A stretch of 64,000 nucleotides of DNA from Oscillospiraceae bacterium (GTDB lineage Bacteria; Bacillota; Clostridia; Oscillospirales; Ruminococcaceae). The notes under the pieces are model-generated. The model was not told the origin of the DNA, ran no database searches, and saw only the letters and a program-made list of their open reading frames with translations. Shown one piece after another: positions 1-64,000 of the stretch. Both the position numbers and the translations under genes were made by a program. Within the stretch, counting starts at the first letter, position 1; every line of letters begins with the position of its first letter. Location of the stretch: positions 1-64,000 of the forward strand of contig CADASU010000001.1 of the NCBI GenBank assembly GCA_902790675.1, given 5' to 3'.

Positions 1-324
1 AAACAGCAAAATTATAAAAATCGATGCGTCACATATCTTTCCGGAAAAGATATATCCTATCATGTTATTAGCAAAGTCTTCTGCACATTCTGGTTTTTTG
101 AACAATATTTCACTTATTTCCAATATACTAATAATAATTAGCTATACTACCATTAAATAAAGATTCCATACTCCTATACAATGACCTGCAGTAGTAATGA
201 TATTACCGTAACAATAAGAAAAAAATGCAACAAATGATACAATAGCTAGAACAACCCACTCAAATTTATATATTTTTTCATACTTCCAAAATTTTTTTAC
301 ACTTTCAATGTGCTTACTTTTCAT
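1..324 (-). pseudogene. Decayed membrane-protein gene, truncated by window edge
   Basis: A start codon at 324 is preceded by an AGAAGGAAC ribosome binding site and opens a 60-codon frame with a membrane-like segment (residues ~23-45), closed by TAG at 142. Just before this, a neighbouring frame reads SLFNGSIANYY and also soon stops. Beyond the TAG, the original frame is open again to the window edge. A good start followed by lesions in two frames suggests a broken gene rather than a 60-residue protein. I do not recognise the family with certainty; part of the gene lies outside the window. Confidence 0.4.
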
Positions 325-389
325 TATATAAATTTGTTCCTTCTAAAATCAAATTTATCATAACTAACTGTGGACATTTTAGCATATTA

Positions 390-960
390 TTTCATATATT
401 GCCATAGTAAAATGATGCGGAAGTGCCCAAGAAGAGAAGTTAAATATAAAGAAGAAAGAAAAAGCGAGGACTTAATTGAAGGAAAATTAAATTTAAAAAT
501 AGCCAATCTGTTAAAGGCAGAGACGAAAATTTTAAACACAGATAACCATGGTTTCCAAAGACCTAAAAAAGCCACCTAAAGGCCGGCAACGTAAAGCAAA
601 AATATAATGCCTAAGGCTAGAATTAACGACTTCTGGCTGTAAAAGTTTGACTTTTGTTTTTCTTAGAGTAATATTGAAGAGCTTTAGGAAAGTCATCACG
701 TAAATTTTGTTTTTTTCTATACAAACGAATAAAATTCATCCATTCCATATATTTTTATTTATACCTAATATTATTCCTGCTGCTCTTTCAATGTTTCCTT
801 CCATATTCAGTTTTATTGCCTCTTCCCCGCTTTTATTTGTTTGGTTTCTTTTCCACAATTTTTACATATTAACTTTTTATTATATCATACATTTCCTTCT
901 TTGGCACTCCTTCTGTTGTTAAGAAACATACGATTTAATTGCCCTTAAAAAATATTCATA
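390..960 (-). pseudogene. Decayed IS1-family-like transposase remnant
   Basis: Reading leftward from about 900, fragments in different frames line up with IS1-type transposases. They are a zinc-ribbon-like piece (ICKNCGKETKQ, ~860-825), a helix-turn-helix-like piece (EGNIERAAGIILGINKN, ~800-745), DDFPKALQYYSKKNKSQT near 700-640, and SSLRHY, a typical C-terminal IS1 motif, near 620-600. Frames shift several times and stops interrupt, so no product is expected. The catalytic core appears mostly deleted. Family assignment rests on remembered motifs, not a search. Confidence 0.45.
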
Positions 961-1140
961 GGCAAAGTTCATACTTATGCTCTTGAAAGGACTAGCAGAC
1001 TGTTTCACCATTATTTAGCCAGATTTGCTCACAAAATTTATTGTTGGTCTAAGAGTTTAAGTATGATTAACGATTCTTCCATTCTTATCTTTATACATTG
1101 TGATTTTTTATATCTATGCGCTATTAGTAATGCCTTTAAA
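949..1140 (+). pseudogene. Second IS1-like transposase C-terminal remnant
   Basis: The plus strand from 949 reads an open stretch containing HTYALERTSRLFHHYLARF followed by YCWSKSLSMI. This matches the C-terminal end of IS1-family transposases (HYLARF, then xCxSKSxEM). No start or upstream domain is present. It lies back to back with the minus-strand remnant at 390-960, so two insertion sequence copies, or one rearranged copy, decayed here. The rest of 325-1140 holds no intact gene. Confidence 0.5.
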
Positions 1141-1141
1141 T

Positions 1142-1170
1142 TTGTAAATATCAGTTTATGATGATATAAT
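1142..1170 (+). promoter_or_regulatory. Sigma-A-type promoter of ABC exporter gene
   Basis: TTGTAA (1142-1147), a 17-nt spacer and TATAAT (1165-1170) lie directly upstream of the ABC transporter gene. Confidence 0.6.
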
Positions 1171-1203
1171 TCTTACATGCTATTATTTTTAAGGATGTTG
1201 AAT

Positions 1204-2955
1204 ATGATAAAAAAAAGCAAAAGCCTATATTTAATAAAAAAAATTATGCCATACTTCAAAAAATATAAAAAAATTTTTATTTTAGATTTAATCTTCGCTT
1301 TAATGAGCACAACGTGTAAGCTGGTCTACCCTATTCTGCTGAGATATATAACAAATATAGTGTCTTTTTCTCCAGAACTGCTAACTATAAATTCAATAAT
1401 ATTAATTGGTCTCATATTTTTAATCGTATCTGCTATTGAAATTATTAGCATACAATATATGACATCAGTGGGTCATATAATGGGAGCAAAAATTGAAACC
1501 GAAATGAGAAAAGATTTGTTTAATCATATACAAAAATTACACGTTTCATACCATGATAACAATAAAATTGGCCAACTAATGTCTCGATTAACAACCGACT
1601 TATTTGATGTCACAGAGTTTGCTCACCACTGCCCAGAAGAGTTTTTAATAGCTGGCGTAAAAATTGTAATTTCATTCATAATTTTAGCCTATTTTAATAT
1701 ATATTTAACCTTAATTATATACGCAACATTGCCTTTTGTAGTAATTGTCTCAGCTTATTATAATAAAAAAATGCAAAAAGCTTTAAAAAAATATAGAGTA
1801 CAAGTTGGCGAACTCAATTCACAAGCTGAAGATAGTTTACTAGGAATTCGCGTTATTAAGTCATTTGCCGGAGAGGAAATAGAAGGTAAAAAATTTAATG
1901 AAAACAACTTAAAAACATTAAAAACAAAACAAATTTTTTACAAAATATTAGGAAAATTTCGAGCAATCGAAATGCTATTTACTAATTTTATGGATCTACT
2001 TTTAATTGTAGTTGGCTCAATATTTTTAATATATGGCCAAATATCCCCAGGAGATTTAGTTGCATATATTTCTTATATTTCTATTTTAATCGCATCAATA
2101 TTAAAAATTTTAACATTTACTGAACAATTTCAGCAAGGGCTAACAGGAATTAGTAGATTTGCCGAAGTTATGGAAACCGACGTAGACATAAAAGATACTG
2201 AAAATTCGAAAGTTCTAACCAACATCACAGGAAAAGTCGAATTTAAAAATGTATGGTTTAAATACTCTGGGTCTAAAAAATCTATATTAAAAGGAATAAG
2301 TCTTTCAATAAATCCAAATGAAAACATAGCTTTAGTTGGCCCATCTGGAGCTGGAAAAACAACAATGTGCACATTAGTTGAAAGATTTTACGATGTAACA
2401 GACGGACAAATTTTAATTGATAATGTAAATATCAAAAATATAAAATTAAATCAACTTCACAAAATTGTAGGTTCTGTTCATCAAAATGTTCATTTATTTA
2501 CTGGCTCTATATACGATAATATTTGCTATGGCGACAAAAATGCTAGTCTTGATGATATTATTATTGCAGCGAAAAAGGCCGGAATACATCATTTTATAGA
2601 CTCTCTTCCAAATAAATACGATACATATATTGGTGAGCGAGGCGTTAAACTATCAGGAGGACAAAGGCAGCGCATAAGCATAGCTAGAGTCTTTCTCAAA
2701 AATCCACCAATACTAATATTAGATGAGGCTACTTCGGCTCTAGATAGTGAAAGTGAAAAAATTATTCAAGAATCACTAGAAAAACTTTCTCAAGGAAGAA
2801 CAACCATAACCATAGCACACCGATTAACTTCGATTAAAAAAGCAGACAAAATATATGTAATCGATGATGGAAAAGTTGTAGAACAGGGAACCCACAAAGA
2901 GTTACTTTTTAACAGCAATGTATATAAAAATCTTTATCAAAATTATATAAACTAA
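1204..2955 (+). CDS. ABC exporter, fused permease and ATPase
   Basis: The 583-residue product is a half-size type IV (MsbA-like) ABC exporter expected to act as a dimer in the inner membrane. An N-terminal six-helix region (about residues 20-300) is followed by a nucleotide-binding domain with Walker A GPSGAGKTT, signature LSGGQRQR, Walker B ILILDEATSALD and the switch region IAHRLTS. The start at 1204 has AAGGA 8 nt upstream; in-frame ATGs at 1177 and 1195 lack this spacing. There is no N-terminal C39 peptidase domain, so it is not obviously the processing exporter for the double-glycine peptides at 12-14 kb. The substrate is unknown. It stands alone, ending in a terminator shared with convergent nifJ. 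Confidence 0.9.
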   Translation: MIKKSKSLYLIKKIMPYFKKYKKIFILDLIFALMSTTCKLVYPILLRYITNIVSFSPELLTINSIILIGLIFLIVSAIEIISIQYMTSVGHIMGAKIETEMRKDLFNHIQKLHVSYHDNNKIGQLMSRLTTDLFDVTEFAHHCPEEFLIAGVKIVISFIILAYFNIYLTLIIYATLPFVVIVSAYYNKKMQKALKKYRVQVGELNSQAEDSLLGIRVIKSFAGEEIEGKKFNENNLKTLKTKQIFYKILGKFRAIEMLFTNFMDLLLIVVGSIFLIYGQISPGDLVAYISYISILIASILKILTFTEQFQQGLTGISRFAEVMETDVDIKDTENSKVLTNITGKVEFKNVWFKYSGSKKSILKGISLSINPNENIALVGPSGAGKTTMCTLVERFYDVTDGQILIDNVNIKNIKLNQLHKIVGSVHQNVHLFTGSIYDNICYGDKNASLDDIIIAAKKAGIHHFIDSLPNKYDTYIGERGVKLSGGQRQRISIARVFLKNPPILILDEATSALDSESEKIIQESLEKLSQGRTTITIAHRLTSIKKADKIYVIDDGKVVEQGTHKELLFNSNVYKNLYQNYIN

Positions 2956-2962
2956 AATAAAA

Positions 2963-2998
2963 AAACACATTGTCTTTTTTAACAATGTGTTTTTCTTT
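2963..2998. terminator. Bidirectional terminator, ABC exporter / nifJ
   Basis: An 11-bp stem (AAACACATTGT, 2963-2973, with 2982-2992) has U-rich flanks on both strands and separates two convergent genes. Confidence 0.85.
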
Positions 2999-2999
2999 T

Positions 3000-5900
3000 T
3001 TAATTTTCAGATGAATTGGTTGTATATATATCTTCAAGCTTTTTTAAATATTCATACTTATTATTGGATTCTATTTCAGCTTTTTCAAATAAATATTCAG
3101 CTTTTTCAGGATTTTTTCTAAACAAAGAATTATATCTAACTTCTCCCATTAGAAAATCTCGATAATTTGAAGTAGGTTCTTTGCTGTCTATCGTCAACTT
3201 TTTATTTTCACCATTAGGATTAAATCTAAACAAATGCCAATATCCAGCTGCAACTGCATTTTTTTCCTCTGTTTGGGCTTTGCCCATTCCTGCCTTTATT
3301 CCATGGTTTATACACGGCGCATAACAAATAATAAGCGACGGCCCATCATAAGCCTCAGCCTCCAGCATTGCTTTAATACACTGATTATAATTTGCACCCA
3401 TAGCAACCTGAGCAACATACACATATCCATAACTAATAGCAATGCTCGCCAGATCTTTTTTCTTAATGTTTTTGCCTCCAGCGGCAAACTTAGCAACTGC
3501 TCCAGTTGGGGTAGATTTAGAAGACTGTCCGCCAGTGTTAGAATATACTTCAGTATCAAAAACCATAATATTAACATTTTCTCCTGAAGCTATGACATGA
3601 TCTAGCCCACCATATCCAATATCATATGCCCAGCCATCTCCGCCAAATATCCAAACGGATTTTTTATTAAGATAATCTTTGTATTTTAAAATATCTTTTC
3701 CAACATTTTGTTCATTTAAAACTTCAATTAAATGGTCAGTAGCAATTTTATTGTTCTTGCTATCATCTTTAGTTTGAATATATTTTTCTATAGCACTACT
3801 TACCTTTTCATTAGAATTCTTAGACAAGTTTTCCAATTTACCTATCAATCGATTACGCAAAGTTTCCTGAGCAAAATTAATTCCAAATCCAAATTCAGCA
3901 TTATCTTCAAATAAAGAATTTGCCCAAGCCGGACCATTACCATTTTTGTCAGTTGTATATGGAGTGGAAGGCGCAGAGCCCCCCCAAATAGATGAGCAGC
4001 CAGTTGCATTTGCAATATACATTCTGTCTCCAAACAATTGCGTTGCTAACTTAGCATACGGCGTTTCTCCACACCCCGCACATGCTCCAGAAAACTCCAA
4101 TAAAGGCTTTTTAAATTGACTGCCTTTAACAGTCGTTTCTTTAAACTTATCAAACACATCAGCTTTTACTGATAGACTTTGCCCATAAGCGAATCCTTTT
4201 TGTTTTTCAAGCTGAGAATTTAACGGCCTCATAGATAATGCCTTATTTCCTTTTTTTCCAGGACACACATTTACACAAGATCCACAACCGGTACAATCTA
4301 AAACAGACACTGTAACAGCAAACTTATAATCTGAATTTCCAATCATTTGATCCACATCTTGTCCTTTAGGAGCTTTCTCTGCTTCTTCTTCAGTCATAAC
4401 AGCAGGGCGTATAACCGCATGAGGACAAACATACGAGCAAAAATTACACTGAATGCAATTTTCTTTATTCCAGCAAGGAACATCAACCGCAACACCACGT
4501 TTTTCAAAAGCAGCTGTTCCCTGTGGAAGAAATCCATTAGCATATTTAGAAAAAGCAGAAACAGGTAAACAATCACCTTTTTGAGCATTAATAGGCTTTA
4601 GAACATTATCGATAAAATCATTTAATTTTTCATCATTAACTTTAGCTTGTTTTGTTTTTTCCTTTGTTGAAATCGTTTTCCAAGAATCAGGCACATCAAC
4701 CTCAACAACTTTTTGAACTCCCATATCTATAGCATCATGATTCATTTTAACTATTTTTTCACCTTTTGATGAATATGACGCCGTTGCCGCATCTTTCATT
4801 AATTTTTTGGCCTCATCTATAGGAATAATCTCAGTTAATTTAAAAAATGCAGCCTGCAGCACAGTGTTAATACGTCCGCCCAAACCAATTTCTTTTCCAA
4901 TTTTTATTCCATCTATTGTATAAAATTTAATATCATTATTAGCAATATATGCTTTAACATTATCTGGTATATGTTCTTCCAGCTCATCGTTTTTCCAAGA
5001 GCAATTAAGCAAAAATGTTCCACCCGGCTTAACGTCCTGAACAATATCATATTTTGATATGTATGAGGAATTATGACAAGCAACAAAATCTGCCTTAGAT
5101 ATTAGATATGAAGACTTGATTGGATGTTTGCCAAAACGAAGGTGGGAAACCGTAACCCCTCCAGACTTCTTAGAATCGTAAGCAAAATATGCTTGAGCAT
5201 ACATATCTGTATTATTACCAATAATTTTTATAGAATTTTTGTTTGCACCAACTGTTCCATCCGATCCTAATCCCCAAAATTTACATGACATTGTTCCTTC
5301 TTGAGCTGTATCAAAATTTTCGCCCAAAGGGAGCGATAAAAATGTAACATCATCATTTATTCCAATAGTAAAATGAGCTTTATCTTTATTATCAAAAACA
5401 GCTTTAATCTGAGTTGGATTAGTGTCTTTAGACGCCAGTCCATATCGTCCCCCAAAGACGGGAATATTTTCAAATTTAGTTCCTTTCAGCGCCGCAACAA
5501 CATCTAAAAATAATGGTTCCCCAATAGAACCTGGTTCTTTTGTTCTATCTAAAACACTTATTTTCTTTACAGTGTCTGGAATAGCATCTAATAAATATTT
5601 TGCGCTAAACGGTCTATATAAATGTACCTTAACAGCTCCCACTTTTTCTCCGCTTTCAACTAGTCTATCTACAGTTTCTTCAATAGTGTCACATACAGAA
5701 CCCATAGCCACAATAATATGAGTAGCATCGCTAGCTCCATAATAATTAAATGGCTTATAGTTAGTCCCTATCCTTTTATTAACTTCATTCATATATTCCA
5801 TAACAATATCAGGAAGATTATCATAATAAGGATTTCCTGCTTCAAAATTTTGAAAATATATATCACCATTTTGAGCTGAACCATGAAGGACTGGATGATT

Positions 5901-6530
5901 TGGATTTAAAGCATTCTTTCTAAACTCATCTACTAAATCCATATCCATCATATTTTTTAGTTCATCATAATCCCAAACTTCAATTTTTTGTATCTCATGA
6001 GACGTTCTAAATCCATCAAAAAAATTTAAAAATGGAACTTTGCCTTTTAAAGCAGACAAATGAGCAACAGGCGTTAAGTCCATAACTTCCTGGACAGAGC
6101 TCTCTGCAAGCATAGCATATCCTGTCTGACGACACGCATATACATCAGAATGATCTCCAAATATTGACAAAGCGTGGGTTGAAACACACCTAGCCGAAAC
6201 ATTTATAACTCCTGGCAATTTTTCCCCAGCCATTTTATACATGTTCGGTATCATAAGCAAAAGGCCCTGAGAAGCTGTAAACGTCGTTGTTAAAGCTCCT
6301 GCCAGCAGCGAACCATGAACTGCTCCAGCCGCTCCCGCTTCGGACTGCATCTCAGCAATTTTAACCGGATATCCAAATATATTTTTTCTACCAGAAATAG
6401 CCCACTGATCAGAAACCTCTGCCATAGTAGAGGAAGGGGTAATAGGATATATAGCAGCAACATCGGTATATGCATAAGAAACATGCGCAGCTGCAGTGTT
6501 CCCATCCATAGTTTTTTTTATTCGATTCAT
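3000..6530 (-). CDS. nifJ: Pyruvate:ferredoxin (flavodoxin) oxidoreductase
   Basis: This 1176-residue enzyme converts pyruvate and CoA to acetyl-CoA and CO2 and reduces ferredoxin, the central anaerobic pyruvate reaction. All domains are fused in the usual single-chain clostridial order. They are the N-terminal pyruvate-binding domain (YPITPSSTMAE near residue 28), the CoA-binding and linker regions, and two 4Fe-4S motifs (CIQCNFCSYVCPHA and CTGCGSCVNVCP, ~residues 690-760). The C-terminal thiamine-diphosphate domain has ACAGCGETPYAKL and GGDGWAYDIGYGG. Full length for the family. The start at 6530 has AGGAGAGG upstream. It is monocistronic, divergent from htpG, with its own promoter. Acetyl-CoA from it could feed the acetate kinase at 42 kb. 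Confidence 0.97.
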   Translation of the reverse strand: MNRIKKTMDGNTAAAHVSYAYTDVAAIYPITPSSTMAEVSDQWAISGRKNIFGYPVKIAEMQSEAGAAGAVHGSLLAGALTTTFTASQGLLLMIPNMYKMAGEKLPGVINVSARCVSTHALSIFGDHSDVYACRQTGYAMLAESSVQEVMDLTPVAHLSALKGKVPFLNFFDGFRTSHEIQKIEVWDYDELKNMMDMDLVDEFRKNALNPNHPVLHGSAQNGDIYFQNFEAGNPYYDNLPDIVMEYMNEVNKRIGTNYKPFNYYGASDATHIIVAMGSVCDTIEETVDRLVESGEKVGAVKVHLYRPFSAKYLLDAIPDTVKKISVLDRTKEPGSIGEPLFLDVVAALKGTKFENIPVFGGRYGLASKDTNPTQIKAVFDNKDKAHFTIGINDDVTFLSLPLGENFDTAQEGTMSCKFWGLGSDGTVGANKNSIKIIGNNTDMYAQAYFAYDSKKSGGVTVSHLRFGKHPIKSSYLISKADFVACHNSSYISKYDIVQDVKPGGTFLLNCSWKNDELEEHIPDNVKAYIANNDIKFYTIDGIKIGKEIGLGGRINTVLQAAFFKLTEIIPIDEAKKLMKDAATASYSSKGEKIVKMNHDAIDMGVQKVVEVDVPDSWKTISTKEKTKQAKVNDEKLNDFIDNVLKPINAQKGDCLPVSAFSKYANGFLPQGTAAFEKRGVAVDVPCWNKENCIQCNFCSYVCPHAVIRPAVMTEEEAEKAPKGQDVDQMIGNSDYKFAVTVSVLDCTGCGSCVNVCPGKKGNKALSMRPLNSQLEKQKGFAYGQSLSVKADVFDKFKETTVKGSQFKKPLLEFSGACAGCGETPYAKLATQLFGDRMYIANATGCSSIWGGSAPSTPYTTDKNGNGPAWANSLFEDNAEFGFGINFAQETLRNRLIGKLENLSKNSNEKVSSAIEKYIQTKDDSKNNKIATDHLIEVLNEQNVGKDILKYKDYLNKKSVWIFGGDGWAYDIGYGGLDHVIASGENVNIMVFDTEVYSNTGGQSSKSTPTGAVAKFAAGGKNIKKKDLASIAISYGYVYVAQVAMGANYNQCIKAMLEAEAYDGPSLIICYAPCINHGIKAGMGKAQTEEKNAVAAGYWHLFRFNPNGENKKLTIDSKEPTSNYRDFLMGEVRYNSLFRKNPEKAEYLFEKAEIESNNKYEYLKKLEDIYTTNSSEN

Positions 6531-6596
6531 ATTATATCCTCTCCTACATAAATTTTAAACCACATACATATGGAAAACGTATTCAATCACTCAATA

Positions 6597-6625
6597 ATTC
6601 TATCATTATTTTTAGAGATTGTAAA
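6597..6625 (-). promoter_or_regulatory. nifJ promoter
   Basis: On the minus strand TTTACA (6625-6620), a 17-nt spacer and TAGAAT (6602-6597) precede nifJ. Confidence 0.5.
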
Positions 6626-6680
6626 CATTCAATAAATAAACAACAATAAGCAATAAAATATAATCTTAGCCTCTGGGCTC

Positions 6681-6709
6681 TTGATTTTTTATAACTAGTA
6701 GTTTATACT
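6681..6709 (+). promoter_or_regulatory. htpG promoter
   Basis: TTGATT (6681-6686), a 17-nt spacer and TATACT (6704-6709). The expected transcription start falls inside the CIRCE palindrome that overlaps the -10 element. Confidence 0.7.
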
Positions 6710-6748
6710 AATATTAGCACTCAACCAAATACAGTGCTAATATTAGTA
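6706..6748 (+). promoter_or_regulatory. CIRCE-type HrcA operator with extended arms
   Basis: The core is TTAGCACTC (6714-6722), 9 nt, then CAGTGCTAA (6732-6740). This differs from consensus CIRCE (TTAGCACTC-N9-GAGTGCTAA) at one base. The inverted repeat extends well beyond the core to 16-bp perfect arms at 6706-6721 and 6733-6748. It overlaps the -10 box and start region of htpG, as expected for repression by HrcA. HrcA itself is not in the window. Confidence 0.85.
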
Positions 6749-6766
6749 AGAGGTGGATTTATATTT

Positions 6767-8647
6767 ATGAAAACTCAATTCAAAACCGAATCTAAAAAAC
6801 TGTTAGATTTAATGATTAATTCTATTTATACACATAAAGAAATTTTTCTGCGTGAACTATTATCTAACGCAAGCGATGCAATAGACAAACTTCACTTCAA
6901 ATCTTTAACCGATTCTTCAATTGAAAGTGATTTTTCTATTGAAATAAAAATAGACAAAGAAAATCGCATATTATCTATTACAGACACTGGAATTGGAATG
7001 ACTAAAGAAGAGCTTGAGTCTAATTTAGGGACTATTGCTAAAAGTGGCTCTTTAGACTTCAAAACCGCTAACAAAAATGATGCTCTAGATATAATTGGGC
7101 AATTTGGAGTAGGCTTTTACTCCGCGTTTATGGTTGCAGATAAAGTAACTGTAGATACAAAGTCTTGTGAATCAGGAGAAGCAAATCGCTGGATGTCAGA
7201 AGGTGCTGACGGATATATTATTGAAAAAAGTGATAAACACAATGTAGGGACAACTGTAACACTGCACATCAAGAAAGACTCTGATGATGAAAATTATAGT
7301 GAATTTTTGGATGAATTCACAATCAAAAGATTAGTTAAAAAACACTCTGATTATCTTCGCTATCCTATAAAAATGGAATGTGAACATTCTAGAAAAAAAG
7401 AAGATGCAAAAGATGATGATGAAAATGCGTGGGAAACATATAAAACTTTAGATACACTTAATAGTATGACTCCTATTTGGAAAAAAAATAAGAAAGATTT
7501 GTCGGACGAAGAAATAAACCAATTTTACAAAGATAAATTTATGGACTTTGAAAATCCAGCAAAAGTAATTCAATCCAAAACCGAGGGCGCTGCAACATAT
7601 TCATCAATGCTTTTTATCCCATCTGTTGCTCCATTTAATTACTACACTAAAGATTTTGAAAAAGGCTTACAACTATATTCATCTGGTGTCCTAATAATGG
7701 AAAAATGCGCTGAACTTCTTCCAGACTATTTCAGCTTTGTAAAAGGTTTAGTAGATTCGGAAGACTTATCATTAAATATATCTAGAGAAACTTTGCAACA
7801 CGACAGACAACTTAAAATAATTGCTAAGAGTTTAGAGAAAAAGATAAAAAATGAATTATCAAGTTGGCTTAAAAATGATAGAGAAAATTATGAAAAGTTT
7901 TTCAAAAATTTTGGATTGCAACTTAAATATGGAGTTTACGCATCATATGGAGCCAACAAAGATAAATTGAAAGACTTATTGTTATTCAAATCATCAAATG
8001 AAAATAAACTAACAACAATTGCTGAATATGTTTCGAGAATGAAAGAAGACCAAAATGAGATATATTATGCATGTGGCAAAAACGTTGAAAAAATTTCACG
8101 CATGCCTCAAATAGAATCCATCCGCGATGCTGGATATGAAGTGTTATATTTAACTGACGATATAGATGAGTTTACAATAAAAATGCTAGATGAATATGAT
8201 AAAAAGAAATTTAAAAATGTTGCATCTGGAGATATTAATTTAAACACAGAAAAACAAATTAAAGAAAATGAAGAAAAATTAAAACAACACAGCAATTTGT
8301 TCGATATAATGAAGGAAGCTCTGAAAGATAAAGTATCGGACGTTAAGCTATCAAATAGATTGAAAAATGGCGCCGTTTGTCTTACAACAGCAGGAGAAAT
8401 GTCTATAGAAATGGAAAAAGTTTTAAATGCTATGCCAACTGATAATAAGGTTAAAGCCCAGCGAGTTTTGGAAATTAATGGAAACCATGCAATATTCCAA
8501 AAATTATGTGAGCTTGAAAAATCCAATCAAGAAAAATTAAAAGAATATGCTGAATTATTATACATACAAGCTGCATTAATTGAAGGAATTAGCCCTGAAG
8601 ACCCAGTAGACTTTGGAAACAAAATTTCGCAAATTATGGCAAAATAA
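6767..8647 (+). CDS. htpG: Molecular chaperone HtpG (Hsp90)
   Basis: The 626-residue cytosolic ATP-dependent chaperone starts at 6767, 10 nt after AAGAGGTGG; an upstream in-frame codon at 6734 lies inside the operator. The N-terminal GHKL ATPase motifs are intact: LRELLSNASDAIDK (ATP-binding Asn/Asp), DTGIGM, GTIAKSGS and GQFGVGFYSAFMV. The middle domain carries the conserved LNISRETLQ arginine motif. The C-terminal dimerisation domain ends without MEEVD, as usual in bacteria. It is monocistronic and apparently under HrcA/CIRCE control, which is known for some htpG genes but is less typical than for groESL or dnaK. Confidence 0.97.
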   Translation: MKTQFKTESKKLLDLMINSIYTHKEIFLRELLSNASDAIDKLHFKSLTDSSIESDFSIEIKIDKENRILSITDTGIGMTKEELESNLGTIAKSGSLDFKTANKNDALDIIGQFGVGFYSAFMVADKVTVDTKSCESGEANRWMSEGADGYIIEKSDKHNVGTTVTLHIKKDSDDENYSEFLDEFTIKRLVKKHSDYLRYPIKMECEHSRKKEDAKDDDENAWETYKTLDTLNSMTPIWKKNKKDLSDEEINQFYKDKFMDFENPAKVIQSKTEGAATYSSMLFIPSVAPFNYYTKDFEKGLQLYSSGVLIMEKCAELLPDYFSFVKGLVDSEDLSLNISRETLQHDRQLKIIAKSLEKKIKNELSSWLKNDRENYEKFFKNFGLQLKYGVYASYGANKDKLKDLLLFKSSNENKLTTIAEYVSRMKEDQNEIYYACGKNVEKISRMPQIESIRDAGYEVLYLTDDIDEFTIKMLDEYDKKKFKNVASGDINLNTEKQIKENEEKLKQHSNLFDIMKEALKDKVSDVKLSNRLKNGAVCLTTAGEMSIEMEKVLNAMPTDNKVKAQRVLEINGNHAIFQKLCELEKSNQEKLKEYAELLYIQAALIEGISPEDPVDFGNKISQIMAK

Positions 8648-8667
8648 ATTTTAATATTTTAAAAACA

Positions 8668-8710
8668 AAAGCACTTAACCTTAAATATAAGGTAAAAAGT
8701 GCTTTTATTT
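8668..8710 (+). terminator. htpG terminator
   Basis: The inverted repeat AAAGCACTT (8668-8676) with AAGTGCTTT (8697-8705) has an inner CCTTA/TAAGG pairing and is followed by TTATTTT. Confidence 0.85.
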
Positions 8711-8795
8711 TATATAATGTTATATATTATATACAAATATGACAAAAAATATGTTATAATAAGGTTAGTATATTTAATTTTTTGTGGTGATAAAA

Positions 8796-10973
8796 ATGCC
8801 GAAGTATAAAAACGATCAAAAAAACAAAACTTGTCAGGATATATTATATACGCAAAACAGAGAGATATCGTGGCTTAGATTTAATGAACGCGTTTTAAAT
8901 GAAGCCACAGATAAAAGTGTTCCCTTGTACGAAAGGCTAAAATTCATATCAATATTTACCAGTAATTTGGATGAATTTTTTATGGTAAGAGTAGGAAGTT
9001 TAACAGATTTATCAATGATAAAGCAACCTCCTATAGACAGTAAAACAGGCAAAACTCCAACAGAACAACTAAATGATATATTTAAAATTGTTCCCAGCTT
9101 ATATGAAAAGCGATATAAAATATATTGTCAAGTGGAGCAAAATTTCAGAGAGTATAATATATATCATTTAAACTATGAGGAATTATCTAAAAAAGAAAAA
9201 GATTTTGTTAAAAAACATTATAAAAATTTTATTAAGCCAGTTTTGTCTCCTCAAATTATAGATTTCCATCACCCATTTCCCCATTTAATAAATAATGATC
9301 TATATATAATAGCACAATTAAGGAATAAGTCTAAGGGAACTCTTTATGGAATTGTTCCTGTTCCAAATATGCTGTCTAAAATTGTAGTAATTTCTAACTC
9401 TAATTCTTTAAAATATATGCTAACAGAAAATATTATGCTACAATTTATAGATCAAGAATTTCCTATGTATGAAATAATAAATAAATCCTTAATCCGCGTA
9501 ACAAGAAATGCAGATATTAATCCCGATGACGAACAATATGATGTTGACGACGATTATAGACATCATATTAAAAAAATTTTAAAAACCAGAGGCAGACTAT
9601 GCCCTGTTAGATTAGAATTTTATAACTATATTTCAAGTGAAACTTTGAATTTTTTATGTAATAATTTAAATCTTAAAAAGCAAAAAGTATTTAAATCTAA
9701 GTCGCCCCTTTCTATGAACTATGTTTTTTCCATAGGCGATCAAATGCCTAAAGCAACCAAGAAAGCCATATCTTATGAATCATTTTCACCAACAACTCCT
9801 CCTTTCATAAACTCTAACGAAAACATGATAAAGCAAGTAATTAAAAATGATATTTTGTTATTCTATCCATATCACAAGATGGACAGCTTTATTAATTTAA
9901 TCAAAGATGCTGCAATAGACCCAAATGTAATATCAATAAAAATTACAATATATCGTTTGGCTAACAACTCCAAACTAGTAGATTATTTAAAATTAGCTGT
10001 TGAAAATAACAAAGAAGTGGTTGTATTAATAGAACTGCGCGCTAGATTTGATGAAGAAAGCAATATACAGTGGAGTAATGAATTAGAAGAATCTGGATGT
10101 AAAATTTTATATGGCTTTGAAGGATATAAAGTGCATTCTAAAATATGCTTAATCACTATGAAAGGCAAAAATAAAATTCAATATATAACACAAATAGGAA
10201 CCGGAAACTATAATGAACAAACTGCTAAAATATATACCGATTTATGCTTTATGACAGCAAATCAATCTATTGGTAAAGACGCTTGTTTATTTTTTCAAAA
10301 CATGTCAATATCAAACTTATATGGCAAATATTCTAAATTATTAGTATCTCCCAGCAATCTTAAATTTCAAATATTATCATTAATTGATGAAGAAATAAAA
10401 AAGGGCCATGAAGGAAATATATTCATGAAAATGAATTCTCTAACAGATATTGACATAATTAATAAATTATCTGAAGCATCAAACGCTGGAGTAAATATTA
10501 AACTAAACATAAGAGGAATTTGTTGCATTTTACCTGGCATTGAAGGCAAAACTAAAAATATAAAAATAACAAGTATAGTGGGTAGATTTTTAGAGCATCC
10601 TAGAATATATTGTTTTGGAAAATCTGCAGAAGATATAAAAATATATATTGGATCTGCAGATATGATGACAAGGAACACGGAAAAAAGAGTAGAAATCCTA
10701 GTCCCTATAGACAATATAAATATAAAAAAACAAATTTTAAATATAATTAATATAATTAATAAAGACAATGTTAAAGCAAGAAAAATAAAATCTAATGGCA
10801 AACTAGAAAAGCTTTCTACTGACAACAATAAAGTTAAAATAGATAGTCAAGCATATTTCTTAAAATTGTCAAAGTCATATTTGCTAAATAAACAATATAA
10901 AAAGAAAAATATAGTAACATATGTAAAAAATATAAAAGATAAAATTATACACAAAATTAAAAAATTCAAATAA
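8796..10973 (+). CDS. ppk: Polyphosphate kinase 1
   Basis: This 725-residue protein is expected to polymerise ATP gamma-phosphate into polyphosphate, peripherally at the membrane. The N-domain has the family hallmark NREISWLRFNERVLNEA, and the head domain follows. The first C-terminal domain has GYKVHSKICLI, whose histidine is the expected phosphorylated residue, plus GTGNYNEQTAKIYTD. The second has GRFLEHPRIYCF. Length is normal. ATG at 8796 has GGTG shortly upstream; a GTG four codons earlier is possible. Single gene followed by a strong terminator; no exopolyphosphatase neighbour. Confidence 0.95.
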   Translation: MPKYKNDQKNKTCQDILYTQNREISWLRFNERVLNEATDKSVPLYERLKFISIFTSNLDEFFMVRVGSLTDLSMIKQPPIDSKTGKTPTEQLNDIFKIVPSLYEKRYKIYCQVEQNFREYNIYHLNYEELSKKEKDFVKKHYKNFIKPVLSPQIIDFHHPFPHLINNDLYIIAQLRNKSKGTLYGIVPVPNMLSKIVVISNSNSLKYMLTENIMLQFIDQEFPMYEIINKSLIRVTRNADINPDDEQYDVDDDYRHHIKKILKTRGRLCPVRLEFYNYISSETLNFLCNNLNLKKQKVFKSKSPLSMNYVFSIGDQMPKATKKAISYESFSPTTPPFINSNENMIKQVIKNDILLFYPYHKMDSFINLIKDAAIDPNVISIKITIYRLANNSKLVDYLKLAVENNKEVVVLIELRARFDEESNIQWSNELEESGCKILYGFEGYKVHSKICLITMKGKNKIQYITQIGTGNYNEQTAKIYTDLCFMTANQSIGKDACLFFQNMSISNLYGKYSKLLVSPSNLKFQILSLIDEEIKKGHEGNIFMKMNSLTDIDIINKLSEASNAGVNIKLNIRGICCILPGIEGKTKNIKITSIVGRFLEHPRIYCFGKSAEDIKIYIGSADMMTRNTEKRVEILVPIDNINIKKQILNIINIINKDNVKARKIKSNGKLEKLSTDNNKVKIDSQAYFLKLSKSYLLNKQYKKKNIVTYVKNIKDKIIHKIKKFK

Positions 10974-10986
10974 TTTAATCATAAAA

Positions 10987-11036
10987 AAAACACATCCTAT
11001 TTTTAATAAAATCTTTATTAAATTAGGATGTGTTTT
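10987..11036. terminator. Bidirectional terminator, ppk / amidase
   Basis: A 13-bp stem (10987-10999 with 11024-11036) continues inward by pairing of TTTAATAAA with TTTATTAAA and lies between convergent genes. Confidence 0.8.
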
Positions 11037-11104
11037 TATGTTAATTGATCATTCAAAAAAAGTCGCCCAGTTTCCTGCCAAAAACAAACCTATTCCAATA
11101 AAGC

Positions 11105-11848
11105 TTAATATGATTGAATATAATCTGCAAAAGCAAAACCAACTCCAAAAGGCGTCTGAACAGCATACCAATCTCCATGACGTCCCAAAATCGTAATTTG
11201 TTGTTTATTTGCAAGCAGTCCAATAATTTGCGACTGTGTTGTTGGTTTGTCTCGCAAATTTAATCCGCCATTTCTTATATTAACAACTCCAGGATATGCT
11301 GCTGTTTTCCCTATAAACGACATATCAAAATAATCAGATAGTGCTTCAACAACAGTTTTAGCAATATTGTCCAAGTTGTCTTTAATCCACTGTGCATCTT
11401 CTGAGTTATCATGATATGCAGTTTCTATTAAAACTCCAGGCGCACGAGTTTTGCTAACCTCCCCCAAGTTCGTTGTTGCTATGGCGCGCACTAAATTAGG
11501 GTCTGGATAAATTCTTTTTAAATATTCAACTAAAATATCGGCTATTTGTTTTCCCTTTTCACTATATGGTGAGTAATATACCTCTACTCCTTTTACTTGC
11601 CCCGCGCTTTGCTCTGGAGCAGCATTTGAATGAAGTGCTAAATGCAAATCATAATCTCCTTCATTTGACTGCTTTATTGAAGAAGCTGCTGTCATTTGAG
11701 GTGTGTTTCTCGTATATCTAATTCCATTCGAATTTAAATATTCAGAAACAAGATCCGCTAATTGATTCATAACTTCTTCTTCTGTTCCGCCATTAACATA
11801 TAAATTAGATTCTTGTGTTGACGGACTTAAATAAATTTTAGGCACCAA
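11105..11848 (-). CDS. N-acetylmuramoyl-L-alanine amidase (Amidase_3) with SH3b domain
   Basis: The 247-residue product has an Amidase_3 zinc hydrolase domain (residues ~3-170) with HSNAAPEQ and the catalytic-glutamate region VLIETAYHDN. A bacterial SH3 domain (residues ~185-247, VNIRNGGLNLRDKP and later) probably binds cell wall. The predicted reaction is cleavage of the bond between N-acetylmuramic acid and L-alanine. There is no signal peptide or membrane anchor, as in phage endolysins and some sporulation/mother-cell-lysis amidases, so its route to the wall is unclear. The start is GTG at 11848 with GGAGG 8 nt upstream. No phage genes are adjacent. Confidence 0.88.
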   Translation of the reverse strand: MVPKIYLSPSTQESNLYVNGGTEEEVMNQLADLVSEYLNSNGIRYTRNTPQMTAASSIKQSNEGDYDLHLALHSNAAPEQSAGQVKGVEVYYSPYSEKGKQIADILVEYLKRIYPDPNLVRAIATTNLGEVSKTRAPGVLIETAYHDNSEDAQWIKDNLDNIAKTVVEALSDYFDMSFIGKTAAYPGVVNIRNGGLNLRDKPTTQSQIIGLLANKQQITILGRHGDWYAVQTPFGVGFAFADYIQSY

Positions 11849-11970
11849 TCATACCTCCAATAATTAAATTTCTAATTTATTATATTAAAAATTTAAAATA
11901 TTGTTCTTTAAATAATCAATATTTTTATATTAACTACTAAATTAAAAAATTAATAGGTTTAAAGCGCAAC

Positions 11971-12009
11971 AAAAAGTTCACGAGCATAAAACCATACCCG
12001 TGAATTTTT
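11971..12009. terminator. Terminator downstream of GG-peptide cluster
   Basis: GTTCACG (11976-11982) pairs with CGTGAAT (11999-12005), flanked by A5 and T5 runs that extend the stem; it could act on both strands. It lies 160 nt past the last peptide gene. The remaining DNA between 11849 and 12172 shows no convincing gene. Confidence 0.65.
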
Positions 12010-12172
12010 ATTAATAAAATATAAGACTGACGTTTAAAAAAACACTTCGACGATATAAATATTACAGTAAGAAAGCACTCGACTCGTTACATCCGTAAAT
12101 TCTCGCTATGTTTCTTCTGAATCTAATCTTAAAACATAATTCCCTTGAAACATTTCCTATCATCTTCTAACA

Positions 12173-12418
12173 TCAGGGTTTAAATACCTTGCTACCCTGA
12201 GTGCCAATCATTGTACCATCTGCGTTAAAAAGTGAAACTGTGGAAGAACCATTTTTAAATTCAGTAGTAATGGTATAGGTGCCATCAGATTGCATTTCTT
12301 TTTTCACACTTGTTACCTCTGAAGGCGCTGACTTACCGCCAGTAGCGCACCAACCCCCAGCTACATTTTCTAATTCCTCGTCATTAATTTCTCCCGAAAC
12401 TTTCTTTTCTTTTTTCAA
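12173..12418 (-). CDS. Double-glycine leader peptide, paralogue 5 (start-impaired)
   Basis: This frame encodes KKVSGEINDEELENVAGG, the leader shared by the four upstream paralogues. A ~60-residue tail follows, beginning WCATGG and ending in the pattern YTITTEFKNG..VSLFNADG. It has lost the usual MAKEN N-terminus and the AGGAGG site; the only in-frame initiator is TTG at 12418, 12 nt after the stop of paralogue 4. Translation, if any, would be by reinitiation. The gene may be decaying after unequal recombination. Confidence 0.6.
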   Translation of the reverse strand: MKKEKKVSGEINDEELENVAGGWCATGGKSAPSEVTSVKKEMQSDGTYTITTEFKNGSSTVSLFNADGTMIGTQGSKVFKP

Positions 12419-12430
12419 TTACGATTAATA

Positions 12431-12682
12431 CTAGTACCTAATACTAGTACCAGCGTGCCTACCATCTGGGCCAAAATTCATAATAATTGTTTCACCACCC
12501 TTACATTTAGTCTTCACCACTTTGCTACCATTTTTTAATGTTTCCGATGTAAAGCTCTCTATATATTCTGCTGGTACTTCATCCATAGACATTCCGCCAG
12601 TAGCACACCAGCCTCCAGCTACATTTTCTAATTCCTCGTCATTAATTTCTCCCGAAACTTTCTTTTCGTTTTCTTTAGCCAT
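12431..12682 (-). CDS. Double-glycine leader peptide, paralogue 4
   Basis: An 83-residue peptide starting at ATG 12682 (MAKENEKKVSGE), with AAGGGGG ten nt upstream. The leader ends ELENVAGG, the double-glycine processing motif of bacteriocin-type precursors. The putative mature part starts WCATGGMSMDEVP and is the most divergent of the set; it keeps a central KVVKTKCKGGETI strand-like region and FGPDGRHAG, and has a second cysteine. The gene has no promoter cassette and follows paralogue 3 by 75 nt, so it is probably cotranscribed with it. Function unknown. Confidence 0.8.
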   Translation of the reverse strand: MAKENEKKVSGEINDEELENVAGGWCATGGMSMDEVPAEYIESFTSETLKNGSKVVKTKCKGGETIIMNFGPDGRHAGTSIRY

Positions 12683-12757
12683 AGTAATCAACCCCCTTAG
12701 ATTTAATTTACAAATCATAAACTCCAATGTTTAACATTTAGCTTAAATCACTACTAC

Positions 12758-12970
12758 TCACGGATAATAGTCTTGAGTCGTACCATCTTGGAATACAAAA
12801 CGCATACCACCTTTGCCGTCTGTGCTTTTAATATGTCTTACAGTTTTTATCAAACCGCGTACCTCTTTAGGCGCGCTCTTTCCACCAAACGCACACCAAC
12901 CTCCAGCTACATTTTCTAACTCCTCGTCATTAATTTCTCCCGAAACTTTCTTTCCATTTTCTTTAGCCAT
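12758..12970 (-). CDS. Double-glycine leader peptide, paralogue 3
   Basis: A 70-residue peptide starting at ATG 12970. The leader MAKENGKKVSGEIN..ELENVAGG matches its neighbours. The mature part, about 46 residues, begins WCAFGGKSAPKEVRG and ends GGMRFVFQDGTTQDYYP, shorter than the others and lacking the FGPDG tail. The first promoter cassette copy (12971-13121) lies directly upstream, so this gene probably heads a three-gene unit with paralogues 4 and 5. No modification enzyme, transporter or immunity protein adjoins it. Confidence 0.8.
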   Translation of the reverse strand: MAKENGKKVSGEINDEELENVAGGWCAFGGKSAPKEVRGLIKTVRHIKSTDGKGGMRFVFQDGTTQDYYP

Positions 12971-13121
12971 AGTAATCAACCCCCTAGCTTTAATTTACAA
13001 ATCATAAAATCACGCGTTTGTGTATTGTTATATAACATATTATACTCAAAAAATTATAAAAAACAAGTATTTTTATATAAAATTAACAAATTTATCGTTT
13101 TGTCTTTATTATCTACCTTTA
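12971..13121 (-). repeat. 151-bp promoter cassette, copy R1
   Basis: Nearly identical to copies R2 and R3. On the minus strand it carries TTGTTT (13066-13061), a 16-nt spacer, TATAAT (13044-13039), an untranslated leader and the ribosome binding site GGGGG for paralogue 3. Confidence 0.85.
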
Positions 13122-13140
13122 CACATTACCTAGTCCATTA

Positions 13141-13389
13141 TTATTTATTATTAAAAACATCGCCACTACCTTTCAATTTACCATCTGGCCCAAAAACTGA
13201 TTGAACTTCATTACCATCACTAAATGTAGTATTAATTTGATAGTTGCCTCCGCCTAGATCTACTCTTTTTATACTTTTTACTCCTTTAGGCATTGACTGA
13301 CCACCAGTGGCACACCAGCCTCCAGCCACATTTTCTAATTCTTCTGCATTAAGTTCTCCCGAAACTTTCTTTTCATTTTCTTTAGCCAT
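13141..13389 (-). CDS. Double-glycine leader peptide, paralogue 2
   Basis: An 82-residue peptide whose start, ATG 13389, is nine nt after AGGAGG. An in-frame TTG three codons earlier abuts the binding site and is unlikely. The leader MAKENEKKVSGELNAEE..VAGG is identical to that of paralogue 1. The mature part, ~58 residues, begins WCATGGQSMPKGVKSIKR. It continues with an alternating pattern (YQINTTFSDGNEVQSVFGPDG) that suggests a small beta-sheet fold rather than an amphipathic helix. One cysteine, two residues after the predicted cleavage site. It has its own promoter cassette (R2). Confidence 0.85.
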   Translation of the reverse strand: MAKENEKKVSGELNAEELENVAGGWCATGGQSMPKGVKSIKRVDLGGGNYQINTTFSDGNEVQSVFGPDGKLKGSGDVFNNK

Positions 13390-13540
13390 AGTAATCAACC
13401 TCCTAGCTTTAATTTACAAATCATAAAATCACGCGTTTGTTTATTGTTATATAACATATTATACTCAAAAAATTATAAAAAACAAGTATTTTTATATAAA
13501 ATTAACAAATTTATCGTTTTGTCTTTATTATCTACCTTTA
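13390..13540 (-). repeat. 151-bp promoter cassette, copy R2
   Basis: Same length and near-identical sequence to R1 and R3. TTGTTT (13485-13480), 16 nt, TATAAT (13463-13458), then AGGAGG before paralogue 2. It fills the whole gap between two peptide genes, so the duplicated unit is cassette plus gene. Confidence 0.85.
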
Positions 13541-13541
13541 A

Positions 13542-13790
13542 TTATTTATTATGAAAAACGTCAGCACTACCCGCTAATTTACCATCTGGCCCAAAAACTG
13601 ATCGAACTTCATTTCCATCATTAAACGTAACGCTAATTTCATAGTGACCCCCGCCTACATCTATTCTTTTGATATCTTTTACTCCTTTAGGCATTGACTT
13701 TCCACCAGTGGCACACCAACCTCCAGCTACATTTTCTAGTTCTTCTGCATTAAGTTCTCCAGAAACTTTCTTTTCATTTTCTTTAGCCAT
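13542..13790 (-). CDS. Double-glycine leader peptide, paralogue 1
   Basis: An 82-residue peptide from ATG 13790 with AGGAGG nine nt upstream; first gene of the array. The leader (residues 1-24) ends ELENVAGG. The predicted mature part WCATGGKSMPKGVKDIKR is followed by YEISVTFNDGNEVRSVFGPDG and ends DVFHNK. It closely resembles paralogue 2, pointing to recent duplication. Leaders of this kind are normally cut and exported by a C39-peptidase ABC transporter, but none is encoded here. Bacteriocin, signal peptide or other secreted role cannot be decided from sequence. Confidence 0.85.
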   Translation of the reverse strand: MAKENEKKVSGELNAEELENVAGGWCATGGKSMPKGVKDIKRIDVGGGHYEISVTFNDGNEVRSVFGPDGKLAGSADVFHNK

Positions 13791-13941
13791 AGTAATCAAC
13801 CTCCTAGGTTTAAATTATAAATCATAAAATCACGCGTTTGTTTATTGTTATATGACATATTATACTCAAAAAATTATAAAAAACAAGTATTTTTATATAA
13901 AATTAACAAATTTATAATTTTATCTTTATTATCTACCTTTA
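13791..13941 (-). repeat. 151-bp promoter cassette, copy R3
   Basis: Third copy, with a few substitutions relative to R1/R2. TTGTTT (13886-13881), 16 nt, TATAAT (13864-13859). It occupies half of the 13791-14102 gap, which also holds the divergent dat promoter. Confidence 0.85.
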
Positions 13942-14000
13942 TATGAATATTTTTAATATAACTATTATTATCTTTTTAAAACATCTTTTTATACATAACA

Positions 14001-14029
14001 TTGATATTTGCTTCATATTATGGTATAAT
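14001..14029 (+). promoter_or_regulatory. dat promoter
   Basis: TTGATA (14001-14006), a 17-nt spacer and TATAAT (14024-14029). Confidence 0.65.
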
Positions 14030-14102
14030 CTATTACTGTTGGATTTAATAAATATTTTTATTTATTAGCTTAAGCATTATTTATTGGGGGAAAACTTTCT
14101 AT

Positions 14103-14957
14103 ATGAAAAACTTGGGTTATTATAACGGTGTAATTATGCCTATAGACGAATTAAAAATTCCAGTAACAGACCGATCTGTATATTTTGGAGATGGCCTATA
14201 TGATGTTGTTCATGCAGTAAATCAAAAAACGTTTGCTTTAAATGACCATTTAGACCGCTTTTATGACAGCTGCAAACTTTTAAATATACCTTTCAATATG
14301 CCTAAAGAGGAATTAAAAAATTTAATTGAAAATTTATCTCAAAAAGAAGGAAGTAAAAATCAAAAAATATATTGGCAAGTTTCTAGAGGATCTGCTTTAA
14401 GAAATCATGCTTTTCCTGAAAACACCAAATCAAATTTATTAATCATGATTACAGATGGTCCTTTAAAAGACATGAATAAATTAAAATATGATCTTATATT
14501 AGTTGAAGATACAAGATTCTTTCACTGTAATATAAAAACATTGAACCTTATTCCCAACGTTTTGGCATCTGAAAAAGCAAAACAAGCTAATTGCCACGAA
14601 GCTGTTTTGCATCGTGGTGAATATGTAACAGAATGCGCTCATTCAAATATTGCAATACTTAAAAATGGAGAGTTGAAAACAGCGCCTTTAAATAATTTGA
14701 TTTTGCCTGGAATTACTCGTGCTCATCTTATAAAAATTTGTCAGGAGTTAAATATTCCTGTAATTGAAGAAGCTTTTACAATAACCGAATTGATGAATTG
14801 CGACGAAGCTATAGTTTGTGCGAGCGGTTCATTATTTATGGGAGTAAATAAAATAGAAAACAAAAAAGTTGGTGGAAAAGATCCAGAACTACTTAAAAAA
14901 TTACAAAATACATATGAAAAGAAAATTATAGACGTTTGTGGCAGTGTAATTGCATAA
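14103..14957 (+). CDS. dat: D-amino-acid aminotransferase (class IV PLP enzyme)
   Basis: The 284-residue cytosolic enzyme probably interconverts D-alanine and 2-oxoglutarate with pyruvate and D-glutamate, supplying D-amino acids for peptidoglycan. It has the fold-type IV N-terminus (YYNGVIMPIDELKIPVTDRS, GDGLYDVV) and the PLP-lysine region IPNVLASEKAKQ. It also has the cofactor-binding ECAHSNIAI and LPGITRAHLI segments. Length is typical for Dat; branched-chain aminotransferases are longer. GGGGG lies upstream of ATG 14103. Monocistronic with its own promoter and terminator. A related class IV activity (aminodeoxychorismate lyase) is less likely. Confidence 0.85.
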   Translation: MKNLGYYNGVIMPIDELKIPVTDRSVYFGDGLYDVVHAVNQKTFALNDHLDRFYDSCKLLNIPFNMPKEELKNLIENLSQKEGSKNQKIYWQVSRGSALRNHAFPENTKSNLLIMITDGPLKDMNKLKYDLILVEDTRFFHCNIKTLNLIPNVLASEKAKQANCHEAVLHRGEYVTECAHSNIAILKNGELKTAPLNNLILPGITRAHLIKICQELNIPVIEEAFTITELMNCDEAIVCASGSLFMGVNKIENKKVGGKDPELLKKLQNTYEKKIIDVCGSVIA

Positions 14958-14987
14958 ATATATTACCCTAAAATAATATTATAATTA

Positions 14988-15026
14988 AAAAAATCTTCAG
15001 TTTAATAATTAACTGAAGATTTTTTG
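14988..15026 (+). terminator. dat terminator
   Basis: A 15-bp perfect inverted repeat, 14988-15002 with 15011-15025, ending in TTTTTT. Confidence 0.9.
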
Positions 15027-15093
15027 ATTTTCTGTATAAAAATTATTTATTGTGCAAAAATAAAATTAATCTAAAACATAAGGAGCGTTTTTT

Positions 15094-15771
15094 GTGATAA
15101 TTTCTTTAATCAGAGCCATTATATTATATACTTTAATTATTTTTGCAATAAGACTAATGGGTAAAAGACAAATAGGCGAGCTTCAGCCTGGCGAACTCGC
15201 AATAACCATTTTAATTTCAAATATAGCCGTTTTACCAATTGAAGACATAAATGTTCCTCTAGCTTTAGGAGCTGTTCCAATATTAACTTTGGTTTGCTTT
15301 GAATTGCTAATATCCATTTTAAGCATGAAAAGTGCTCGGCTAAGAACAATTTTATCTGGAAAACCAATGTTTGTAATAGAAAACGGAAAAATCAATCAAA
15401 AAGCAATCAATTCACTAAGATTCACCATAGATGATTTAATGGAAGGCCTTAGAAGCTGCGAAGTTTTTGATATTTCACAAGTTGCATATGCCATAGTAGA
15501 AACAAACGGAACAATGAGTGTAATTAAAAAATTTCCATCTCAAAATGTAACAGCGCAAATGCTAAAATTACAAAGTCAAAAAACAACAATTCCTTTAGTT
15601 GTTGTTTCAGATGGAAAAATAGTTAATGATAATTTAAAAGAGATTGGACTAACAAAAAAATGGCTGTTAAACGAACTCCAAAAAGGAAATATAGATAAAA
15701 ACGATATATTTATAATGACAGCGGATGCTAACAAAAATACATTTATTACCCTCAAGGAGAACATAAAATGA
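15094..15771 (+). CDS. DUF421 (YetF/YdfR-type) membrane protein
   Basis: The 225-residue protein has three N-terminal membrane helices (residues ~1-80) with the family signature RLMGKRQIGELQPGELAI. A cytosolic C-terminal domain follows, including MFVIENGKINQKAINSLRFT and DDLMEGLRS. DUF421 proteins in Bacillus are linked to spore envelope or stress functions, but the biochemical role is unknown. The start is GTG at 15094 with AAGGAG upstream. Its stop overlaps the next gene by 4 nt (ATGA), so the two are translationally coupled. Confidence 0.9.
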   Translation: MIISLIRAIILYTLIIFAIRLMGKRQIGELQPGELAITILISNIAVLPIEDINVPLALGAVPILTLVCFELLISILSMKSARLRTILSGKPMFVIENGKINQKAINSLRFTIDDLMEGLRSCEVFDISQVAYAIVETNGTMSVIKKFPSQNVTAQMLKLQSQKTTIPLVVVSDGKIVNDNLKEIGLTKKWLLNELQKGNIDKNDIFIMTADANKNTFITLKENIK

Positions 15772-16148
15772 AAAGAATAATAACAGTGTCAATAATATTT
15801 TTATTGCTTTTAGCATCAGGTATCTTTGCAATATTAGATGCAAAACATAGATGTTATAAAGTAATTGAAATCGCAGAACAAACTAAAAGTTGTGTAGAAA
15901 ATTATGATATGGAAAATGCAAAAAATCATCAAGAAAAACTAGAATCTTTCTGGAAAGATCAGGAAAAAGTAATGCGACTATATCTTAGAAGAAACAATCT
16001 CGAAGATATAGACCGTGAAATGGGAAGCCTGTCAGAAATAATAAAACTAGAAGATCGAGTAGAATCTGGTAAATCTTTAGACTCTATTATTCAATATTGC
16101 CATGAAATAATCGAAGACGAGCAACCAAAACTATGCAATATATTATAA
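15768..16148 (+). CDS. DUF4363 protein, partner of DUF421
   Basis: The 126-residue product has one N-terminal hydrophobic segment (residues ~5-23), which may be a signal anchor. A helical, charged domain follows with KLESFWKDQEKVMRLYLRR near the middle. DUF4363 genes commonly sit behind DUF421 genes in Clostridia, and the 4-nt overlap here supports a joint role at the membrane. No catalytic residues are apparent. It ends next to the convergent nrdR stop with no gap, so transcripts probably overlap. Confidence 0.8.
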   Translation: MKRIITVSIIFLLLLASGIFAILDAKHRCYKVIEIAEQTKSCVENYDMENAKNHQEKLESFWKDQEKVMRLYLRRNNLEDIDREMGSLSEIIKLEDRVESGKSLDSIIQYCHEIIEDEQPKLCNIL

Positions 16149-16592
16149 TTAAAGTTTTCTTAACTCTTCCATAAATTCTTCAACCGAAGAAAACTCATAA
16201 TAAACAGAAGCAAATCTTATATATGCAACAACATCTATTTTTTTCAATTTTCTCATAGTTATTTCAGCAATTTTGTAAGATTGAACTTCCTCCAAAAACA
16301 AGCTAATTAATTCGTTCTCAACCTCAAATACAACGTTTTTTAAAACATCTAAATCAATAGGCCTTTTCCCAAAAGCTATTAACAACCTAGAAATTAATTT
16401 ATCTCTATTAAATTTTTGCCGTGAATTATTCTTTTTCACCACCAAAATAGGAATGGTTTCTACAGATTCATATGTTGTAAACCGCCCTAAACACTCTAAA
16501 CATTCTCTTCTGCGACGAATTGATTTACCATCTGATGCTGATCGAGAATTCACCACTCTATTTTTATCACACTTACAATACGGACATATCAT
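16149..16592 (-). CDS. nrdR: Transcriptional repressor NrdR
   Basis: The 147-residue regulator represses ribonucleotide reductase genes in response to dATP/ATP. The N-terminal zinc ribbon uses Cys3, Cys6, Cys31 and Cys34 (MICPYC...CLEC), with the family's VVNSRSASDGKSIRRRREC. An ATP-cone domain follows (VVKKNNSRQKFNRDKLISRL onward). Length is typical. Its targets (NrdR boxes, nrd genes) were not found in this window. It lies 95 nt downstream of the ROK kinase gene on the same strand. Confidence 0.95.
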   Translation of the reverse strand: MICPYCKCDKNRVVNSRSASDGKSIRRRRECLECLGRFTTYESVETIPILVVKKNNSRQKFNRDKLISRLLIAFGKRPIDLDVLKNVVFEVENELISLFLEEVQSYKIAEITMRKLKKIDVVAYIRFASVYYEFSSVEEFMEELRKL

Positions 16593-16687
16593 AAACCTTA
16601 CCTAAACTTCCTTTTAATAATTTAAATTATAGCACAAATTGCCCAGCATACTAGTTTGTAGTATCGGGCAATAATTAGCACGAAATA

Positions 16688-17641
16688 TTATTGAAATTTA
16701 AATAACATAGCCGCTCCAATAAGCCCAGCATCATTTTTTAATTTTGCGGAAACAATTTTACAACGATTTTTGGAATTTTTAGCATAATCTTCTTTATCAA
16801 AAATTTCTTTCAAAGGATTTATTAACAATTCTCCAGCTTGGCTAACGCCGCCACCAATACATAAAATCTGTGGCTGAAATATATTAACAATATTAACCAC
16901 TCCAGCGGCAAGATGGGAGATAAATATCTTCCAAGTCTCTATTGCAGCTGGGTCTTTCGAAACAACTGCATCAAACAAAGCTTTTCCACTAATGCTATTT
17001 GTTTTTGTATAATTACTCCAAAGCTTACTATTAGGATACTTATTAATAACTTCTATGGCCGTTTTACGAAGTCCCGTAGCAGAAGCATATGCCTCAAAGC
17101 AGCCATCACGTCCGCAATTACAACGTCTACCGTTTTGCTTAATAACCATATGCCCAAGTTCTGCTCCACTATAGTTAAATCCTCTATAAAGCTTTTTGTT
17201 TAAAATAATTCCTCCACCTATGCCTGTTCCTAAGGTTAAAACAATCATCGTTTCTGAGCCCACACCAGCTCCACAAACAAACTCTCCCAAAGCAGCAGCA
17301 TTGGCATCATTTTCAATATATATATCTTTTCCTATTTTACTCTCTAACATCTGGGCAAGTTTAACATTGTTGTAATTAAAATTACAAGAATATTCAATAA
17401 CTTTTTCTTTAGTATTTACAGTACCAGGAACGCCAATGCCAACACTTTCAACATCATTAATATTAAGACTAGATTTTTTCAAGACCAACTCAATAAGATT
17501 AGCTATATCTGAAACTAAATCCTTAGGCTCTTTAGGTAAATTAGTCTTACAAGAAGTTTTATTTAATATCTTCCCATTTTCATTTACAACTGCAGCCACT
17601 ATATTAGTTCCGCCTAAATCAACTCCAACATAGTATTTCAT
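16688..17641 (-). CDS. ROK-family sugar kinase, probable glucokinase
   Basis: The 317-residue product has the N-terminal phosphate-binding motif VGVDLGGTNI and catalytic END region YIENDANAAALGEF. It also has the ROK zinc motif CNCGRDGCFEAYASATG and a C-terminal ICIGGGVSQAGE. This points to an ATP-dependent hexokinase acting on glucose, although other ROK sugars cannot be excluded. No helix-turn-helix is present, so it is not a ROK repressor. The start at 17641 fits GGGGGA spacing better than the ATG two codons upstream. It may be cotranscribed with nrdR. Confidence 0.88.
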   Translation of the reverse strand: MKYYVGVDLGGTNIVAAVVNENGKILNKTSCKTNLPKEPKDLVSDIANLIELVLKKSSLNINDVESVGIGVPGTVNTKEKVIEYSCNFNYNNVKLAQMLESKIGKDIYIENDANAAALGEFVCGAGVGSETMIVLTLGTGIGGGIILNKKLYRGFNYSGAELGHMVIKQNGRRCNCGRDGCFEAYASATGLRKTAIEVINKYPNSKLWSNYTKTNSISGKALFDAVVSKDPAAIETWKIFISHLAAGVVNIVNIFQPQILCIGGGVSQAGELLINPLKEIFDKEDYAKNSKNRCKIVSAKLKNDAGLIGAAMLFKFQ

Positions 17642-17790
17642 ATACATCCCCCAAGCTTATAATTTTTTCCTAAAATTACCAAATAAATACCCAATATTAT
17701 CTTAAATAAACTGAATTTGTTTTTGTTATTTGTCCAAACTATTTAAAAAGATATGTTTGAAAATCATAAATAGAAAGGGCTAAAACAAAA

Positions 17791-18573
17791 ATGTATTTTA
17801 ATAAAGTTAAGATAAGCGGACTAGACACAGCAAACTTAAAAGTTTTAAATGAAAGAGAAAAAAAAATTCTACTTCAAAAAATAAAAAACAACGATCACTC
17901 CGATAAAGCTAGAGAACAACTAATAAAAGGAAACTTGAAATTGGTTCTAAGCGTTGTTCAACGTTTTGCAACCCGTGGAGAAAATATGGATGATATGTTT
18001 CAAGTAGGTTGCATAGGCCTAATTAAAGCCATCGACCGATTTGACATATCACAAAACGTTCGATTTTCAACATATGCCGTTCCAATGATTCAAGGCGAGC
18101 TTAGAAGATATCTAAGAGACTACTGTAGCGTAAAAGTATCTAGATCACTAAAAGATATAGCTTATAAAGCAATCAAAATTAAAGAAGCTTTTTTAAACAA
18201 AAACAACAGAGAACCAACTTTCGATGAAATTATTGAAGAAATGCAAGAATCAAGCAAAAATGTATTCATGGCACTAGAATCAATAGTAGACCCTGTATCA
18301 TTATACGAGCCAATATATTCCGACTACTCCAACGATACAATATATGTTATGGATCAAATTGGGAGTCAGTCAACAGATAAAAACTGGCTAAACGAAATGC
18401 TAATCAAAACTGCAATATCCAACTTAACCGATCGAGAAAAAAGAATATTATCTCTAAGATTTTTGTCCGGAAAAACACAAGTAGAAGTTGCAGATGAAAT
18501 AGGCATATCTCAAGCACAAGTCAGCAGATTAGAAAAAAACGCACTAAAATCAATAAAATCACAAATTGATTAA
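17791..18573 (+). CDS. sigG: Sporulation sigma factor SigG
   Basis: The 260-residue sigma-70 family protein has the SigG N-terminal signature KVKISGLDTANLKVL, region 2 (QLIKGNLKLVLSVVQRF, DDMFQVGCIGLIKAIDRF, FSTYAVPMIQGELRRYLRD), region 3 and a C-terminal region 4 helix-turn-helix (TQVEVADEIGISQAQVSRLE). SigG directs late forespore transcription, so the organism is probably spore-forming. SigF is close in sequence but lacks this N-terminus and usually follows spoIIAB. The usual spoIIGA-sigE neighbours are absent. The 3' end overlaps convergent aconitase by 4 nt. Confidence 0.92.
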   Translation: MYFNKVKISGLDTANLKVLNEREKKILLQKIKNNDHSDKAREQLIKGNLKLVLSVVQRFATRGENMDDMFQVGCIGLIKAIDRFDISQNVRFSTYAVPMIQGELRRYLRDYCSVKVSRSLKDIAYKAIKIKEAFLNKNNREPTFDEIIEEMQESSKNVFMALESIVDPVSLYEPIYSDYSNDTIYVMDQIGSQSTDKNWLNEMLIKTAISNLTDREKRILSLRFLSGKTQVEVADEIGISQAQVSRLEKNALKSIKSQID

Positions 18574-20501
18574 AATGTATTCTTCAAATAATTCAAAAGT
18601 CCTCCAGCTAAAATGATATCTCTGTCTCTGTCCTCTAAATTATATTCAGTACTAATTTCAATGCCTTTAGTTTTATTAATCAAAACCACTGGTTCATTAT
18701 TTTCAATAGATTTTCTCAAATTCAAAATTTCTAATTTATCGCGTTGATCTATATTAACATAATCATTTTCATTCACAAAAGTTAAAGGCAATATACCAGT
18801 ATTTATTAAATTAGCTTCATGTATTCTTGCAAAACTTTTCGCCAAAACTACTTTAATTCCCAAATACAACGGAACCAAAGCCGCATGTTCACGCGACGAG
18901 CCCTGACCATAATTTATTCCACCAACTATAACTCCATTTTCCACATTCTTTGCTCTCTCAGCAAATGTAGGATCCACCACCTCAAAGCAAAACTTAGACA
19001 AATACGGAATATTTGAACGATATGGCAAAATTTTTGAGCCCGCAGGCATAATATGATCAGTAGTTATATTATCATCAACTTTCAAAACAACCTCTGCATC
19101 GATGCTGTCTGGAAGCTTATTCGCAACAGGAAATGGCTTAATATTAGGCCCTCTAAATATTTCAACTTTTGCCGCATCTTCAACGCTTGCAGGGGACTCT
19201 ATCATATTATCATTAACCATAAATAATTCAGGCGCCTTAAAATTAGGCATATCTTTAAGCTCCGTTGGATTAGAAAGAACACCATTTAATGCTGAATATG
19301 CCGCCACTTCAGGAGAAAGCAAATATATTTGAGCATCTTTCGTTCCACTACGACCGAGAAAATTACGGTTAAAAGTTCTCAAAGAAACACCCTTTGAATT
19401 TGGAGATTGACCCATTCCTATACACGGCCCACAAGCGCTTTCCAAAATTCTAGCTCCTGCGTCAATCATATCAGCAAGCATACCGCTCCTGGCTAACATA
19501 GTTAACACCTGCTTAGATCCTGGTGCTATAGACAAAGATACATTAGGATGCACTTTCTTACCTCTTAATATATGCGCAACTTTCATCATATCTGTTAAAG
19601 ACGAATTAGTGCAGGAACCAATACAAACTTGGTCCACCTTTAAATGACCAACTTCGTCTACAGTTTTAACATTATCTGGAGAATGTGGACAAGCAACCAT
19701 AGGCTCTAGCGAACTCAAATCCACATTAATTACTTCGTCATAAACAGCATCAACATCTGCCAGCAAAGAAATCCAATCTTCTTCTCTTCCTTGAGCCTTT
19801 AAAAATTCATGAGTTACTTCATCAGAAGGGAAAATGGAAGTTGTTGCTCCAAGTTCAGCCCCCATATTTGTTATTGTAGCACGTTCCGGGACAGATAAAG
19901 AGCTTACTCCTTCTCCTCCATACTCAACTATTTTTCCAACGCCACCTTTTACAGTCATTATTTGCAAAACTTTTAATATAATATCTTTTGCACTAACCCA
20001 GGGCTTAAGCGAACCAATTAAATTAATTCTAACCATTTTAGGCATAGTAATATAATATGGTTTACCCGCCATAGCACATGCAACATCAAACCCACCTGCT
20101 CCACAAGCAAGCATTCCTATTCCACCACAAGTTGGAGTATGGCTATCAGAACCAATTAAGGTTTTTCCAGGCTTTCCAAAACGCTCTAAATGAACCTGAT
20201 GACAAATTCCATTTCCTGGCCTTGAAAAATATATCCCATGCTTCTTTGCAACACTTCCTATGTATTTATGATCGTCAGCATTCATAAACCCAGACTGCAA
20301 AGTATTGTGGTCTATATAAGCTACGCTCTTTTCGGTTTTAACTCTATCAACGCCCAATGCTTCAAGCTGCAAATAAGCCATTGTTCCTGTTGCATCTTGA
20401 GTTAATGTTTGGTCTATCTTTAAAGCTATTTTAGCTCCACGTCTCATTTCACCTGAAACAATATGCTCTTTTATGATCTTTTCAGCTATTGTATAACCCA
20501 T
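18570..20501 (-). CDS. acn: Aconitate hydratase
   Basis: The 643-residue enzyme isomerises citrate and isocitrate with a 4Fe-4S cluster. Cluster cysteines lie in CIGSCTNSS and ESACGPCIGMG. GSDSHTPTCGGIGM and the swivel-domain NYGQGSSREHAAL are intact. Length fits the short bacterial type related to mitochondrial and Aquifex aconitases, not the ~900-residue AcnA. The start at 20501 has GGAGAGG 8 nt upstream; an in-frame codon at 20540 is rejected. With the isocitrate dehydrogenase at 60 kb it supplies 2-oxoglutarate. No citrate synthase is in the window. Confidence 0.93.
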   Translation of the reverse strand: MGYTIAEKIIKEHIVSGEMRRGAKIALKIDQTLTQDATGTMAYLQLEALGVDRVKTEKSVAYIDHNTLQSGFMNADDHKYIGSVAKKHGIYFSRPGNGICHQVHLERFGKPGKTLIGSDSHTPTCGGIGMLACGAGGFDVACAMAGKPYYITMPKMVRINLIGSLKPWVSAKDIILKVLQIMTVKGGVGKIVEYGGEGVSSLSVPERATITNMGAELGATTSIFPSDEVTHEFLKAQGREEDWISLLADVDAVYDEVINVDLSSLEPMVACPHSPDNVKTVDEVGHLKVDQVCIGSCTNSSLTDMMKVAHILRGKKVHPNVSLSIAPGSKQVLTMLARSGMLADMIDAGARILESACGPCIGMGQSPNSKGVSLRTFNRNFLGRSGTKDAQIYLLSPEVAAYSALNGVLSNPTELKDMPNFKAPELFMVNDNMIESPASVEDAAKVEIFRGPNIKPFPVANKLPDSIDAEVVLKVDDNITTDHIMPAGSKILPYRSNIPYLSKFCFEVVDPTFAERAKNVENGVIVGGINYGQGSSREHAALVPLYLGIKVVLAKSFARIHEANLINTGILPLTFVNENDYVNIDQRDKLEILNLRKSIENNEPVVLINKTKGIEISTEYNLEDRDRDIILAGGLLNYLKNTF

Positions 20502-20729
20502 GATTAAAACCTCTCCAATCGTAAAAATACTGAATATCATTCTAGCTCAAAAAAACAATTATGTCAAGCCAACCATACCCTATTAATATATTTAAAGCAC
20601 AAATATCACATTTGGATTTGTTATTAAATCTATACTATTCATTATGATTAAAATTTAAGAATATAATAAAACATAGTCTATATATTAAAATTAAGAACCA
20701 TCTTTTAATCAAAATAAAGGCGGTAGATA

Positions 20730-21812
20730 ATGGAACAAATAAATTTAAAAAACAAAAAAAATACTTTAATCTATATTGCTTATTTTTCAACAACAATTTT
20801 AATAATTTTTTTGCTATTGAAGTATATTATTCCATTTTTTATGCCATTTTTAATTGGTGCTTTTATATCAATGATTTTAAAGCCAATATCCACATTAATC
20901 TGCAAAAAAAGTAATATAAGTTGTAAAATTTGTGGCACTTTGGTAGTAATTATAACATATGTATTATTAATATTTTTAATATTTATAATTAGCGGAAAAA
21001 TTATTGAAGCCATACAATCTTTTTATGGTTCATCAAACAGCATATATGAAAACTATATTTTGCCATACATATCTAAATCCAGTGAATTTATAATGACAAT
21101 AGTGTCGCAAATTTTGCCTGATTTAACCAATGAAACAAACGACATAATAAGAGCTATTACAAACGGATTAAACCAAACCGTGTCTACAATATCACATTCA
21201 ATAATAATTTGGATTGCAAAAACTGGAATGAGCATACCCAATTTTTTAATTGGTTTGATGTTTGCAATAATGTCATCAATATTTATTAGTTCAGACTATA
21301 ATAACATAGCTTTAAAAACAACAAAATTATTACCTAAAAGTAAAAGAACATTAATATTTAAAACTAAAATGTATACAATCCAAACAATAATTAAATATGC
21401 TGAGGCATATTTGATATTAATGTTTTTAACATTTATACAGTTAACAATAGGTTTTTTTATAATAGGCATACAAAATCCAATAGGGATAGCAGCTTTAGTA
21501 TCAATTTGTGACGCAATCCCTTTAATTGGCTCAGGAATAATTATTTTACCATGGTGCTTAATACTATTAACTACAGGAAATTTAACACTTGCCTTAGAAC
21601 TAATAATACTATATATAATAGTTGGAATTTTACATAGCTTTCTAGAACCCAAAATTCTAGGAAATCAACTTGGAATACATCCCCTTTTAACGCTAATATC
21701 AGTGTATATAGGCATAAAATTATTCGGCTTTTTAGGAATAATATTTATGCCAATAGCAATTCAGGTCGCACTATCTTTATATAAGTCTAAAAATCAAAAA
21801 AACTTTACATAA
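20730..21812 (+). CDS. ytvI: AI-2E family membrane protein, YtvI-like
   Basis: The 360-residue protein has about eight membrane helices arranged as in the AI-2E/UPF0118 family. There are two N-terminal helices, a polar loop (~residues 90-150), a central pair, and a C-terminal block with FLEPKILGNQLGIHPLLTLIS, the family signature. Clostridial members of this type are often annotated as sporulation integral membrane protein YtvI. The transported substrate is unknown. The start at 20730 is preceded by AAAGGCGG. Single gene; 20502-20729 upstream shows nothing else I can support. Confidence 0.75.
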   Translation: MEQINLKNKKNTLIYIAYFSTTILIIFLLLKYIIPFFMPFLIGAFISMILKPISTLICKKSNISCKICGTLVVIITYVLLIFLIFIISGKIIEAIQSFYGSSNSIYENYILPYISKSSEFIMTIVSQILPDLTNETNDIIRAITNGLNQTVSTISHSIIIWIAKTGMSIPNFLIGLMFAIMSSIFISSDYNNIALKTTKLLPKSKRTLIFKTKMYTIQTIIKYAEAYLILMFLTFIQLTIGFFIIGIQNPIGIAALVSICDAIPLIGSGIIILPWCLILLTTGNLTLALELIILYIIVGILHSFLEPKILGNQLGIHPLLTLISVYIGIKLFGFLGIIFMPIAIQVALSLYKSKNQKNFT

Positions 21813-21854
21813 AAATATTATATTTAATTTGCGTGAATTTGTGTATGTTTTAAC

Positions 21855-21883
21855 TTGACACAGCCAGTTTTATCACGTATAGT
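21855..21883 (+). promoter_or_regulatory. Promoter of secreted protein 1
   Basis: TTGACA (21855-21860), 17 nt, TATAGT (21878-21883): near-consensus. Confidence 0.7.
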
Positions 21884-21933
21884 GTATTGATGTAATATTA
21901 GAAATTTATATTTTATGGAGGTCAATTTTAATT

Positions 21934-22506
21934 ATGAAGGCAAAAAAAATTATTTCTACCATATTATGTATGTTGACAATTTCAGCATCAACTATAATTC
22001 CAGTATCTGCTGCTAAAAGCGCCAATTTAAGCAATATCCAAATTGTTAATAAAGTAAGTCTTTTTAATGCTTCAAGGTTAGAAAAATTAGACTATTATAT
22101 TTATAGGATAGATATTGAGAGCTATAGAACAGATAGCAGGAGCATTATTGTTAGAGATTTGGTGGATTTATATAAAAGATTGGACAACTTAGTGGTGTCA
22201 GATATAGAAATTGCTGACGAATTATTAGCGCCCGCTAACATTTACGACTCAAACTCAATAGGCTCTCAATTAGAAGATCTTTTTTCATGCCTATTTACAA
22301 TTGATTACAACAGCAGTCATGATAACATTAATGAATACGTAAATTCAATATTTAACGATACACATCCGATATTCACTGAAAAAAAGCAACCAAAATTATC
22401 TGAAACACGCGTTGAATTAACCGAGATGCGCGCAAAGTTAATAATAGAAAGTTTAAATGATAGACTAGATCAAATTGATTTTTTCAGCAGAAAAAACAAA
22501 AAATAA
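21934..22506 (+). CDS. Small secreted protein, array member 1
   Basis: The 190-residue product has a Sec signal peptide with a lysine-rich start, hydrophobic core and predicted cleavage after VSAA near residue 27. The mature part is mostly helical and shares a skeleton with members 2 and 3: IVNKV near residue 36, DYYIYRI, then DLVDLYKRLDNLVVSDIEIADEL, and SIGSQLEDLFSCLF. It differs by an extra C-terminal stretch of charged residues. No enzyme motif, lipobox or sortase signal is present. I do not recognise the family. GGAGG lies about 12 nt before the ATG. Confidence 0.8.
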   Translation: MKAKKIISTILCMLTISASTIIPVSAAKSANLSNIQIVNKVSLFNASRLEKLDYYIYRIDIESYRTDSRSIIVRDLVDLYKRLDNLVVSDIEIADELLAPANIYDSNSIGSQLEDLFSCLFTIDYNSSHDNINEYVNSIFNDTHPIFTEKKQPKLSETRVELTEMRAKLIIESLNDRLDQIDFFSRKNKK

Positions 22507-22640
22507 ATTCTATAACTATATGAAATTATTTCACACTACCCTAAATAAATAGTCACAAAAAATTAAGTAAGCAAGATATTTTCATAGAGCACTATTTTCA
22601 AATTTTAAACATATAATATTTGATTAAAAATTAAATACTG

Positions 22641-22730
22641 TATATTTCTTTTGGTATATAAAGTGAACTAACAAGCCATCACTCAACTTATCACAAAAAT
22701 TCTATGGTGTATATAGTAACGAAAAGTACA
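22641..22730 (+). repeat. Structured intergenic element, degenerate copy 1
   Basis: It begins TATATTTCTTT and ends GGTGTATATAGTAACG, as copies 2 and 3 do, but the central hairpin is worn down to AAGTGA with TCACTCAACTT. The 22507-22904 gap holds this element plus the promoter of secreted protein 2. Confidence 0.5.
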
Positions 22731-22821
22731 ATTTATTACCTCACTATTTGCTATATTATATCTTTAATTACAAACAAAAACTTTAAAATTAAAATTTTTA
22801 TTCACAATATGTGGCAAAGTC

Positions 22822-22873
22822 TTGACTTTAAAAAGAAAAACACATAGAATGCCGCTAAGCAATAATATTATTG
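22822..22873 (+). promoter_or_regulatory. Promoter and palindrome of secreted protein 2
   Basis: TTGACT (22822-22827), 17 nt, TAGAAT (22845-22850). A perfect 14-nt palindrome, CAATAATATTATTG (22860-22873), lies near the expected transcription start and could be an operator. A close variant occurs at the same place before secreted protein 3. Confidence 0.6.
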
Positions 22874-22904
22874 TCCTTATTTTTGGGAAGGTTGATTTTA
22901 AATT

Positions 22905-23402
22905 ATGAACATTAAAAAAATTATTTCAATTGGGTTATGTGCTCTTACGCTCTCCACTTCGGCGTCTCTTCCAGCGTTTGCCGCTATAAGTGCAGATCCA
23001 AATAATTCGCAAATTGTTAATAAAGTAGAGCAATTTAACAATACTGCACTTGCAGCGCTGCGTAAATATATTTTTGAAACCAATTATCAATTTGTTAAAG
23101 AGGGCAAAGAAAAAGCTAAGATTGTACATGATTTGATTGTTCTATATCAAAGATTAGACAGGTTGGTAGTATCAAACATAAATGTTGCTAATGAATTGTG
23201 GCCATCTCCTGGTTCTTACAATCTTGGCTCAATAAGTACAAATTTGGGTATGTTAATTTCTTCTTTATATAATGTCAGTCTGAATGGAATCCATCAATGT
23301 TACGATTTCCCTATTTTTTTTATAAAAACCCAAATTATTTCATTAAACTATAGCTTAGACCAGATCGAAGCTTCAAATAATAAAAATAAAGATAAAAAAT
23401 AA
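22905..23402 (+). CDS. Small secreted protein, array member 2
   Basis: The 165-residue product has a signal peptide of about 27 residues (MNIKKIISIGLCAL...PAFAA) identical to that of member 3. The mature part keeps the family skeleton: QIVNKVEQFNN, then DLIVLYQRLDRLVVSNINVANEL and SISTNLGMLISSLYNV. Elsewhere it diverges strongly. It ends in a lysine-rich tail, NKNKDKK. GGAAGG lies upstream of the ATG. Nothing indicates an enzymatic role; an extracellular or wall-associated helical protein is my inference. Confidence 0.8.
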   Translation: MNIKKIISIGLCALTLSTSASLPAFAAISADPNNSQIVNKVEQFNNTALAALRKYIFETNYQFVKEGKEKAKIVHDLIVLYQRLDRLVVSNINVANELWPSPGSYNLGSISTNLGMLISSLYNVSLNGIHQCYDFPIFFIKTQIISLNYSLDQIEASNNKNKDKK

Positions 23403-23459
23403 AGTGTATAATTACATGTTTTCATATTTCAGTTAATACTAATTAATTGAAATAAAACT

Positions 23460-23545
23460 ATATATTTCCTTTTTATAAAGAAGATGAGTGACGCGATATC
23501 GCTCACCTTTTCTCGCATATTTCACGGTATATAACAGCGCCAGGT
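23460..23545 (+). repeat. Structured intergenic element, copy 2
   Basis: TATATTTCCTTT is followed by a hairpin, GAAGATGAGTGA (23480-23491), 7-nt loop, TCGCTCACCTTT (23499-23510), with one mismatch and wobble pairs. CACGGTATATAACAGCGCCAGG follows. There is no T-run after the stem. Confidence 0.65.
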
Positions 23546-23612
23546 GAAAGTTATTTATATTACTACTCACTACACTAAATTTGAATTTTGATTCACAATG
23601 TGTGGCATAGTC

Positions 23613-23641
23613 TTGACTTTAAAAAGAAAAACGTATAAAAT
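23613..23641 (+). promoter_or_regulatory. Promoter of secreted protein 3
   Basis: TTGACT (23613-23618), 17 nt, TAAAAT (23636-23641). The surrounding ~100 bp closely match the region before secreted protein 2, including an AT-rich palindrome after the -10 box. Confidence 0.65.
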
Positions 23642-23695
23642 ACCACTAAACAATAATATTGTTGTGTTTATTTTTATGGAGGTTAATTTTGAACT

Positions 23696-24187
23696 ATGAA
23701 CATTAAAAAAATTATTTCAATTGGGTTATGTGCTCTTACGCTATCCACATCAGCATCTCTTCCAGCGTTTGCAGCCAAAAGTGCAGATCCAAATGATACA
23801 AAAGTTGTTAATACAGTTAAGCAATTTAACAATACAAGCTTGAACGAATTAGATTATTATATTTGGCAAATAGGTCCTCAAAATTGTATTACGAGTGATT
23901 TGATAGCTTTATACAACAAATTAGACAAACTGATAGTTCCGAATATAAACATTGCTAACAATTTGATTACCCGTTTTAACCAATATAACGCTAATTCCAT
24001 AGGTTCACAGCTCGATTTGTTATTTGCATACCTGTATCAAATAGATACAAATTTAAAACGTATTAATGTTAATAAACTAGAAAGCAGCAAAATATTAGCT
24101 GCTGAAAAAAACGCAAGAACAATAATATCTACGCTAAATCCTCAAATAGATCTTATTGAGTATTACTATAAGGATTTTAACAAATAG
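23696..24187 (+). CDS. Small secreted protein, array member 3
   Basis: The 163-residue product has the same signal peptide as member 2, near-identical even at the DNA level. The mature domain starts KSADPNDTKVVNTVKQFNNTS and retains DLIALYNKLDKLIVPNINIAN and SIGSQLDLLFAYLYQID. Its core is more like member 1 than member 2 (LDYYI, YNANSIGSQL), so domains may have been shuffled or gene-converted. No catalytic motif is visible. GGAGG lies 13 nt before the ATG, a long spacing. Confidence 0.8.
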   Translation: MNIKKIISIGLCALTLSTSASLPAFAAKSADPNDTKVVNTVKQFNNTSLNELDYYIWQIGPQNCITSDLIALYNKLDKLIVPNINIANNLITRFNQYNANSIGSQLDLLFAYLYQIDTNLKRINVNKLESSKILAAEKNARTIISTLNPQIDLIEYYYKDFNK

Positions 24188-24299
24188 CTTGTGAGTAAAA
24201 AAGTGAATAATAGCTAATATTAATGTAAAAGTTAACATATTAAGTAAAAAAGTTTTCATAATATTTTTTAAATGTGCAAAATTTTATTAAAATAAAACT

Positions 24300-24395
24300 A
24301 TATATTTCTTTCTACAGAGAAGGTGAGTGACGCGCTATCACTCACCTTCTCTCACAGATTCTGTGGTATATATAGCAACGCCAGGCGGAATTTTA
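24300..24395 (+). repeat. Structured intergenic element, copy 3 (best conserved)
   Basis: A perfect 14-bp stem, GAGAAGGTGAGTGA (24317-24330) with TCACTCACCTTCTC (24338-24351), has a 7-nt loop CGCGCTA. A small CACAG/CTGTG hairpin follows, then GGTATATATAGCAACGCCAGG. No poly-T follows. No secreted-protein gene comes after this copy. The 24188-24692 gap also holds two further inverted repeats and a promoter. Confidence 0.75.
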
Positions 24396-24412
24396 TTATA
24401 TGGCTATTCACG

Positions 24413-24446
24413 GCACTATATTCTATGTTATAATAAAATATAGTGC
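24413..24446 (+). repeat. 10-bp inverted repeat
   Basis: GCACTATATT (24413-24422) pairs with AATATAGTGC (24437-24446) across a 14-nt loop. No T-run follows; role unknown. Confidence 0.5.
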
Positions 24447-24547
24447 ACCATATTTCTCGATCCGGCGGAAATCGTTGCTAAAAATATAATATGCTATTAA
24501 TTACAAATATGCGACAAAGTTCATTAATAAAATATGAAACAATAGTA

Positions 24548-24592
24548 AACAAGCAAAACACACAAAATTACAAGATGTGTGTTTTGCTTGTT
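24548..24592 (+). repeat. 17-bp perfect inverted repeat
   Basis: AACAAGCAAAACACACA (24548-24564) is perfectly complementary to 24576-24592 with an 11-nt loop. It abuts the promoter of the next gene, so it could be a terminator for the array upstream or an operator. No poly-T tail. Confidence 0.65.
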
Positions 24593-24619
24593 GCACAATT
24601 GCTTCGTTTAAAGTATACT
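24591..24619 (+). promoter_or_regulatory. Promoter of Fe-S scaffold / GGGtGRT operon
   Basis: TTGCAC (24591-24596), 17 nt, TATACT (24614-24619). Confidence 0.65.
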
Positions 24620-24692
24620 TATATGTGTGTTTTTTTGAAAAATTGTCTTGAATTCAAAAATACAAGTTGCTAAAATTGAAAGGAGTTTATAT

Positions 24693-25382
24693 ATGAATTA
24701 CTCACATGAAGTAGAAAATATGTGTGTTGTTAAAAAAGGCCCTAACCACGGTCCTGCACCGATTCCGGAAGAAGGAAAATGGGTTAAAGCTTATCAAATC
24801 TCAGATATATCTGGCTTATCTCATGGCATAGGTTGGTGTGCTCCACAACAAGGTGGCTGCAAATTAACTTTAAACGTAAAAGATGGAATAATTGAGGAAG
24901 CATTAGTTGAAACTATAGGCTGTTCGGGAATGACCCACTCTGCAGCTATGGCAGGAGAAATTCTCCCTGGGAAAACCTTACTTGAAGCCCTAAACACTGA
25001 TTTGGTTTGCGACGCTATTAACGTAGCAATGCGTGAGATATTTAAACAGTTAGTATACGGTAGAACTCAAACTGCTTTTTCAGAAGGTGGTTTACCAATA
25101 GGCGCTGCTTTAGAGGATCTTGGAAAAGGTCTTAGATCACAAGTAGGAACAATTTTTGGAACAAAAGCTAAAGGCGTTAGATATCTAGAAATGGCTGAAG
25201 GATATATATTAAGCGTGGGATTAAAAGACGATCAACCAATTGGATATAAATTTGTTCGTGTCGGAAAAATGTTAGAAGATATTCGAAATGGCATAGATCC
25301 AAAGCAAGCATATGAGCAGAACATTTCAACATATGGTCGTTACGATGAAGCGGAAAAATATATAGATCCGCGCAATCAATAA
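24693..25382 (+). CDS. Iron-sulfur cluster assembly scaffold-like protein
   Basis: The 229-residue protein resembles the NifU/IscU-like scaffold proteins paired with GGGtGRT proteins in Clostridia. Cysteines lie in GWCAPQQGGCKLTLNV and in ETIGCSGMTHSAAMAGE, the latter resembling the IscU-type ligand loop. The start at 24693 follows AAAGGAG; an in-frame codon at 24648 is unsupported. Fe-S binding is inferred from family and cysteine placement. It lies 23 nt before the GGGtGRT gene behind a single promoter, so the two form an operon. Confidence 0.8.
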   Translation: MNYSHEVENMCVVKKGPNHGPAPIPEEGKWVKAYQISDISGLSHGIGWCAPQQGGCKLTLNVKDGIIEEALVETIGCSGMTHSAAMAGEILPGKTLLEALNTDLVCDAINVAMREIFKQLVYGRTQTAFSEGGLPIGAALEDLGKGLRSQVGTIFGTKAKGVRYLEMAEGYILSVGLKDDQPIGYKFVRVGKMLEDIRNGIDPKQAYEQNISTYGRYDEAEKYIDPRNQ

Positions 25383-25405
25383 TTAAGAAGGAGGATCTTA
25401 TAGTT

Positions 25406-26407
25406 ATGGCTAATTTTGAAAGTAAAGAAAGAAGAATGCCAAAAATTGAGGAATGTCTCAAAAAATATGGTTTTGATTCATTAGAATCTGCCAATGAATT
25501 ATGTATATCTAAAGGAATTAATTGCGAAGAAATAGTAAAGGGAGTTCAACCAATCGCTTTTGACAACGCTGTATGGGCATACACTCTGGGAACTGCGATC
25601 GCATTAACAGAAAATTGCAAAACTGCATCTGAGGCCGCAAAACTAATCGGAATAGGTCTCGAATCTTTTTGTATTCCAGGTTCGGTTGCTGAAGAAAGAC
25701 ATGTTGGTCTTGGTCATGGTAATTTAGGAGCTATGCTTTTAGATGACAACACAAAGTGCTTTTGCTTTTTAGCAGGTCACGAATCTTTTGCTGCTGCTGA
25801 AGGCGCTATTGGAATCGCTAAAACAGCTAATAAGGCTCGTAAAGTTCCGCTAAGAGTTATATTAAACGGCCTCGGTAAGGACGCCGCATTCATTATCTCT
25901 AGAATTAACGGATTTACTTATGTGGAAACCAAATTTGACTATTCTACTGATAAATTAACAATAATTAATGAAACTAAATATTCCGACGGTGAACGCGGCG
26001 CTGTAAAATGCTATGGATCAGACGATGTTAGAGAAGGGGTTGCAATTCTGCGCCATGAATCTGTTGATGTTTCTATAACAGGTAATTCTACAAATCCAAC
26101 CCGCTTTCAACATCTAGTTGCAGGAACATATAAAAAATGGTGCATAGAAAATAATGTTAAATATTTCTCTGTTGCATCAGGTGGAGGAACAGGAAGAACG
26201 CTACATCCAGATAATATGGCTGCTGGCCCTGCTTCATATGGCCTTACCGATTCTATGGGAAGAATGCATGGAGATGCTCAATTCGCAGGGTCATCTTCCG
26301 TTCCAGCTCACGTAGAAATGATGGGTCTAATTGGCATGGGAAATAATCCAATGGTTGGAGCAACAGTTGCATGTGCCGTTGCAGCATATGAGGCTAAAAA
26401 TAAATAA
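25406..26407 (+). CDS. GGGtGRT protein
   Basis: The 333-residue protein carries the motif that names its family, SGGGTGRTLHPDNMAAGPAS, near residue 255. It also has glycine-rich segments such as HVGLGHGNLGAMLLDD and AGHESFAAAEGAIGIAKT. The family's biochemical function is not established to my knowledge; members occur mainly in Clostridia next to the scaffold-like gene seen here. GGAGGATCT precedes the ATG. A strong terminator follows, so the operon has two genes. Confidence 0.9.
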   Translation: MANFESKERRMPKIEECLKKYGFDSLESANELCISKGINCEEIVKGVQPIAFDNAVWAYTLGTAIALTENCKTASEAAKLIGIGLESFCIPGSVAEERHVGLGHGNLGAMLLDDNTKCFCFLAGHESFAAAEGAIGIAKTANKARKVPLRVILNGLGKDAAFIISRINGFTYVETKFDYSTDKLTIINETKYSDGERGAVKCYGSDDVREGVAILRHESVDVSITGNSTNPTRFQHLVAGTYKKWCIENNVKYFSVASGGGTGRTLHPDNMAAGPASYGLTDSMGRMHGDAQFAGSSSVPAHVEMMGLIGMGNNPMVGATVACAVAAYEAKNK

Positions 26408-26440
26408 AATAATTATTTTAAATTTTAACATTATATTTTG

Positions 26441-26488
26441 TAGCGTTATTTTATTTTTTTTAAAAAGTTTGAAATAACGCTATTTCTT
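26441..26488 (+). terminator. Terminator of GGGtGRT operon
   Basis: TAGCGTTATTT (26441-26451) pairs with AAATAACGCTA (26472-26482), followed by TTTCTT. Confidence 0.8.
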
Positions 26489-26536
26489 AATTAAATATCA
26501 ATTGACTTAGTGACAATCATAAGGAGAATATATTTC

Positions 26537-27088
26537 ATGATATTGAAAACTAAACGTCTTATACTACGTCCGTGGGAAGAAAGCGATGCAGAGGATTTAT
26601 ATAAATATGCCAGCAATCCCGATGTGGGTCCAATTGCTGGGTGGCCTGTTCATACGAGTGTTGATAATAGCAGAGAAATTATAAAAGGGGTGCTTTCTGC
26701 GCCAGAAACATATGCTATAGTTCTGAAGGCAAAAGGACATCCAGTTGGCAGCATAGGATTAATGCTCGGCAAAGCAAGCAATATCGGTATTCCTAATACG
26801 GAGGGTGAAATCGGATATTGGATTGGTGTTCCATATTGGGGCCAAGGACTTACTCCGGAGGCAGTTCATGAGATAATGCGGTATGGCTTTGAAGAACTGA
26901 ATCTCGAAAAGATGTGGTGCGGATACTTTGATGGGAATGAGAAATCAAAGCGTGTTCAAGAAAAATGTGGGTTTCATTACCATCACACTTCAAAGAATGT
27001 TCCTTGTGCATTGGAGGGCGTTCTACGAACAGAGCATATAACCTGTTTTACGAAAGAAGAATGGGAAGCAAATAAAAACAACAAGTAA
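26537..27088 (+). CDS. GNAT N-acetyltransferase, RimJ/RimL type
   Basis: The 183-residue protein has the RimJ/RimL-like start LKTKRLILRPWEESDAEDLY. The GNAT acetyl-CoA site is IGYWIGVPYWGQGLTPEAVHEI, and the fold ends with ERVQEKCGF-type residues (KSKRVQEKCGFHY). The acetylated substrate is unknown. The start at 26537 follows AAGGAG; the frame opens earlier at 26510. By eye its base composition is richer in G and C than the flanking genes, which suggests recent acquisition. Confidence 0.88.
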   Translation: MILKTKRLILRPWEESDAEDLYKYASNPDVGPIAGWPVHTSVDNSREIIKGVLSAPETYAIVLKAKGHPVGSIGLMLGKASNIGIPNTEGEIGYWIGVPYWGQGLTPEAVHEIMRYGFEELNLEKMWCGYFDGNEKSKRVQEKCGFHYHHTSKNVPCALEGVLRTEHITCFTKEEWEANKNNK

Positions 27089-27125
27089 AAATCATAAAAA
27101 ATTAACTACAGGAGATATAAATTAG

Positions 27126-27563
27126 ATGTGTTTAGAATGTTATGCTAATGACAACAGAATAACACCGTTATTAAAACCATTAGATTGCTTAAAACATCAT
27201 ACACAATATATTTGTGGTACTTGTGGACGATGCATTTGTATTGAACACGACCCTAAACGTAAATTGCAAAGATGGAATTTTCCTTTTAAATCATTAGATA
27301 TCGCCAAACTATACTTACGAACTGCTGATTATATTTGTAAAAAGCCATGCGGCATATATGAAATACAAAATGAAAACAATAGAGTTTCATACAAAATCTT
27401 TATGAGTAATAAAGATCTACATATATATTTGCAAAAAAGCAAAAGGAAAACATGTGAAAATGTAAAACCTGTTTTTATTGTTAAACCATACAAAGAATAT
27501 AAAAACACACAAATAAGAAAATTAACTAACGATGAAATAACAAAATATATGTCAGAAAGATAA
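27126..27563 (+). CDS. Conserved Cys-rich protein, probable zinc-binding
   Basis: The 145-residue product begins MCLECY and has a second cluster, CGTCGRCICIEHD, near residue 35, giving two likely zinc-knuckle sites, then KKPCGIYEI. The middle (WNFPFKSLDIAKLYLRTAD) is helical and the C-terminus is lysine-rich. I recognise this only as a conserved clostridial protein without assigned function. GGAGAT lies upstream of the ATG. It sits between two acetyltransferase genes on one strand with short gaps, so it may belong to a three-gene unit. Confidence 0.65.
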   Translation: MCLECYANDNRITPLLKPLDCLKHHTQYICGTCGRCICIEHDPKRKLQRWNFPFKSLDIAKLYLRTADYICKKPCGIYEIQNENNRVSYKIFMSNKDLHIYLQKSKRKTCENVKPVFIVKPYKEYKNTQIRKLTNDEITKYMSER

Positions 27564-27583
27564 TCTTCATAGAGGAAAATGAA

Positions 27584-28102
27584 ATGATAAATCTATATAC
27601 CAAGCGTTTAAACCTACGACAAATAACAATGAACGATTGCGAACAAATTTTTTCATGTTGGGCAAGCGATGAAGAAGTAACAAAATACTTAACTTGGCAT
27701 GCTCATAAAAATATAGAAACAACAAGAAATATAGTAAAAGATTGGATTTCTGAGTATAAAAATAATAACTGCTACCGCTGGGGCATTGAGCTCAAAGAAA
27801 CCAATAACCTAATTGGAATGATAGATGTAGTCGACTATATCAATAGCAATCCGGTAATTGGTTACGTTCTAGGAAAAGCATATTGGAATAATGGATATAT
27901 GACAGAGGCTCTAAAAGCAGTTTTAAACCAACTATTTTGTGACGGATATTCGCGCATTCTTATAGAAGCTGATGAAAGAAACATTGGCAGTAACTCTGTA
28001 ATAATAAAAAACGGATTTCAGTTTATAAAAAAAGAAACAAAACAGTGTTCAACACTAAAACCTGAAATTGTGGCAACAAATTGGTATGTTAAGACTCGCT
28101 AA
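27584..28102 (+). CDS. GNAT N-acetyltransferase
   Basis: The 172-residue acetyltransferase has TKRLNLRQITMNDCEQIF at the start, a central IGYVLGKAYWNNGYMTEAL acetyl-CoA loop, and the C-terminal NIGSNSVIIKNGF helix. The substrate is unknown. It is 20 nt downstream of the Cys-rich gene, with GAGGAAAATG preceding the start. It is more AT-rich than the other acetyltransferase nearby, so the two are probably not recent duplicates. It ends before a long terminator. Confidence 0.88.
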   Translation: MINLYTKRLNLRQITMNDCEQIFSCWASDEEVTKYLTWHAHKNIETTRNIVKDWISEYKNNNCYRWGIELKETNNLIGMIDVVDYINSNPVIGYVLGKAYWNNGYMTEALKAVLNQLFCDGYSRILIEADERNIGSNSVIIKNGFQFIKKETKQCSTLKPEIVATNWYVKTR

Positions 28103-28133
28103 TTGCTAAGTTGTTATTATGAAGTATAAAAAT

Positions 28134-28184
28134 GCAAAAAAGCCTTGCATAAAACACACATTCTCTTATGCAAGGCTTTTTTGC
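28134..28184. terminator. 19-bp perfect-stem terminator
   Basis: A perfect 19-bp inverted repeat (28134-28152 with 28166-28184) has A6/T6 tracts on either side, so it can terminate both strands. The following 28185-28514 shows no gene and no T-box motif. Confidence 0.9.
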
Positions 28185-28514
28185 TATGCTCCATTTCAAT
28201 TCAATCAAAACGCTTAAACAATAAAAATTATTAACAAATTATGCACAAACAACATTTGCAAAATAACACAATATTGCATAACGATATTCTTTTGTGTTAT
28301 AATTCAAAATAATGCTAAACAATTTGAAATTTGAACCAAAATATGCGATACTATAAAGGCAATTTTTATGTTGTAAATAGAGCTTATTCAAAAATTTAAT
28401 ATTTTGACATATAGTTTAAAGCAAAAACCTAAATGAATAATGTAAAACACATATAAATATATTGTATCTAAGTGCTTTATAGCATTTTTACTGATTTTTT
28501 ATAATTTTATAATT

Positions 28515-28543
28515 TTGATTTTAATATGCTTTTAATGTATAAT
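28515..28543 (+). promoter_or_regulatory. cysS promoter
   Basis: TTGATT (28515-28520), 17 nt, TATAAT (28538-28543). The short leader contains no conserved T-box sequence. Confidence 0.7.
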
Positions 28544-28611
28544 GAGTTGAGGTATAAGTTAAAGTAGTGTGTATATTTTATTCATACTACACATTTGGGA
28601 GGCTTATTTTA

Positions 28612-30021
28612 ATGAAAATATATAATACACTTAGTAAAAGTCTAGAAGAACTACATACCATAAATCCAAATAAAGTAACAATGTATTCTTGTGGTCCAAC
28701 GGTTTACAACTATATACATATTGGCAATGCACGGCCTATAATTATGTTTGACTGTTTTAGACGATATCTAGAATATAGAGGATATGAAGTAACTTTTGTC
28801 CAAAATTTTACCGATATAGATGACAAAATAATAAAAAAAGCAAATGAAGAAAACCAATCAGCAGAAATGATTGCCGAAAAATATATAAAAGAATATAAAA
28901 AAGACGCAGAAGGTCTTGGAGTTAATCCCCCATCAATAGCGCCAAAAGTAACACAATCAATTGACATTATTATAGATATAATAAAAAAATTAATAGACAA
29001 TGGTCATGCTTATATAGCAGATGGAGATGTATATTTTAAAACCGAATCTTTTAATCAATATGGAAAGTTATCCCATATGCCTATAGATAACTTGATGGTT
29101 GGCAAAAGAGTTGAAGTTAATTCATTAAAACAAAATCCGTTAGACTTTGCTTTATGGAAAAAATCTAAATTAGGTGAACCGTCTTGGCCATCTCCATGGA
29201 GTAATGGGCGTCCTGGATGGCATATAGAATGTTCGGCTATGGCAATAAATTTTTTGGGTGAAACCATAGACATTCACTGTGGTGGTCAGGATTTAATATT
29301 TCCACACCATGAAAATGAAATAGCTCAAAGTGAATGCGCAACAAACGCCAAATTTGCAAATTATTGGATGCATAATGGTTATATAAATATAGATAATGAA
29401 AAAATGTCTAAATCTAAAGGCAACTTTTTTACTGTTAGGGAAGTTGCCAAAAAACATGGTTACGAGCCTATACGATATTTAATGGTTCAGGCTCACTACA
29501 AAACTCCAATCAACTATACTGATAAAGTAATTGAGCAATGCAAAGCATCTCTAAGTAGAATGTATACATTTAAAGAAAACCTATCATTTATAATCGACAA
29601 TTCTAAAACAGGTAAAATTTCAAGCGAAGATAGACAATTAATTCAAAGCTATCGAGACAATTTTATCCAAGTGATGGATAATGATTTCAATACAGCTGAT
29701 GGAATTTCTGTAATATTTGAGTTTATAAGAGATATGAATAAATATGTTTCTGGAACTGTTTTGACTTCAAAAGAACATTTAAAACTCATTAAAGATTTAT
29801 TCGATGAACTAACAGGTGTATTGGGAATAGTCAATAATGGCAATGTGAAAAATGAAATTCCTAAAGAAGTTTTAAACCTATTTGAAGAAAGAAAAATTGC
29901 AAGAGCTAATAAAAATTTTACTCTTGCAGATGAATTGCGCAACAAAATTGAAAAGTTAGGATATTTCGTTGAAGAAACAAGACAAGGCAGTCGACTTATA
30001 TTAAAAAATAAGGAGCAATAA
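28612..30021 (+). CDS. cysS: Cysteinyl-tRNA synthetase
   Basis: The 469-residue class I synthetase has MYSCGPTVYNYIHIGNARP (HIGH region), zinc-binding residues including GWHIECSAMA and HCGGQDLIFPHHENE, and the KMSKSKGN loop. Length is normal. The start at 28612 follows GGGAGG; an earlier in-frame codon at 28567 lies in the leader. The lipoprotein cyclophilin gene follows after only 3 nt, so they are cotranscribed. Confidence 0.97.
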   Translation: MKIYNTLSKSLEELHTINPNKVTMYSCGPTVYNYIHIGNARPIIMFDCFRRYLEYRGYEVTFVQNFTDIDDKIIKKANEENQSAEMIAEKYIKEYKKDAEGLGVNPPSIAPKVTQSIDIIIDIIKKLIDNGHAYIADGDVYFKTESFNQYGKLSHMPIDNLMVGKRVEVNSLKQNPLDFALWKKSKLGEPSWPSPWSNGRPGWHIECSAMAINFLGETIDIHCGGQDLIFPHHENEIAQSECATNAKFANYWMHNGYINIDNEKMSKSKGNFFTVREVAKKHGYEPIRYLMVQAHYKTPINYTDKVIEQCKASLSRMYTFKENLSFIIDNSKTGKISSEDRQLIQSYRDNFIQVMDNDFNTADGISVIFEFIRDMNKYVSGTVLTSKEHLKLIKDLFDELTGVLGIVNNGNVKNEIPKEVLNLFEERKIARANKNFTLADELRNKIEKLGYFVEETRQGSRLILKNKEQ

Positions 30022-30024
30022 TTT

Positions 30025-30822
30025 ATGAAAATATTTAAATATATTTTAGCATTCACTTCAATTATGATTTGTTTCTCTCTTACTGGATGTTCAAATTCAA
30101 ATAAAGCCTCTTCTAGTTCTCAATCTTCAACCAGTTCCCAAGATCAAGCAATTGCTAGTTCTTTAGTTACGGAAGGTAAAATTGAAAACCAGTTAGCATT
30201 ACCAGAAAAAGGAGAGCAAATAGCAATATTTCACGTAAAAAATTATGGTATATTTAAATGTAGGTTATTTCCTCAAGTTGCCCCTAAAGCAGTGCAAAAC
30301 TTTATTAGTTTAGCTCAAAAAGGAAAATATAATAACATATCTTTTCATAGGGTAATAGAAGATTTTATGATTCAAAGTGGAGGAAACAGTGATAGTATAT
30401 ATGGAAGTGGTTTTAATGTCGAATTAAATCCATCGCTTCATCACTACAATGGTGCGTTATGTGCTGCTAGAACAAGCAGCCAAACATCCGGCCAATCTAG
30501 TCAATTCTATATAGTTTCTAGCAATAACGGTAAAAATGCAGATTTTGATAAAATATCTCAAACAATAAATCAGCAATATAAACAAAAAGGTTCAAAAATA
30601 ACGCTAGAATATTCTGATATGGTTAAAAATAAATACAAAGAAATCGGAGGATATCCTGGCTTAGATATGCAATATACCGTTTTTGGTCAAACATTTGAAG
30701 GACAAGATATTGTAAATAAAATTGCAAGTTGTCCAAAAAGCGCAGAAATTTCTGCAACAGGAGAAAAATCAACTCCAGATCCTGAAGTGATTTTAGAAAA
30801 AGTAGAAATAGTAAATTATTAA
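30025..30822 (+). CDS. Lipoprotein cyclophilin-type peptidyl-prolyl isomerase
   Basis: The 265-residue product has a type II signal peptide with lipobox LTGC (Cys22) and a Ser-rich linker. A cyclophilin domain (residues ~65-265) follows with FHRVIEDFMIQSGG and SSQFYIVSS. It probably accelerates proline isomerisation of proteins outside the membrane. The domain carries an insertion of about 40 residues between the SQFYIV and YTVFGQTFEGQDIV elements. AAGGAG precedes the ATG. Confidence 0.93.
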   Translation: MKIFKYILAFTSIMICFSLTGCSNSNKASSSSQSSTSSQDQAIASSLVTEGKIENQLALPEKGEQIAIFHVKNYGIFKCRLFPQVAPKAVQNFISLAQKGKYNNISFHRVIEDFMIQSGGNSDSIYGSGFNVELNPSLHHYNGALCAARTSSQTSGQSSQFYIVSSNNGKNADFDKISQTINQQYKQKGSKITLEYSDMVKNKYKEIGGYPGLDMQYTVFGQTFEGQDIVNKIASCPKSAEISATGEKSTPDPEVILEKVEIVNY

Positions 30823-30880
30823 TTATAATTAAACAAGTATTTAAACTATGCAATATAAATTAGAATAGGATTTTTTAGTT

Positions 30881-32854
30881 ATGTCTACAAATAAAAAATA
30901 TAATAATGATAGCATTAAATCTTTAAAAGGTGCTGATAGGGTCAGAAAACGCCCTGGTGTTATTTTTGGGTCAGATGGTTTAGAAGGGTGTGAACACTCT
31001 GTATTTGAAATTCTATCTAACTCAATAGATGAAGCGCGCGAAGGTTTTGGAAATCAAATTAAAATAACTAAATTTGATGATGGATCAATAGAAATAGAAG
31101 ACTTTGGCAGAGGAATTCCTGTTGATTTTAATAAGTCAGAAAATAAATATAACTGGGAACTTATCTTCTGTGAACTATATGCAGGAGGAAAGTATAATAC
31201 CAACAATTCTCAAAATTATGAATATTCATTAGGACTAAACGGTTTAGGCCTTTGTGCTACTCAATATGCTTCAGAATATATGGACGCTGAAATATATCGA
31301 GATGGCAAAAAATTTACATTGCATTTTGAACATGGTGAAAATATAGGTGGGTTAAAATGTGAAGAAACATCTAGAAAGCAAACGGGCACTAAAATAAAAT
31401 GGAAACCAGACATTGAAGTTTTTACAGACATCATTATTCCTTCTGACTATTTTGAAAGTGTGTTAAAACGCCAAGCAATTGTAAATAGTGGCCTAACTTT
31501 TATATACAAGGACAGTGAAATCACAAAAGAATTTTTCTATAAAAATGGAATAAAAGATTATGTTAAAGAAATAGTTCAAGAAAACGCTCTCTCTTCGATA
31601 ATATATTGCGATTCTGAGCGAAAAGGCCGCGATAGAGCAGATAAACCAGAATATAAAGTTAAACTATCATGTGCATTTGCATTTTCAAATCGTGTTAAAC
31701 TAATGGAATATTATCATAATTCTAGTTGGCTAGAACATGGCGGATCTCCAGAAAGAGCTGCCAAACAAGCATTCGTTTCTAAAATTCATAGCTTTTTAAA
31801 GAAAAATAATAAATATAATAAAAATGAAAGTAAAATAACATTTACAGATATTGAAGACTGCTTAGTTTTTGTCTCATCTTCATTTTCAACACAAACTTCA
31901 TATGAAAATCAAACTAAAAAATCTATAACAAACAAGTTTATTTATGAAGCTATGCTAGATTTTTTAAAGCACAATTTAGAAGTTTACTTTATAGAAAATC
32001 CCATAGAGAGTGAAAAAATAGCAAATCAAATCTTAATAAACAAAAGAAGTAGAGAAAAAGCCGAAAAAACTCGATTAAATCTTAAGAAAACCCTTCTTGG
32101 AAGCGTAGATATGGTAAACCGTGTTCAAAAATTTGTGGATTGTAGAACCAAAGACAAAAATCTAAGAGAATTATATATTGTTGAAGGTGACTCTGCATTG
32201 GGAGCTTGTAAGCAAAGTCGAGATGCAAACTTTCAAGCAATTATTCCAGTTCGTGGAAAGATCTTAAATTGCCTAAAATCGGACTACGATAAAATATTTA
32301 AAAATGATATAATTAGAGACATTATTAAAGTGCTCGGATGTGGCGTTGAAGTAAAGTCTAAGGCAAATAAAGAGCTGTCTCTATTTAATATTGATGGGCT
32401 AAAATGGAATAAGGTAATAATATGTACAGATGCGGATGTTGATGGATTTCAAATTAGAACATTAATATTAACAATGCTTTATCGTCTAACACCTACTTTG
32501 ATTCAGAAAAATTTTATATATATTGCTCAGTCGCCTTTATTTGAGATAAAAACAAAAAGCAAAACATATTTTGCATATAACGAGCAAGAAAAAACTAATA
32601 TTTTAAACGATTTAGATAAATCTAATGCAAAATACGACATAAACAGATCTAAAGGTCTTGGCGAAAATGAGCCTGATATGATGTGGCTTACAACAATGTG
32701 CCCCGAAACCAGGCGCTTAATTAAAGTTACCCCGGAAGAGGCTGAAAAAACTTCTAATATGTTTAACCTTATGCTTGGAGATAATTTACAGGGCAGAAAA
32801 GATTTTATTGCTGAATTTGGATCTGATTATATAAGTCAGGCAGATATTTCATAA
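30881..32854 (+). CDS. parE: Type IIA DNA topoisomerase subunit B (ParE/GyrB-like)
   Basis: The 657-residue ATPase subunit has GHKL motifs (VFEILSNSIDEAREG, EIEDFGRGIPVD, LGLNGLGLCATQY), a transducer domain, the TOPRIM motif IVEGDSALG and the metal-binding DADVDGFQIR. Sequence details depart from canonical GyrB (EGDSALG rather than EGDSAGGSA), so it is probably the second, topoisomerase IV-like enzyme of clostridia. With the A subunit 22 nt downstream it should form an A2B2 enzyme that passes duplexes through each other using ATP. No gyrA/gyrB pair is in the window for comparison. Confidence 0.85.
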   Translation: MSTNKKYNNDSIKSLKGADRVRKRPGVIFGSDGLEGCEHSVFEILSNSIDEAREGFGNQIKITKFDDGSIEIEDFGRGIPVDFNKSENKYNWELIFCELYAGGKYNTNNSQNYEYSLGLNGLGLCATQYASEYMDAEIYRDGKKFTLHFEHGENIGGLKCEETSRKQTGTKIKWKPDIEVFTDIIIPSDYFESVLKRQAIVNSGLTFIYKDSEITKEFFYKNGIKDYVKEIVQENALSSIIYCDSERKGRDRADKPEYKVKLSCAFAFSNRVKLMEYYHNSSWLEHGGSPERAAKQAFVSKIHSFLKKNNKYNKNESKITFTDIEDCLVFVSSSFSTQTSYENQTKKSITNKFIYEAMLDFLKHNLEVYFIENPIESEKIANQILINKRSREKAEKTRLNLKKTLLGSVDMVNRVQKFVDCRTKDKNLRELYIVEGDSALGACKQSRDANFQAIIPVRGKILNCLKSDYDKIFKNDIIRDIIKVLGCGVEVKSKANKELSLFNIDGLKWNKVIICTDADVDGFQIRTLILTMLYRLTPTLIQKNFIYIAQSPLFEIKTKSKTYFAYNEQEKTNILNDLDKSNAKYDINRSKGLGENEPDMMWLTTMCPETRRLIKVTPEEAEKTSNMFNLMLGDNLQGRKDFIAEFGSDYISQADIS

Positions 32855-32876
32855 TAATTGCATTTTGGAGAAAAAT

Positions 32877-35108
32877 ATGAAAAAAAAGAAATTTGAAAAT
32901 CGTAAATCAGCTTCAATGAACAATGCATATATTGAAGGTGCTGGAATAGTTGAAAATCAACCAATAACTCAAACATTAGAAAAAAATTACATGCCGTATG
33001 CGATGAGCGTTATTCTATCTAGAGCTCTTCCCCAAATTGACGGTTTTAAGCCATCTCACCGTAAATTATTATACACAATGTATAAAATGGGGCTTTTAAA
33101 CGGAAAGTTAACAAAGAGTGCTAATATAGTAGGAGCAACGATGAAGCTAAATCCTCATGGAGATTCTGCAATATACGAAACCATGGTGCGCCTATCTAGA
33201 GGATATCAAGCGCTTTTGCATCCATATGTGGAAAGTAAAGGTAATTTTGGTAGGTTTTATTCTAAAGACATGGCATACGCTGCTTCAAGATATACTGAAG
33301 CAAAGCTTGCGCCCATTTGTAACGAACTTTTTAATGAAATTGACCAAAATGCTGTGGATTTAGTTCCAAATTACGATAATACAACAACTGAGCCCTCCCT
33401 GCTGCCAACTAAATTTCCATCAATTCTTGTTAATTCTAACGTTGGAATAGCCGTATCTATGGCATCATCAATATGCCCGTTTAATCTTAAGGAAGTTTGT
33501 CAGACTACAATAAATTTAATAAAAGACGAAAATTTCAATATACTAGAAACATTGCAAGGGCCAGATTTTCCCGGCGGAGGTTTTTTGATTAAAAATGATG
33601 AGCTATTAAAAAAGATATATAATACCGGAAGAGGCTCAATAAAAATACGCAGTAGATATAATTTTGACAAACAAAATAATTGTATAGATATAACTGAAAT
33701 ACCATATACAACTACAGTTGAAGCAATTATTGAAAAAATAGTTGATCTTATAAAGCAAAATAAGATTAAAGAAATCTCTGATATTCGCGATGAAACCGAC
33801 TTAAATGGATTAAAATTAACAATAGATTTAAAACGAGGAACAAATCCAGACAAGTTAATGTCAAAATTATTTAAATATACCCCTCTAGAAGATTCATATG
33901 CATGCAACTTTAATGTTTTAGTTAATGGCTCTCCTAAAGTTATGGGAATTAAAGAAATAATTCAAGAATGGATAAAATTCAGATATAATTGTGTTAAAAG
34001 AAGAACTCAATTTAAATTGAACAAAAAAGAAAAAAAACTACATCTGATAAAAGGACTAAACAAAATTTTATTAGACATAGATAAAACTATAAAAATTATT
34101 CGTGAAACAGAGGAAGAAAGCGAAGTTATTCCAAATTTAATGATAGGCTTTGGAATAGATAAACTTCAAGCTGAATATGTTACTGAAATTAAATTACGCA
34201 ATTTAAATAAAGAATATATTTTAAATCGTGTTCAAGAAAAAGATGAATTGGAAAATGATATAAAAACACTATCAGATATTTTAAAAAGTGACCATAAAAT
34301 TCATTTGATAATATGCGATGAATTAAAAGATATAATTAAAAAATATGAGCAGCCTCGCAAAACTATGTTTTTATATAATGTTAAATCAGATGAAACTTTC
34401 AATGACAATAAAATATCAGACCACCCTGTAAATCTATTTTTAACAAAAGAAGGATATTTAAAGAAAATATCTCCTAATTCACTAAGATTAAATAGTGAAC
34501 AAAAACTAAAAGAAAATGATGAAATAATTACTCATTTAAATTTAACAAACAATACAGATTTATTATTCTTCAGCAATAAATTTCAAGTATATAAAACAAA
34601 TTTATCGGCCTTTAAAGACTCCAAAGCAAGTGCACTAGGTGAATATGTTCCAGCCAAGCTTAATTTTGAAGATGATGAAAAAATAATAGGCATGATAGCA
34701 ACTAAAGATTATTCTGGTAATGTTTTATTCTTCTTTAGAAATGGAAAACTTGCAAAAATTCCATTATCTTCATATCAAACAAAAACTAACAGAAAGAAGC
34801 TTACGAAAGCATATTCCGATATATCTGAAGTATGTAAATTATTTTTCGAGCAAAAATCAAATGAATATTTAATAATATCAAACAATAAAAGATATTTAAT
34901 TGTAGACTCATCTTTAATATCCATAAAATCAACCAGAACATCACAGGGCGTTAATATAATAAAATTAAATAAAAACTGCTTTGTTGAAAACGTAAAGCTA
35001 TATAAAGACGGAGACATTTACAATTCTCACAAGTTTAGAACTAAAAATATTCCGGCACGCGGGGTTATTCCAAAAGCAGAAGATTTAGAATATCAATTAA
35101 AACTTTAG
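32877..35108 (+). CDS. parC: Type IIA DNA topoisomerase subunit A (ParC/GyrA-like)
   Basis: The 743-residue breakage-reunion subunit has YMPYAMSVILSRALPQIDGF, the winged-helix PHGDSAIYETMVR and catalytic tyrosine in AASRYTEAKL. A coiled-coil neck and a C-terminal beta-pinwheel with imperfect blades follow. The quinolone-resistance region keeps serine at the position equivalent to E. coli GyrA Ser83 and glutamate at position 87. There is no clear GyrA-box, supporting a topoisomerase IV-type role. The start at 32877 follows TGGAGAAA. A TGCTG/CAGCA hairpin follows the stop. Confidence 0.85.
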   Translation: MKKKKFENRKSASMNNAYIEGAGIVENQPITQTLEKNYMPYAMSVILSRALPQIDGFKPSHRKLLYTMYKMGLLNGKLTKSANIVGATMKLNPHGDSAIYETMVRLSRGYQALLHPYVESKGNFGRFYSKDMAYAASRYTEAKLAPICNELFNEIDQNAVDLVPNYDNTTTEPSLLPTKFPSILVNSNVGIAVSMASSICPFNLKEVCQTTINLIKDENFNILETLQGPDFPGGGFLIKNDELLKKIYNTGRGSIKIRSRYNFDKQNNCIDITEIPYTTTVEAIIEKIVDLIKQNKIKEISDIRDETDLNGLKLTIDLKRGTNPDKLMSKLFKYTPLEDSYACNFNVLVNGSPKVMGIKEIIQEWIKFRYNCVKRRTQFKLNKKEKKLHLIKGLNKILLDIDKTIKIIRETEEESEVIPNLMIGFGIDKLQAEYVTEIKLRNLNKEYILNRVQEKDELENDIKTLSDILKSDHKIHLIICDELKDIIKKYEQPRKTMFLYNVKSDETFNDNKISDHPVNLFLTKEGYLKKISPNSLRLNSEQKLKENDEIITHLNLTNNTDLLFFSNKFQVYKTNLSAFKDSKASALGEYVPAKLNFEDDEKIIGMIATKDYSGNVLFFFRNGKLAKIPLSSYQTKTNRKKLTKAYSDISEVCKLFFEQKSNEYLIISNNKRYLIVDSSLISIKSTRTSQGVNIIKLNKNCFVENVKLYKDGDIYNSHKFRTKNIPARGVIPKAEDLEYQLKL

Positions 35109-35299
35109 CAATTAAAAGTGCTGCTTAGAAATTTTCTAAACAGCAATGATTCAAATTAATTTTACAAACGCAAAAAAATTAATTCTCATCAACATTATTT
35201 TTATCATATTTTTGACAAATATTCTTACATTTAAATTTTTGAAATATATACATTTATAAACTAATTTAAATTTTTCTTAAATTTATATTAATAAATGTC

Positions 35300-35328
35300 T
35301 TGCAATTTTTTATACATTGTGATATCAT
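35300..35328 (+). promoter_or_regulatory. secG promoter
   Basis: TTGCAA (35300-35305), 17 nt, TATCAT (35323-35328). The rest of 35109-35373 is AT-rich with a weak hairpin at 35120-35146. Confidence 0.55.
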
Positions 35329-35373
35329 TGTAGTGTTAATTGGTTCGTATGTTTATATTTGGAGGTTGTGTGT

Positions 35374-35631
35374 ATGTCAATATTTGAAATAATCGGTGGC
35401 ATTGCTTTAATTATATCAGCTTTATTTTTAACAGTGGTGGTTTTATTGCAAGAAGGTAAAGAAAATGGTCTTTCTGGTTCAATACAAGGCGGAAGTGCGG
35501 GTTCCTTTTTAAATACATCTGGTGACAGAACAAAAGACGCTAAATTAAAACGCGCTACCACATTTTTTGCAGTTGTGTTTTTTTTAATTACAGTTTTGGC
35601 TAATGTTTTTGAAGCATTTTTTGCTAAATAA
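35374..35631 (+). CDS. secG: Preprotein translocase subunit SecG
   Basis: The 85-residue membrane protein has two transmembrane helices (residues ~3-24 and ~58-80) around the conserved loop LLQEGKENGLSGSI and GSAGSFL. It assists SecYE in protein export. The start at 35374 follows TGGAGG. Its position just before rnr is a common Firmicutes arrangement, but a terminator separates the two here. Confidence 0.93.
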   Translation: MSIFEIIGGIALIISALFLTVVVLLQEGKENGLSGSIQGGSAGSFLNTSGDRTKDAKLKRATTFFAVVFFLITVLANVFEAFFAK

Positions 35632-35651
35632 TTTGTTCGAATTTTTAAATT

Positions 35652-35680
35652 CCCGTGAGGTTTTCACGGGCTTTTTGTTG
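35652..35680 (+). terminator. secG terminator
   Basis: CCCGTGA (35652-35658) pairs with TCACGGG (35664-35670), followed by CTTTTTGTTGTTTT. Confidence 0.85.
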
Positions 35681-35711
35681 TTTTCTTATAAATATGAAAC
35701 GGAGATTTTAA

Positions 35712-37811
35712 ATGAAAAAAACGTTAAAAAATAAAATCTTATTTAAAATATATAAACAAGCCACAAATCTTCAAAATTTGAAAAAAAACATAGGAATAAA
35801 AAATAAAGATGAACTAAACAAATACATACAAGCTCTTAGAGAAGAGGGCTTAATTATTAAACACAAAAATATGCTTTATAATCCAAAAGAACTAGGCTTA
35901 TATCGTGCTAAAATAACACAAATTTGTCAAAAATTCGGGTTTGCTTGTAGGCTGTCTGATGAAGCCAAAATTTTTATACCCGGAAAGTTTTTAAAAGGCG
36001 CAATGGTAAACGACTTAGTTTTTATATATCCTATTAAACCAAGAAACGTCTCTGCTAAATCTGAAGAAGGCGCTGTAAAATCGATATATAAAAAAAATAA
36101 CGGCAATTTTACAGGAATTATTGTTAAGAACAAATCAAAATATTATGTTAGTCCAGACAATTTAACCTCTGAATTAATACTAGTTGGTAAAAATAATCAA
36201 TGCCCTATTAAAACTAATGATAAAGTTATGGCTCAAATTTGCAAAAGAGGCAATAAAAACAGTAAACACATTTGCAATATAATTAAAAATTTTGGAGATT
36301 CTCAAAAAGCTTGTGTTTGCGCCAACACTATAGTTGAATCTAGCGGCGTAAATATACAATTTTCCAATAAAATGTTAAAGGAAGCTAAAAAAATATCACA
36401 ACATAAAATAACAAAAAAAATAAAACAAAATCGTCTAAATTTAACAAATAAAATAATATTTACTATTGACAGCACAGAATCTAAAGATCTTGACGATGCA
36501 GTTTCTATTGAAAAATCAAGTAATTGCTATCATGTTGGCGTTCACATTGCAGATGTATCACATTACGTTCCATTCAAAAGCATTTTAGACATTGAAGCTT
36601 ATAAAAGAGGAACATCAATATATTATGCTAACTGCGTTATTCCAATGCTCCCGCCATCCATTTCCAATGGAATTTGTTCTTTAAATCCTAACGTTGATCG
36701 TTTAACATTTTCAGCCCTAATTGACGTTGATTTTAATGGAAAAGTAATTAAATCCAGTTTTAAAAAAACCATAATAAGATCTAAAATTAAGGGAATATAT
36801 AAGGAAATTAATGAAATATTAGGCGAAAATAAAAATAAAGATTTAATACAAAAATACAAAGAAGTCTTGCCGTCTATATTACTCATGAAAGAGTTATATA
36901 CTGTACTAAAAGCTAACAAAATTAAACGAGGCTCTCCACAAATTTCAACTACTGAAAGTAAAATAATTTTAGATAAATATAATTTCACAACAAATATTGA
37001 AAAAAGAACTCAAGGAATATCCGAAGGCATTATTGAAGAATTCATGCTTCTAGCTAATGAATCAGCAGCAACTCTAGCAAAAGAAGCCAACATACCTTTC
37101 ATATACAGAATTCATGAGTTTCCGAGTAACGAAAAAGTTTGGGCTTTGAAAGAATTATCTGAAAAATTAGGATTAAATAGTAAAAAAATTAAACCAAAAT
37201 TAAAGCCAAAAGTTATATCCGATTTATTAGAACAAACTCGCAACACAGAGTTATTTCCAATAATCAATATGAACATACTGCGAACCATGGCCAAAGCCAG
37301 ATATTCTTCACAGTCTATAGGCCATTATGGCCTAGCACTGGATAATTATACACATTTTACTTCCCCAATAAGAAGATATTCAGATTTAACCATTCACAGA
37401 ATTTTAAGCGATTATTTATTTAAAAAAGAATCTACTAAAAATTTAAAAAAACACTATTCCAAGTTTGTTTCTGAAGCATCAAAACATATAACCGAAACAG
37501 AAAAACGCGCAATGCTTATTGAAAGAAGCACTGCAGATTGCTATAAAGCTGAATATATGAACAATCATATAGGCGAGCAATTCGACGGAATTATAACTTC
37601 AATAATAAAAAACGGCATGTTTGTTACCCTCCCAAACACAGTAGAGGGTTTTGTTAGAATTGAAACTTTAAAAGGTAACTATCAGTATGATCAGTTTACA
37701 AAATTAGTCGATTTAAAAACTGGGCACAGCTATAAAATAGGCCAAAAGGTATCGGTTACATGCACCTTAGCCGATGTAAATTCCGGAAAAATTGATTTTG
37801 AACTTATATAA
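35712..37811 (+). CDS. rnr: Ribonuclease R
   Basis: The 699-residue 3'-5' exoribonuclease degrades structured RNA. It has an N-terminal winged-helix region, cold-shock-like domains (~residues 60-210) and the RNB catalytic domain with FTIDSTESKDLDDAVS (metal-binding aspartates). GVHIADVSHYV and HYGLALDNYTHFTSPIRRYSD follow. A C-terminal S1 domain (IGEQFDGIITSIIKNGMFVT) ends the protein. No smpB or tmRNA gene follows, unlike the usual secG-rnr-smpB order. GGAG lies upstream of the ATG. Confidence 0.95.
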   Translation: MKKTLKNKILFKIYKQATNLQNLKKNIGIKNKDELNKYIQALREEGLIIKHKNMLYNPKELGLYRAKITQICQKFGFACRLSDEAKIFIPGKFLKGAMVNDLVFIYPIKPRNVSAKSEEGAVKSIYKKNNGNFTGIIVKNKSKYYVSPDNLTSELILVGKNNQCPIKTNDKVMAQICKRGNKNSKHICNIIKNFGDSQKACVCANTIVESSGVNIQFSNKMLKEAKKISQHKITKKIKQNRLNLTNKIIFTIDSTESKDLDDAVSIEKSSNCYHVGVHIADVSHYVPFKSILDIEAYKRGTSIYYANCVIPMLPPSISNGICSLNPNVDRLTFSALIDVDFNGKVIKSSFKKTIIRSKIKGIYKEINEILGENKNKDLIQKYKEVLPSILLMKELYTVLKANKIKRGSPQISTTESKIILDKYNFTTNIEKRTQGISEGIIEEFMLLANESAATLAKEANIPFIYRIHEFPSNEKVWALKELSEKLGLNSKKIKPKLKPKVISDLLEQTRNTELFPIINMNILRTMAKARYSSQSIGHYGLALDNYTHFTSPIRRYSDLTIHRILSDYLFKKESTKNLKKHYSKFVSEASKHITETEKRAMLIERSTADCYKAEYMNNHIGEQFDGIITSIIKNGMFVTLPNTVEGFVRIETLKGNYQYDQFTKLVDLKTGHSYKIGQKVSVTCTLADVNSGKIDFELI

Positions 37812-37866
37812 AAAATTATGTATTGCCGAATGCTTTTTAAAATTCATTCTGACAATACACAATTTT

Positions 37867-37868
<2 letters not shown>
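37812..37868. terminator. Bidirectional terminator, rnr / pyrG
   Basis: A long imperfect hairpin (TGTATTG...CAATACA) has AAAAAATTATG and CAATTTTTT flanks and lies between convergent genes. Confidence 0.75.
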
Positions 37869-39501
<1,633 letters not shown>

Positions 39502-39610
39502 TTAAATAAATAATAATTTATAAAAAACAAAAAATAAAAACCAAAAAAATATAACAAAAGCACAATGAAATCACTACGTTATATAAATAGGTTTTTATTT
39601 GAAACAAATT

Positions 39611-40687
39611 TTAATGTTTCGAACCATTTCCTAGAGTAGCCATAGTTGAAACCATAGGATCGTATTTTCCAACTCCATATTCCACAATGTCAGAGGATAG
39701 GTCGGTAGAATTTGAAGCAAACTGAACTGGAATCATTATAGATACGACAGTTTTTCTTTCAGAAGAATTAAAGCTCAAAGTTCCACCTAATTTATTAACT
39801 AAATCATTAGCATATGTAAGACCAAGACCACACCCAGCAATATCTCCAGTCAGCGGATTGTAGGAATAGAAAGGCTCAAAAACTCTATCCAAATTTTCAG
39901 CAGACACCCCACAACCTTTATCAATAACTTGTATCTGAACATATTCATCATTTAAATTATCCATTATAACATGTATCTCATTCTTACTAAATGAAAAATA
40001 ATATGAATTACAAATCAAATGAAATAAAGCAAAGCTAAGCTTGTGCATATCCACATTACAAAATAACTTTCCTTCTGGTATTGACCACAAAAATAATGTT
40101 TTAGACTTGCCCATTATAGATTTAACAGATGAACAAAGCGCTTCCACTTCACTAAATATATCAACAACTTCGAGATTTATTTTGTTTTTCAACAATAAAT
40201 TATATTCATAATATAAATTAGCCGCTCGCAATATTCCATAAGCTCCATCAGAAATGTTGTCAAGATGTTCAAGAGCATTTTGATTATCCAGTTTTTCAAA
40301 AATATCGCTTAAAGAAGCGATTGACTGAAATATTTGATGTGACGATTTTCTTACTGTGTTTTCCATAGACTCGACACCGCCAATAAGGTCATATGCACAA
40401 ACTACTGTTTTCAAATTTTTTATTTCTATAACCTCAACAAAAAAGTCTTCCTCACAGGGCCGAACTAAAAATTTATATTGAAAGCCATCGCATGTTACAA
40501 AATGCACTTCTTCTTCATTTGGTGAATCACTAATTTGCATAACACAGTTTCGAAAATTCACATCTTTAATTAACTCATCAGCAGCAACATTATACCAAAC
40601 AATGTCTTTCTCAATACATAAAAAAACCGGCGTTTTAAGTCCGTTATAATATTGTTTTATTGCATATTTAGTTTCTTTTTCTTCCAT
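39611..40687 (-). CDS. Orphan soluble sensor histidine kinase-like protein
   Basis: The 358-residue protein has no membrane segment or signal peptide. The N-terminal ~100 residues look like a PAS sensor. A dimerisation helix with SSHQIFQSIASLSDIF carries the candidate phospho-histidine. The HATPase domain has an altered N-box (LICNSYYFSF), IDKGCGVS and GCGLGLTYANDLVNKLGG. It ends in an unusual ~35-residue tail. No response regulator is adjacent. The start at 40687 follows TGGAGC. It might phosphorylate Spo0A, as orphan kinases do in clostridia; this is inference only. Confidence 0.75.
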   Translation of the reverse strand: MEEKETKYAIKQYYNGLKTPVFLCIEKDIVWYNVAADELIKDVNFRNCVMQISDSPNEEEVHFVTCDGFQYKFLVRPCEEDFFVEVIEIKNLKTVVCAYDLIGGVESMENTVRKSSHQIFQSIASLSDIFEKLDNQNALEHLDNISDGAYGILRAANLYYEYNLLLKNKINLEVVDIFSEVEALCSSVKSIMGKSKTLFLWSIPEGKLFCNVDMHKLSFALFHLICNSYYFSFSKNEIHVIMDNLNDEYVQIQVIDKGCGVSAENLDRVFEPFYSYNPLTGDIAGCGLGLTYANDLVNKLGGTLSFNSSERKTVVSIMIPVQFASNSTDLSSDIVEYGVGKYDPMVSTMATLGNGSKH

Positions 40688-40870
40688 TAATTGCTCCAAT
40701 CATTCAAAAACATCAAATTTATTTACATAAAATAACTAAAAACAATCTTTTAAAAATAAAAAACAACTTTAAATATTATATATCAATTAATTTTACTTGT
40801 CAAAATAATTTTTAATTCAAATTATCCAATGAAATAAATAGCTTATGCTAAAATAAATATTTAAAAACAC

Positions 40871-41950
<1,080 letters not shown>

Positions 41951-41987
41951 CTTGTTTTTTCAATCAATTTCCAAAGTTAATATTAAC

Positions 41988-42032
41988 AAAACATTCAACA
42001 TTAAGTTAATCTCTTATCTGTTGGATGTTTTT
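41988..42032 (+). terminator. gap terminator
   Basis: ACATTCAACA (41991-42000) pairs with TGTTGGATGT (42019-42028), one G-U pair, then TTTT. Confidence 0.8.
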
Positions 42033-42076
42033 AATATATTAAAACACTAATAATTCGTAGCTTTGTTGTTATAATA

Positions 42077-42105
42077 TTGACATTTTATTCTTATCCAGTT
42101 AAAAT
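42077..42105 (+). promoter_or_regulatory. ackA operon promoter
   Basis: TTGACA (42077-42082), 17 nt, TAAAAT (42100-42105). Confidence 0.65.
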
Positions 42106-42141
42106 TATATAGAGTATACAATTTTTTTAAGAGGATAATTT

Positions 42142-43350
42142 ATGAAAATTTTAGTTATTAATTCTGGCAGCTCATCTTTAAAATATCAATTAATAAACAT
42201 GGCCAATAAACAAACATTGGTTAAAGGGGTGTGTGAGAGAATAGGAATAGATGGCCTCCTTTCCCATAAAACCCATGACAATAAGCTCTTTAAATCTGAT
42301 ATGAAAATTTATTCACACAAAGATGCTTTCCATATTGTTGCTGAGCTGCTAGTTGATAAAAAATTTGGCGTCATCCAAAATTTAAATGAGATTGATGCTA
42401 TTGGCCATCGCGTGGTTCAGGGAGCTGGCTATTTTAAAGAGCCGGTTATAATAACAGATGATGTTTTAAAAAAAATAGAACATCTTTCTCCCCTGGCCCC
42501 ATTACATAATCCTGCTCATGTTCAAGCCATTAGAGCATCACAAGAAACTTTTGATAAATCAATTCCACAAGTCGCTGTGTTTGATACTTCGTTTCACCAA
42601 ACAATTCCCAAGAAAGCTTATATGTATGGTCTTCCATATGAATTTTATGAAAAATATAAAATCAGAAAATATGGATTTCATGGAATATCTCACAAATATG
42701 TTAGTTTAAGGGCAGCTGAAATAATAAATAAGCCATTGCAATCTTTAAAATTGATTAGTTGTCATTTAGGCAATGGTTCCTCTATTTGTGCTGTAAATCA
42801 AGGAAAATCTATTGAAACAACCATGGGGTTAACTCCTTTAGACGGTGTTTTAATGGGAACTAGGTCAGGCAGCATAGACCCTTCGTGTATTACTTTTTTA
42901 ATTGAAAATATGGGATATACTTCTAAAGAAATATATGAGTTAATGAATAAACGATCAGGACTATTAGGCATATCTGGAATTAGTAATGATTATAGAGATA
43001 TTAAACATGCGGCAGATTTAGGAAATGAAAGATCAAAATTAGCAATAGATATGCTATCTTACAGCATAAGAAAACATATCGCCAGTTGTGCGGTTGCAAT
43101 GGATGGCATTGACGCAATAATATTTACGGGTGGTATTGGAGAAAATCGCAATGATTTGCGCAAGTTAGTTTGTGATAATTTAAATGTTTTTGGAATAAAA
43201 ATTAATAACTCTCTTAATAACGAAACTATTCACGGCAAGGAAGGAATAATAAGTTCTAAAGATTCTAGGGCTATTGTATGCGTAATTGCAACAAATGAAG
43301 AACTTATGGTTGCAAAATATACGTCCAAGTTTGTTGAAAATCACAAATAA
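42142..43350 (+). CDS. ackA: Acetate kinase
   Basis: The 402-residue enzyme interconverts acetyl phosphate and ADP with acetate and ATP, the ATP-yielding last step of acetate fermentation. It has the ASKHA signature KILVINSGSSSLKYQL, the catalytic region FDTSFHQTIP, YGFHGISHKY, HLGNGSSICA and FTGGIGENRNDLR. Full length. phosphotransacetylase is not adjacent. It heads a probable operon with pfk, gltX and the ymdB homologue, all on one strand with gaps under 60 nt or overlaps. Confidence 0.97.
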   Translation: MKILVINSGSSSLKYQLINMANKQTLVKGVCERIGIDGLLSHKTHDNKLFKSDMKIYSHKDAFHIVAELLVDKKFGVIQNLNEIDAIGHRVVQGAGYFKEPVIITDDVLKKIEHLSPLAPLHNPAHVQAIRASQETFDKSIPQVAVFDTSFHQTIPKKAYMYGLPYEFYEKYKIRKYGFHGISHKYVSLRAAEIINKPLQSLKLISCHLGNGSSICAVNQGKSIETTMGLTPLDGVLMGTRSGSIDPSCITFLIENMGYTSKEIYELMNKRSGLLGISGISNDYRDIKHAADLGNERSKLAIDMLSYSIRKHIASCAVAMDGIDAIIFTGGIGENRNDLRKLVCDNLNVFGIKINNSLNNETIHGKEGIISSKDSRAIVCVIATNEELMVAKYTSKFVENHK

Positions 43351-43387
43351 ATTATAGTGTTTTTATTTTGCAAAGGTGATGATAAAT

Positions 43388-44464
43388 ATGGTTAAACGAG
43401 TGGGAATATTGACTAGTGGTGGAGATTGTCCTGGCTTGAATGCAACAATAAGAGCAATATCCAAATCACTACACCATATATTTGAAAATAAAATAGAAAT
43501 TGTAGGCATATTAGACGGCTATCATGGCTTAATACATGGCAAGTACAAAGAAATAACTGAAGATGACTTTGCCGATATTTTGACGCTAGGCGGAACCATA
43601 TTGGGCACAAAAAGGACCCCATTTAAGCTCATGCAAGTTATTGAAGAAGATAATATAGACAAAATAGCGGAGATGAAAAAAAATTATAACAATATGAAAT
43701 TAGATTGTCTTTTTTGCTTAGGCGGAAATGGAACACATAAAACAGCAAATTTGCTTTCAAAAGAAGGCTTAAATATTATTACTTTGCCTAAAACAATAGA
43801 CAATGATATATGGGGAACTGATGTGTGTTTTGGATTTCATACTGCTGTGAATATAGCTACAGATGTTATTGACAAAGCTCATACAACTGCAAAGAGTCAT
43901 AAAAGAATAATAGTTGTAGAATTAATGGGAAACAAATCGGGTTGGCTAACACTATATTCAGGAATAGCCGGCGGAGCAGACGTGATATTAATTCCAGAAA
44001 ATCCTTACGACATTAATAATATTTTATCTCACCTAAACAAACGTTTTAATAATGGAAAGAATTATTCAATTATAGCAGTCGCTGAAGGCGCTTATAGCGT
44101 TGATGAAGCTAAAATGAAAAAGAAAAAAAGAATGGAACTAAGAAAAAAATTAGGCGAAAAAAATGCAACAAATATATTAGCAAAGGAAATAGAAAAATTA
44201 ACGGGACTTGAAACCAGAACTATTGTTCCGGGTCATATACAACGAGGGGGTTCTCCTTGTGCATATGACAGAATTTTAGCAACTCAGTTTGGGTCATATG
44301 CAGCAACTTTGGCTAAAAATGAACAATTTGGCCTAGCTGTAGCGATGATTGACGGCAAAATAACGAGTAATCCCATACAAAAAGTAGCCGGAAAATCCAA
44401 ACTAGTTACTTTAAACTGTGAGGTAATAGAAACCGCCAAACAGATGGAAATTTGTTTAGGCTAA
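43388..44464 (+). CDS. pfkA: 6-phosphofructokinase, group III-like (G104/K124 type)
   Basis: The 358-residue protein has [14 protein letters not shown] at the start, GGNGT (residues 112-116), PKTIDND (134-140) and the C-terminal [15 protein letters not shown]. Relative to E. coli PfkA it has glycine at position 104, typical of ATP-dependent enzymes, but lysine at 124, typical of pyrophosphate-dependent ones. That mix is known in group III ATP enzymes such as that of Streptomyces. Asn replaces the usual Asp in GGDG. ATP dependence is therefore likely but not certain. The start at 43388 follows AAAGGTG. Confidence 0.85.
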
Positions 44465-44501
44465 ATTTAAAAATATAAAGAAATATAAAGAGGTAGTTAA
44501 A

Positions 44502-45968
44502 ATGTTTAAAAAAGTTAGAACTAGGTTCGCGCCATCTCCAACGGGATATATGCATGTTGGAAATTTACGAACCGCTCTATATGCATATTTGCTGGCTAAA
44601 AAAAACAACGGCGATTTCATATTACGAATTGAAGATACTGATCGCGAAAGAACAGTTGATGGAGCAGTTGATATTATATATTCTACTCTTAAAAAAGCTG
44701 GGATTCATTGGGACGAAGGCCCCGATATTGGAGGAAATTTTGGCCCATATATACAAAGCGAAAGGATGTCTTTTTTTAAGGACTATGCTCTGCAATTAGT
44801 AGAAAAAGGCCATGCATATTATTGTTTTTGTGATAAAGAACGTTTAGATGAACTAAAAGATTTACAAAAAGCTTCTGGAACTCCTCCAAAATATGATGGC
44901 CATTGCAGAAATTTAAGTCCTGAAGAAATAAAGAAAAACTTAGAAGCAGGTTTGCCATATGTCATAAGACAAAAAATGCCTAGAGAAGGCTCAACAACAT
45001 TTCACGATGAAGTTTTTGGCGAAATAACATTTGAAAATTCCGATTTAGATGACCAAATACTAATAAAATCAGATGGAATGCCAACATATAATTTTGCTAA
45101 TGTTGTAGACGATCATTTAATGGAAATATCTCATGTAATTAGGGGAAGCGAATATCTATCATCGACACCTAAATATAATTTATTATATGAAGCATTTGGG
45201 TGGGACAAACCTGTTTATATTCACTGCTCCCCTGTAATGAAAAATGCTACTGAAAAACTGTCCAAGAGAAACGGCGATGCAACGTTCGAAGATTTATTAG
45301 CCAAAGGATATTTACCGCAAGCTATAGTTAATTATATAGCTCTTTTAGGCTGGTCTCCAAAAGGAGAAGAAGAAATTTTTAGTTTAAATGAACTAATAGA
45401 TGTTTTCGATATATCCGGAATTTCAAAGTCCCCCGCTATTTTTGACTTACCAAAGCTTACGGCTATTAATGCTAAATATATTAGAAATATGTCTGATGAA
45501 GAATTTTGGAATCATGCAGAGCCATATGTTAAAAGCGTTTGTAAAAAGCAAGTTAACAAAACTTTACTTTCACAGATGTTAAAAACACGAACAGAAATAT
45601 TTAAAAATATTCCAGAACAAATTGATTTTATAGACAATTTGCCTGAATATAGTTCTGATTTATATGTTCACAAAAAAATGAAAACAAACGAAGAAAACTC
45701 ACTAGAAGTTTTAAAACAAATTTTGCCAGTTTTGGAGCAATTAGAAGATTGGAATCAAAATTCAATTCACGATGCTATGTTCAAATTAATTGAAACGTTA
45801 GGTTTGAAAAATGGACGCGTTTTATGGCCTCTTAGAGTTGCATTATCTGGTAAATCATTCACTCCTGGAGGCGGAATTGAACTTGCTGCTTTGCTTGGCA
45901 AAGATGAATCAATATTTAGAATAAAAAAAGGAATTGAAAAATTAAAATTACATTTAAATCATGACTAA
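44502..45968 (+). CDS. gltX: Glutamyl-tRNA synthetase
   Basis: The 488-residue class I synthetase charges tRNA-Glu, and possibly tRNA-Gln if it is non-discriminating. It has [19 protein letters not shown] (HIGH region), [31 protein letters not shown] and the KMSKS-equivalent KLSKRNGD. The helical anticodon-binding domain is complete. It is the third gene of the ackA operon, 37 nt after pfk, with AGAGG upstream; its 3' end reaches close to the start region of the ymdB homologue. Confidence 0.95.
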
Positions 45969-46017
45969 TATATATATCATTCTTAAAATATTTTATAAGT
46001 ATAAGGTGAACAATTTA

Positions 46018-46788
46018 ATGGTTAAAATTCTTTTTATTGGAGATGTTGTATCAGAACCTGGCTGCGATACTGTTAGAAGACTTCTACCTAAAATTAAACG
46101 CGAGAATAATATAGATTTAGTTATTGCTAATGCTGAAAATTCAGCTAAGGGGAATGGCGTTTCAGTTAAGTCTGCAAGCCACTTATTTGAAAGTGGATGC
46201 AATGTTTTAACTGGCGGAAATCACAGCCTGAAGCGGCGTGAAATATATAATATGTTAAATGAAAATGACTATATTTTAAGGCCACATAATATATCTAGAT
46301 TTTGTCCTGGAAAAGGTGTATGCATTTATGATAAAGGCAAATATTCAATTGCTGTTATTAATTTAATAGGACAAACATATTTAGATACAAACTCTTCTCC
46401 TTTTGAAGTAATAAATGGTGTACTTAAAAATATAAATACTAAATTCGTAATTGTAGATTTTCATGCTGAAGCTACAGGAGAAAAAGGCGCTTTAGCATAT
46501 TATTTAGATGGGCGAGTTTCCGCGGTTATTGGAACACATACACATGTTCAAACAAATGATGCTAGAATATTAGAAAATGGAACTGGAATACTAACAGATG
46601 TAGGAATGGTTGGCCCATATAATTCTATTTTAGGTGTTGACCCTAAGTGCATCATTAGACGATTAACAACAAAAATGCCAACGCGTTTCGAAGTTAATAA
46701 TTCTAAGTGCATATTTAACGCTGCGATAATAGAGCTTGATCAAAATACTGGCAAATGCCTAAAAATTTCAACAATGTCTATCATTTAA
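46018..46788 (+). CDS. ymdB: YmdB-family metallophosphoesterase
   Basis: The 256-residue protein matches the TIGR00282 type: ILFIGDVVSEPG, ANAENSAKGNG, LTGGNHSLKRRE, VIVDFHAEATGEKGALAYY and IGTHTHVQTNDARI carry the two-metal ligands. The B. subtilis homologue is a 2',3'-cyclic nucleotide phosphodiesterase affecting biofilm development. The start at 46018 follows AAGGTG; the frame opens earlier, inside the end of gltX. In many Firmicutes ymdB precedes spoVS, exactly as here. Confidence 0.93.
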   Translation: MVKILFIGDVVSEPGCDTVRRLLPKIKRENNIDLVIANAENSAKGNGVSVKSASHLFESGCNVLTGGNHSLKRREIYNMLNENDYILRPHNISRFCPGKGVCIYDKGKYSIAVINLIGQTYLDTNSSPFEVINGVLKNINTKFVIVDFHAEATGEKGALAYYLDGRVSAVIGTHTHVQTNDARILENGTGILTDVGMVGPYNSILGVDPKCIIRRLTTKMPTRFEVNNSKCIFNAAIIELDQNTGKCLKISTMSII

Positions 46789-46897
46789 AATTATTTTCGA
46801 CTTAAACGTTGTATAATTGTAATCAATAAGTTAAAATATATAATGTTGATATATTATAGTGTTTATAAAAATAGCAAATAAAAGGAGGTTAAAAATA

Positions 46898-47158
46898 ATG
46901 AACATTTTAAAAGTATCATCCGCATCTAACCCAAACTCGGTTGCTGGAGCCATTTCTGCCGCTATTAAAAAGGACAATGAAGTAGAAATTCAATCAATTG
47001 GAGCTGGGGCTATAAATCAAGCGATTAAGTCTGTTGCTATTGCCCGAGGCCATATGGCAACGGCTGGTTTAGACTTAGTTTGTGTTCCCGCTTTCACTAA
47101 TATTGAAATAGATGGCGCACAAAGAACAGCAATAAAGTTGATAGTTAAAGTGAATTAA
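46898..47158 (+). CDS. spoVS: Stage V sporulation protein S
   Basis: The 86-residue protein is highly conserved: LKVSSASNPNSVAGAISAA, GAGAINQAIKSVAIARG and IDGAQRTAIKLIV. SpoVS is needed for spore coat assembly and stage V progression in Bacillus and has an Alba-like nucleic-acid-binding fold. The start at 46898 follows AAAGGAGG. It has its own gap of 109 nt from ymdB and a terminator behind it, so independent transcription is likely. Confidence 0.95.
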   Translation: MNILKVSSASNPNSVAGAISAAIKKDNEVEIQSIGAGAINQAIKSVAIARGHMATAGLDLVCVPAFTNIEIDGAQRTAIKLIVKVN

Positions 47159-47170
47159 TATATCTATACT

Positions 47171-47213
47171 AAAAGTAAATCACACGTTTAAATAGTGATT
47201 TACTTTTTTATTT
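47171..47213 (+). terminator. spoVS terminator
   Basis: AAAAGTAAATCAC (47171-47183) pairs with GTGATTTACTTTT (47195-47207), followed by more Ts. Confidence 0.9.
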
Positions 47214-47370
47214 AAACTCATTATATATAATAATGAAGAATAATTTTATAAAAAATTTTCATAATTAATTTTAAAAAATATATGTTTTATATCATTGTTC
47301 TTTTTTTTTTTATACTTATGTGTTATAATTATATATCGTGTGATTTAAAATCAAGGAGGAATAATATACT

Positions 47371-47715
47371 ATGTTAATAAGCAAAAATTACCTTGGTTCC
47401 ATTTATATTTCTAAAAAATATATAAAATCATTAGTTAAAACAACTATAAAAAGTTGTTTTGGAATTGCAGGTTTTTATAACTATAATACTAAATTAACTC
47501 TTTTAAATAAAATATTAAATAAAAAAAGTATTAGGATTAAATTTAACAACAAAAATAATACAATAGATTTATATATTCATGTTTTGGCAGTATATGGGTC
47601 AAATATTTCTGAAGTTGTGAAAAACATAAAATCTATGCTTTCAAGCAATATTTTTAATCACACTGGCATACATGTAAATAGTGTTAATGTTTTTGTTGAT
47701 TCAATAAAAAAATAA
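47371..47715 (+). CDS. Asp23/Gls24 family protein (YloU-like)
   Basis: The 114-residue protein has the Asp23/Gls24 layout: GSIYISKKYIKSLVKTTIKS, a central variable loop and IDLYIHVLAVYGSNISEVVKNIK. Members act at the cell envelope or in stress; YloU sits beside the fatty acid kinase in Firmicutes. It is shorter and more basic than typical, and the usual GV-rich middle is replaced by Asn/Lys-rich sequence. AAGGAGGA precedes the ATG, and fakA follows after 13 nt. Confidence 0.85.
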   Translation: MLISKNYLGSIYISKKYIKSLVKTTIKSCFGIAGFYNYNTKLTLLNKILNKKSIRIKFNNKNNTIDLYIHVLAVYGSNISEVVKNIKSMLSSNIFNHTGIHVNSVNVFVDSIKK

Positions 47716-47728
47716 CGGAGCGGATAGT

Positions 47729-49351
47729 ATGAATGGAATTTTATTAAGAGATGCAATAATTTCTGGTGCAAATTTATTAGTTAACAAAAAAAGTTTAATT
47801 GACGAATTAAATGTATATCCTGTTCCAGATGGCGATACGGGGACTAATATGTCAATGACAGCAAGTGCTGCAGCAAATGCATTAAAAACTCTAATTAACC
47901 CAACTGTTGGTGAGGTTGCAAAAACCACTGCTTCTGCTATGCTAAGAGGAGCTAGAGGAAATTCTGGAGTAATATTGTCTTTATTTTTTAGAGGAATGTC
48001 TAATGCGCTACAAAACGAAGAAAATTTAACAACCAAGCTACTTGTAAATTCACTACAACAAAGTGTAAAAGAAACTTATGGCGCTGTTATGAAACCAACA
48101 GAAGGAACTATTCTCACTGTTGCTAGAATAGCATCAGAAAAAGCTGAAACCTTAAATACAGAAGACGTGTCTGAAGCATTTTCAATAATTCTGGAATCTG
48201 CAAAAGATGCTCTCGCTAAAACACCAGATATGTTGCCCATTCTTAAAAAAGCTGGCGTTGTAGATGCAGGTGGTATGGGCCTTGTAACTCTTTTTGAAGG
48301 CATGAAACATGTTTTTGATGGAAATGAAATAATTGAACTAGAAGGCAATGTAGCTAAACCAAATTTAGTTACTCCAGTGGCTGAATCGAAGTCGGATATT
48401 AAGTTTTCTTATTGCACTGAGTTCATAGTGAATAGAACTAGTAATAAAACTTCTCTATCTCTTAGAGCTTATCTAGAATCTATTGGAGATTCTGTTGTGG
48501 TTGTAGAAGACGATTCAATAATAAAAGTTCATGTACATACTAATGAGCCTGGTAATGCAATTCAAGAAGGTTTAAGTTTTGGCTGGCTAACAAATATGAA
48601 AATTGATAATATGCGTCAACAACACGAGCAAAAATCCCATTTTGCCGATCAATTTAAAAAAAATCAAACATATAAAGCTGCTAATAATAATGTCCCTGTT
48701 GGATTTGTTGCTGTTGCAGCAGGCGACGGAATTATAAATATGTTTAAAGAACTAGGTGTTAATGCTATCGTCAGTGGCGGTCAAACTATGAATCCAAGCA
48801 CAGAAGATATATTAAATGCAATTCAATCTGTTGGAGCTAAGAATATTGTAGTAATGCCAAACAACAAAAACATTATTATGGCCTCAGAACAAGCTGCAGG
48901 AATGGCAGATCGAAATGTTATTGTGCTTCAAACAAAATCTATTCCTGAAGGTATGTCTTCTATGCTTGCATACGATCCTGACATTGAATTTGAAGAAAAT
49001 GTTCTCGCTATGACATCTGCTATAAATTCCGTTAAAACCGGACTAATAACATTTGCAGCTAGAGATTCCGTTATAGACGGGAAAAAAATAGGAAAAAATG
49101 AAATTTTAGGAATAAAAGAAAACAAAATATGCATTATCGATCAAAATATAAATAAAACTTGCTTTCGTTTGGTGAAAAAAATGGTAAGCGGTTCTAGCAG
49201 CGTTATAACAATTTTTTATGGCAAAGATATTTCAAAGCAACAAGCAGACGAATTATATCATAGTTTATACTCTAAATATGGAAATAAAATTGAAATAAAT
49301 ATATTAGAAGGTAATCAACCAGTTTATTATTATATAGTTTCAGTTGAGTAA
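47729..49351 (+). CDS. fakA: DAK2-domain fatty acid kinase FakA (YloV)
   Basis: The 540-residue kinase is expected to phosphorylate fatty acids bound to FakB/DegV proteins for phospholipid synthesis. The N-terminal DhaL domain has LNVYPVPDGDTGTNMSMT and GARGNSGVILS. The middle domain and C-terminal DegV-like half (ending EINILEGNQPVYYYIVSVE) are complete. No fakB is in the window. It starts at 47729 after GGAGCGG, and its TAA overlaps the recG ATG by one base (TAATG), indicating translational coupling. Confidence 0.92.
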   Translation: MNGILLRDAIISGANLLVNKKSLIDELNVYPVPDGDTGTNMSMTASAAANALKTLINPTVGEVAKTTASAMLRGARGNSGVILSLFFRGMSNALQNEENLTTKLLVNSLQQSVKETYGAVMKPTEGTILTVARIASEKAETLNTEDVSEAFSIILESAKDALAKTPDMLPILKKAGVVDAGGMGLVTLFEGMKHVFDGNEIIELEGNVAKPNLVTPVAESKSDIKFSYCTEFIVNRTSNKTSLSLRAYLESIGDSVVVVEDDSIIKVHVHTNEPGNAIQEGLSFGWLTNMKIDNMRQQHEQKSHFADQFKKNQTYKAANNNVPVGFVAVAAGDGIINMFKELGVNAIVSGGQTMNPSTEDILNAIQSVGAKNIVVMPNNKNIIMASEQAAGMADRNVIVLQTKSIPEGMSSMLAYDPDIEFEENVLAMTSAINSVKTGLITFAARDSVIDGKKIGKNEILGIKENKICIIDQNINKTCFRLVKKMVSGSSSVITIFYGKDISKQQADELYHSLYSKYGNKIEINILEGNQPVYYYIVSVE

Positions 49352-51384
49352 TGGATATGTTATTAGATGAGCCAATTAGTTCTTTAAACGGCGTAGGCAA
49401 AAAAAGAACAGCTTTATATAATAAACTAGGTTTATATACTGCTAATAACTTATTATATTATTTTCCTAATCGATATATAAACTGCTGCAATCCGCTAAAT
49501 ATTTCCCAGGCTATTATTGGAGAAAAGTGCTGCATATGTGCAACTGTCTTAAAAACAAAAAAACCATATGTAAAATCTAGTAAAATGATCATATACACTG
49601 CTCACGGCATAGATACCGATAAAAATAATATAGATATAGTTTTTTTTAATAATATATATTCTTTCAAATCGCTTAAAATTGGACAAACATATTTATTTTT
49701 TGGAAAAATCGAAGGCAATATCCTTTCCAAGCAAATTATAAATCCAATGATAATAAGGCCTAATGAAGCCAACCTAATTCCTATATATTCTCTAACTTCA
49801 GGCCTAACTTCTAAAATGATTTCTTCAAATGTAAAACAAGCTTTAAAGTTAATTGATAATAAACAACATTACCTTCCAAAAAATTTAACTGACAAATACT
49901 GCCTTATTGATTTTGACTTAGCTATTCAGAACATACATTTTCCCAAATCGGAACAGCATTTACGTAAAGCCAAACATCGTCTAATTTTTGAAGAACTTTT
50001 ATATTGGCAAATTGGAATTCAACTTATAAAGCAGAAAAAAACAATTAAAACAACAAAAAAATTAAAATGTTTGGACCTTAATCCTTTTTTAAATAATCTT
50101 GACTTTCAATTAACAAGTTCTCAAAAAAATGTAATAAATGACTGTATTTCAGACTGCTTAAAAGATTTTCCAATGAACAGGCTCATTCAAGGTGATGTTG
50201 GGTGTGGAAAAACTGTTGTAGCTGCTGCTATAACGTTTTTGTTTGCAAAATCTAAAATGCAGGTTGCAATTATGGCTCCAACAGATATTTTAGCTCGTCA
50301 ACATTTTAAATTTTTCTTTAAAACACTAACTCCCCTTGGAATTAAAGTAAATATGCTTGTTGGATCTTTAAGATTAAAAGAAAAATCTAATATACAAAGT
50401 GATCTACAAAATGGTGCAGTTGATGTTATTATTGGAACACATTCCCTTTTTCAAGAAAAAACTAATTTTAAAAACTTAGGTCTCGTTATAACCGACGAAC
50501 AACACCGCTTTGGAGTAGAACAAAGAAAAAAATTAACAGAAAAAGGAAATTTTCCACACAAATTAGTTATGTCTGCAACTCCTATCCCTAGAACCCTGGC
50601 GCTAATAATATATGGGGATCTCGATATATCAAATATATATGAACTTCCTGCTGGAAGAATTCCAGTTCAAACAGTTCATATTCCATCTTCAAAAAGAACA
50701 CGTGCTTTTTCATACATAAAGAGTCAAATACAAAAAAATCATCAGGCTTACATTGTTTGCCCAGCAATAGAGGATAGTGAAAAAAACGTAGAGTCGGTAG
50801 TGAAATATACGCAAAAGTTAAAGCAGAATATTTTTAAAAATTACAACATTGAAATGATACATGGAAAAATGACTGGAACAGAAAAAGACTTTTTAATGCA
50901 AAAATTTCTAAACGGTGAAATAGATATTTTAGTATCAACTACAGTTATAGAAGTTGGTGTGGATGTTCCTAATGCAACAACAATTATGATTGAAAACGCC
51001 GAGTTTTTCGGTCTTTCTCAACTACACCAACTCAGAGGAAGAGTTGGAAGAAGCAACATTAAATCTCTGTGTATTTTAGTTTCTAATGCAACCAAAAATG
51101 AAACTCAAAAAAGACTTAAAATTATGTGCGATACTAACGACGGATTTGAAATTGCAGAAGAAGATTTAAAAATAAGAGGCCCGGGAGATTTTTTTGGAAA
51201 TAAGCAACATGGATTGCCAAATTTTAAAATTGCTAATATAATAGAAGATACCAAGTTACTTAAAATTTGTAAAGAGGAAGCTGAAAATATATTGTTAGCA
51301 GATCCTAAATTAGAGCTAAAAGAACACGAGAAAATAAAAAATAATGTACTTCAACTTTTCTCAAATGATAATTGTATACTATAA
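49351..51384 (+). CDS. recG: ATP-dependent DNA helicase RecG
   Basis: The 677-residue helicase processes stalled forks and Holliday junctions. It has an N-terminal wedge/OB domain (LNGVGKKRTALYNKLGLYT), Walker A GDVGCGKTVVAAA, the DEQH box TDEQHRFG, SATPIPRTLAL, and motif VI QLHQLRGRVGRS. The C-terminal RecG hook (IRGPGDFFGNKQHGLPNFKI) is intact. It is coupled to fakA and 23 nt upstream of thrS, the common asp23-fakA-recG layout with thrS added. Confidence 0.96.
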   Translation: MDMLLDEPISSLNGVGKKRTALYNKLGLYTANNLLYYFPNRYINCCNPLNISQAIIGEKCCICATVLKTKKPYVKSSKMIIYTAHGIDTDKNNIDIVFFNNIYSFKSLKIGQTYLFFGKIEGNILSKQIINPMIIRPNEANLIPIYSLTSGLTSKMISSNVKQALKLIDNKQHYLPKNLTDKYCLIDFDLAIQNIHFPKSEQHLRKAKHRLIFEELLYWQIGIQLIKQKKTIKTTKKLKCLDLNPFLNNLDFQLTSSQKNVINDCISDCLKDFPMNRLIQGDVGCGKTVVAAAITFLFAKSKMQVAIMAPTDILARQHFKFFFKTLTPLGIKVNMLVGSLRLKEKSNIQSDLQNGAVDVIIGTHSLFQEKTNFKNLGLVITDEQHRFGVEQRKKLTEKGNFPHKLVMSATPIPRTLALIIYGDLDISNIYELPAGRIPVQTVHIPSSKRTRAFSYIKSQIQKNHQAYIVCPAIEDSEKNVESVVKYTQKLKQNIFKNYNIEMIHGKMTGTEKDFLMQKFLNGEIDILVSTTVIEVGVDVPNATTIMIENAEFFGLSQLHQLRGRVGRSNIKSLCILVSNATKNETQKRLKIMCDTNDGFEIAEEDLKIRGPGDFFGNKQHGLPNFKIANIIEDTKLLKICKEEAENILLADPKLELKEHEKIKNNVLQLFSNDNCIL

Positions 51385-51407
51385 CAATATAAAGGAGATT
51401 GAAAATT

Positions 51408-53297
51408 ATGGCTAAAATAAATTTAAGAGGAGAAATTCATGAATTTGAAAATGGAATTACAATTGCAGAAATTGCAAATTTTATTAGCAACCGTCTATAT
51501 AAATCTGCATGCTGCGGAAAAATAGACGGAAAATTAGCCGACCTTCGAACTCCAATTACTGAAGATTGTAGTGTTGAAATATGCACTTTCGATTCTGATG
51601 AAGGAAAAAAAGCATATTGGCACACCACTGCACATATATTTGCTCAAGCTGTTCAAAGGCTATATCCAAACGCTAAATTTGGAATTGGTCCTGCAATTGA
51701 AAATGGATTTTACTATGATATTGATGTTGAACCTAAAATTACTCCCGAAGATCTACCCAAAATAGAAGATGAAATGAAAAAAATAATAAAAGAAAATATT
51801 CCTCTAGAAAAAAAGATTCTGTCTGCTAGTGATGCTCTTGATCTTATGACAAATTTAAAGCAAGACTACAAAATTGAATTGATTAATGAACATGCCGGTA
51901 AAGGTGAAGAAATATCTATATTTGAACAAGGCGATTTTTTAGATCTTTGTGCTGGTCCACATCTCCTGTCTACAGGCGGAGTAAAATCCATAAAATTAAC
52001 AAGCATAACTGGCGCATATTGGAGAGCAGACGCAAACAATAAAATGTTACAGCGCATTTATGGAATTTCATTTCCAAAAGCGAGTCTTTTAAATAAACAT
52101 CTAGAAATGTTGGAAGAAGCTAAACGTAGAGATCACCGTAAACTTGGAAAAGAATTAGAATTGTTTAGTTTGATGGAAGAAGGCCCTGGATTTCCATTTT
52201 TTTTACCAAAAGGAATGATAGTTAAAAATCTTTTAATAGATTACTGGCGCAAAATACATTCTAAAGCAGGATATCAAGAAATATCTACCCCTATAATACT
52301 ATCTAGATCCCTTTGGGAAAAAAGTGGACATTGGTCTCATTATAAAGAAAACATGTACACAACAAATATAGACGAACAAGATTTTGCAATTAAACCTATG
52401 AACTGCCCTGGTAGCATATTAGTTTACAAAACAAAAATGCGTTCATACAAAGATCTTCCATTGCGAATGGCAGAATTAGGAATTGTTCATAGACATGAGC
52501 TATCGGGAGCTCTACATGGCCTTATGAGAGTTAGATGTTTTACACAAGACGATGCTCATATATTTTTGATGAAAGAACAAATAAAAAATGAAATCAAACA
52601 AACTATCAGCTTAATCAATGATGTATATAGCAAATTTAACTTTGAATATCATCTAGAACTTTCAACTATGCCAGAAGATCACATTGGTGAACTGGAAGAC
52701 TGGGAAATGGCAACCAATGCGTTAAAAGATGCTATGGACGAAGCTAATCTTAGCTATAAAATAAATGAAGGCGATGGTGCTTTTTATGGTCCAAAAATTG
52801 ATTTTCATCTAAAAGATTGTTTAGGAAGAACGTGGCAATGTGGAACAATTCAGCTAGACTTCCAATTACCTGAACGCTTTGAGCTTGAATATACTGGTAG
52901 TGACGGAACGAAACACAGGCCTATTATGATTCACAGAGTTGCTTTTGGTAGCATAGAAAGATTTATTGGAATTTTGATTGAACATTTCGCAGGAGCATTT
53001 CCCTTCTGGCTCTCGCCTGTGCAGATTAAAATATTACCTGTGTCAGACCATTTTATTGAATATGCTGACAAAATTAAAAATGAATTGTCAAATCACGGTT
53101 TTAGAGCAGAGGTAGATGACAGAAATGAAAAAGTTGGATATAAAATTCGTGAATCGCAAATTCAAAAAATTCCTTATACACTAGTTGTTGGAGAAAAAGA
53201 ACAAAATTCAAATTCTGTTTCTGTAAGAAAATATCAAGAAGGTGATAAAGGCGTAGTAGAGCTAAATACGTTTATTGACCAATTAAAAAGTCTTTAA
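51408..53297 (+). CDS. thrS: Threonyl-tRNA synthetase
   Basis: The 629-residue class II synthetase has an N-terminal TGS domain, the editing domain with HTTAHIFAQAV and the SAD-type DLCAGPHLLSTG. Catalytic motif 2 is VHRHELSGALHGLMRVRCF, motif 3 is PIMIHRVAFGSIERFIG, and the anticodon-binding domain closes the protein. The start at 51408 follows AAAGGAG. No T-box leader precedes it; it seems to rely on the operon promoter upstream of the Asp23 gene. A terminator follows. Confidence 0.97.
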   Translation: MAKINLRGEIHEFENGITIAEIANFISNRLYKSACCGKIDGKLADLRTPITEDCSVEICTFDSDEGKKAYWHTTAHIFAQAVQRLYPNAKFGIGPAIENGFYYDIDVEPKITPEDLPKIEDEMKKIIKENIPLEKKILSASDALDLMTNLKQDYKIELINEHAGKGEEISIFEQGDFLDLCAGPHLLSTGGVKSIKLTSITGAYWRADANNKMLQRIYGISFPKASLLNKHLEMLEEAKRRDHRKLGKELELFSLMEEGPGFPFFLPKGMIVKNLLIDYWRKIHSKAGYQEISTPIILSRSLWEKSGHWSHYKENMYTTNIDEQDFAIKPMNCPGSILVYKTKMRSYKDLPLRMAELGIVHRHELSGALHGLMRVRCFTQDDAHIFLMKEQIKNEIKQTISLINDVYSKFNFEYHLELSTMPEDHIGELEDWEMATNALKDAMDEANLSYKINEGDGAFYGPKIDFHLKDCLGRTWQCGTIQLDFQLPERFELEYTGSDGTKHRPIMIHRVAFGSIERFIGILIEHFAGAFPFWLSPVQIKILPVSDHFIEYADKIKNELSNHGFRAEVDDRNEKVGYKIRESQIQKIPYTLVVGEKEQNSNSVSVRKYQEGDKGVVELNTFIDQLKSL

Positions 53298-53308
53298 AAA
53301 CAAAAAAC

Positions 53309-53352
53309 AACCGTCAAGTGCTGTTATAGCCACTCGATGGTTATTTTTTTTT
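53309..53352 (+). terminator. thrS terminator
   Basis: AACCGTCAAGTG (53309-53320) pairs with CACTCGATGGTT (53331-53342) with two wobble pairs, then ATTTTTTTTT. Confidence 0.88.
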
Positions 53353-53380
53353 AAAGTAATAGAAAAAATAAAATTATTAT

Positions 53381-54145
53381 TTAAATTTTAATTTGAAAAT
53401 CTTCAAAAACAAACAAGCCATTTCCTTGCTTAAGCTTTCCTTTGCTATCTAAATGTGAAAATCCTGATTCTATTTTGCTTATTAAAGATGTAGAAATATT
53501 TAATTCATGATGACCAGGCAAAACCCGTTTAATATTATATTTCTGAACTCGTTTTATAGATTGATAGAAAAGTTGCGGATATGTCGTGGGATAAAAGGCA
53601 TAAAGACATCCTTTATAAATTAAATCTCCCGAATACAGATATTTTTTCTCTGGCTCATAAAAACAACAATGTCCAGGAGAGTGTCCTGGTGTATGAGTGG
53701 TTTGAATTTTTCGTCCACCTAAATCCACAACATCTCCATCATGCAAAATTTTTTGTGGGATGCCTCGAAAAACTTGATAGTTATCAATGTTAAACTCTTT
53801 TGGAAAATCACAAGCAACCTTTGTTAAACTCTTCTTAACATCTTCCAATGGAAGTGGAAAATTGACCGCTATCCATTCCTTTTCAGCTTCGTGCACAGCA
53901 ACATTGTCAAAATATTTATGTCCTCCTATATGATCCCAGTGGACATGAGTTGTAAGCACAATAATCGGCAACTTCGTCAAACCATCCACAACATTTTTAA
54001 TATTGCAAACACCTAACCCAGTGTCAACAAGCGCTGCCTTCTCTTGTCCCAATACTAAATAACAATGTGTTTCTTCATAATGTTTATATTCACTAATTGC
54101 AAATGTTTGATCATCAATCTTATTAACAGTAAACCAACTGTCCAT
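53381..54145 (-). CDS. MBL-fold metallo-hydrolase
   Basis: The 254-residue protein has the metallo-beta-lactamase signature THVHWDHIGGH near residue 67, a second metal site HTPGHSPGHCCFY and YSGDLIY, plus a late histidine in VLPGHHELN. This gives a complete two-metal centre and predicts hydrolysis of a thioester, ester or similar bond; the substrate is unknown. AGGAGT lies upstream of ATG 54145. The upstream 45 bp are repeated near 54890, before the next gene on this strand. Confidence 0.9.
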   Translation of the reverse strand: MDSWFTVNKIDDQTFAISEYKHYEETHCYLVLGQEKAALVDTGLGVCNIKNVVDGLTKLPIIVLTTHVHWDHIGGHKYFDNVAVHEAEKEWIAVNFPLPLEDVKKSLTKVACDFPKEFNIDNYQVFRGIPQKILHDGDVVDLGGRKIQTTHTPGHSPGHCCFYEPEKKYLYSGDLIYKGCLYAFYPTTYPQLFYQSIKRVQKYNIKRVLPGHHELNISTSLISKIESGFSHLDSKGKLKQGNGLFVFEDFQIKI

Positions 54146-54240
54146 AAACGACTCCTATTCAAAAAATTGCAAAAAAACAAAAAAGACTTATTTCTAAGTT
54201 TTTAATATGATTGATATTTTAATCAACAAATGGCAATTCG

Positions 54241-54801
54241 TTAATATTTATCCTCATATACCCTCTTGGCAAGAGATGTATATTTTTTTACAAATTCAGT
54301 TTTCGCACTTGTATAAGCATTTCTATTATATTTATATTCTTTACATAGTTTCAATTTTAATTTTTCATATTTCCTTGCAACTTCCGAATATTCAATAAGA
54401 TAATCTCTGAAATAAAGTTCATTATTGTTGCCACTTTGTCTTAAATGTAAATGAAATACTCTTTCTGCAAATCCATTCTCTGTATATCCTTTATTAAAAC
54501 AAACTTCTTCTTTGCTTTCTGACATACAAATATACCCTATTTTAATAATTTTGTTTTTATAATCAAGAAAAACATTATCTTTTGGAATTTCGACTAGAAT
54601 ATCAATAATAGGCTTTGCATAAATGGAAGGAATAGCCGTGCTACCTATATGACTTATTCTTTCAACCGGCGAAAGTGAATTTTGTAATATTGATTTCTCT
54701 TCTGAATACCATTTTTTCCAACATTCTTTATGCTCTACTAAAAAAACAGGAAATAATTGCCATAGTTCGTTTAAACTCATTTCAGATAATTTCTTACTCA
54801 C
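54241..54801 (-). CDS. GrpB family (UPF0157) nucleotidyltransferase-like protein
   Basis: The 186-residue protein carries the GrpB pattern RISHIGSTAIPSIYAKPIIDILVEI, a nucleotidyltransferase-fold motif, and the later FHLHLRQSGNNNELYFRDYL. Biochemical function of this family is not established. The best start is GTG at 54801, six nt after AAGGTG, giving the family-typical beginning SKKLSEMSLNELWQLFP; the frame opens at TTG 54816. Monocistronic as far as can be seen. Confidence 0.85.
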   Translation of the reverse strand: MSKKLSEMSLNELWQLFPVFLVEHKECWKKWYSEEKSILQNSLSPVERISHIGSTAIPSIYAKPIIDILVEIPKDNVFLDYKNKIIKIGYICMSESKEEVCFNKGYTENGFAERVFHLHLRQSGNNNELYFRDYLIEYSEVARKYEKLKLKLCKEYKYNRNAYTSAKTEFVKKYTSLAKRVYEDKY

Positions 54802-54884
54802 TGCTTTCACCTTCAAATTATTATTTTTGTATTTCTTCTAAAAACAACTTTCTCCTCACAATTTTATATTACTATAATAACATC

Positions 54885-54932
54885 AAACCAAATGTCCATA
54901 CATGACTCCTATTCAAAAAATTGCAAAAACAA
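54885..54932. repeat. Duplicate of the MBL gene upstream region
   Basis: The string around ACTCCTATTCAAAAAATTGC, preceded by TGTCCATACATG, repeats the ribosome-binding and start region of the MBL gene (54133-54175). On the minus strand it contains AGGAGT and ATGGACATTTGG, like the MBL start, but no long frame follows: probably a remnant of a lost paralogue. Confidence 0.6.
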
Positions 54933-55009
54933 TAATAAATGTTCAAAAGCATTAATTTAATTTTTACTGTATATGCAAAATTGCATACAAATAGTCATTA
55001 ATTGAACTA

Positions 55010-55990
55010 TTAAATAAAATACTTAATTTCTTCCAAAGCCCTTGTCTTCACTTCTTCATCTTCCGATATATTTACGTAAAACTTCCCATCACTGTATGAC
55101 GAATATCGAAACAACTGATCCTGAGAATATGAAGTTTCAAACCTACGCATATCCTCATACCTTCTGCAAAATATATTTTGCTTATAGGTTTGATACAAAA
55201 ACGGTGCTGTCGTATATAGCTTAAAATTTACCCTATTATCCAAGGATTTGAGCATCATTGGTATAGTTCCTACATATCCAGACTCCACAATTATAATTTT
55301 ATTTTCTTTTATGGAAGTAAGCAAATTAACGAGAATTTTCTTCAACTCCACATGTTTATCCAATACAGCTAACATTTTATCTCTACAAAAATCACAAAAA
55401 TCTTTAAATTCCAAATGCCCAAACTCTAGCGCTTCATAAATTGGCAAACGAATATCATCATCAACATTTTCAACCTTAGTTATTTTTTCCAAAAATCTAC
55501 GACCTACTAGCCATGGATAAATATTTTTACATCGTCTACTTCTAAAATACACATATGGCAACAAAGTGTCTCGCAGCAAAAAAATATATGCCGTTTCGTC
55601 TTCATGTCCAATCCACTCACTATATTGATAAATACTCTTTATAAAAGAATTTTTTGGAGTCACAATCGACTTTTCTCCTAATTCTATCAATTTATCAATC
55701 AAATCGCTTAGTTCATATTCTTGACTAGAGTAGAAATTATTCATTAAAACTTTATTATCAATTATAAATGGAGAGACACCGGCATTTTTTAGCAAATTAC
55801 GAAGTCTTGTTAAACATAAAAAGTCTCTCTCCATACAATAGTTTAAATTTGTATAGCCCTCATCAGCGAGATCATCTAAAACTTTAAGAAGTTGCTTTGC
55901 TTCATAAATATCTTGACTAGAAAGCGTCTTATTTTCAAAATCTTCCAATCTATCACGATAATATTTTTCATTAAATGATATAAAACCCAT
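55010..55990 (-). CDS. Conserved protein of unknown function
   Basis: The 326-residue soluble protein has a helical N-terminal half rich in charged residues. A distinctive central part has FLLRDTLLPYVYFRSRRCK, YPWLVGRRFLE and LPIYEALEFGHLEFKDFCDF. A Rossmann-like stretch follows, IIIVESGYVGTIPMMLKSL. Cysteines are scattered with no metal motif. I recognise no family. The ESGYVGTIP segment faintly recalls phosphatase or phosphoribosyl folds, but this is weak. No signal peptide or membrane segment. Its upstream gap to purB is 79 nt, so cotranscription with purB is possible. Confidence 0.8.
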   Translation of the reverse strand: MGFISFNEKYYRDRLEDFENKTLSSQDIYEAKQLLKVLDDLADEGYTNLNYCMERDFLCLTRLRNLLKNAGVSPFIIDNKVLMNNFYSSQEYELSDLIDKLIELGEKSIVTPKNSFIKSIYQYSEWIGHEDETAYIFLLRDTLLPYVYFRSRRCKNIYPWLVGRRFLEKITKVENVDDDIRLPIYEALEFGHLEFKDFCDFCRDKMLAVLDKHVELKKILVNLLTSIKENKIIIVESGYVGTIPMMLKSLDNRVNFKLYTTAPFLYQTYKQNIFCRRYEDMRRFETSYSQDQLFRYSSYSDGKFYVNISEDEEVKTRALEEIKYFI

Positions 55991-56069
55991 GTTTTATACT
56001 CCACACAAATACTAATTTATGGACAATAAACCTAGTTTTTTACAAACAATTATAATGTTCTATACGAAA

Positions 56070-57512
56070 TTAAACCATAAGTTCAACACTAATTTTATTC
56101 TCATCAGAATAATTTTCTAAAATTGGATTAACAACATCTTTCAAAAAATCATCTACCTGATTTGCACTCATACCTATAAAATTTTCTGGTTTTAAAATTG
56201 ACGAAATTTCATCTAAACTCAATCCAAAAGACTCATCCTGACAAAGTCTTTCAATTAAGTCATTCTTCTTTCCTTCTTGCTTTACAACTGCCGCCGCCGC
56301 AATAGAATGTTTTCTCAGCTTCTCATGAAGTTCTTGTCTATTTCCACCTTTTTTTACTGCTGCCATCATTATATTTTCAGTTGCCATAAATGGCAATTCA
56401 TCCATAACACGTTTATTTATAACTTTAGGATACACAACAATTCCATCACAAACATTAAGCATAATATTTAAAATAGAATCAATTCCCAAGAAAGCTTCCG
56501 CAACTGATATTCTTTTATTTGCAGAGTCATCCAATGTTCTCTCAAACCACTGAGTTCCCGCAGTAAAAGCCGAATTTAAAACGTCAACCATAACATATCT
56601 AGCAAGAGCTGTTATACGTTCATTTCTCATTGGATTTCGTTTGTATGGCATAGCTGATGAACCAATTTGATTTTTTTCAAACGGCTCCTCAATTTCTTTA
56701 AAATTTTGTAAAAGCCGCATATCATTAGAAAATTTCATTGCCGATTGAGCGATAGCAGCCAAAACGGAACAAACATAATAATCTACTTTTCTAGAATATG
56801 TTTGTCCAGATACAGGAACTACTCCATCAAATCCCATTTCATTTGCTATTTTATTTTCAAGCTCTTTAATTTTGTTATTATCTCCATTAAACAATTCAAA
56901 AAAACTAGCCTGAGTTCCAGTAGTTCCTTTAGACCCTAACAATTTCAGCCCTGAAATTAAATTAGTTAAATGTTCATTATCCATGCACAATTCATTTAGC
57001 CAAAGCGTTGCTCTTTTTCCAACAGTTGTAAGCTGAGCAGGCTGAAGATGTGTATATGCTAAACACGGAAGATTTTTATATTTTTCAGCAAACTTTGATA
57101 AGAGCGATATTACACCTAATAATTTTTGTTGAATTAAAAGCAGTCCTTCTTTCATAACAATTATATCTGTATTATCACCAACATAACAAGAAGTGGCCCC
57201 CAAGTGAATAATTCCTGCAGCATTTGGACACTGCTGCCCATAAGCATAAACATGGGCCATTACATCATGTCTAACCAATTTTTCACGTTCCTGCGCAACA
57301 TCATAGTTAATATCATCCACTTTAGATTCTAATTCTTTAATCTGATCATATGTAATAGGCAACCCTAATTCATGCTCTGCTCGAGCCAAAGCCACCCATA
57401 ATTTTCTCCAAGTTCTAAATTTTTTATTTGGAGAAAAAATATATTGCATTTCTTTACTAGCATATCTAGTACAAAACGGACTTTCATAAGAATTTTTAAC
57501 ATCATAATTCAT
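56070..57512 (-). CDS. purB: Adenylosuccinate lyase
   Basis: The 480-residue enzyme of the fumarase/aspartase superfamily cleaves SAICAR and adenylosuccinate, releasing fumarate in purine synthesis. It has HLGATSCYVGDNTD, TTVGKRATLWLNEL, the signature GSSAMPYKRNPMRNERI and TRY-type N-terminal residues (FCTRYASKEM). It is the longer type also seen in eukaryotes and many clostridia. GAGGGTG lies upstream of ATG 57512. Other pur genes are not nearby. Confidence 0.95.
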   Translation of the reverse strand: MNYDVKNSYESPFCTRYASKEMQYIFSPNKKFRTWRKLWVALARAEHELGLPITYDQIKELESKVDDINYDVAQEREKLVRHDVMAHVYAYGQQCPNAAGIIHLGATSCYVGDNTDIIVMKEGLLLIQQKLLGVISLLSKFAEKYKNLPCLAYTHLQPAQLTTVGKRATLWLNELCMDNEHLTNLISGLKLLGSKGTTGTQASFFELFNGDNNKIKELENKIANEMGFDGVVPVSGQTYSRKVDYYVCSVLAAIAQSAMKFSNDMRLLQNFKEIEEPFEKNQIGSSAMPYKRNPMRNERITALARYVMVDVLNSAFTAGTQWFERTLDDSANKRISVAEAFLGIDSILNIMLNVCDGIVVYPKVINKRVMDELPFMATENIMMAAVKKGGNRQELHEKLRKHSIAAAAVVKQEGKKNDLIERLCQDESFGLSLDEISSILKPENFIGMSANQVDDFLKDVVNPILENYSDENKISVELMV

Positions 57513-57543
57513 ATTGTTAACACCCTCACTATAAAACTAATCT

Positions 57544-57572
57544 ATCCTACATGATAACACAGATGTAGTCAA
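57544..57572 (-). promoter_or_regulatory. purB promoter
   Basis: On the minus strand TTGACT (57572-57567), 17 nt, TAGGAT (57549-57544). Confidence 0.6.
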
Positions 57573-57663
57573 ATTTCAATAAAGGTCAAAGCAAGTGAGA
57601 CGTTTAGAATAAAGTATAATAGCTTAATTACTATTAAAACATATAATATTTTTAATTTTTCTA

Positions 57664-57693
57664 TTGACAAAAATAAATACTATGTGTTATAAT
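57664..57693 (+). promoter_or_regulatory. tRNA operon promoter
   Basis: Consensus TTGACA (57664-57669), an 18-nt spacer and TATAAT (57688-57693), 27 nt before tRNA-Thr. Confidence 0.8.
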
Positions 57694-57719
57694 ACTTTAG
57701 CGATTGGTGTTATAAAAGT

Positions 57720-57795
57720 GCTGGTGTAGCTCAGTTGGTAGAGCAGCTGATTTGTAATCAGCAGGTCGGGGGTTCAAGTCCGTCCACCAGCTCCA
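57720..57795 (+). tRNA. tRNA-Thr (TGT)
   Basis: Acceptor GCTGGTG/CACCAGC, D arm GCTC..GAGC, anticodon arm GCTGA-TTTGTAA-TCAGC with anticodon TGT, T loop TTCAAGT and encoded CCA. The T stem (GGGGG/CCGTC) has one G-G mismatch and one G-U pair. Confidence 0.95.
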
Positions 57796-57802
57796 TATAT
57801 TT

Positions 57803-57887
57803 GGGAGATTTCCCGAGCGGCCAAAGGGGGCAGACTGTAAATCTGTTGCTTTATGCTTCGATGGTTCGAATCCATCATCTCCCACCA
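57803..57887 (+). tRNA. tRNA-Tyr (GTA)
   Basis: Acceptor GGGAGAT/ATCTCCC, anticodon arm with GTA in loop CTGTAAA, a long class II variable arm, T loop TTCGAAT and encoded CCA. It lies 7 nt after tRNA-Thr in the same transcript. Confidence 0.95.
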
Positions 57888-57892
57888 TGTCT

Positions 57893-57930
57893 ATGCTGTA
57901 ATGTGTTGGTTACAGCATGTTTTATTTTAG
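57893..57930 (+). terminator. tRNA operon terminator
   Basis: ATGCTGTAA (57893-57901) pairs with TTACAGCAT (57910-57918), followed by GTTTTATTTT. Confidence 0.88.
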
Positions 57931-58032
57931 ATTTAAATATTTTTATTATTTTGTAATAATGCGTAAAAATTAATAATCAGTATTTAATATCTAACACATT
58001 AATTTTAAAAAAAAGATTGGAATATTAAAAAA

Positions 58033-58635
58033 ATGAAAGATAATTTAACAATTTATTTTGATAGAAAAAAAATAGTTATAAACACTTTGCTTGCGCTGTT
58101 GGCTTCTCTAATATCTTTACTTGCTGTACCAATTATTGCAGGCAAAATACTAAGTGGTGAGCTCAGCATAGTGTTTATTTCTTCGATTGTTATTGTGACA
58201 TATGCTAGTTTATATTTACTACATAATACTATTTATCTCTTTTTTAAAACTATTTTAAAAAGAGAAAAAGAAGCTGTAATTATAAGTGATAAAGGAATAT
58301 ATCAAAGTAAATGCCACATTTTTTCTAAGCCCATCTTAATAGATTGGAAAAATATAGACGTATTTTCCTACGAATATCACGATATGTACCAACGAATAGG
58401 AAAAGTAGAAGTAAGAAAACAAAATCGTCCCGTTTGGATACTTTTTAACAATAACTCAATATGCTTAAACCTCAAACAGGAATTTTACGATAATTTACCA
58501 ATAATAAACAAAATAGCTTGCCATTTAACAAACATAACGTCGAAAGGATATGACTTTCGCATAAAGCTATTCTTCACTAAATGTGACGCCAAAGAAGTGG
58601 TGAGTAAAATGAAAGAATACTGCCCTAAAAAATAG
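58033..58635 (+). CDS. Two-helix membrane protein, tandem paralogue 1
   Basis: The 200-residue product has two transmembrane helices (~residues 15-37 and ~45-75) followed by a cytosolic domain. EAVIISDKGIYQS, LIDWKNIDVF, then strands and a C-terminal RIKLFFTKCDAKEVVSKMKEYCPK make up that domain. The layout resembles STM3941-like membrane proteins with a PH-like domain; function unknown. It shares the ends of paralogues 2 and 3 (SKGYD..., CDA.EV...). A weak AAGATTGGA site precedes the ATG. Confidence 0.7.
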   Translation: MKDNLTIYFDRKKIVINTLLALLASLISLLAVPIIAGKILSGELSIVFISSIVIVTYASLYLLHNTIYLFFKTILKREKEAVIISDKGIYQSKCHIFSKPILIDWKNIDVFSYEYHDMYQRIGKVEVRKQNRPVWILFNNNSICLNLKQEFYDNLPIINKIACHLTNITSKGYDFRIKLFFTKCDAKEVVSKMKEYCPKK

Positions 58636-58664
58636 TACTTAAAATAATAGAGGATGTGCTACAA

Positions 58665-59237
58665 ATGAAAGACAGATTTGTTGTTAAGTTTAATTTAAAA
58701 AAAGTGGCCTTATTTAGCTTAGCATCAGTCATGTTTACCCTTGGAGGTTTATATTTTGCTACTCTACCCCAAGAAGAACTAACAGATACGATGCGTCTTC
58801 CAAAAGGAGGCCGAATTAGAAATAAATCTATTATTCAAATTCTTATGATGCTTGGTGCTTTATTTTTTGGAGCATGTAGTTTTGCATTCATGTTTCTTTT
58901 GATTGCACTTATTTTAAACAAACTAATTTTCAAAAATGAAGAAAAAGAACTTTTAGTCGTAAATAGTGAAGGGATATTGATTAATCGTTGGAGCATTTTT
59001 TCAAAGTCAACACTAGTAGAATGGGAGCACGTTGAAGATATATGTCCAAAAAATAAAAATATATTGTTAAAGTTAACACAAGAATTTTATAACAACTCAT
59101 CGTCTTTTAAAAAAATAATGTATAATCTTAATAGACAACTTTCAAAAGGCTACGACACTCTTATAAATTTGAGTTTGTCTACCTGCGACGCAGATGAAGT
59201 AATTAGTGAAATAAACAAATACCGCCCTACAGAATAA
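58665..59237 (+). CDS. Two-helix membrane protein, tandem paralogue 2
   Basis: The 190-residue product starts at 58665 after AGAGGATG, giving KDRFVVKFNLKKVALF. It has two transmembrane helices split by a charged loop (PKGGRIRNKS), then LNKLIFKNEEKELLVVNSEGI, WEHVEDIC and LTQEFYNNSS. The end is RQLSKGYDTLINLSLSTCDADEVISEI. It is closer to paralogue 3 than to paralogue 1. Only 29 nt separate it from paralogue 1, so they are probably cotranscribed. Confidence 0.7.
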   Translation: MKDRFVVKFNLKKVALFSLASVMFTLGGLYFATLPQEELTDTMRLPKGGRIRNKSIIQILMMLGALFFGACSFAFMFLLIALILNKLIFKNEEKELLVVNSEGILINRWSIFSKSTLVEWEHVEDICPKNKNILLKLTQEFYNNSSSFKKIMYNLNRQLSKGYDTLINLSLSTCDADEVISEINKYRPTE

Positions 59238-59295
59238 TATTTGATAAAATAATTTATAAAAAATTAATTTTACCTTTAATGAGGTGTAACAAAAT

Positions 59296-59877
59296 ATGAA
59301 CAATAAATTTGTTGTTCCTTTTAATATAAAAAAGTTGGCTTTAACGGCTTTAATATTTACTATTTTTACCATTATCTTTATAAACATTACTTCAAAGCAA
59401 AAAAATTTTATTACCATTGTAATTATGAATATTTTGACTTTGTTTTTAGGCTTTGCTACTATTTGTATAATTCTTTCTTTAATTAAGATAATTTTAAACA
59501 AACTAATTTTTAAGAATGAAGAAAAAAGCGTTTTATTAGCTATAGACCATAGAAAACTATTGATCAATAGTCCTAATATATTTATAAAGCAAAAGTCAAT
59601 AGAGTGGAGATATATTGAAGATATATGTGTTTTTGATTCAAAAAATGATTTGTTTAATTACAGAGATAGCACACTTTTAAAAAATAAAATTATAGCATTA
59701 AAAATAACGCCAGAATTTTATTACAGCCTATCATTATGGGGAAAAATAACATATAACATTAATAAAAAGTTATCAAAAGGCCGTGGAAAAGGCTATGGAA
59801 TACGTATATATTTAGTCCATTCTGACTTCAACGCAGACGAAGTTTTAGATGAAATATACAAATATTGTTTTAAATAA
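59296..59877 (+). CDS. Two-helix membrane protein, tandem paralogue 3
   Basis: The 193-residue product shares NNKFVVPFNIKKLALTAL and LNKLIFKNEEKSVLLAI with paralogue 2, then WRYIEDICVFDSKND and ITPEFYYSLSLWGKI. It ends GYGIRIYLVHSDFNADEVLDEI, lacking the Cys of TCDA. Two transmembrane helices (~residues 14-32, ~38-62) precede the soluble domain. GAGGTG lies upstream of the ATG. No partner gene is evident; isocitrate dehydrogenase downstream has its own promoter. Confidence 0.7.
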   Translation: MNNKFVVPFNIKKLALTALIFTIFTIIFINITSKQKNFITIVIMNILTLFLGFATICIILSLIKIILNKLIFKNEEKSVLLAIDHRKLLINSPNIFIKQKSIEWRYIEDICVFDSKNDLFNYRDSTLLKNKIIALKITPEFYYSLSLWGKITYNINKKLSKGRGKGYGIRIYLVHSDFNADEVLDEIYKYCFK

Positions 59878-59905
59878 AAATTATAAATACATTTATAAAG
59901 ATACT

Positions 59906-59934
59906 TTGATTTATATTCATTTATATGATATAAT
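59906..59934 (+). promoter_or_regulatory. icd promoter
   Basis: TTGATT (59906-59911), 17 nt, TATAAT (59929-59934). Confidence 0.65.
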
Positions 59935-60003
59935 TTTGTATGTAATATAACTTGATTTATTTTATGAGAACAAGTTTCAAAATATAAAGAGGAGACAAAT
60001 ATT

Positions 60004-61167
60004 ATGGAAATGGAAAAAGTATCTAAAGCAACCAATCATTTTGAAAAATTAATTAAAAATCAACTTGATAGAATTAAAATGATGGAATCACAAAAAGATT
60101 TTGTAGATTATGCTAAACTAGATAAAATTAAAATTGGAATTTGCGGTGGCGATGGAATTGGCCCTGTAATAACCAAAGAAGCAGAAAGAGTCCTTAAGTT
60201 TTTATTAGCAGATGCTGTTAGCTCTGGCAAAGTTGAATTTAAAGATATAGATGGGCTAACCATTGAAAATAGAGCTAAAGCTAATAAAGCAATTCCAGAT
60301 GATGTTTTAGCTGAGTTAAAAGAGTGTGATGTTATATTAAAAGGGCCAACAACAACTCCTAGAAAAGGTGACCCTTGGCCAAATATAGAGAGTGCAAATG
60401 TTGCTATGCGCAAAGAATTAGATTTATTTGCAAATGTTCGTCCTGTTAAAGTTCCTAGTGAAGGAATAGATTGGACATTCTTCCGTGAAAATACTGAAGG
60501 TTCATATGCGCTAGGTTCATGTGGTATAAACGTTGATGAAGACTTGGCTATTGACTTTACAGTAACAACTCATCAAGGCTCAGAACGCATAGCACGAATG
60601 GCTTTTGAATATGCTAGAAAAAATAACAAAAAAAAGGTGTCAATAATAACTAAAGCAAATGTTATAAAAACAACCGATGGCAATTTTTTGCGTGACTGTA
60701 AAAAAGTAGCTGAAGAATTTCCAGAAATTGAAGTAGATGACTGGTATATAGACATAACAACTGCCAAATTAATAGATAAAAATCGTAGGAAAGATTTTTC
60801 TGTTTTCATTTTGCCAAACTTATATGGAGATATTATTACGGATGAAGCTGCAGAATTTCAAGGTGGAGTTGGAACTGCAGGTAGTGCAAACTTAGGAAAA
60901 CGCTACGCAATGTTTGAAGCCATACACGGTTCTGCTCCTAGGATGGTTGCTGAAGGTAGAGATATTTATGCTGATCCATGCTCTATATTACGTGCATCTG
61001 TTCTGCTTCTATCACATATAGGATTTCAAGAACAAGCAGATAAATTAGAAAATGCTTTAGATATATGTATGTTTAAAGAGCAAAAAATAAAAATAACTGG
61101 TAGAAAAGATGGTGCAACAACAAAAGAATTTGGCGACTATGTTATGAAAACTACTGAGCTACTTTAA
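60004..61167 (+). CDS. icd: Isocitrate dehydrogenase (isopropylmalate dehydrogenase family)
   Basis: The 387-residue enzyme has GICGGDGIGPVITKEAERVL, KGPTTTPRKGDPWPNIESANV, FFRENTEGSYALGS, ITKANVIKTTDG and the metal-binding NLYGDIITDEAAEFQGGVG. The substrate loop with ENTEGSYA and NIESANVAMRK fits isocitrate rather than isopropylmalate. The coenzyme (NAD or NADP) is not settled from sequence. It carries an N-terminal extension of about 38 residues before the fold. GAGGAG precedes the ATG. With aconitase it completes citrate to 2-oxoglutarate. Confidence 0.88.
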   Translation: MEMEKVSKATNHFEKLIKNQLDRIKMMESQKDFVDYAKLDKIKIGICGGDGIGPVITKEAERVLKFLLADAVSSGKVEFKDIDGLTIENRAKANKAIPDDVLAELKECDVILKGPTTTPRKGDPWPNIESANVAMRKELDLFANVRPVKVPSEGIDWTFFRENTEGSYALGSCGINVDEDLAIDFTVTTHQGSERIARMAFEYARKNNKKKVSIITKANVIKTTDGNFLRDCKKVAEEFPEIEVDDWYIDITTAKLIDKNRRKDFSVFILPNLYGDIITDEAAEFQGGVGTAGSANLGKRYAMFEAIHGSAPRMVAEGRDIYADPCSILRASVLLLSHIGFQEQADKLENALDICMFKEQKIKITGRKDGATTKEFGDYVMKTTELL

Positions 61168-61194
61168 TAAGTTTAGTTTGAAGTATATAATATA

Positions 61195-61462
61195 ATGTCT
61201 ACCGCACTCAGATTACCCAAATACTATCGCTTTTTAGGTAATTGGAATCACTGCGCTTCGAAGGATTCGGTCAACAAAGATATGGATATAATTTAATGAT
61301 AAAGGATTTAATTCGATAGGCATGTTTACCAAAAATATTGTTGAAATAAAGCATCAGAGGATTTATGATTTTGCAATAAACTTTGACAATGTTGTTGTAG
61401 AAAATGTGCGTATTAGTGACAAATTATTAACTCTTTGTTTTAAAATGAACAAATTAAACTGA
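61195..61462 (+). pseudogene. rex: Decayed rex (redox-sensing repressor) gene with internal deletion
   Basis: Three fragments in order match Rex. ATG 61195 opens MSTALRLPKYYRFLGN, the N-terminal DNA-binding start (Rex: LPxYYRYL). A frame change then gives SLRFEGFGQQRYGYNL, the winged-helix motif FGGFGQxGYGYN. From 61322 a third stretch, IYDFAINFDNVVVENVRIS followed by DKLLTLCFKMN, matches the Rex C-terminus (WNFAPVDL...VVVENVxLSDSL). The ~110-residue NADH-binding Rossmann domain is missing. No functional product is expected. It accounts for most of the 61168-61507 gap. Confidence 0.8.
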
Positions 61463-61478
61463 TAGTATAATAAAATAG

Positions 61479-61510
61479 ACCAGGCACGTAAACATGGCCT
61501 GGTTTGTTTA
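61479..61510. terminator. Terminator of YjbR-like gene / rex remnant
   Basis: ACCAGGC (61479-61485) pairs with GCCTGGT (61497-61503), followed by TTGTTTATTT. It overlaps the 3' side of the convergent gene. Confidence 0.75.
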
Positions 61511-61828
61511 TTTAGTGAGTTCATAGCTATGTTCAATCAATTCCTTAAGTTCATTCAAATCAATATTATTCACAAAAACCGTGTTCCAATGTACTTTGTT
61601 CATATGCCAAGCTGGAATTATTGCACTATTCACTTGCCTGAGAAAATCAGACTTTATCGGATCACATTTTAAATTAATAGCCAGTTTGCCGTCAATTTCA
61701 ATAATTAGTGCAAACCACTTTCTGCTTTCTTTATGTCTAGCAACCAAAGCATTTCCCTTACTAAAGGGATTATCTATTAAAACATTTTCTAACTTTTTTA
61801 ATAAATCTATCAATTCAATCTTATCCAT
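61508..61828 (-). CDS. MmcQ/YjbR family protein
   Basis: The 106-residue protein has the YjbR/MmcQ double-wing fold pattern: PFSKGNALVARHKESRKWFALI, LAINLKCDPIKSDFLRQ, IIPAWHMNKVHWNTVFV and a C-terminal helix ELKELIEHSYEL. The fold resembles DNA-binding proteins, but function is unproven. The start at 61828 follows GGGATGG; an in-frame codon lies five residues earlier. Single gene. Confidence 0.88.
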   Translation of the reverse strand: MDKIELIDLLKKLENVLIDNPFSKGNALVARHKESRKWFALIIEIDGKLAINLKCDPIKSDFLRQVNSAIIPAWHMNKVHWNTVFVNNIDLNELKELIEHSYELTK

Positions 61829-61915
61829 TGTAAACCATCCCATTACCGCAAGTCAAAGCCTGCTATTAACTTTAACTAAAATACAAATTGTATAAAATTC
61901 TGCTTTAATTACAAA

Positions 61916-64000
61916 CTAAAGTTGTCTTTTTCCAATTAAACTCATGCAAAATACAATTAACAAAACAGATAAATGAATTACAATTATTCCTAAAGACGAA
62001 AATTTATAAACCATATTTGTCGCTATAAATGCAACTAATATTAAAATAGAAATTAATATTCCAAAAATAGAAAATGCCATCCCCATTCTAGAAAAAAATC
62101 TATATTTTTTAGACTCTATTATTGCATTGGCAAAAGAATCAAAGTCATCATTACAAATAACTGACGAACCATCTCGCGACATTTCTCTAGTTTGCTTTCT
62201 ATAGCTTTTATGATATTGAGCAGGAAGAATTTTGAATAAGTCCTCACAAACTTCAAACTTCTCTGATAACTTTTTAGATTGAATAACAAAATCAACACTT
62301 TTTACTATCAATGATATTCCTTCATCCTCTAAAGACTTCAACGTTAATTCAACATCATAATCAGCACTCATATTATACATAAACGCAGCGGTCAACTGCC
62401 CAGATATTGCAACAAAAATTATTTCGCAGTTATTCTTATTCATTTGATTAATTTCATCATAAGATGGCATAATCACGTTATGGTTAATCATCATATCATA
62501 GCTTCCTATAATTACTCTCCTATCATCTACCCACGCAGATATGCCCAAACCATCTTCGTATAATATAGTATCAACTTTCTTTAAATGCTTTTCATTTCCC
62601 AAAAGTATATCCATAAATATATCTTTTAAAATACTATCGGAAGCATTCAACACACTTGCAGCACAAATTATAGAATCATCTATTTTATATCCATTAAAAA
62701 CTCTCATTCCAGCTAAATTAACAGTTCCTTTAGGAAATAATTCTCTAGCATTTAAAAGAATTGTATCTGTATTTCCAAAGTTAATCGCACCAGATCCTAA
62801 CAAAGCTGCTTTCTTTTTAGCTAGTCGCCTTTGTGCGGAAAAAAATGGGAATACTGCAGAAAATAGAAAAGAAAACGGCGTAACTAAACATAACGTTGCA
62901 GAAAAAACTGTTAAAGATATCCATATGTTTTTAGATACAACCCCAGAAATAATTGTAAGTAAAATGCTTAAACACAAACCAATTGGCGCTAAAAAAAATC
63001 CAACAGTATCTGTAATATTATCAGCAACAGAATAATAAATAAAATCAGTTAAAAAACCAACTTTTCTTTTAAAAGCAACTAGAGGAACAAGTTTTCCTCC
63101 TCTGCCTTTAGAAAAAGCAGACAATAAATCTTCATTTGTAGCCATTTCAACAGAACAACACTTTAAATTTTCATCGCAAATAAACTGAAAATTTTTAAAA
63201 ATATTTTTATAATTAACATAATTAGCTAAACTATGAAAAGTCATACATCCAATAACTACAGGTGTTAACAAAAATATATTTTTATTGTTTATCATTTCGT
63301 TTCCAGAAAAAAATAAAAGTAAATTTTGAAAAATATTTCCAGCAATCATAGCGGATATTGCGCTATTGGCATTTGCTTTTAATTTAAGCAATCCAACAAT
63401 GCCCGATTTTAATACGTCTAAAAAAACAACAGAAGAACAAACTAAAAATAAAAGATTTAAAGAAAGATATGCAAAAGGTTTAGCAACTGTTAAATATGCT
63501 GGCAAAGCAAAATAGTTAAAAACTCCCAATTGCCATATTAATGATATAACAAATAAAATTGCCAATAATAAAGTAGATAGTTTTAATTTTTTTATTGTCT
63601 TTATTAAATAATTATTTACATTTTCAAAATCAGCTTTATCTCTATATTCCAGGTCTACATCAGATTTATCCACCAACGTATTAGAATCTGTTAAATCTTC
63701 TTCATTACCTACATCGCCATCTCCATATAAAGGCCTAATTTCCGCGCCGTGTATGACTTTATAATTATTATTAAATTTTTCTACCTTCTTATTTCGCTGT
63801 TTTTGAAACGTGTCAAATCTATCAACCTGAGATTCAGTAATTTTGTGTCTCTCAAATGAAGCCAATTTTTCTTTATCAATGTTCTTATTTTCAAACTCTC
63901 CTGTATGAAAAGTAGTCGGACCTCTAGTCCCAGCAGAATCACTATATATATTCCTATTAGTGTTATGAGACATAAACTTTTCAAATTTTTCTCTTTTTTC
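61916..64000 (-). CDS. P-type-ATPase-like membrane protein lacking the catalytic aspartate (5' end may extend past window)
   Basis: From ATG 63973 the product is 685 residues, but the frame stays open to 64000 (EKREKFEKF), so the true start may lie outside. A ~125-residue charged, cytosolic N-terminus precedes about four helices, a soluble loop, two helices and a large domain. A last pair of helices follows, the P1B-type ATPase layout. Where active pumps read DKTGTLT, this one reads NTDTILLNARELFPKGTVNL, so the phosphorylated aspartate is lost. Other pieces (IIGSYDMMI, AAFMYNM, LTLKSLEDEGISLIV) still follow the P/N-domain pattern. Transport by the normal cycle is not expected. Confidence 0.75.
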   Translation of the reverse strand, partial: EKREKFEKFMSHNTNRNIYSDSAGTRGPTTFHTGEFENKNIDKEKLASFERHKITESQVDRFDTFQKQRNKKVEKFNNNYKVIHGAEIRPLYGDGDVGNEEDLTDSNTLVDKSDVDLEYRDKADFENVNNYLIKTIKKLKLSTLLLAILFVISLIWQLGVFNYFALPAYLTVAKPFAYLSLNLLFLVCSSVVFLDVLKSGIVGLLKLKANANSAISAMIAGNIFQNLLLFFSGNEMINNKNIFLLTPVVIGCMTFHSLANYVNYKNIFKNFQFICDENLKCCSVEMATNEDLLSAFSKGRGGKLVPLVAFKRKVGFLTDFIYYSVADNITDTVGFFLAPIGLCLSILLTIISGVVSKNIWISLTVFSATLCLVTPFSFLFSAVFPFFSAQRRLAKKKAALLGSGAINFGNTDTILLNARELFPKGTVNLAGMRVFNGYKIDDSIICAASVLNASDSILKDIFMDILLGNEKHLKKVDTILYEDGLGISAWVDDRRVIIGSYDMMINHNVIMPSYDEINQMNKNNCEIIFVAISGQLTAAFMYNMSADYDVELTLKSLEDEGISLIVKSVDFVIQSKKLSEKFEVCEDLFKILPAQYHKSYRKQTREMSRDGSSVICNDDFDSFANAIIESKKYRFFSRMGMAFSIFGILISILILVAFIATNMVYKFSSLGIIVIHLSVLLIVFCMSLIGKRQL

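Follow-up and report, generated by a model that had tools for sequence, protein, structure and literature searches.

A lineage-specific array of double-glycine peptides and its putative NHLM-type exporter, encoded elsewhere in the genome

Main findings

The 64,000-nucleotide stretch of Oscillospiraceae DNA analysed here (the window) contains a tandem array of five genes for small double-glycine peptides. This is a lineage-specific set, with the cargo family found only in the window's own genome (G000; 1.19 Mb in 13 contigs, including C1, C3, C5 and C7) among the genomes and contigs searched. Its gene content suggests that the organism is a clostridium able to form spores. The array is real, is undescribed in the libraries searched, and would work like known NHLM/LahT-type export, in which many precursors are served per transporter. 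It is probable, judging from sequence, that these are short-leader precursors handled in trans by the NHLM/NHLP exporter encoded on C3, forming a diversifying set used most plausibly for interbacterial antagonism. Transcription of the array genes would be driven by a shared promoter, and the C39 peptidase on C3 would cleave after VAGG, releasing peptides of 46-59 residues that start with Trp-Cys. Modelling predicts that each released peptide forms a small, antiparallel beta-sheet from which the WCxxGG segment extends as a flexible arm. Purifying selection would keep the leader, as this is the part read by the exporter, while the cargo diverges.

The array represents a traceable case of export-repertoire growth: members of one cargo family follow a long Nif11 leader at the exporter locus but short leaders in the array, a promoter element is shared, and four sister species have an empty site. 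If active, these would be small folded proteins using a peptide exporter, of a kind overlooked by searches restricted to the vicinity of transporters.

A tandem array of five short-leader genes

Five open reading frames, all on the minus strand and spanning positions 12173-13790 of the window, confirmed the array:

13542-13790, minus strand: g5, 24-aa double-glycine leader and 58-aa WCATGG cargo; own promoter element and AGGAGG ribosome site
13141-13389, minus strand: g4, 24-aa leader and 58-aa WCATGG cargo; 84% identical to g5; own promoter element
12758-12970, minus strand: g3, 24-aa leader and 46-aa WCAFGG cargo with a shorter C-terminus; own promoter element
12431-12682, minus strand: g2, 24-aa leader and 59-aa WCATGG cargo with a second Cys; ribosome site, without promoter element
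12173-12418, minus strand: g1, 22-aa leader and 59-aa WCATGG cargo; TTG start, without a clear ribosome site

The near-identical leaders (22-24 aa) follow the consensus MAKEN[EG]KKVSGE[LI]N[AD]EELENVAGG, and the cargos, of 58, 58, 46, 59 and 59 aa from g5 to g1, all begin WCA[TF]GG. The shared leader ending in ELENVAGG and the mature part starting WCxxGG, as set out in a preliminary description of this DNA, were therefore borne out in all five frames; the single conserved N-terminal Trp-Cys that it also proposed is present in every cargo, although g2 carries a second Cys. A DNA pattern for the GG-WCA junction, GGNGGNTGGTGYGC, matched the 1.19 Mb genome five times, always within the array, and its reversed control had no matches. 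The first frame, g1, lacks an ATG, with its TTG start lying 12 bp past the stop codon of g2; as it also lacks a clear ribosome site, its expression is doubtful.

None of the genes next to g1-g5 encodes a transporter, an immunity protein or a modification enzyme; the array is flanked by Amidase_3+SH3 and Aminotran_4 genes. No immunity gene was recognisable beside the structural genes, and the flanking genes are also paired in sister species without the array. The amidase was ruled out as a functional partner, as it holds the same place in these array-less species. Searches of Pfam, NCBIfam and PHROGs returned nothing above cut-off, or with a convincing E-value, for the array proteins.

Duplication, insertion and distribution

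At the DNA level, the array arose by tandem duplication and its copies, spaced 401-419 bp apart, have since diverged; the two youngest remain 89% identical. Comparing g4 with g5, dN and dS were 0 and 0.33 in the leader, and 0.127 and 0.372 in the cargo. Hence leader and cargo have similar silent divergence but amino acid change is limited to the cargo, a pattern that fits a leader constrained by the exporter and a cargo that is free to vary. All pairs resemble this one, with leaders conserved at the protein level, where there is far less change than at silent sites, and cargos that diverge much more. As dN/dS is below 1 for g4 and g5, this pair does not demonstrate positive selection.

Alignment with the closest sister genome delimited the segment that holds the array:

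~11924-13985 (~2.06 kb), strand not applicable: inserted segment holding the array, from alignment with G004

The amidase and aminotransferase genes adjoin in four sister species (G004, G006, G003 and G002), where the gap between them is 192-812 bp, versus 2254 bp in G000; the array is absent from the equivalent site in all four. Such a species-specific insertion could also be a recent arrival that is now mostly relict or silent, without present function, and the missing ATG and clear ribosome site of g1, as well as the short g3, are in keeping with decay. Yet all five frames are open, leader protein change is far below silent change in every pair, and three copies retain both promoter and ribosome site, making this improbable.

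Homologues with WCxxGG in other genomes had been named beforehand as a check, and none carrying the cargo was found outside G000: scans of genome contigs, viral contigs, and phage and plasmid sequences (by tblastn) gave no other carrier, and neither the cargo profile over 397 family genomes nor the full profile over 394 order genomes identified a further family member. Weak cargo-profile matches in five family genomes fall in long proteins, the best (G384) being a 348-aa lipoprotein-like ORF, and among the order genomes, G233 has a weak full-profile match with an internal stop. VAGGWC was rejected as a signature of the family: at its 36 loci, the leader-bearing short ORFs have unrelated, mostly Cys-rich cargos, and many of the others are chance occurrences. 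This lone junction recurs in unrelated Nif11-type peptides. Separately, Deltaproteobacteria SURF_52 (L049) has approximately nine double-glycine peptides in a dense array, several with GWC-containing, Cys-rich cores, and no exporter-gene homologue within the 8 kb examined.

A single exporter, probably acting in trans

Export of the array peptides in trans by the single NHLM exporter on C3 is well supported by several sequence comparisons. Firstly, the presence of a C39 transporter in the genome, another check named in advance, was confirmed: there is exactly one C39 peptidase (C3:10100-10492, 123.5 bits), located within an NHLM-type transporter, NHLM_ABC1, encoded at L002:10052-12241, and the domain retains the expected Cys, His and Asp motifs in its sequence. 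Both transporter components exceed their model cut-offs (NHLM_micro_ABC1, TIGR03796, 959 bits versus 853; NHLM_micro_ABC2, TIGR03797, 728 bits versus 709); the HlyD-like partner is short, reaching 29.6 bits against TIGR03794 over positions 1-53 only, below the cut-off of 156.2. These genes lie in an operon-like run on C3, in the order STAS, GH3-family, SpoIIE-type phosphatase, HATPase_c_2, short HlyD-like protein, NHLM_ABC1 with C39, NHLM_ABC2 and radical-SAM/SPASM enzyme, and then Nif11-type double-glycine peptides. Hence the original observation that no C39 transporter or modification enzyme adjoins the array holds locally, but not for the genome, as C3 encodes a radical-SAM enzyme as well as a C39 exporter.

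Secondly, the leaders have the appropriate residues. In the C39 peptidase LahT, leader residues -4, -7 and -12 sit in a hydrophobic groove, the last 13 leader residues suffice, and short leaders are also cut (PMC6363468). All five array leaders have V at -4, L at -7, L or I at -12, and GG at -2/-1, and match the C39 recognition pattern because these are the same residues as those bound by LahT; with one C39 peptidase in the genome, the earlier view that this leader type is suited to C39 export is supported.

Thirdly, the pattern ELxxV[A/S]GG has 17 matches in the genome, versus 0 in the reversed control, spread over five loci: the window, C1:206 kb, C3, C5:77 kb and C7:27-30 kb. At the C5 locus (L128:5152-5956), which is remote from the exporter, two double-glycine peptides with longer leaders are encoded in tandem.

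Fourthly, G002, G003, G004 and G006 also carry this NHLM exporter. Across eight related genomes, it was above cut-off in these four and G000, and double-glycine leader matches occurred in the same five of the eight genus genomes and in none of the three others (one-sided exact p = 1/56, ignoring kinship). As the matches in sister genomes cover mainly the leader, this co-occurrence concerns the leader type and not the cargo.

Lastly, a cargo paralogue, the sixth copy of the family, is present on C3 itself (L002:18956-19381), with a Nif11 leader followed by a cargo, VAKWCWWSS...DGGYRIDTMYLDGIVETTYYNANGEEEGT, that resembles those of the window. Using an HMM of the five cargos with the leader removed, and even without WCxxGG, this paralogue outscored all 2000 shuffles; against TIGR03798 it reached 31.4 bits, with a cut-off of 32.3. 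The finding of a matching exporter elsewhere in the genome therefore places the array as a new branch within a type of peptide-export system already known, and not as a system in its own right. The suggestion that the set is an undescribed exported peptide family stands insofar as the searched libraries contain no such family, but the set is not isolated, being one of several scattered double-glycine loci and having a cargo paralogue with a Nif11 leader.

A putative promoter element and likely transcription units

A scan for promoter-like sites using a general consensus found 12 in the region, versus 12.2 expected, and such sites are thus no more frequent than chance; an element conserved across loci was therefore used as the evidence for promoters instead. 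This 16-bp element, TTTTTGAGTATARTRT, has eight copies in the genome at ≤1 mismatch, and none in the reversed control. Six of the eight are intergenic, all 5' of double-glycine genes, at three unlinked short-leader loci, with the other two within coding genes; no copy occurs at any Nif11 gene of C3. Hence the short-leader genes appear to form a separate family under common control. The elements in the array, and a possible terminator, are:

13857-13872, minus strand: promoter element TTTTTGAGTATAATAT upstream of g5, conserved 16-bp element
13456-13471, minus strand: promoter element upstream of g4, conserved 16-bp element
13037-13052, minus strand: promoter element upstream of g3, conserved 16-bp element
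11977-12004, minus strand: intrinsic-terminator-like hairpin downstream of g1 (1 found versus 0.7 expected by chance)

Over 160 bp, the regions upstream of g5, g4 and g3 are 92-95% identical to one another, and neither g2 nor g1 has such a region. Therefore the likely units are g5, g4 and g3-g2-g1, the last being probably one transcription unit, in which g2, having no promoter element, is probably read from the g3 promoter. The DNA 5' of g3 also matches that 5' of the peptide gene at C1:206 kb (C1:206436-206504), with 81% identity over 68 bp (E 1.9e-10).

Two loci outside the window were noted. At C1:202-207 kb (L039:2237-6843), two short-leader double-glycine genes with the 16-bp element lie beside genes that, by eye, are phage portal/terminase-like. 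On C1 of the sister genome G003 (L042:7684-8691), there is an unlinked short-leader array particular to that species, with other cargos, unrelated flanks and no promoter element.

Predicted cargo fold and possible roles

The cargo is probably a small beta-sheet, as the preliminary description had proposed from the letters: an AlphaFold2 model of moderate confidence, built from the five sequences, has four strands, with a mean pLDDT of 77 (86-88 in residues 11-50), a pTM of 0.54, and a poorly defined WCxxGG arm. The C3 paralogue was modelled with the same four-strand layout (pLDDT 73), but this is not independent, as it was built on the same family alignment. Foldseek searches of PDB and BFVD returned generic small beta-sheets only, none at E<=0.001. 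A sequence match to CPAP (E 0.002) was rejected, as no stretch passes alone and the match reflects repeated "dG" strands. The cargos are near neutral and hydrophilic, with charges of -0.2 to +3.8 and GRAVY of -0.43 to -0.64. Without modification, the g5, g4 and g3 cargos would have average masses near 6151, 6093 and 5135 Da, respectively.

A secreted, bacteriocin-like role in competition with close relatives may be tentatively proposed, at a little under even odds. What favours this form of antagonism is that the cargo occurs in several copies, changes quickly and is restricted to a single species; however, there is no recognisable immunity gene, and hydrophilic, near-neutral cargos are unlike typical pore-forming class II bacteriocins. 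These same properties, the lack of a nearby immunity gene and the hydrophilic, near-neutral beta-sheet, would suit peptides exported as proposed but acting as signals, or as cell-surface or matrix proteins, for the producer's own population, and the STAS/SpoIIE-phosphatase/HATPase set at the exporter locus suggests tight regulation. Nevertheless, the cargo family is missing in all sister species and its copies diverge, which would be unusual for a shared signal, and such a function is considered unlikely.

Comparison with known systems

The proposed trans export resembles the NHLP/N11P precursors with their TransFuse-TransCleave-TransABC cassette (TIGR03794/03796/03797/03798; Haft et al. 2010, PMC2887384), in that both transporter families exceed curated cut-offs, and in the many precursors per genome, the double-glycine end, and the one cargo paralogue with a Nif11-type leader. 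It differs in that the window leaders, at 22-24 aa, match no Nif11 or nitrile-hydratase leader model, with TIGR03798 giving no match to any of the five window proteins, and in that the cargo looks, from its model, like a folded beta-sheet domain rather than a Cys/Ser/Thr-rich core. The LahT/LahA1-9 system of Lachnospiraceae bacterium C6A11 (PMC6363468) likewise combines one tolerant C39 exporter with many Nif11-type precursors of diverse cores, and recognition through V-4, L-7 and L-12; in that case, however, the precursors lie within the transporter cluster, whereas many of those in G000 are dispersed, and leaders in the window array are short.

Class II bacteriocins (PF10439, TIGR03949, TIGR01847) share the short leader ending in GG and the expectation of a small secreted product, but the array has no adjacent transporter or immunity gene, and its cargo is hydrophilic, near neutral and predicted to be beta-sheet. 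The best array scores fell below the cut-offs of all three models (14.8 versus 27.1, 17.3 versus 21.5 and 13 versus 15.7 bits, respectively). As these model tests were not passed, the array belongs to neither TIGR03798 nor the class II bacteriocin models. Weak similarity to the CTB family bacteriocins of cyanobacteria (NF038167) is centred on the leader end, at 14-19 bits, and misses the cut-off of 32 bits.

The radical-SAM enzyme and other features of the exporter locus

The radical-SAM/SPASM enzyme (L002:14488-15876) has intact motifs and lies in the exporter locus, with none adjacent to the array. It exceeds no curated NCBIfam maturase cut-off, as is the case for its family, and Pfam searches found no PqqD-like leader-binding domain at its N-terminus. 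It might modify the peptides before export, for instance at the Trp-Cys start, making them RiPPs: its gene directly follows the transporters, its CxxxCxxC and SPASM cysteines are kept across nine homologues, and homologues with 41-42% identity adjoin VAGGWC peptides in Lachnospiraceae, rumen Clostridiales and Synergistales. The link between enzyme and WC is nevertheless weak: WC was already part of the search pattern, and the enzyme also occurs in sister genomes that lack WC cargos. Furthermore, the five window precursors lack a Nif11 leader, the probable docking site for such an enzyme, which itself passes no known maturase model. Modification of the array peptides is considered unlikely. A more extensive scheme, in which one NHLM exporter serves a promoter-coordinated, genome-wide set, with whole folded beta-sheet proteins, and not only short linear cores, swapped behind Nif11 or short leaders, and with the radical-SAM enzyme modifying the Trp-Cys start before export, is improbable.

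More generally, this radical-SAM/SPASM family (homologues L062, L072, L076, L077 and L082) has invariant cluster cysteines and accompanies NHLM-type double-glycine peptides in several phyla. Directly 5' of the exporter, the GH3-family gene and the STAS/SpoIIE-phosphatase/HATPase partner-switching set (L002:5300-9536 on C3 of G000; L041 in G002; L046 in G006; L130 in G004) are conserved across the genus, with STAS not seen in the G006 stretch examined; a STAS protein with 63% identity is also encoded close to the peptide locus on L062, a contig from rumen Clostridiales. Several peptides of the C3 run have counterparts in G004, the closest sister, which lacks any WC cargo. Four species of the genus retain a double-glycine peptide with a conserved CKG[FI]G core (L002:18550-18870, L044 at ~2196, L043 at ~4796 and L046 at ~13987), while the other cargos of the run change; this peptide is a candidate for a shared signal or a substrate of the radical-SAM enzyme.
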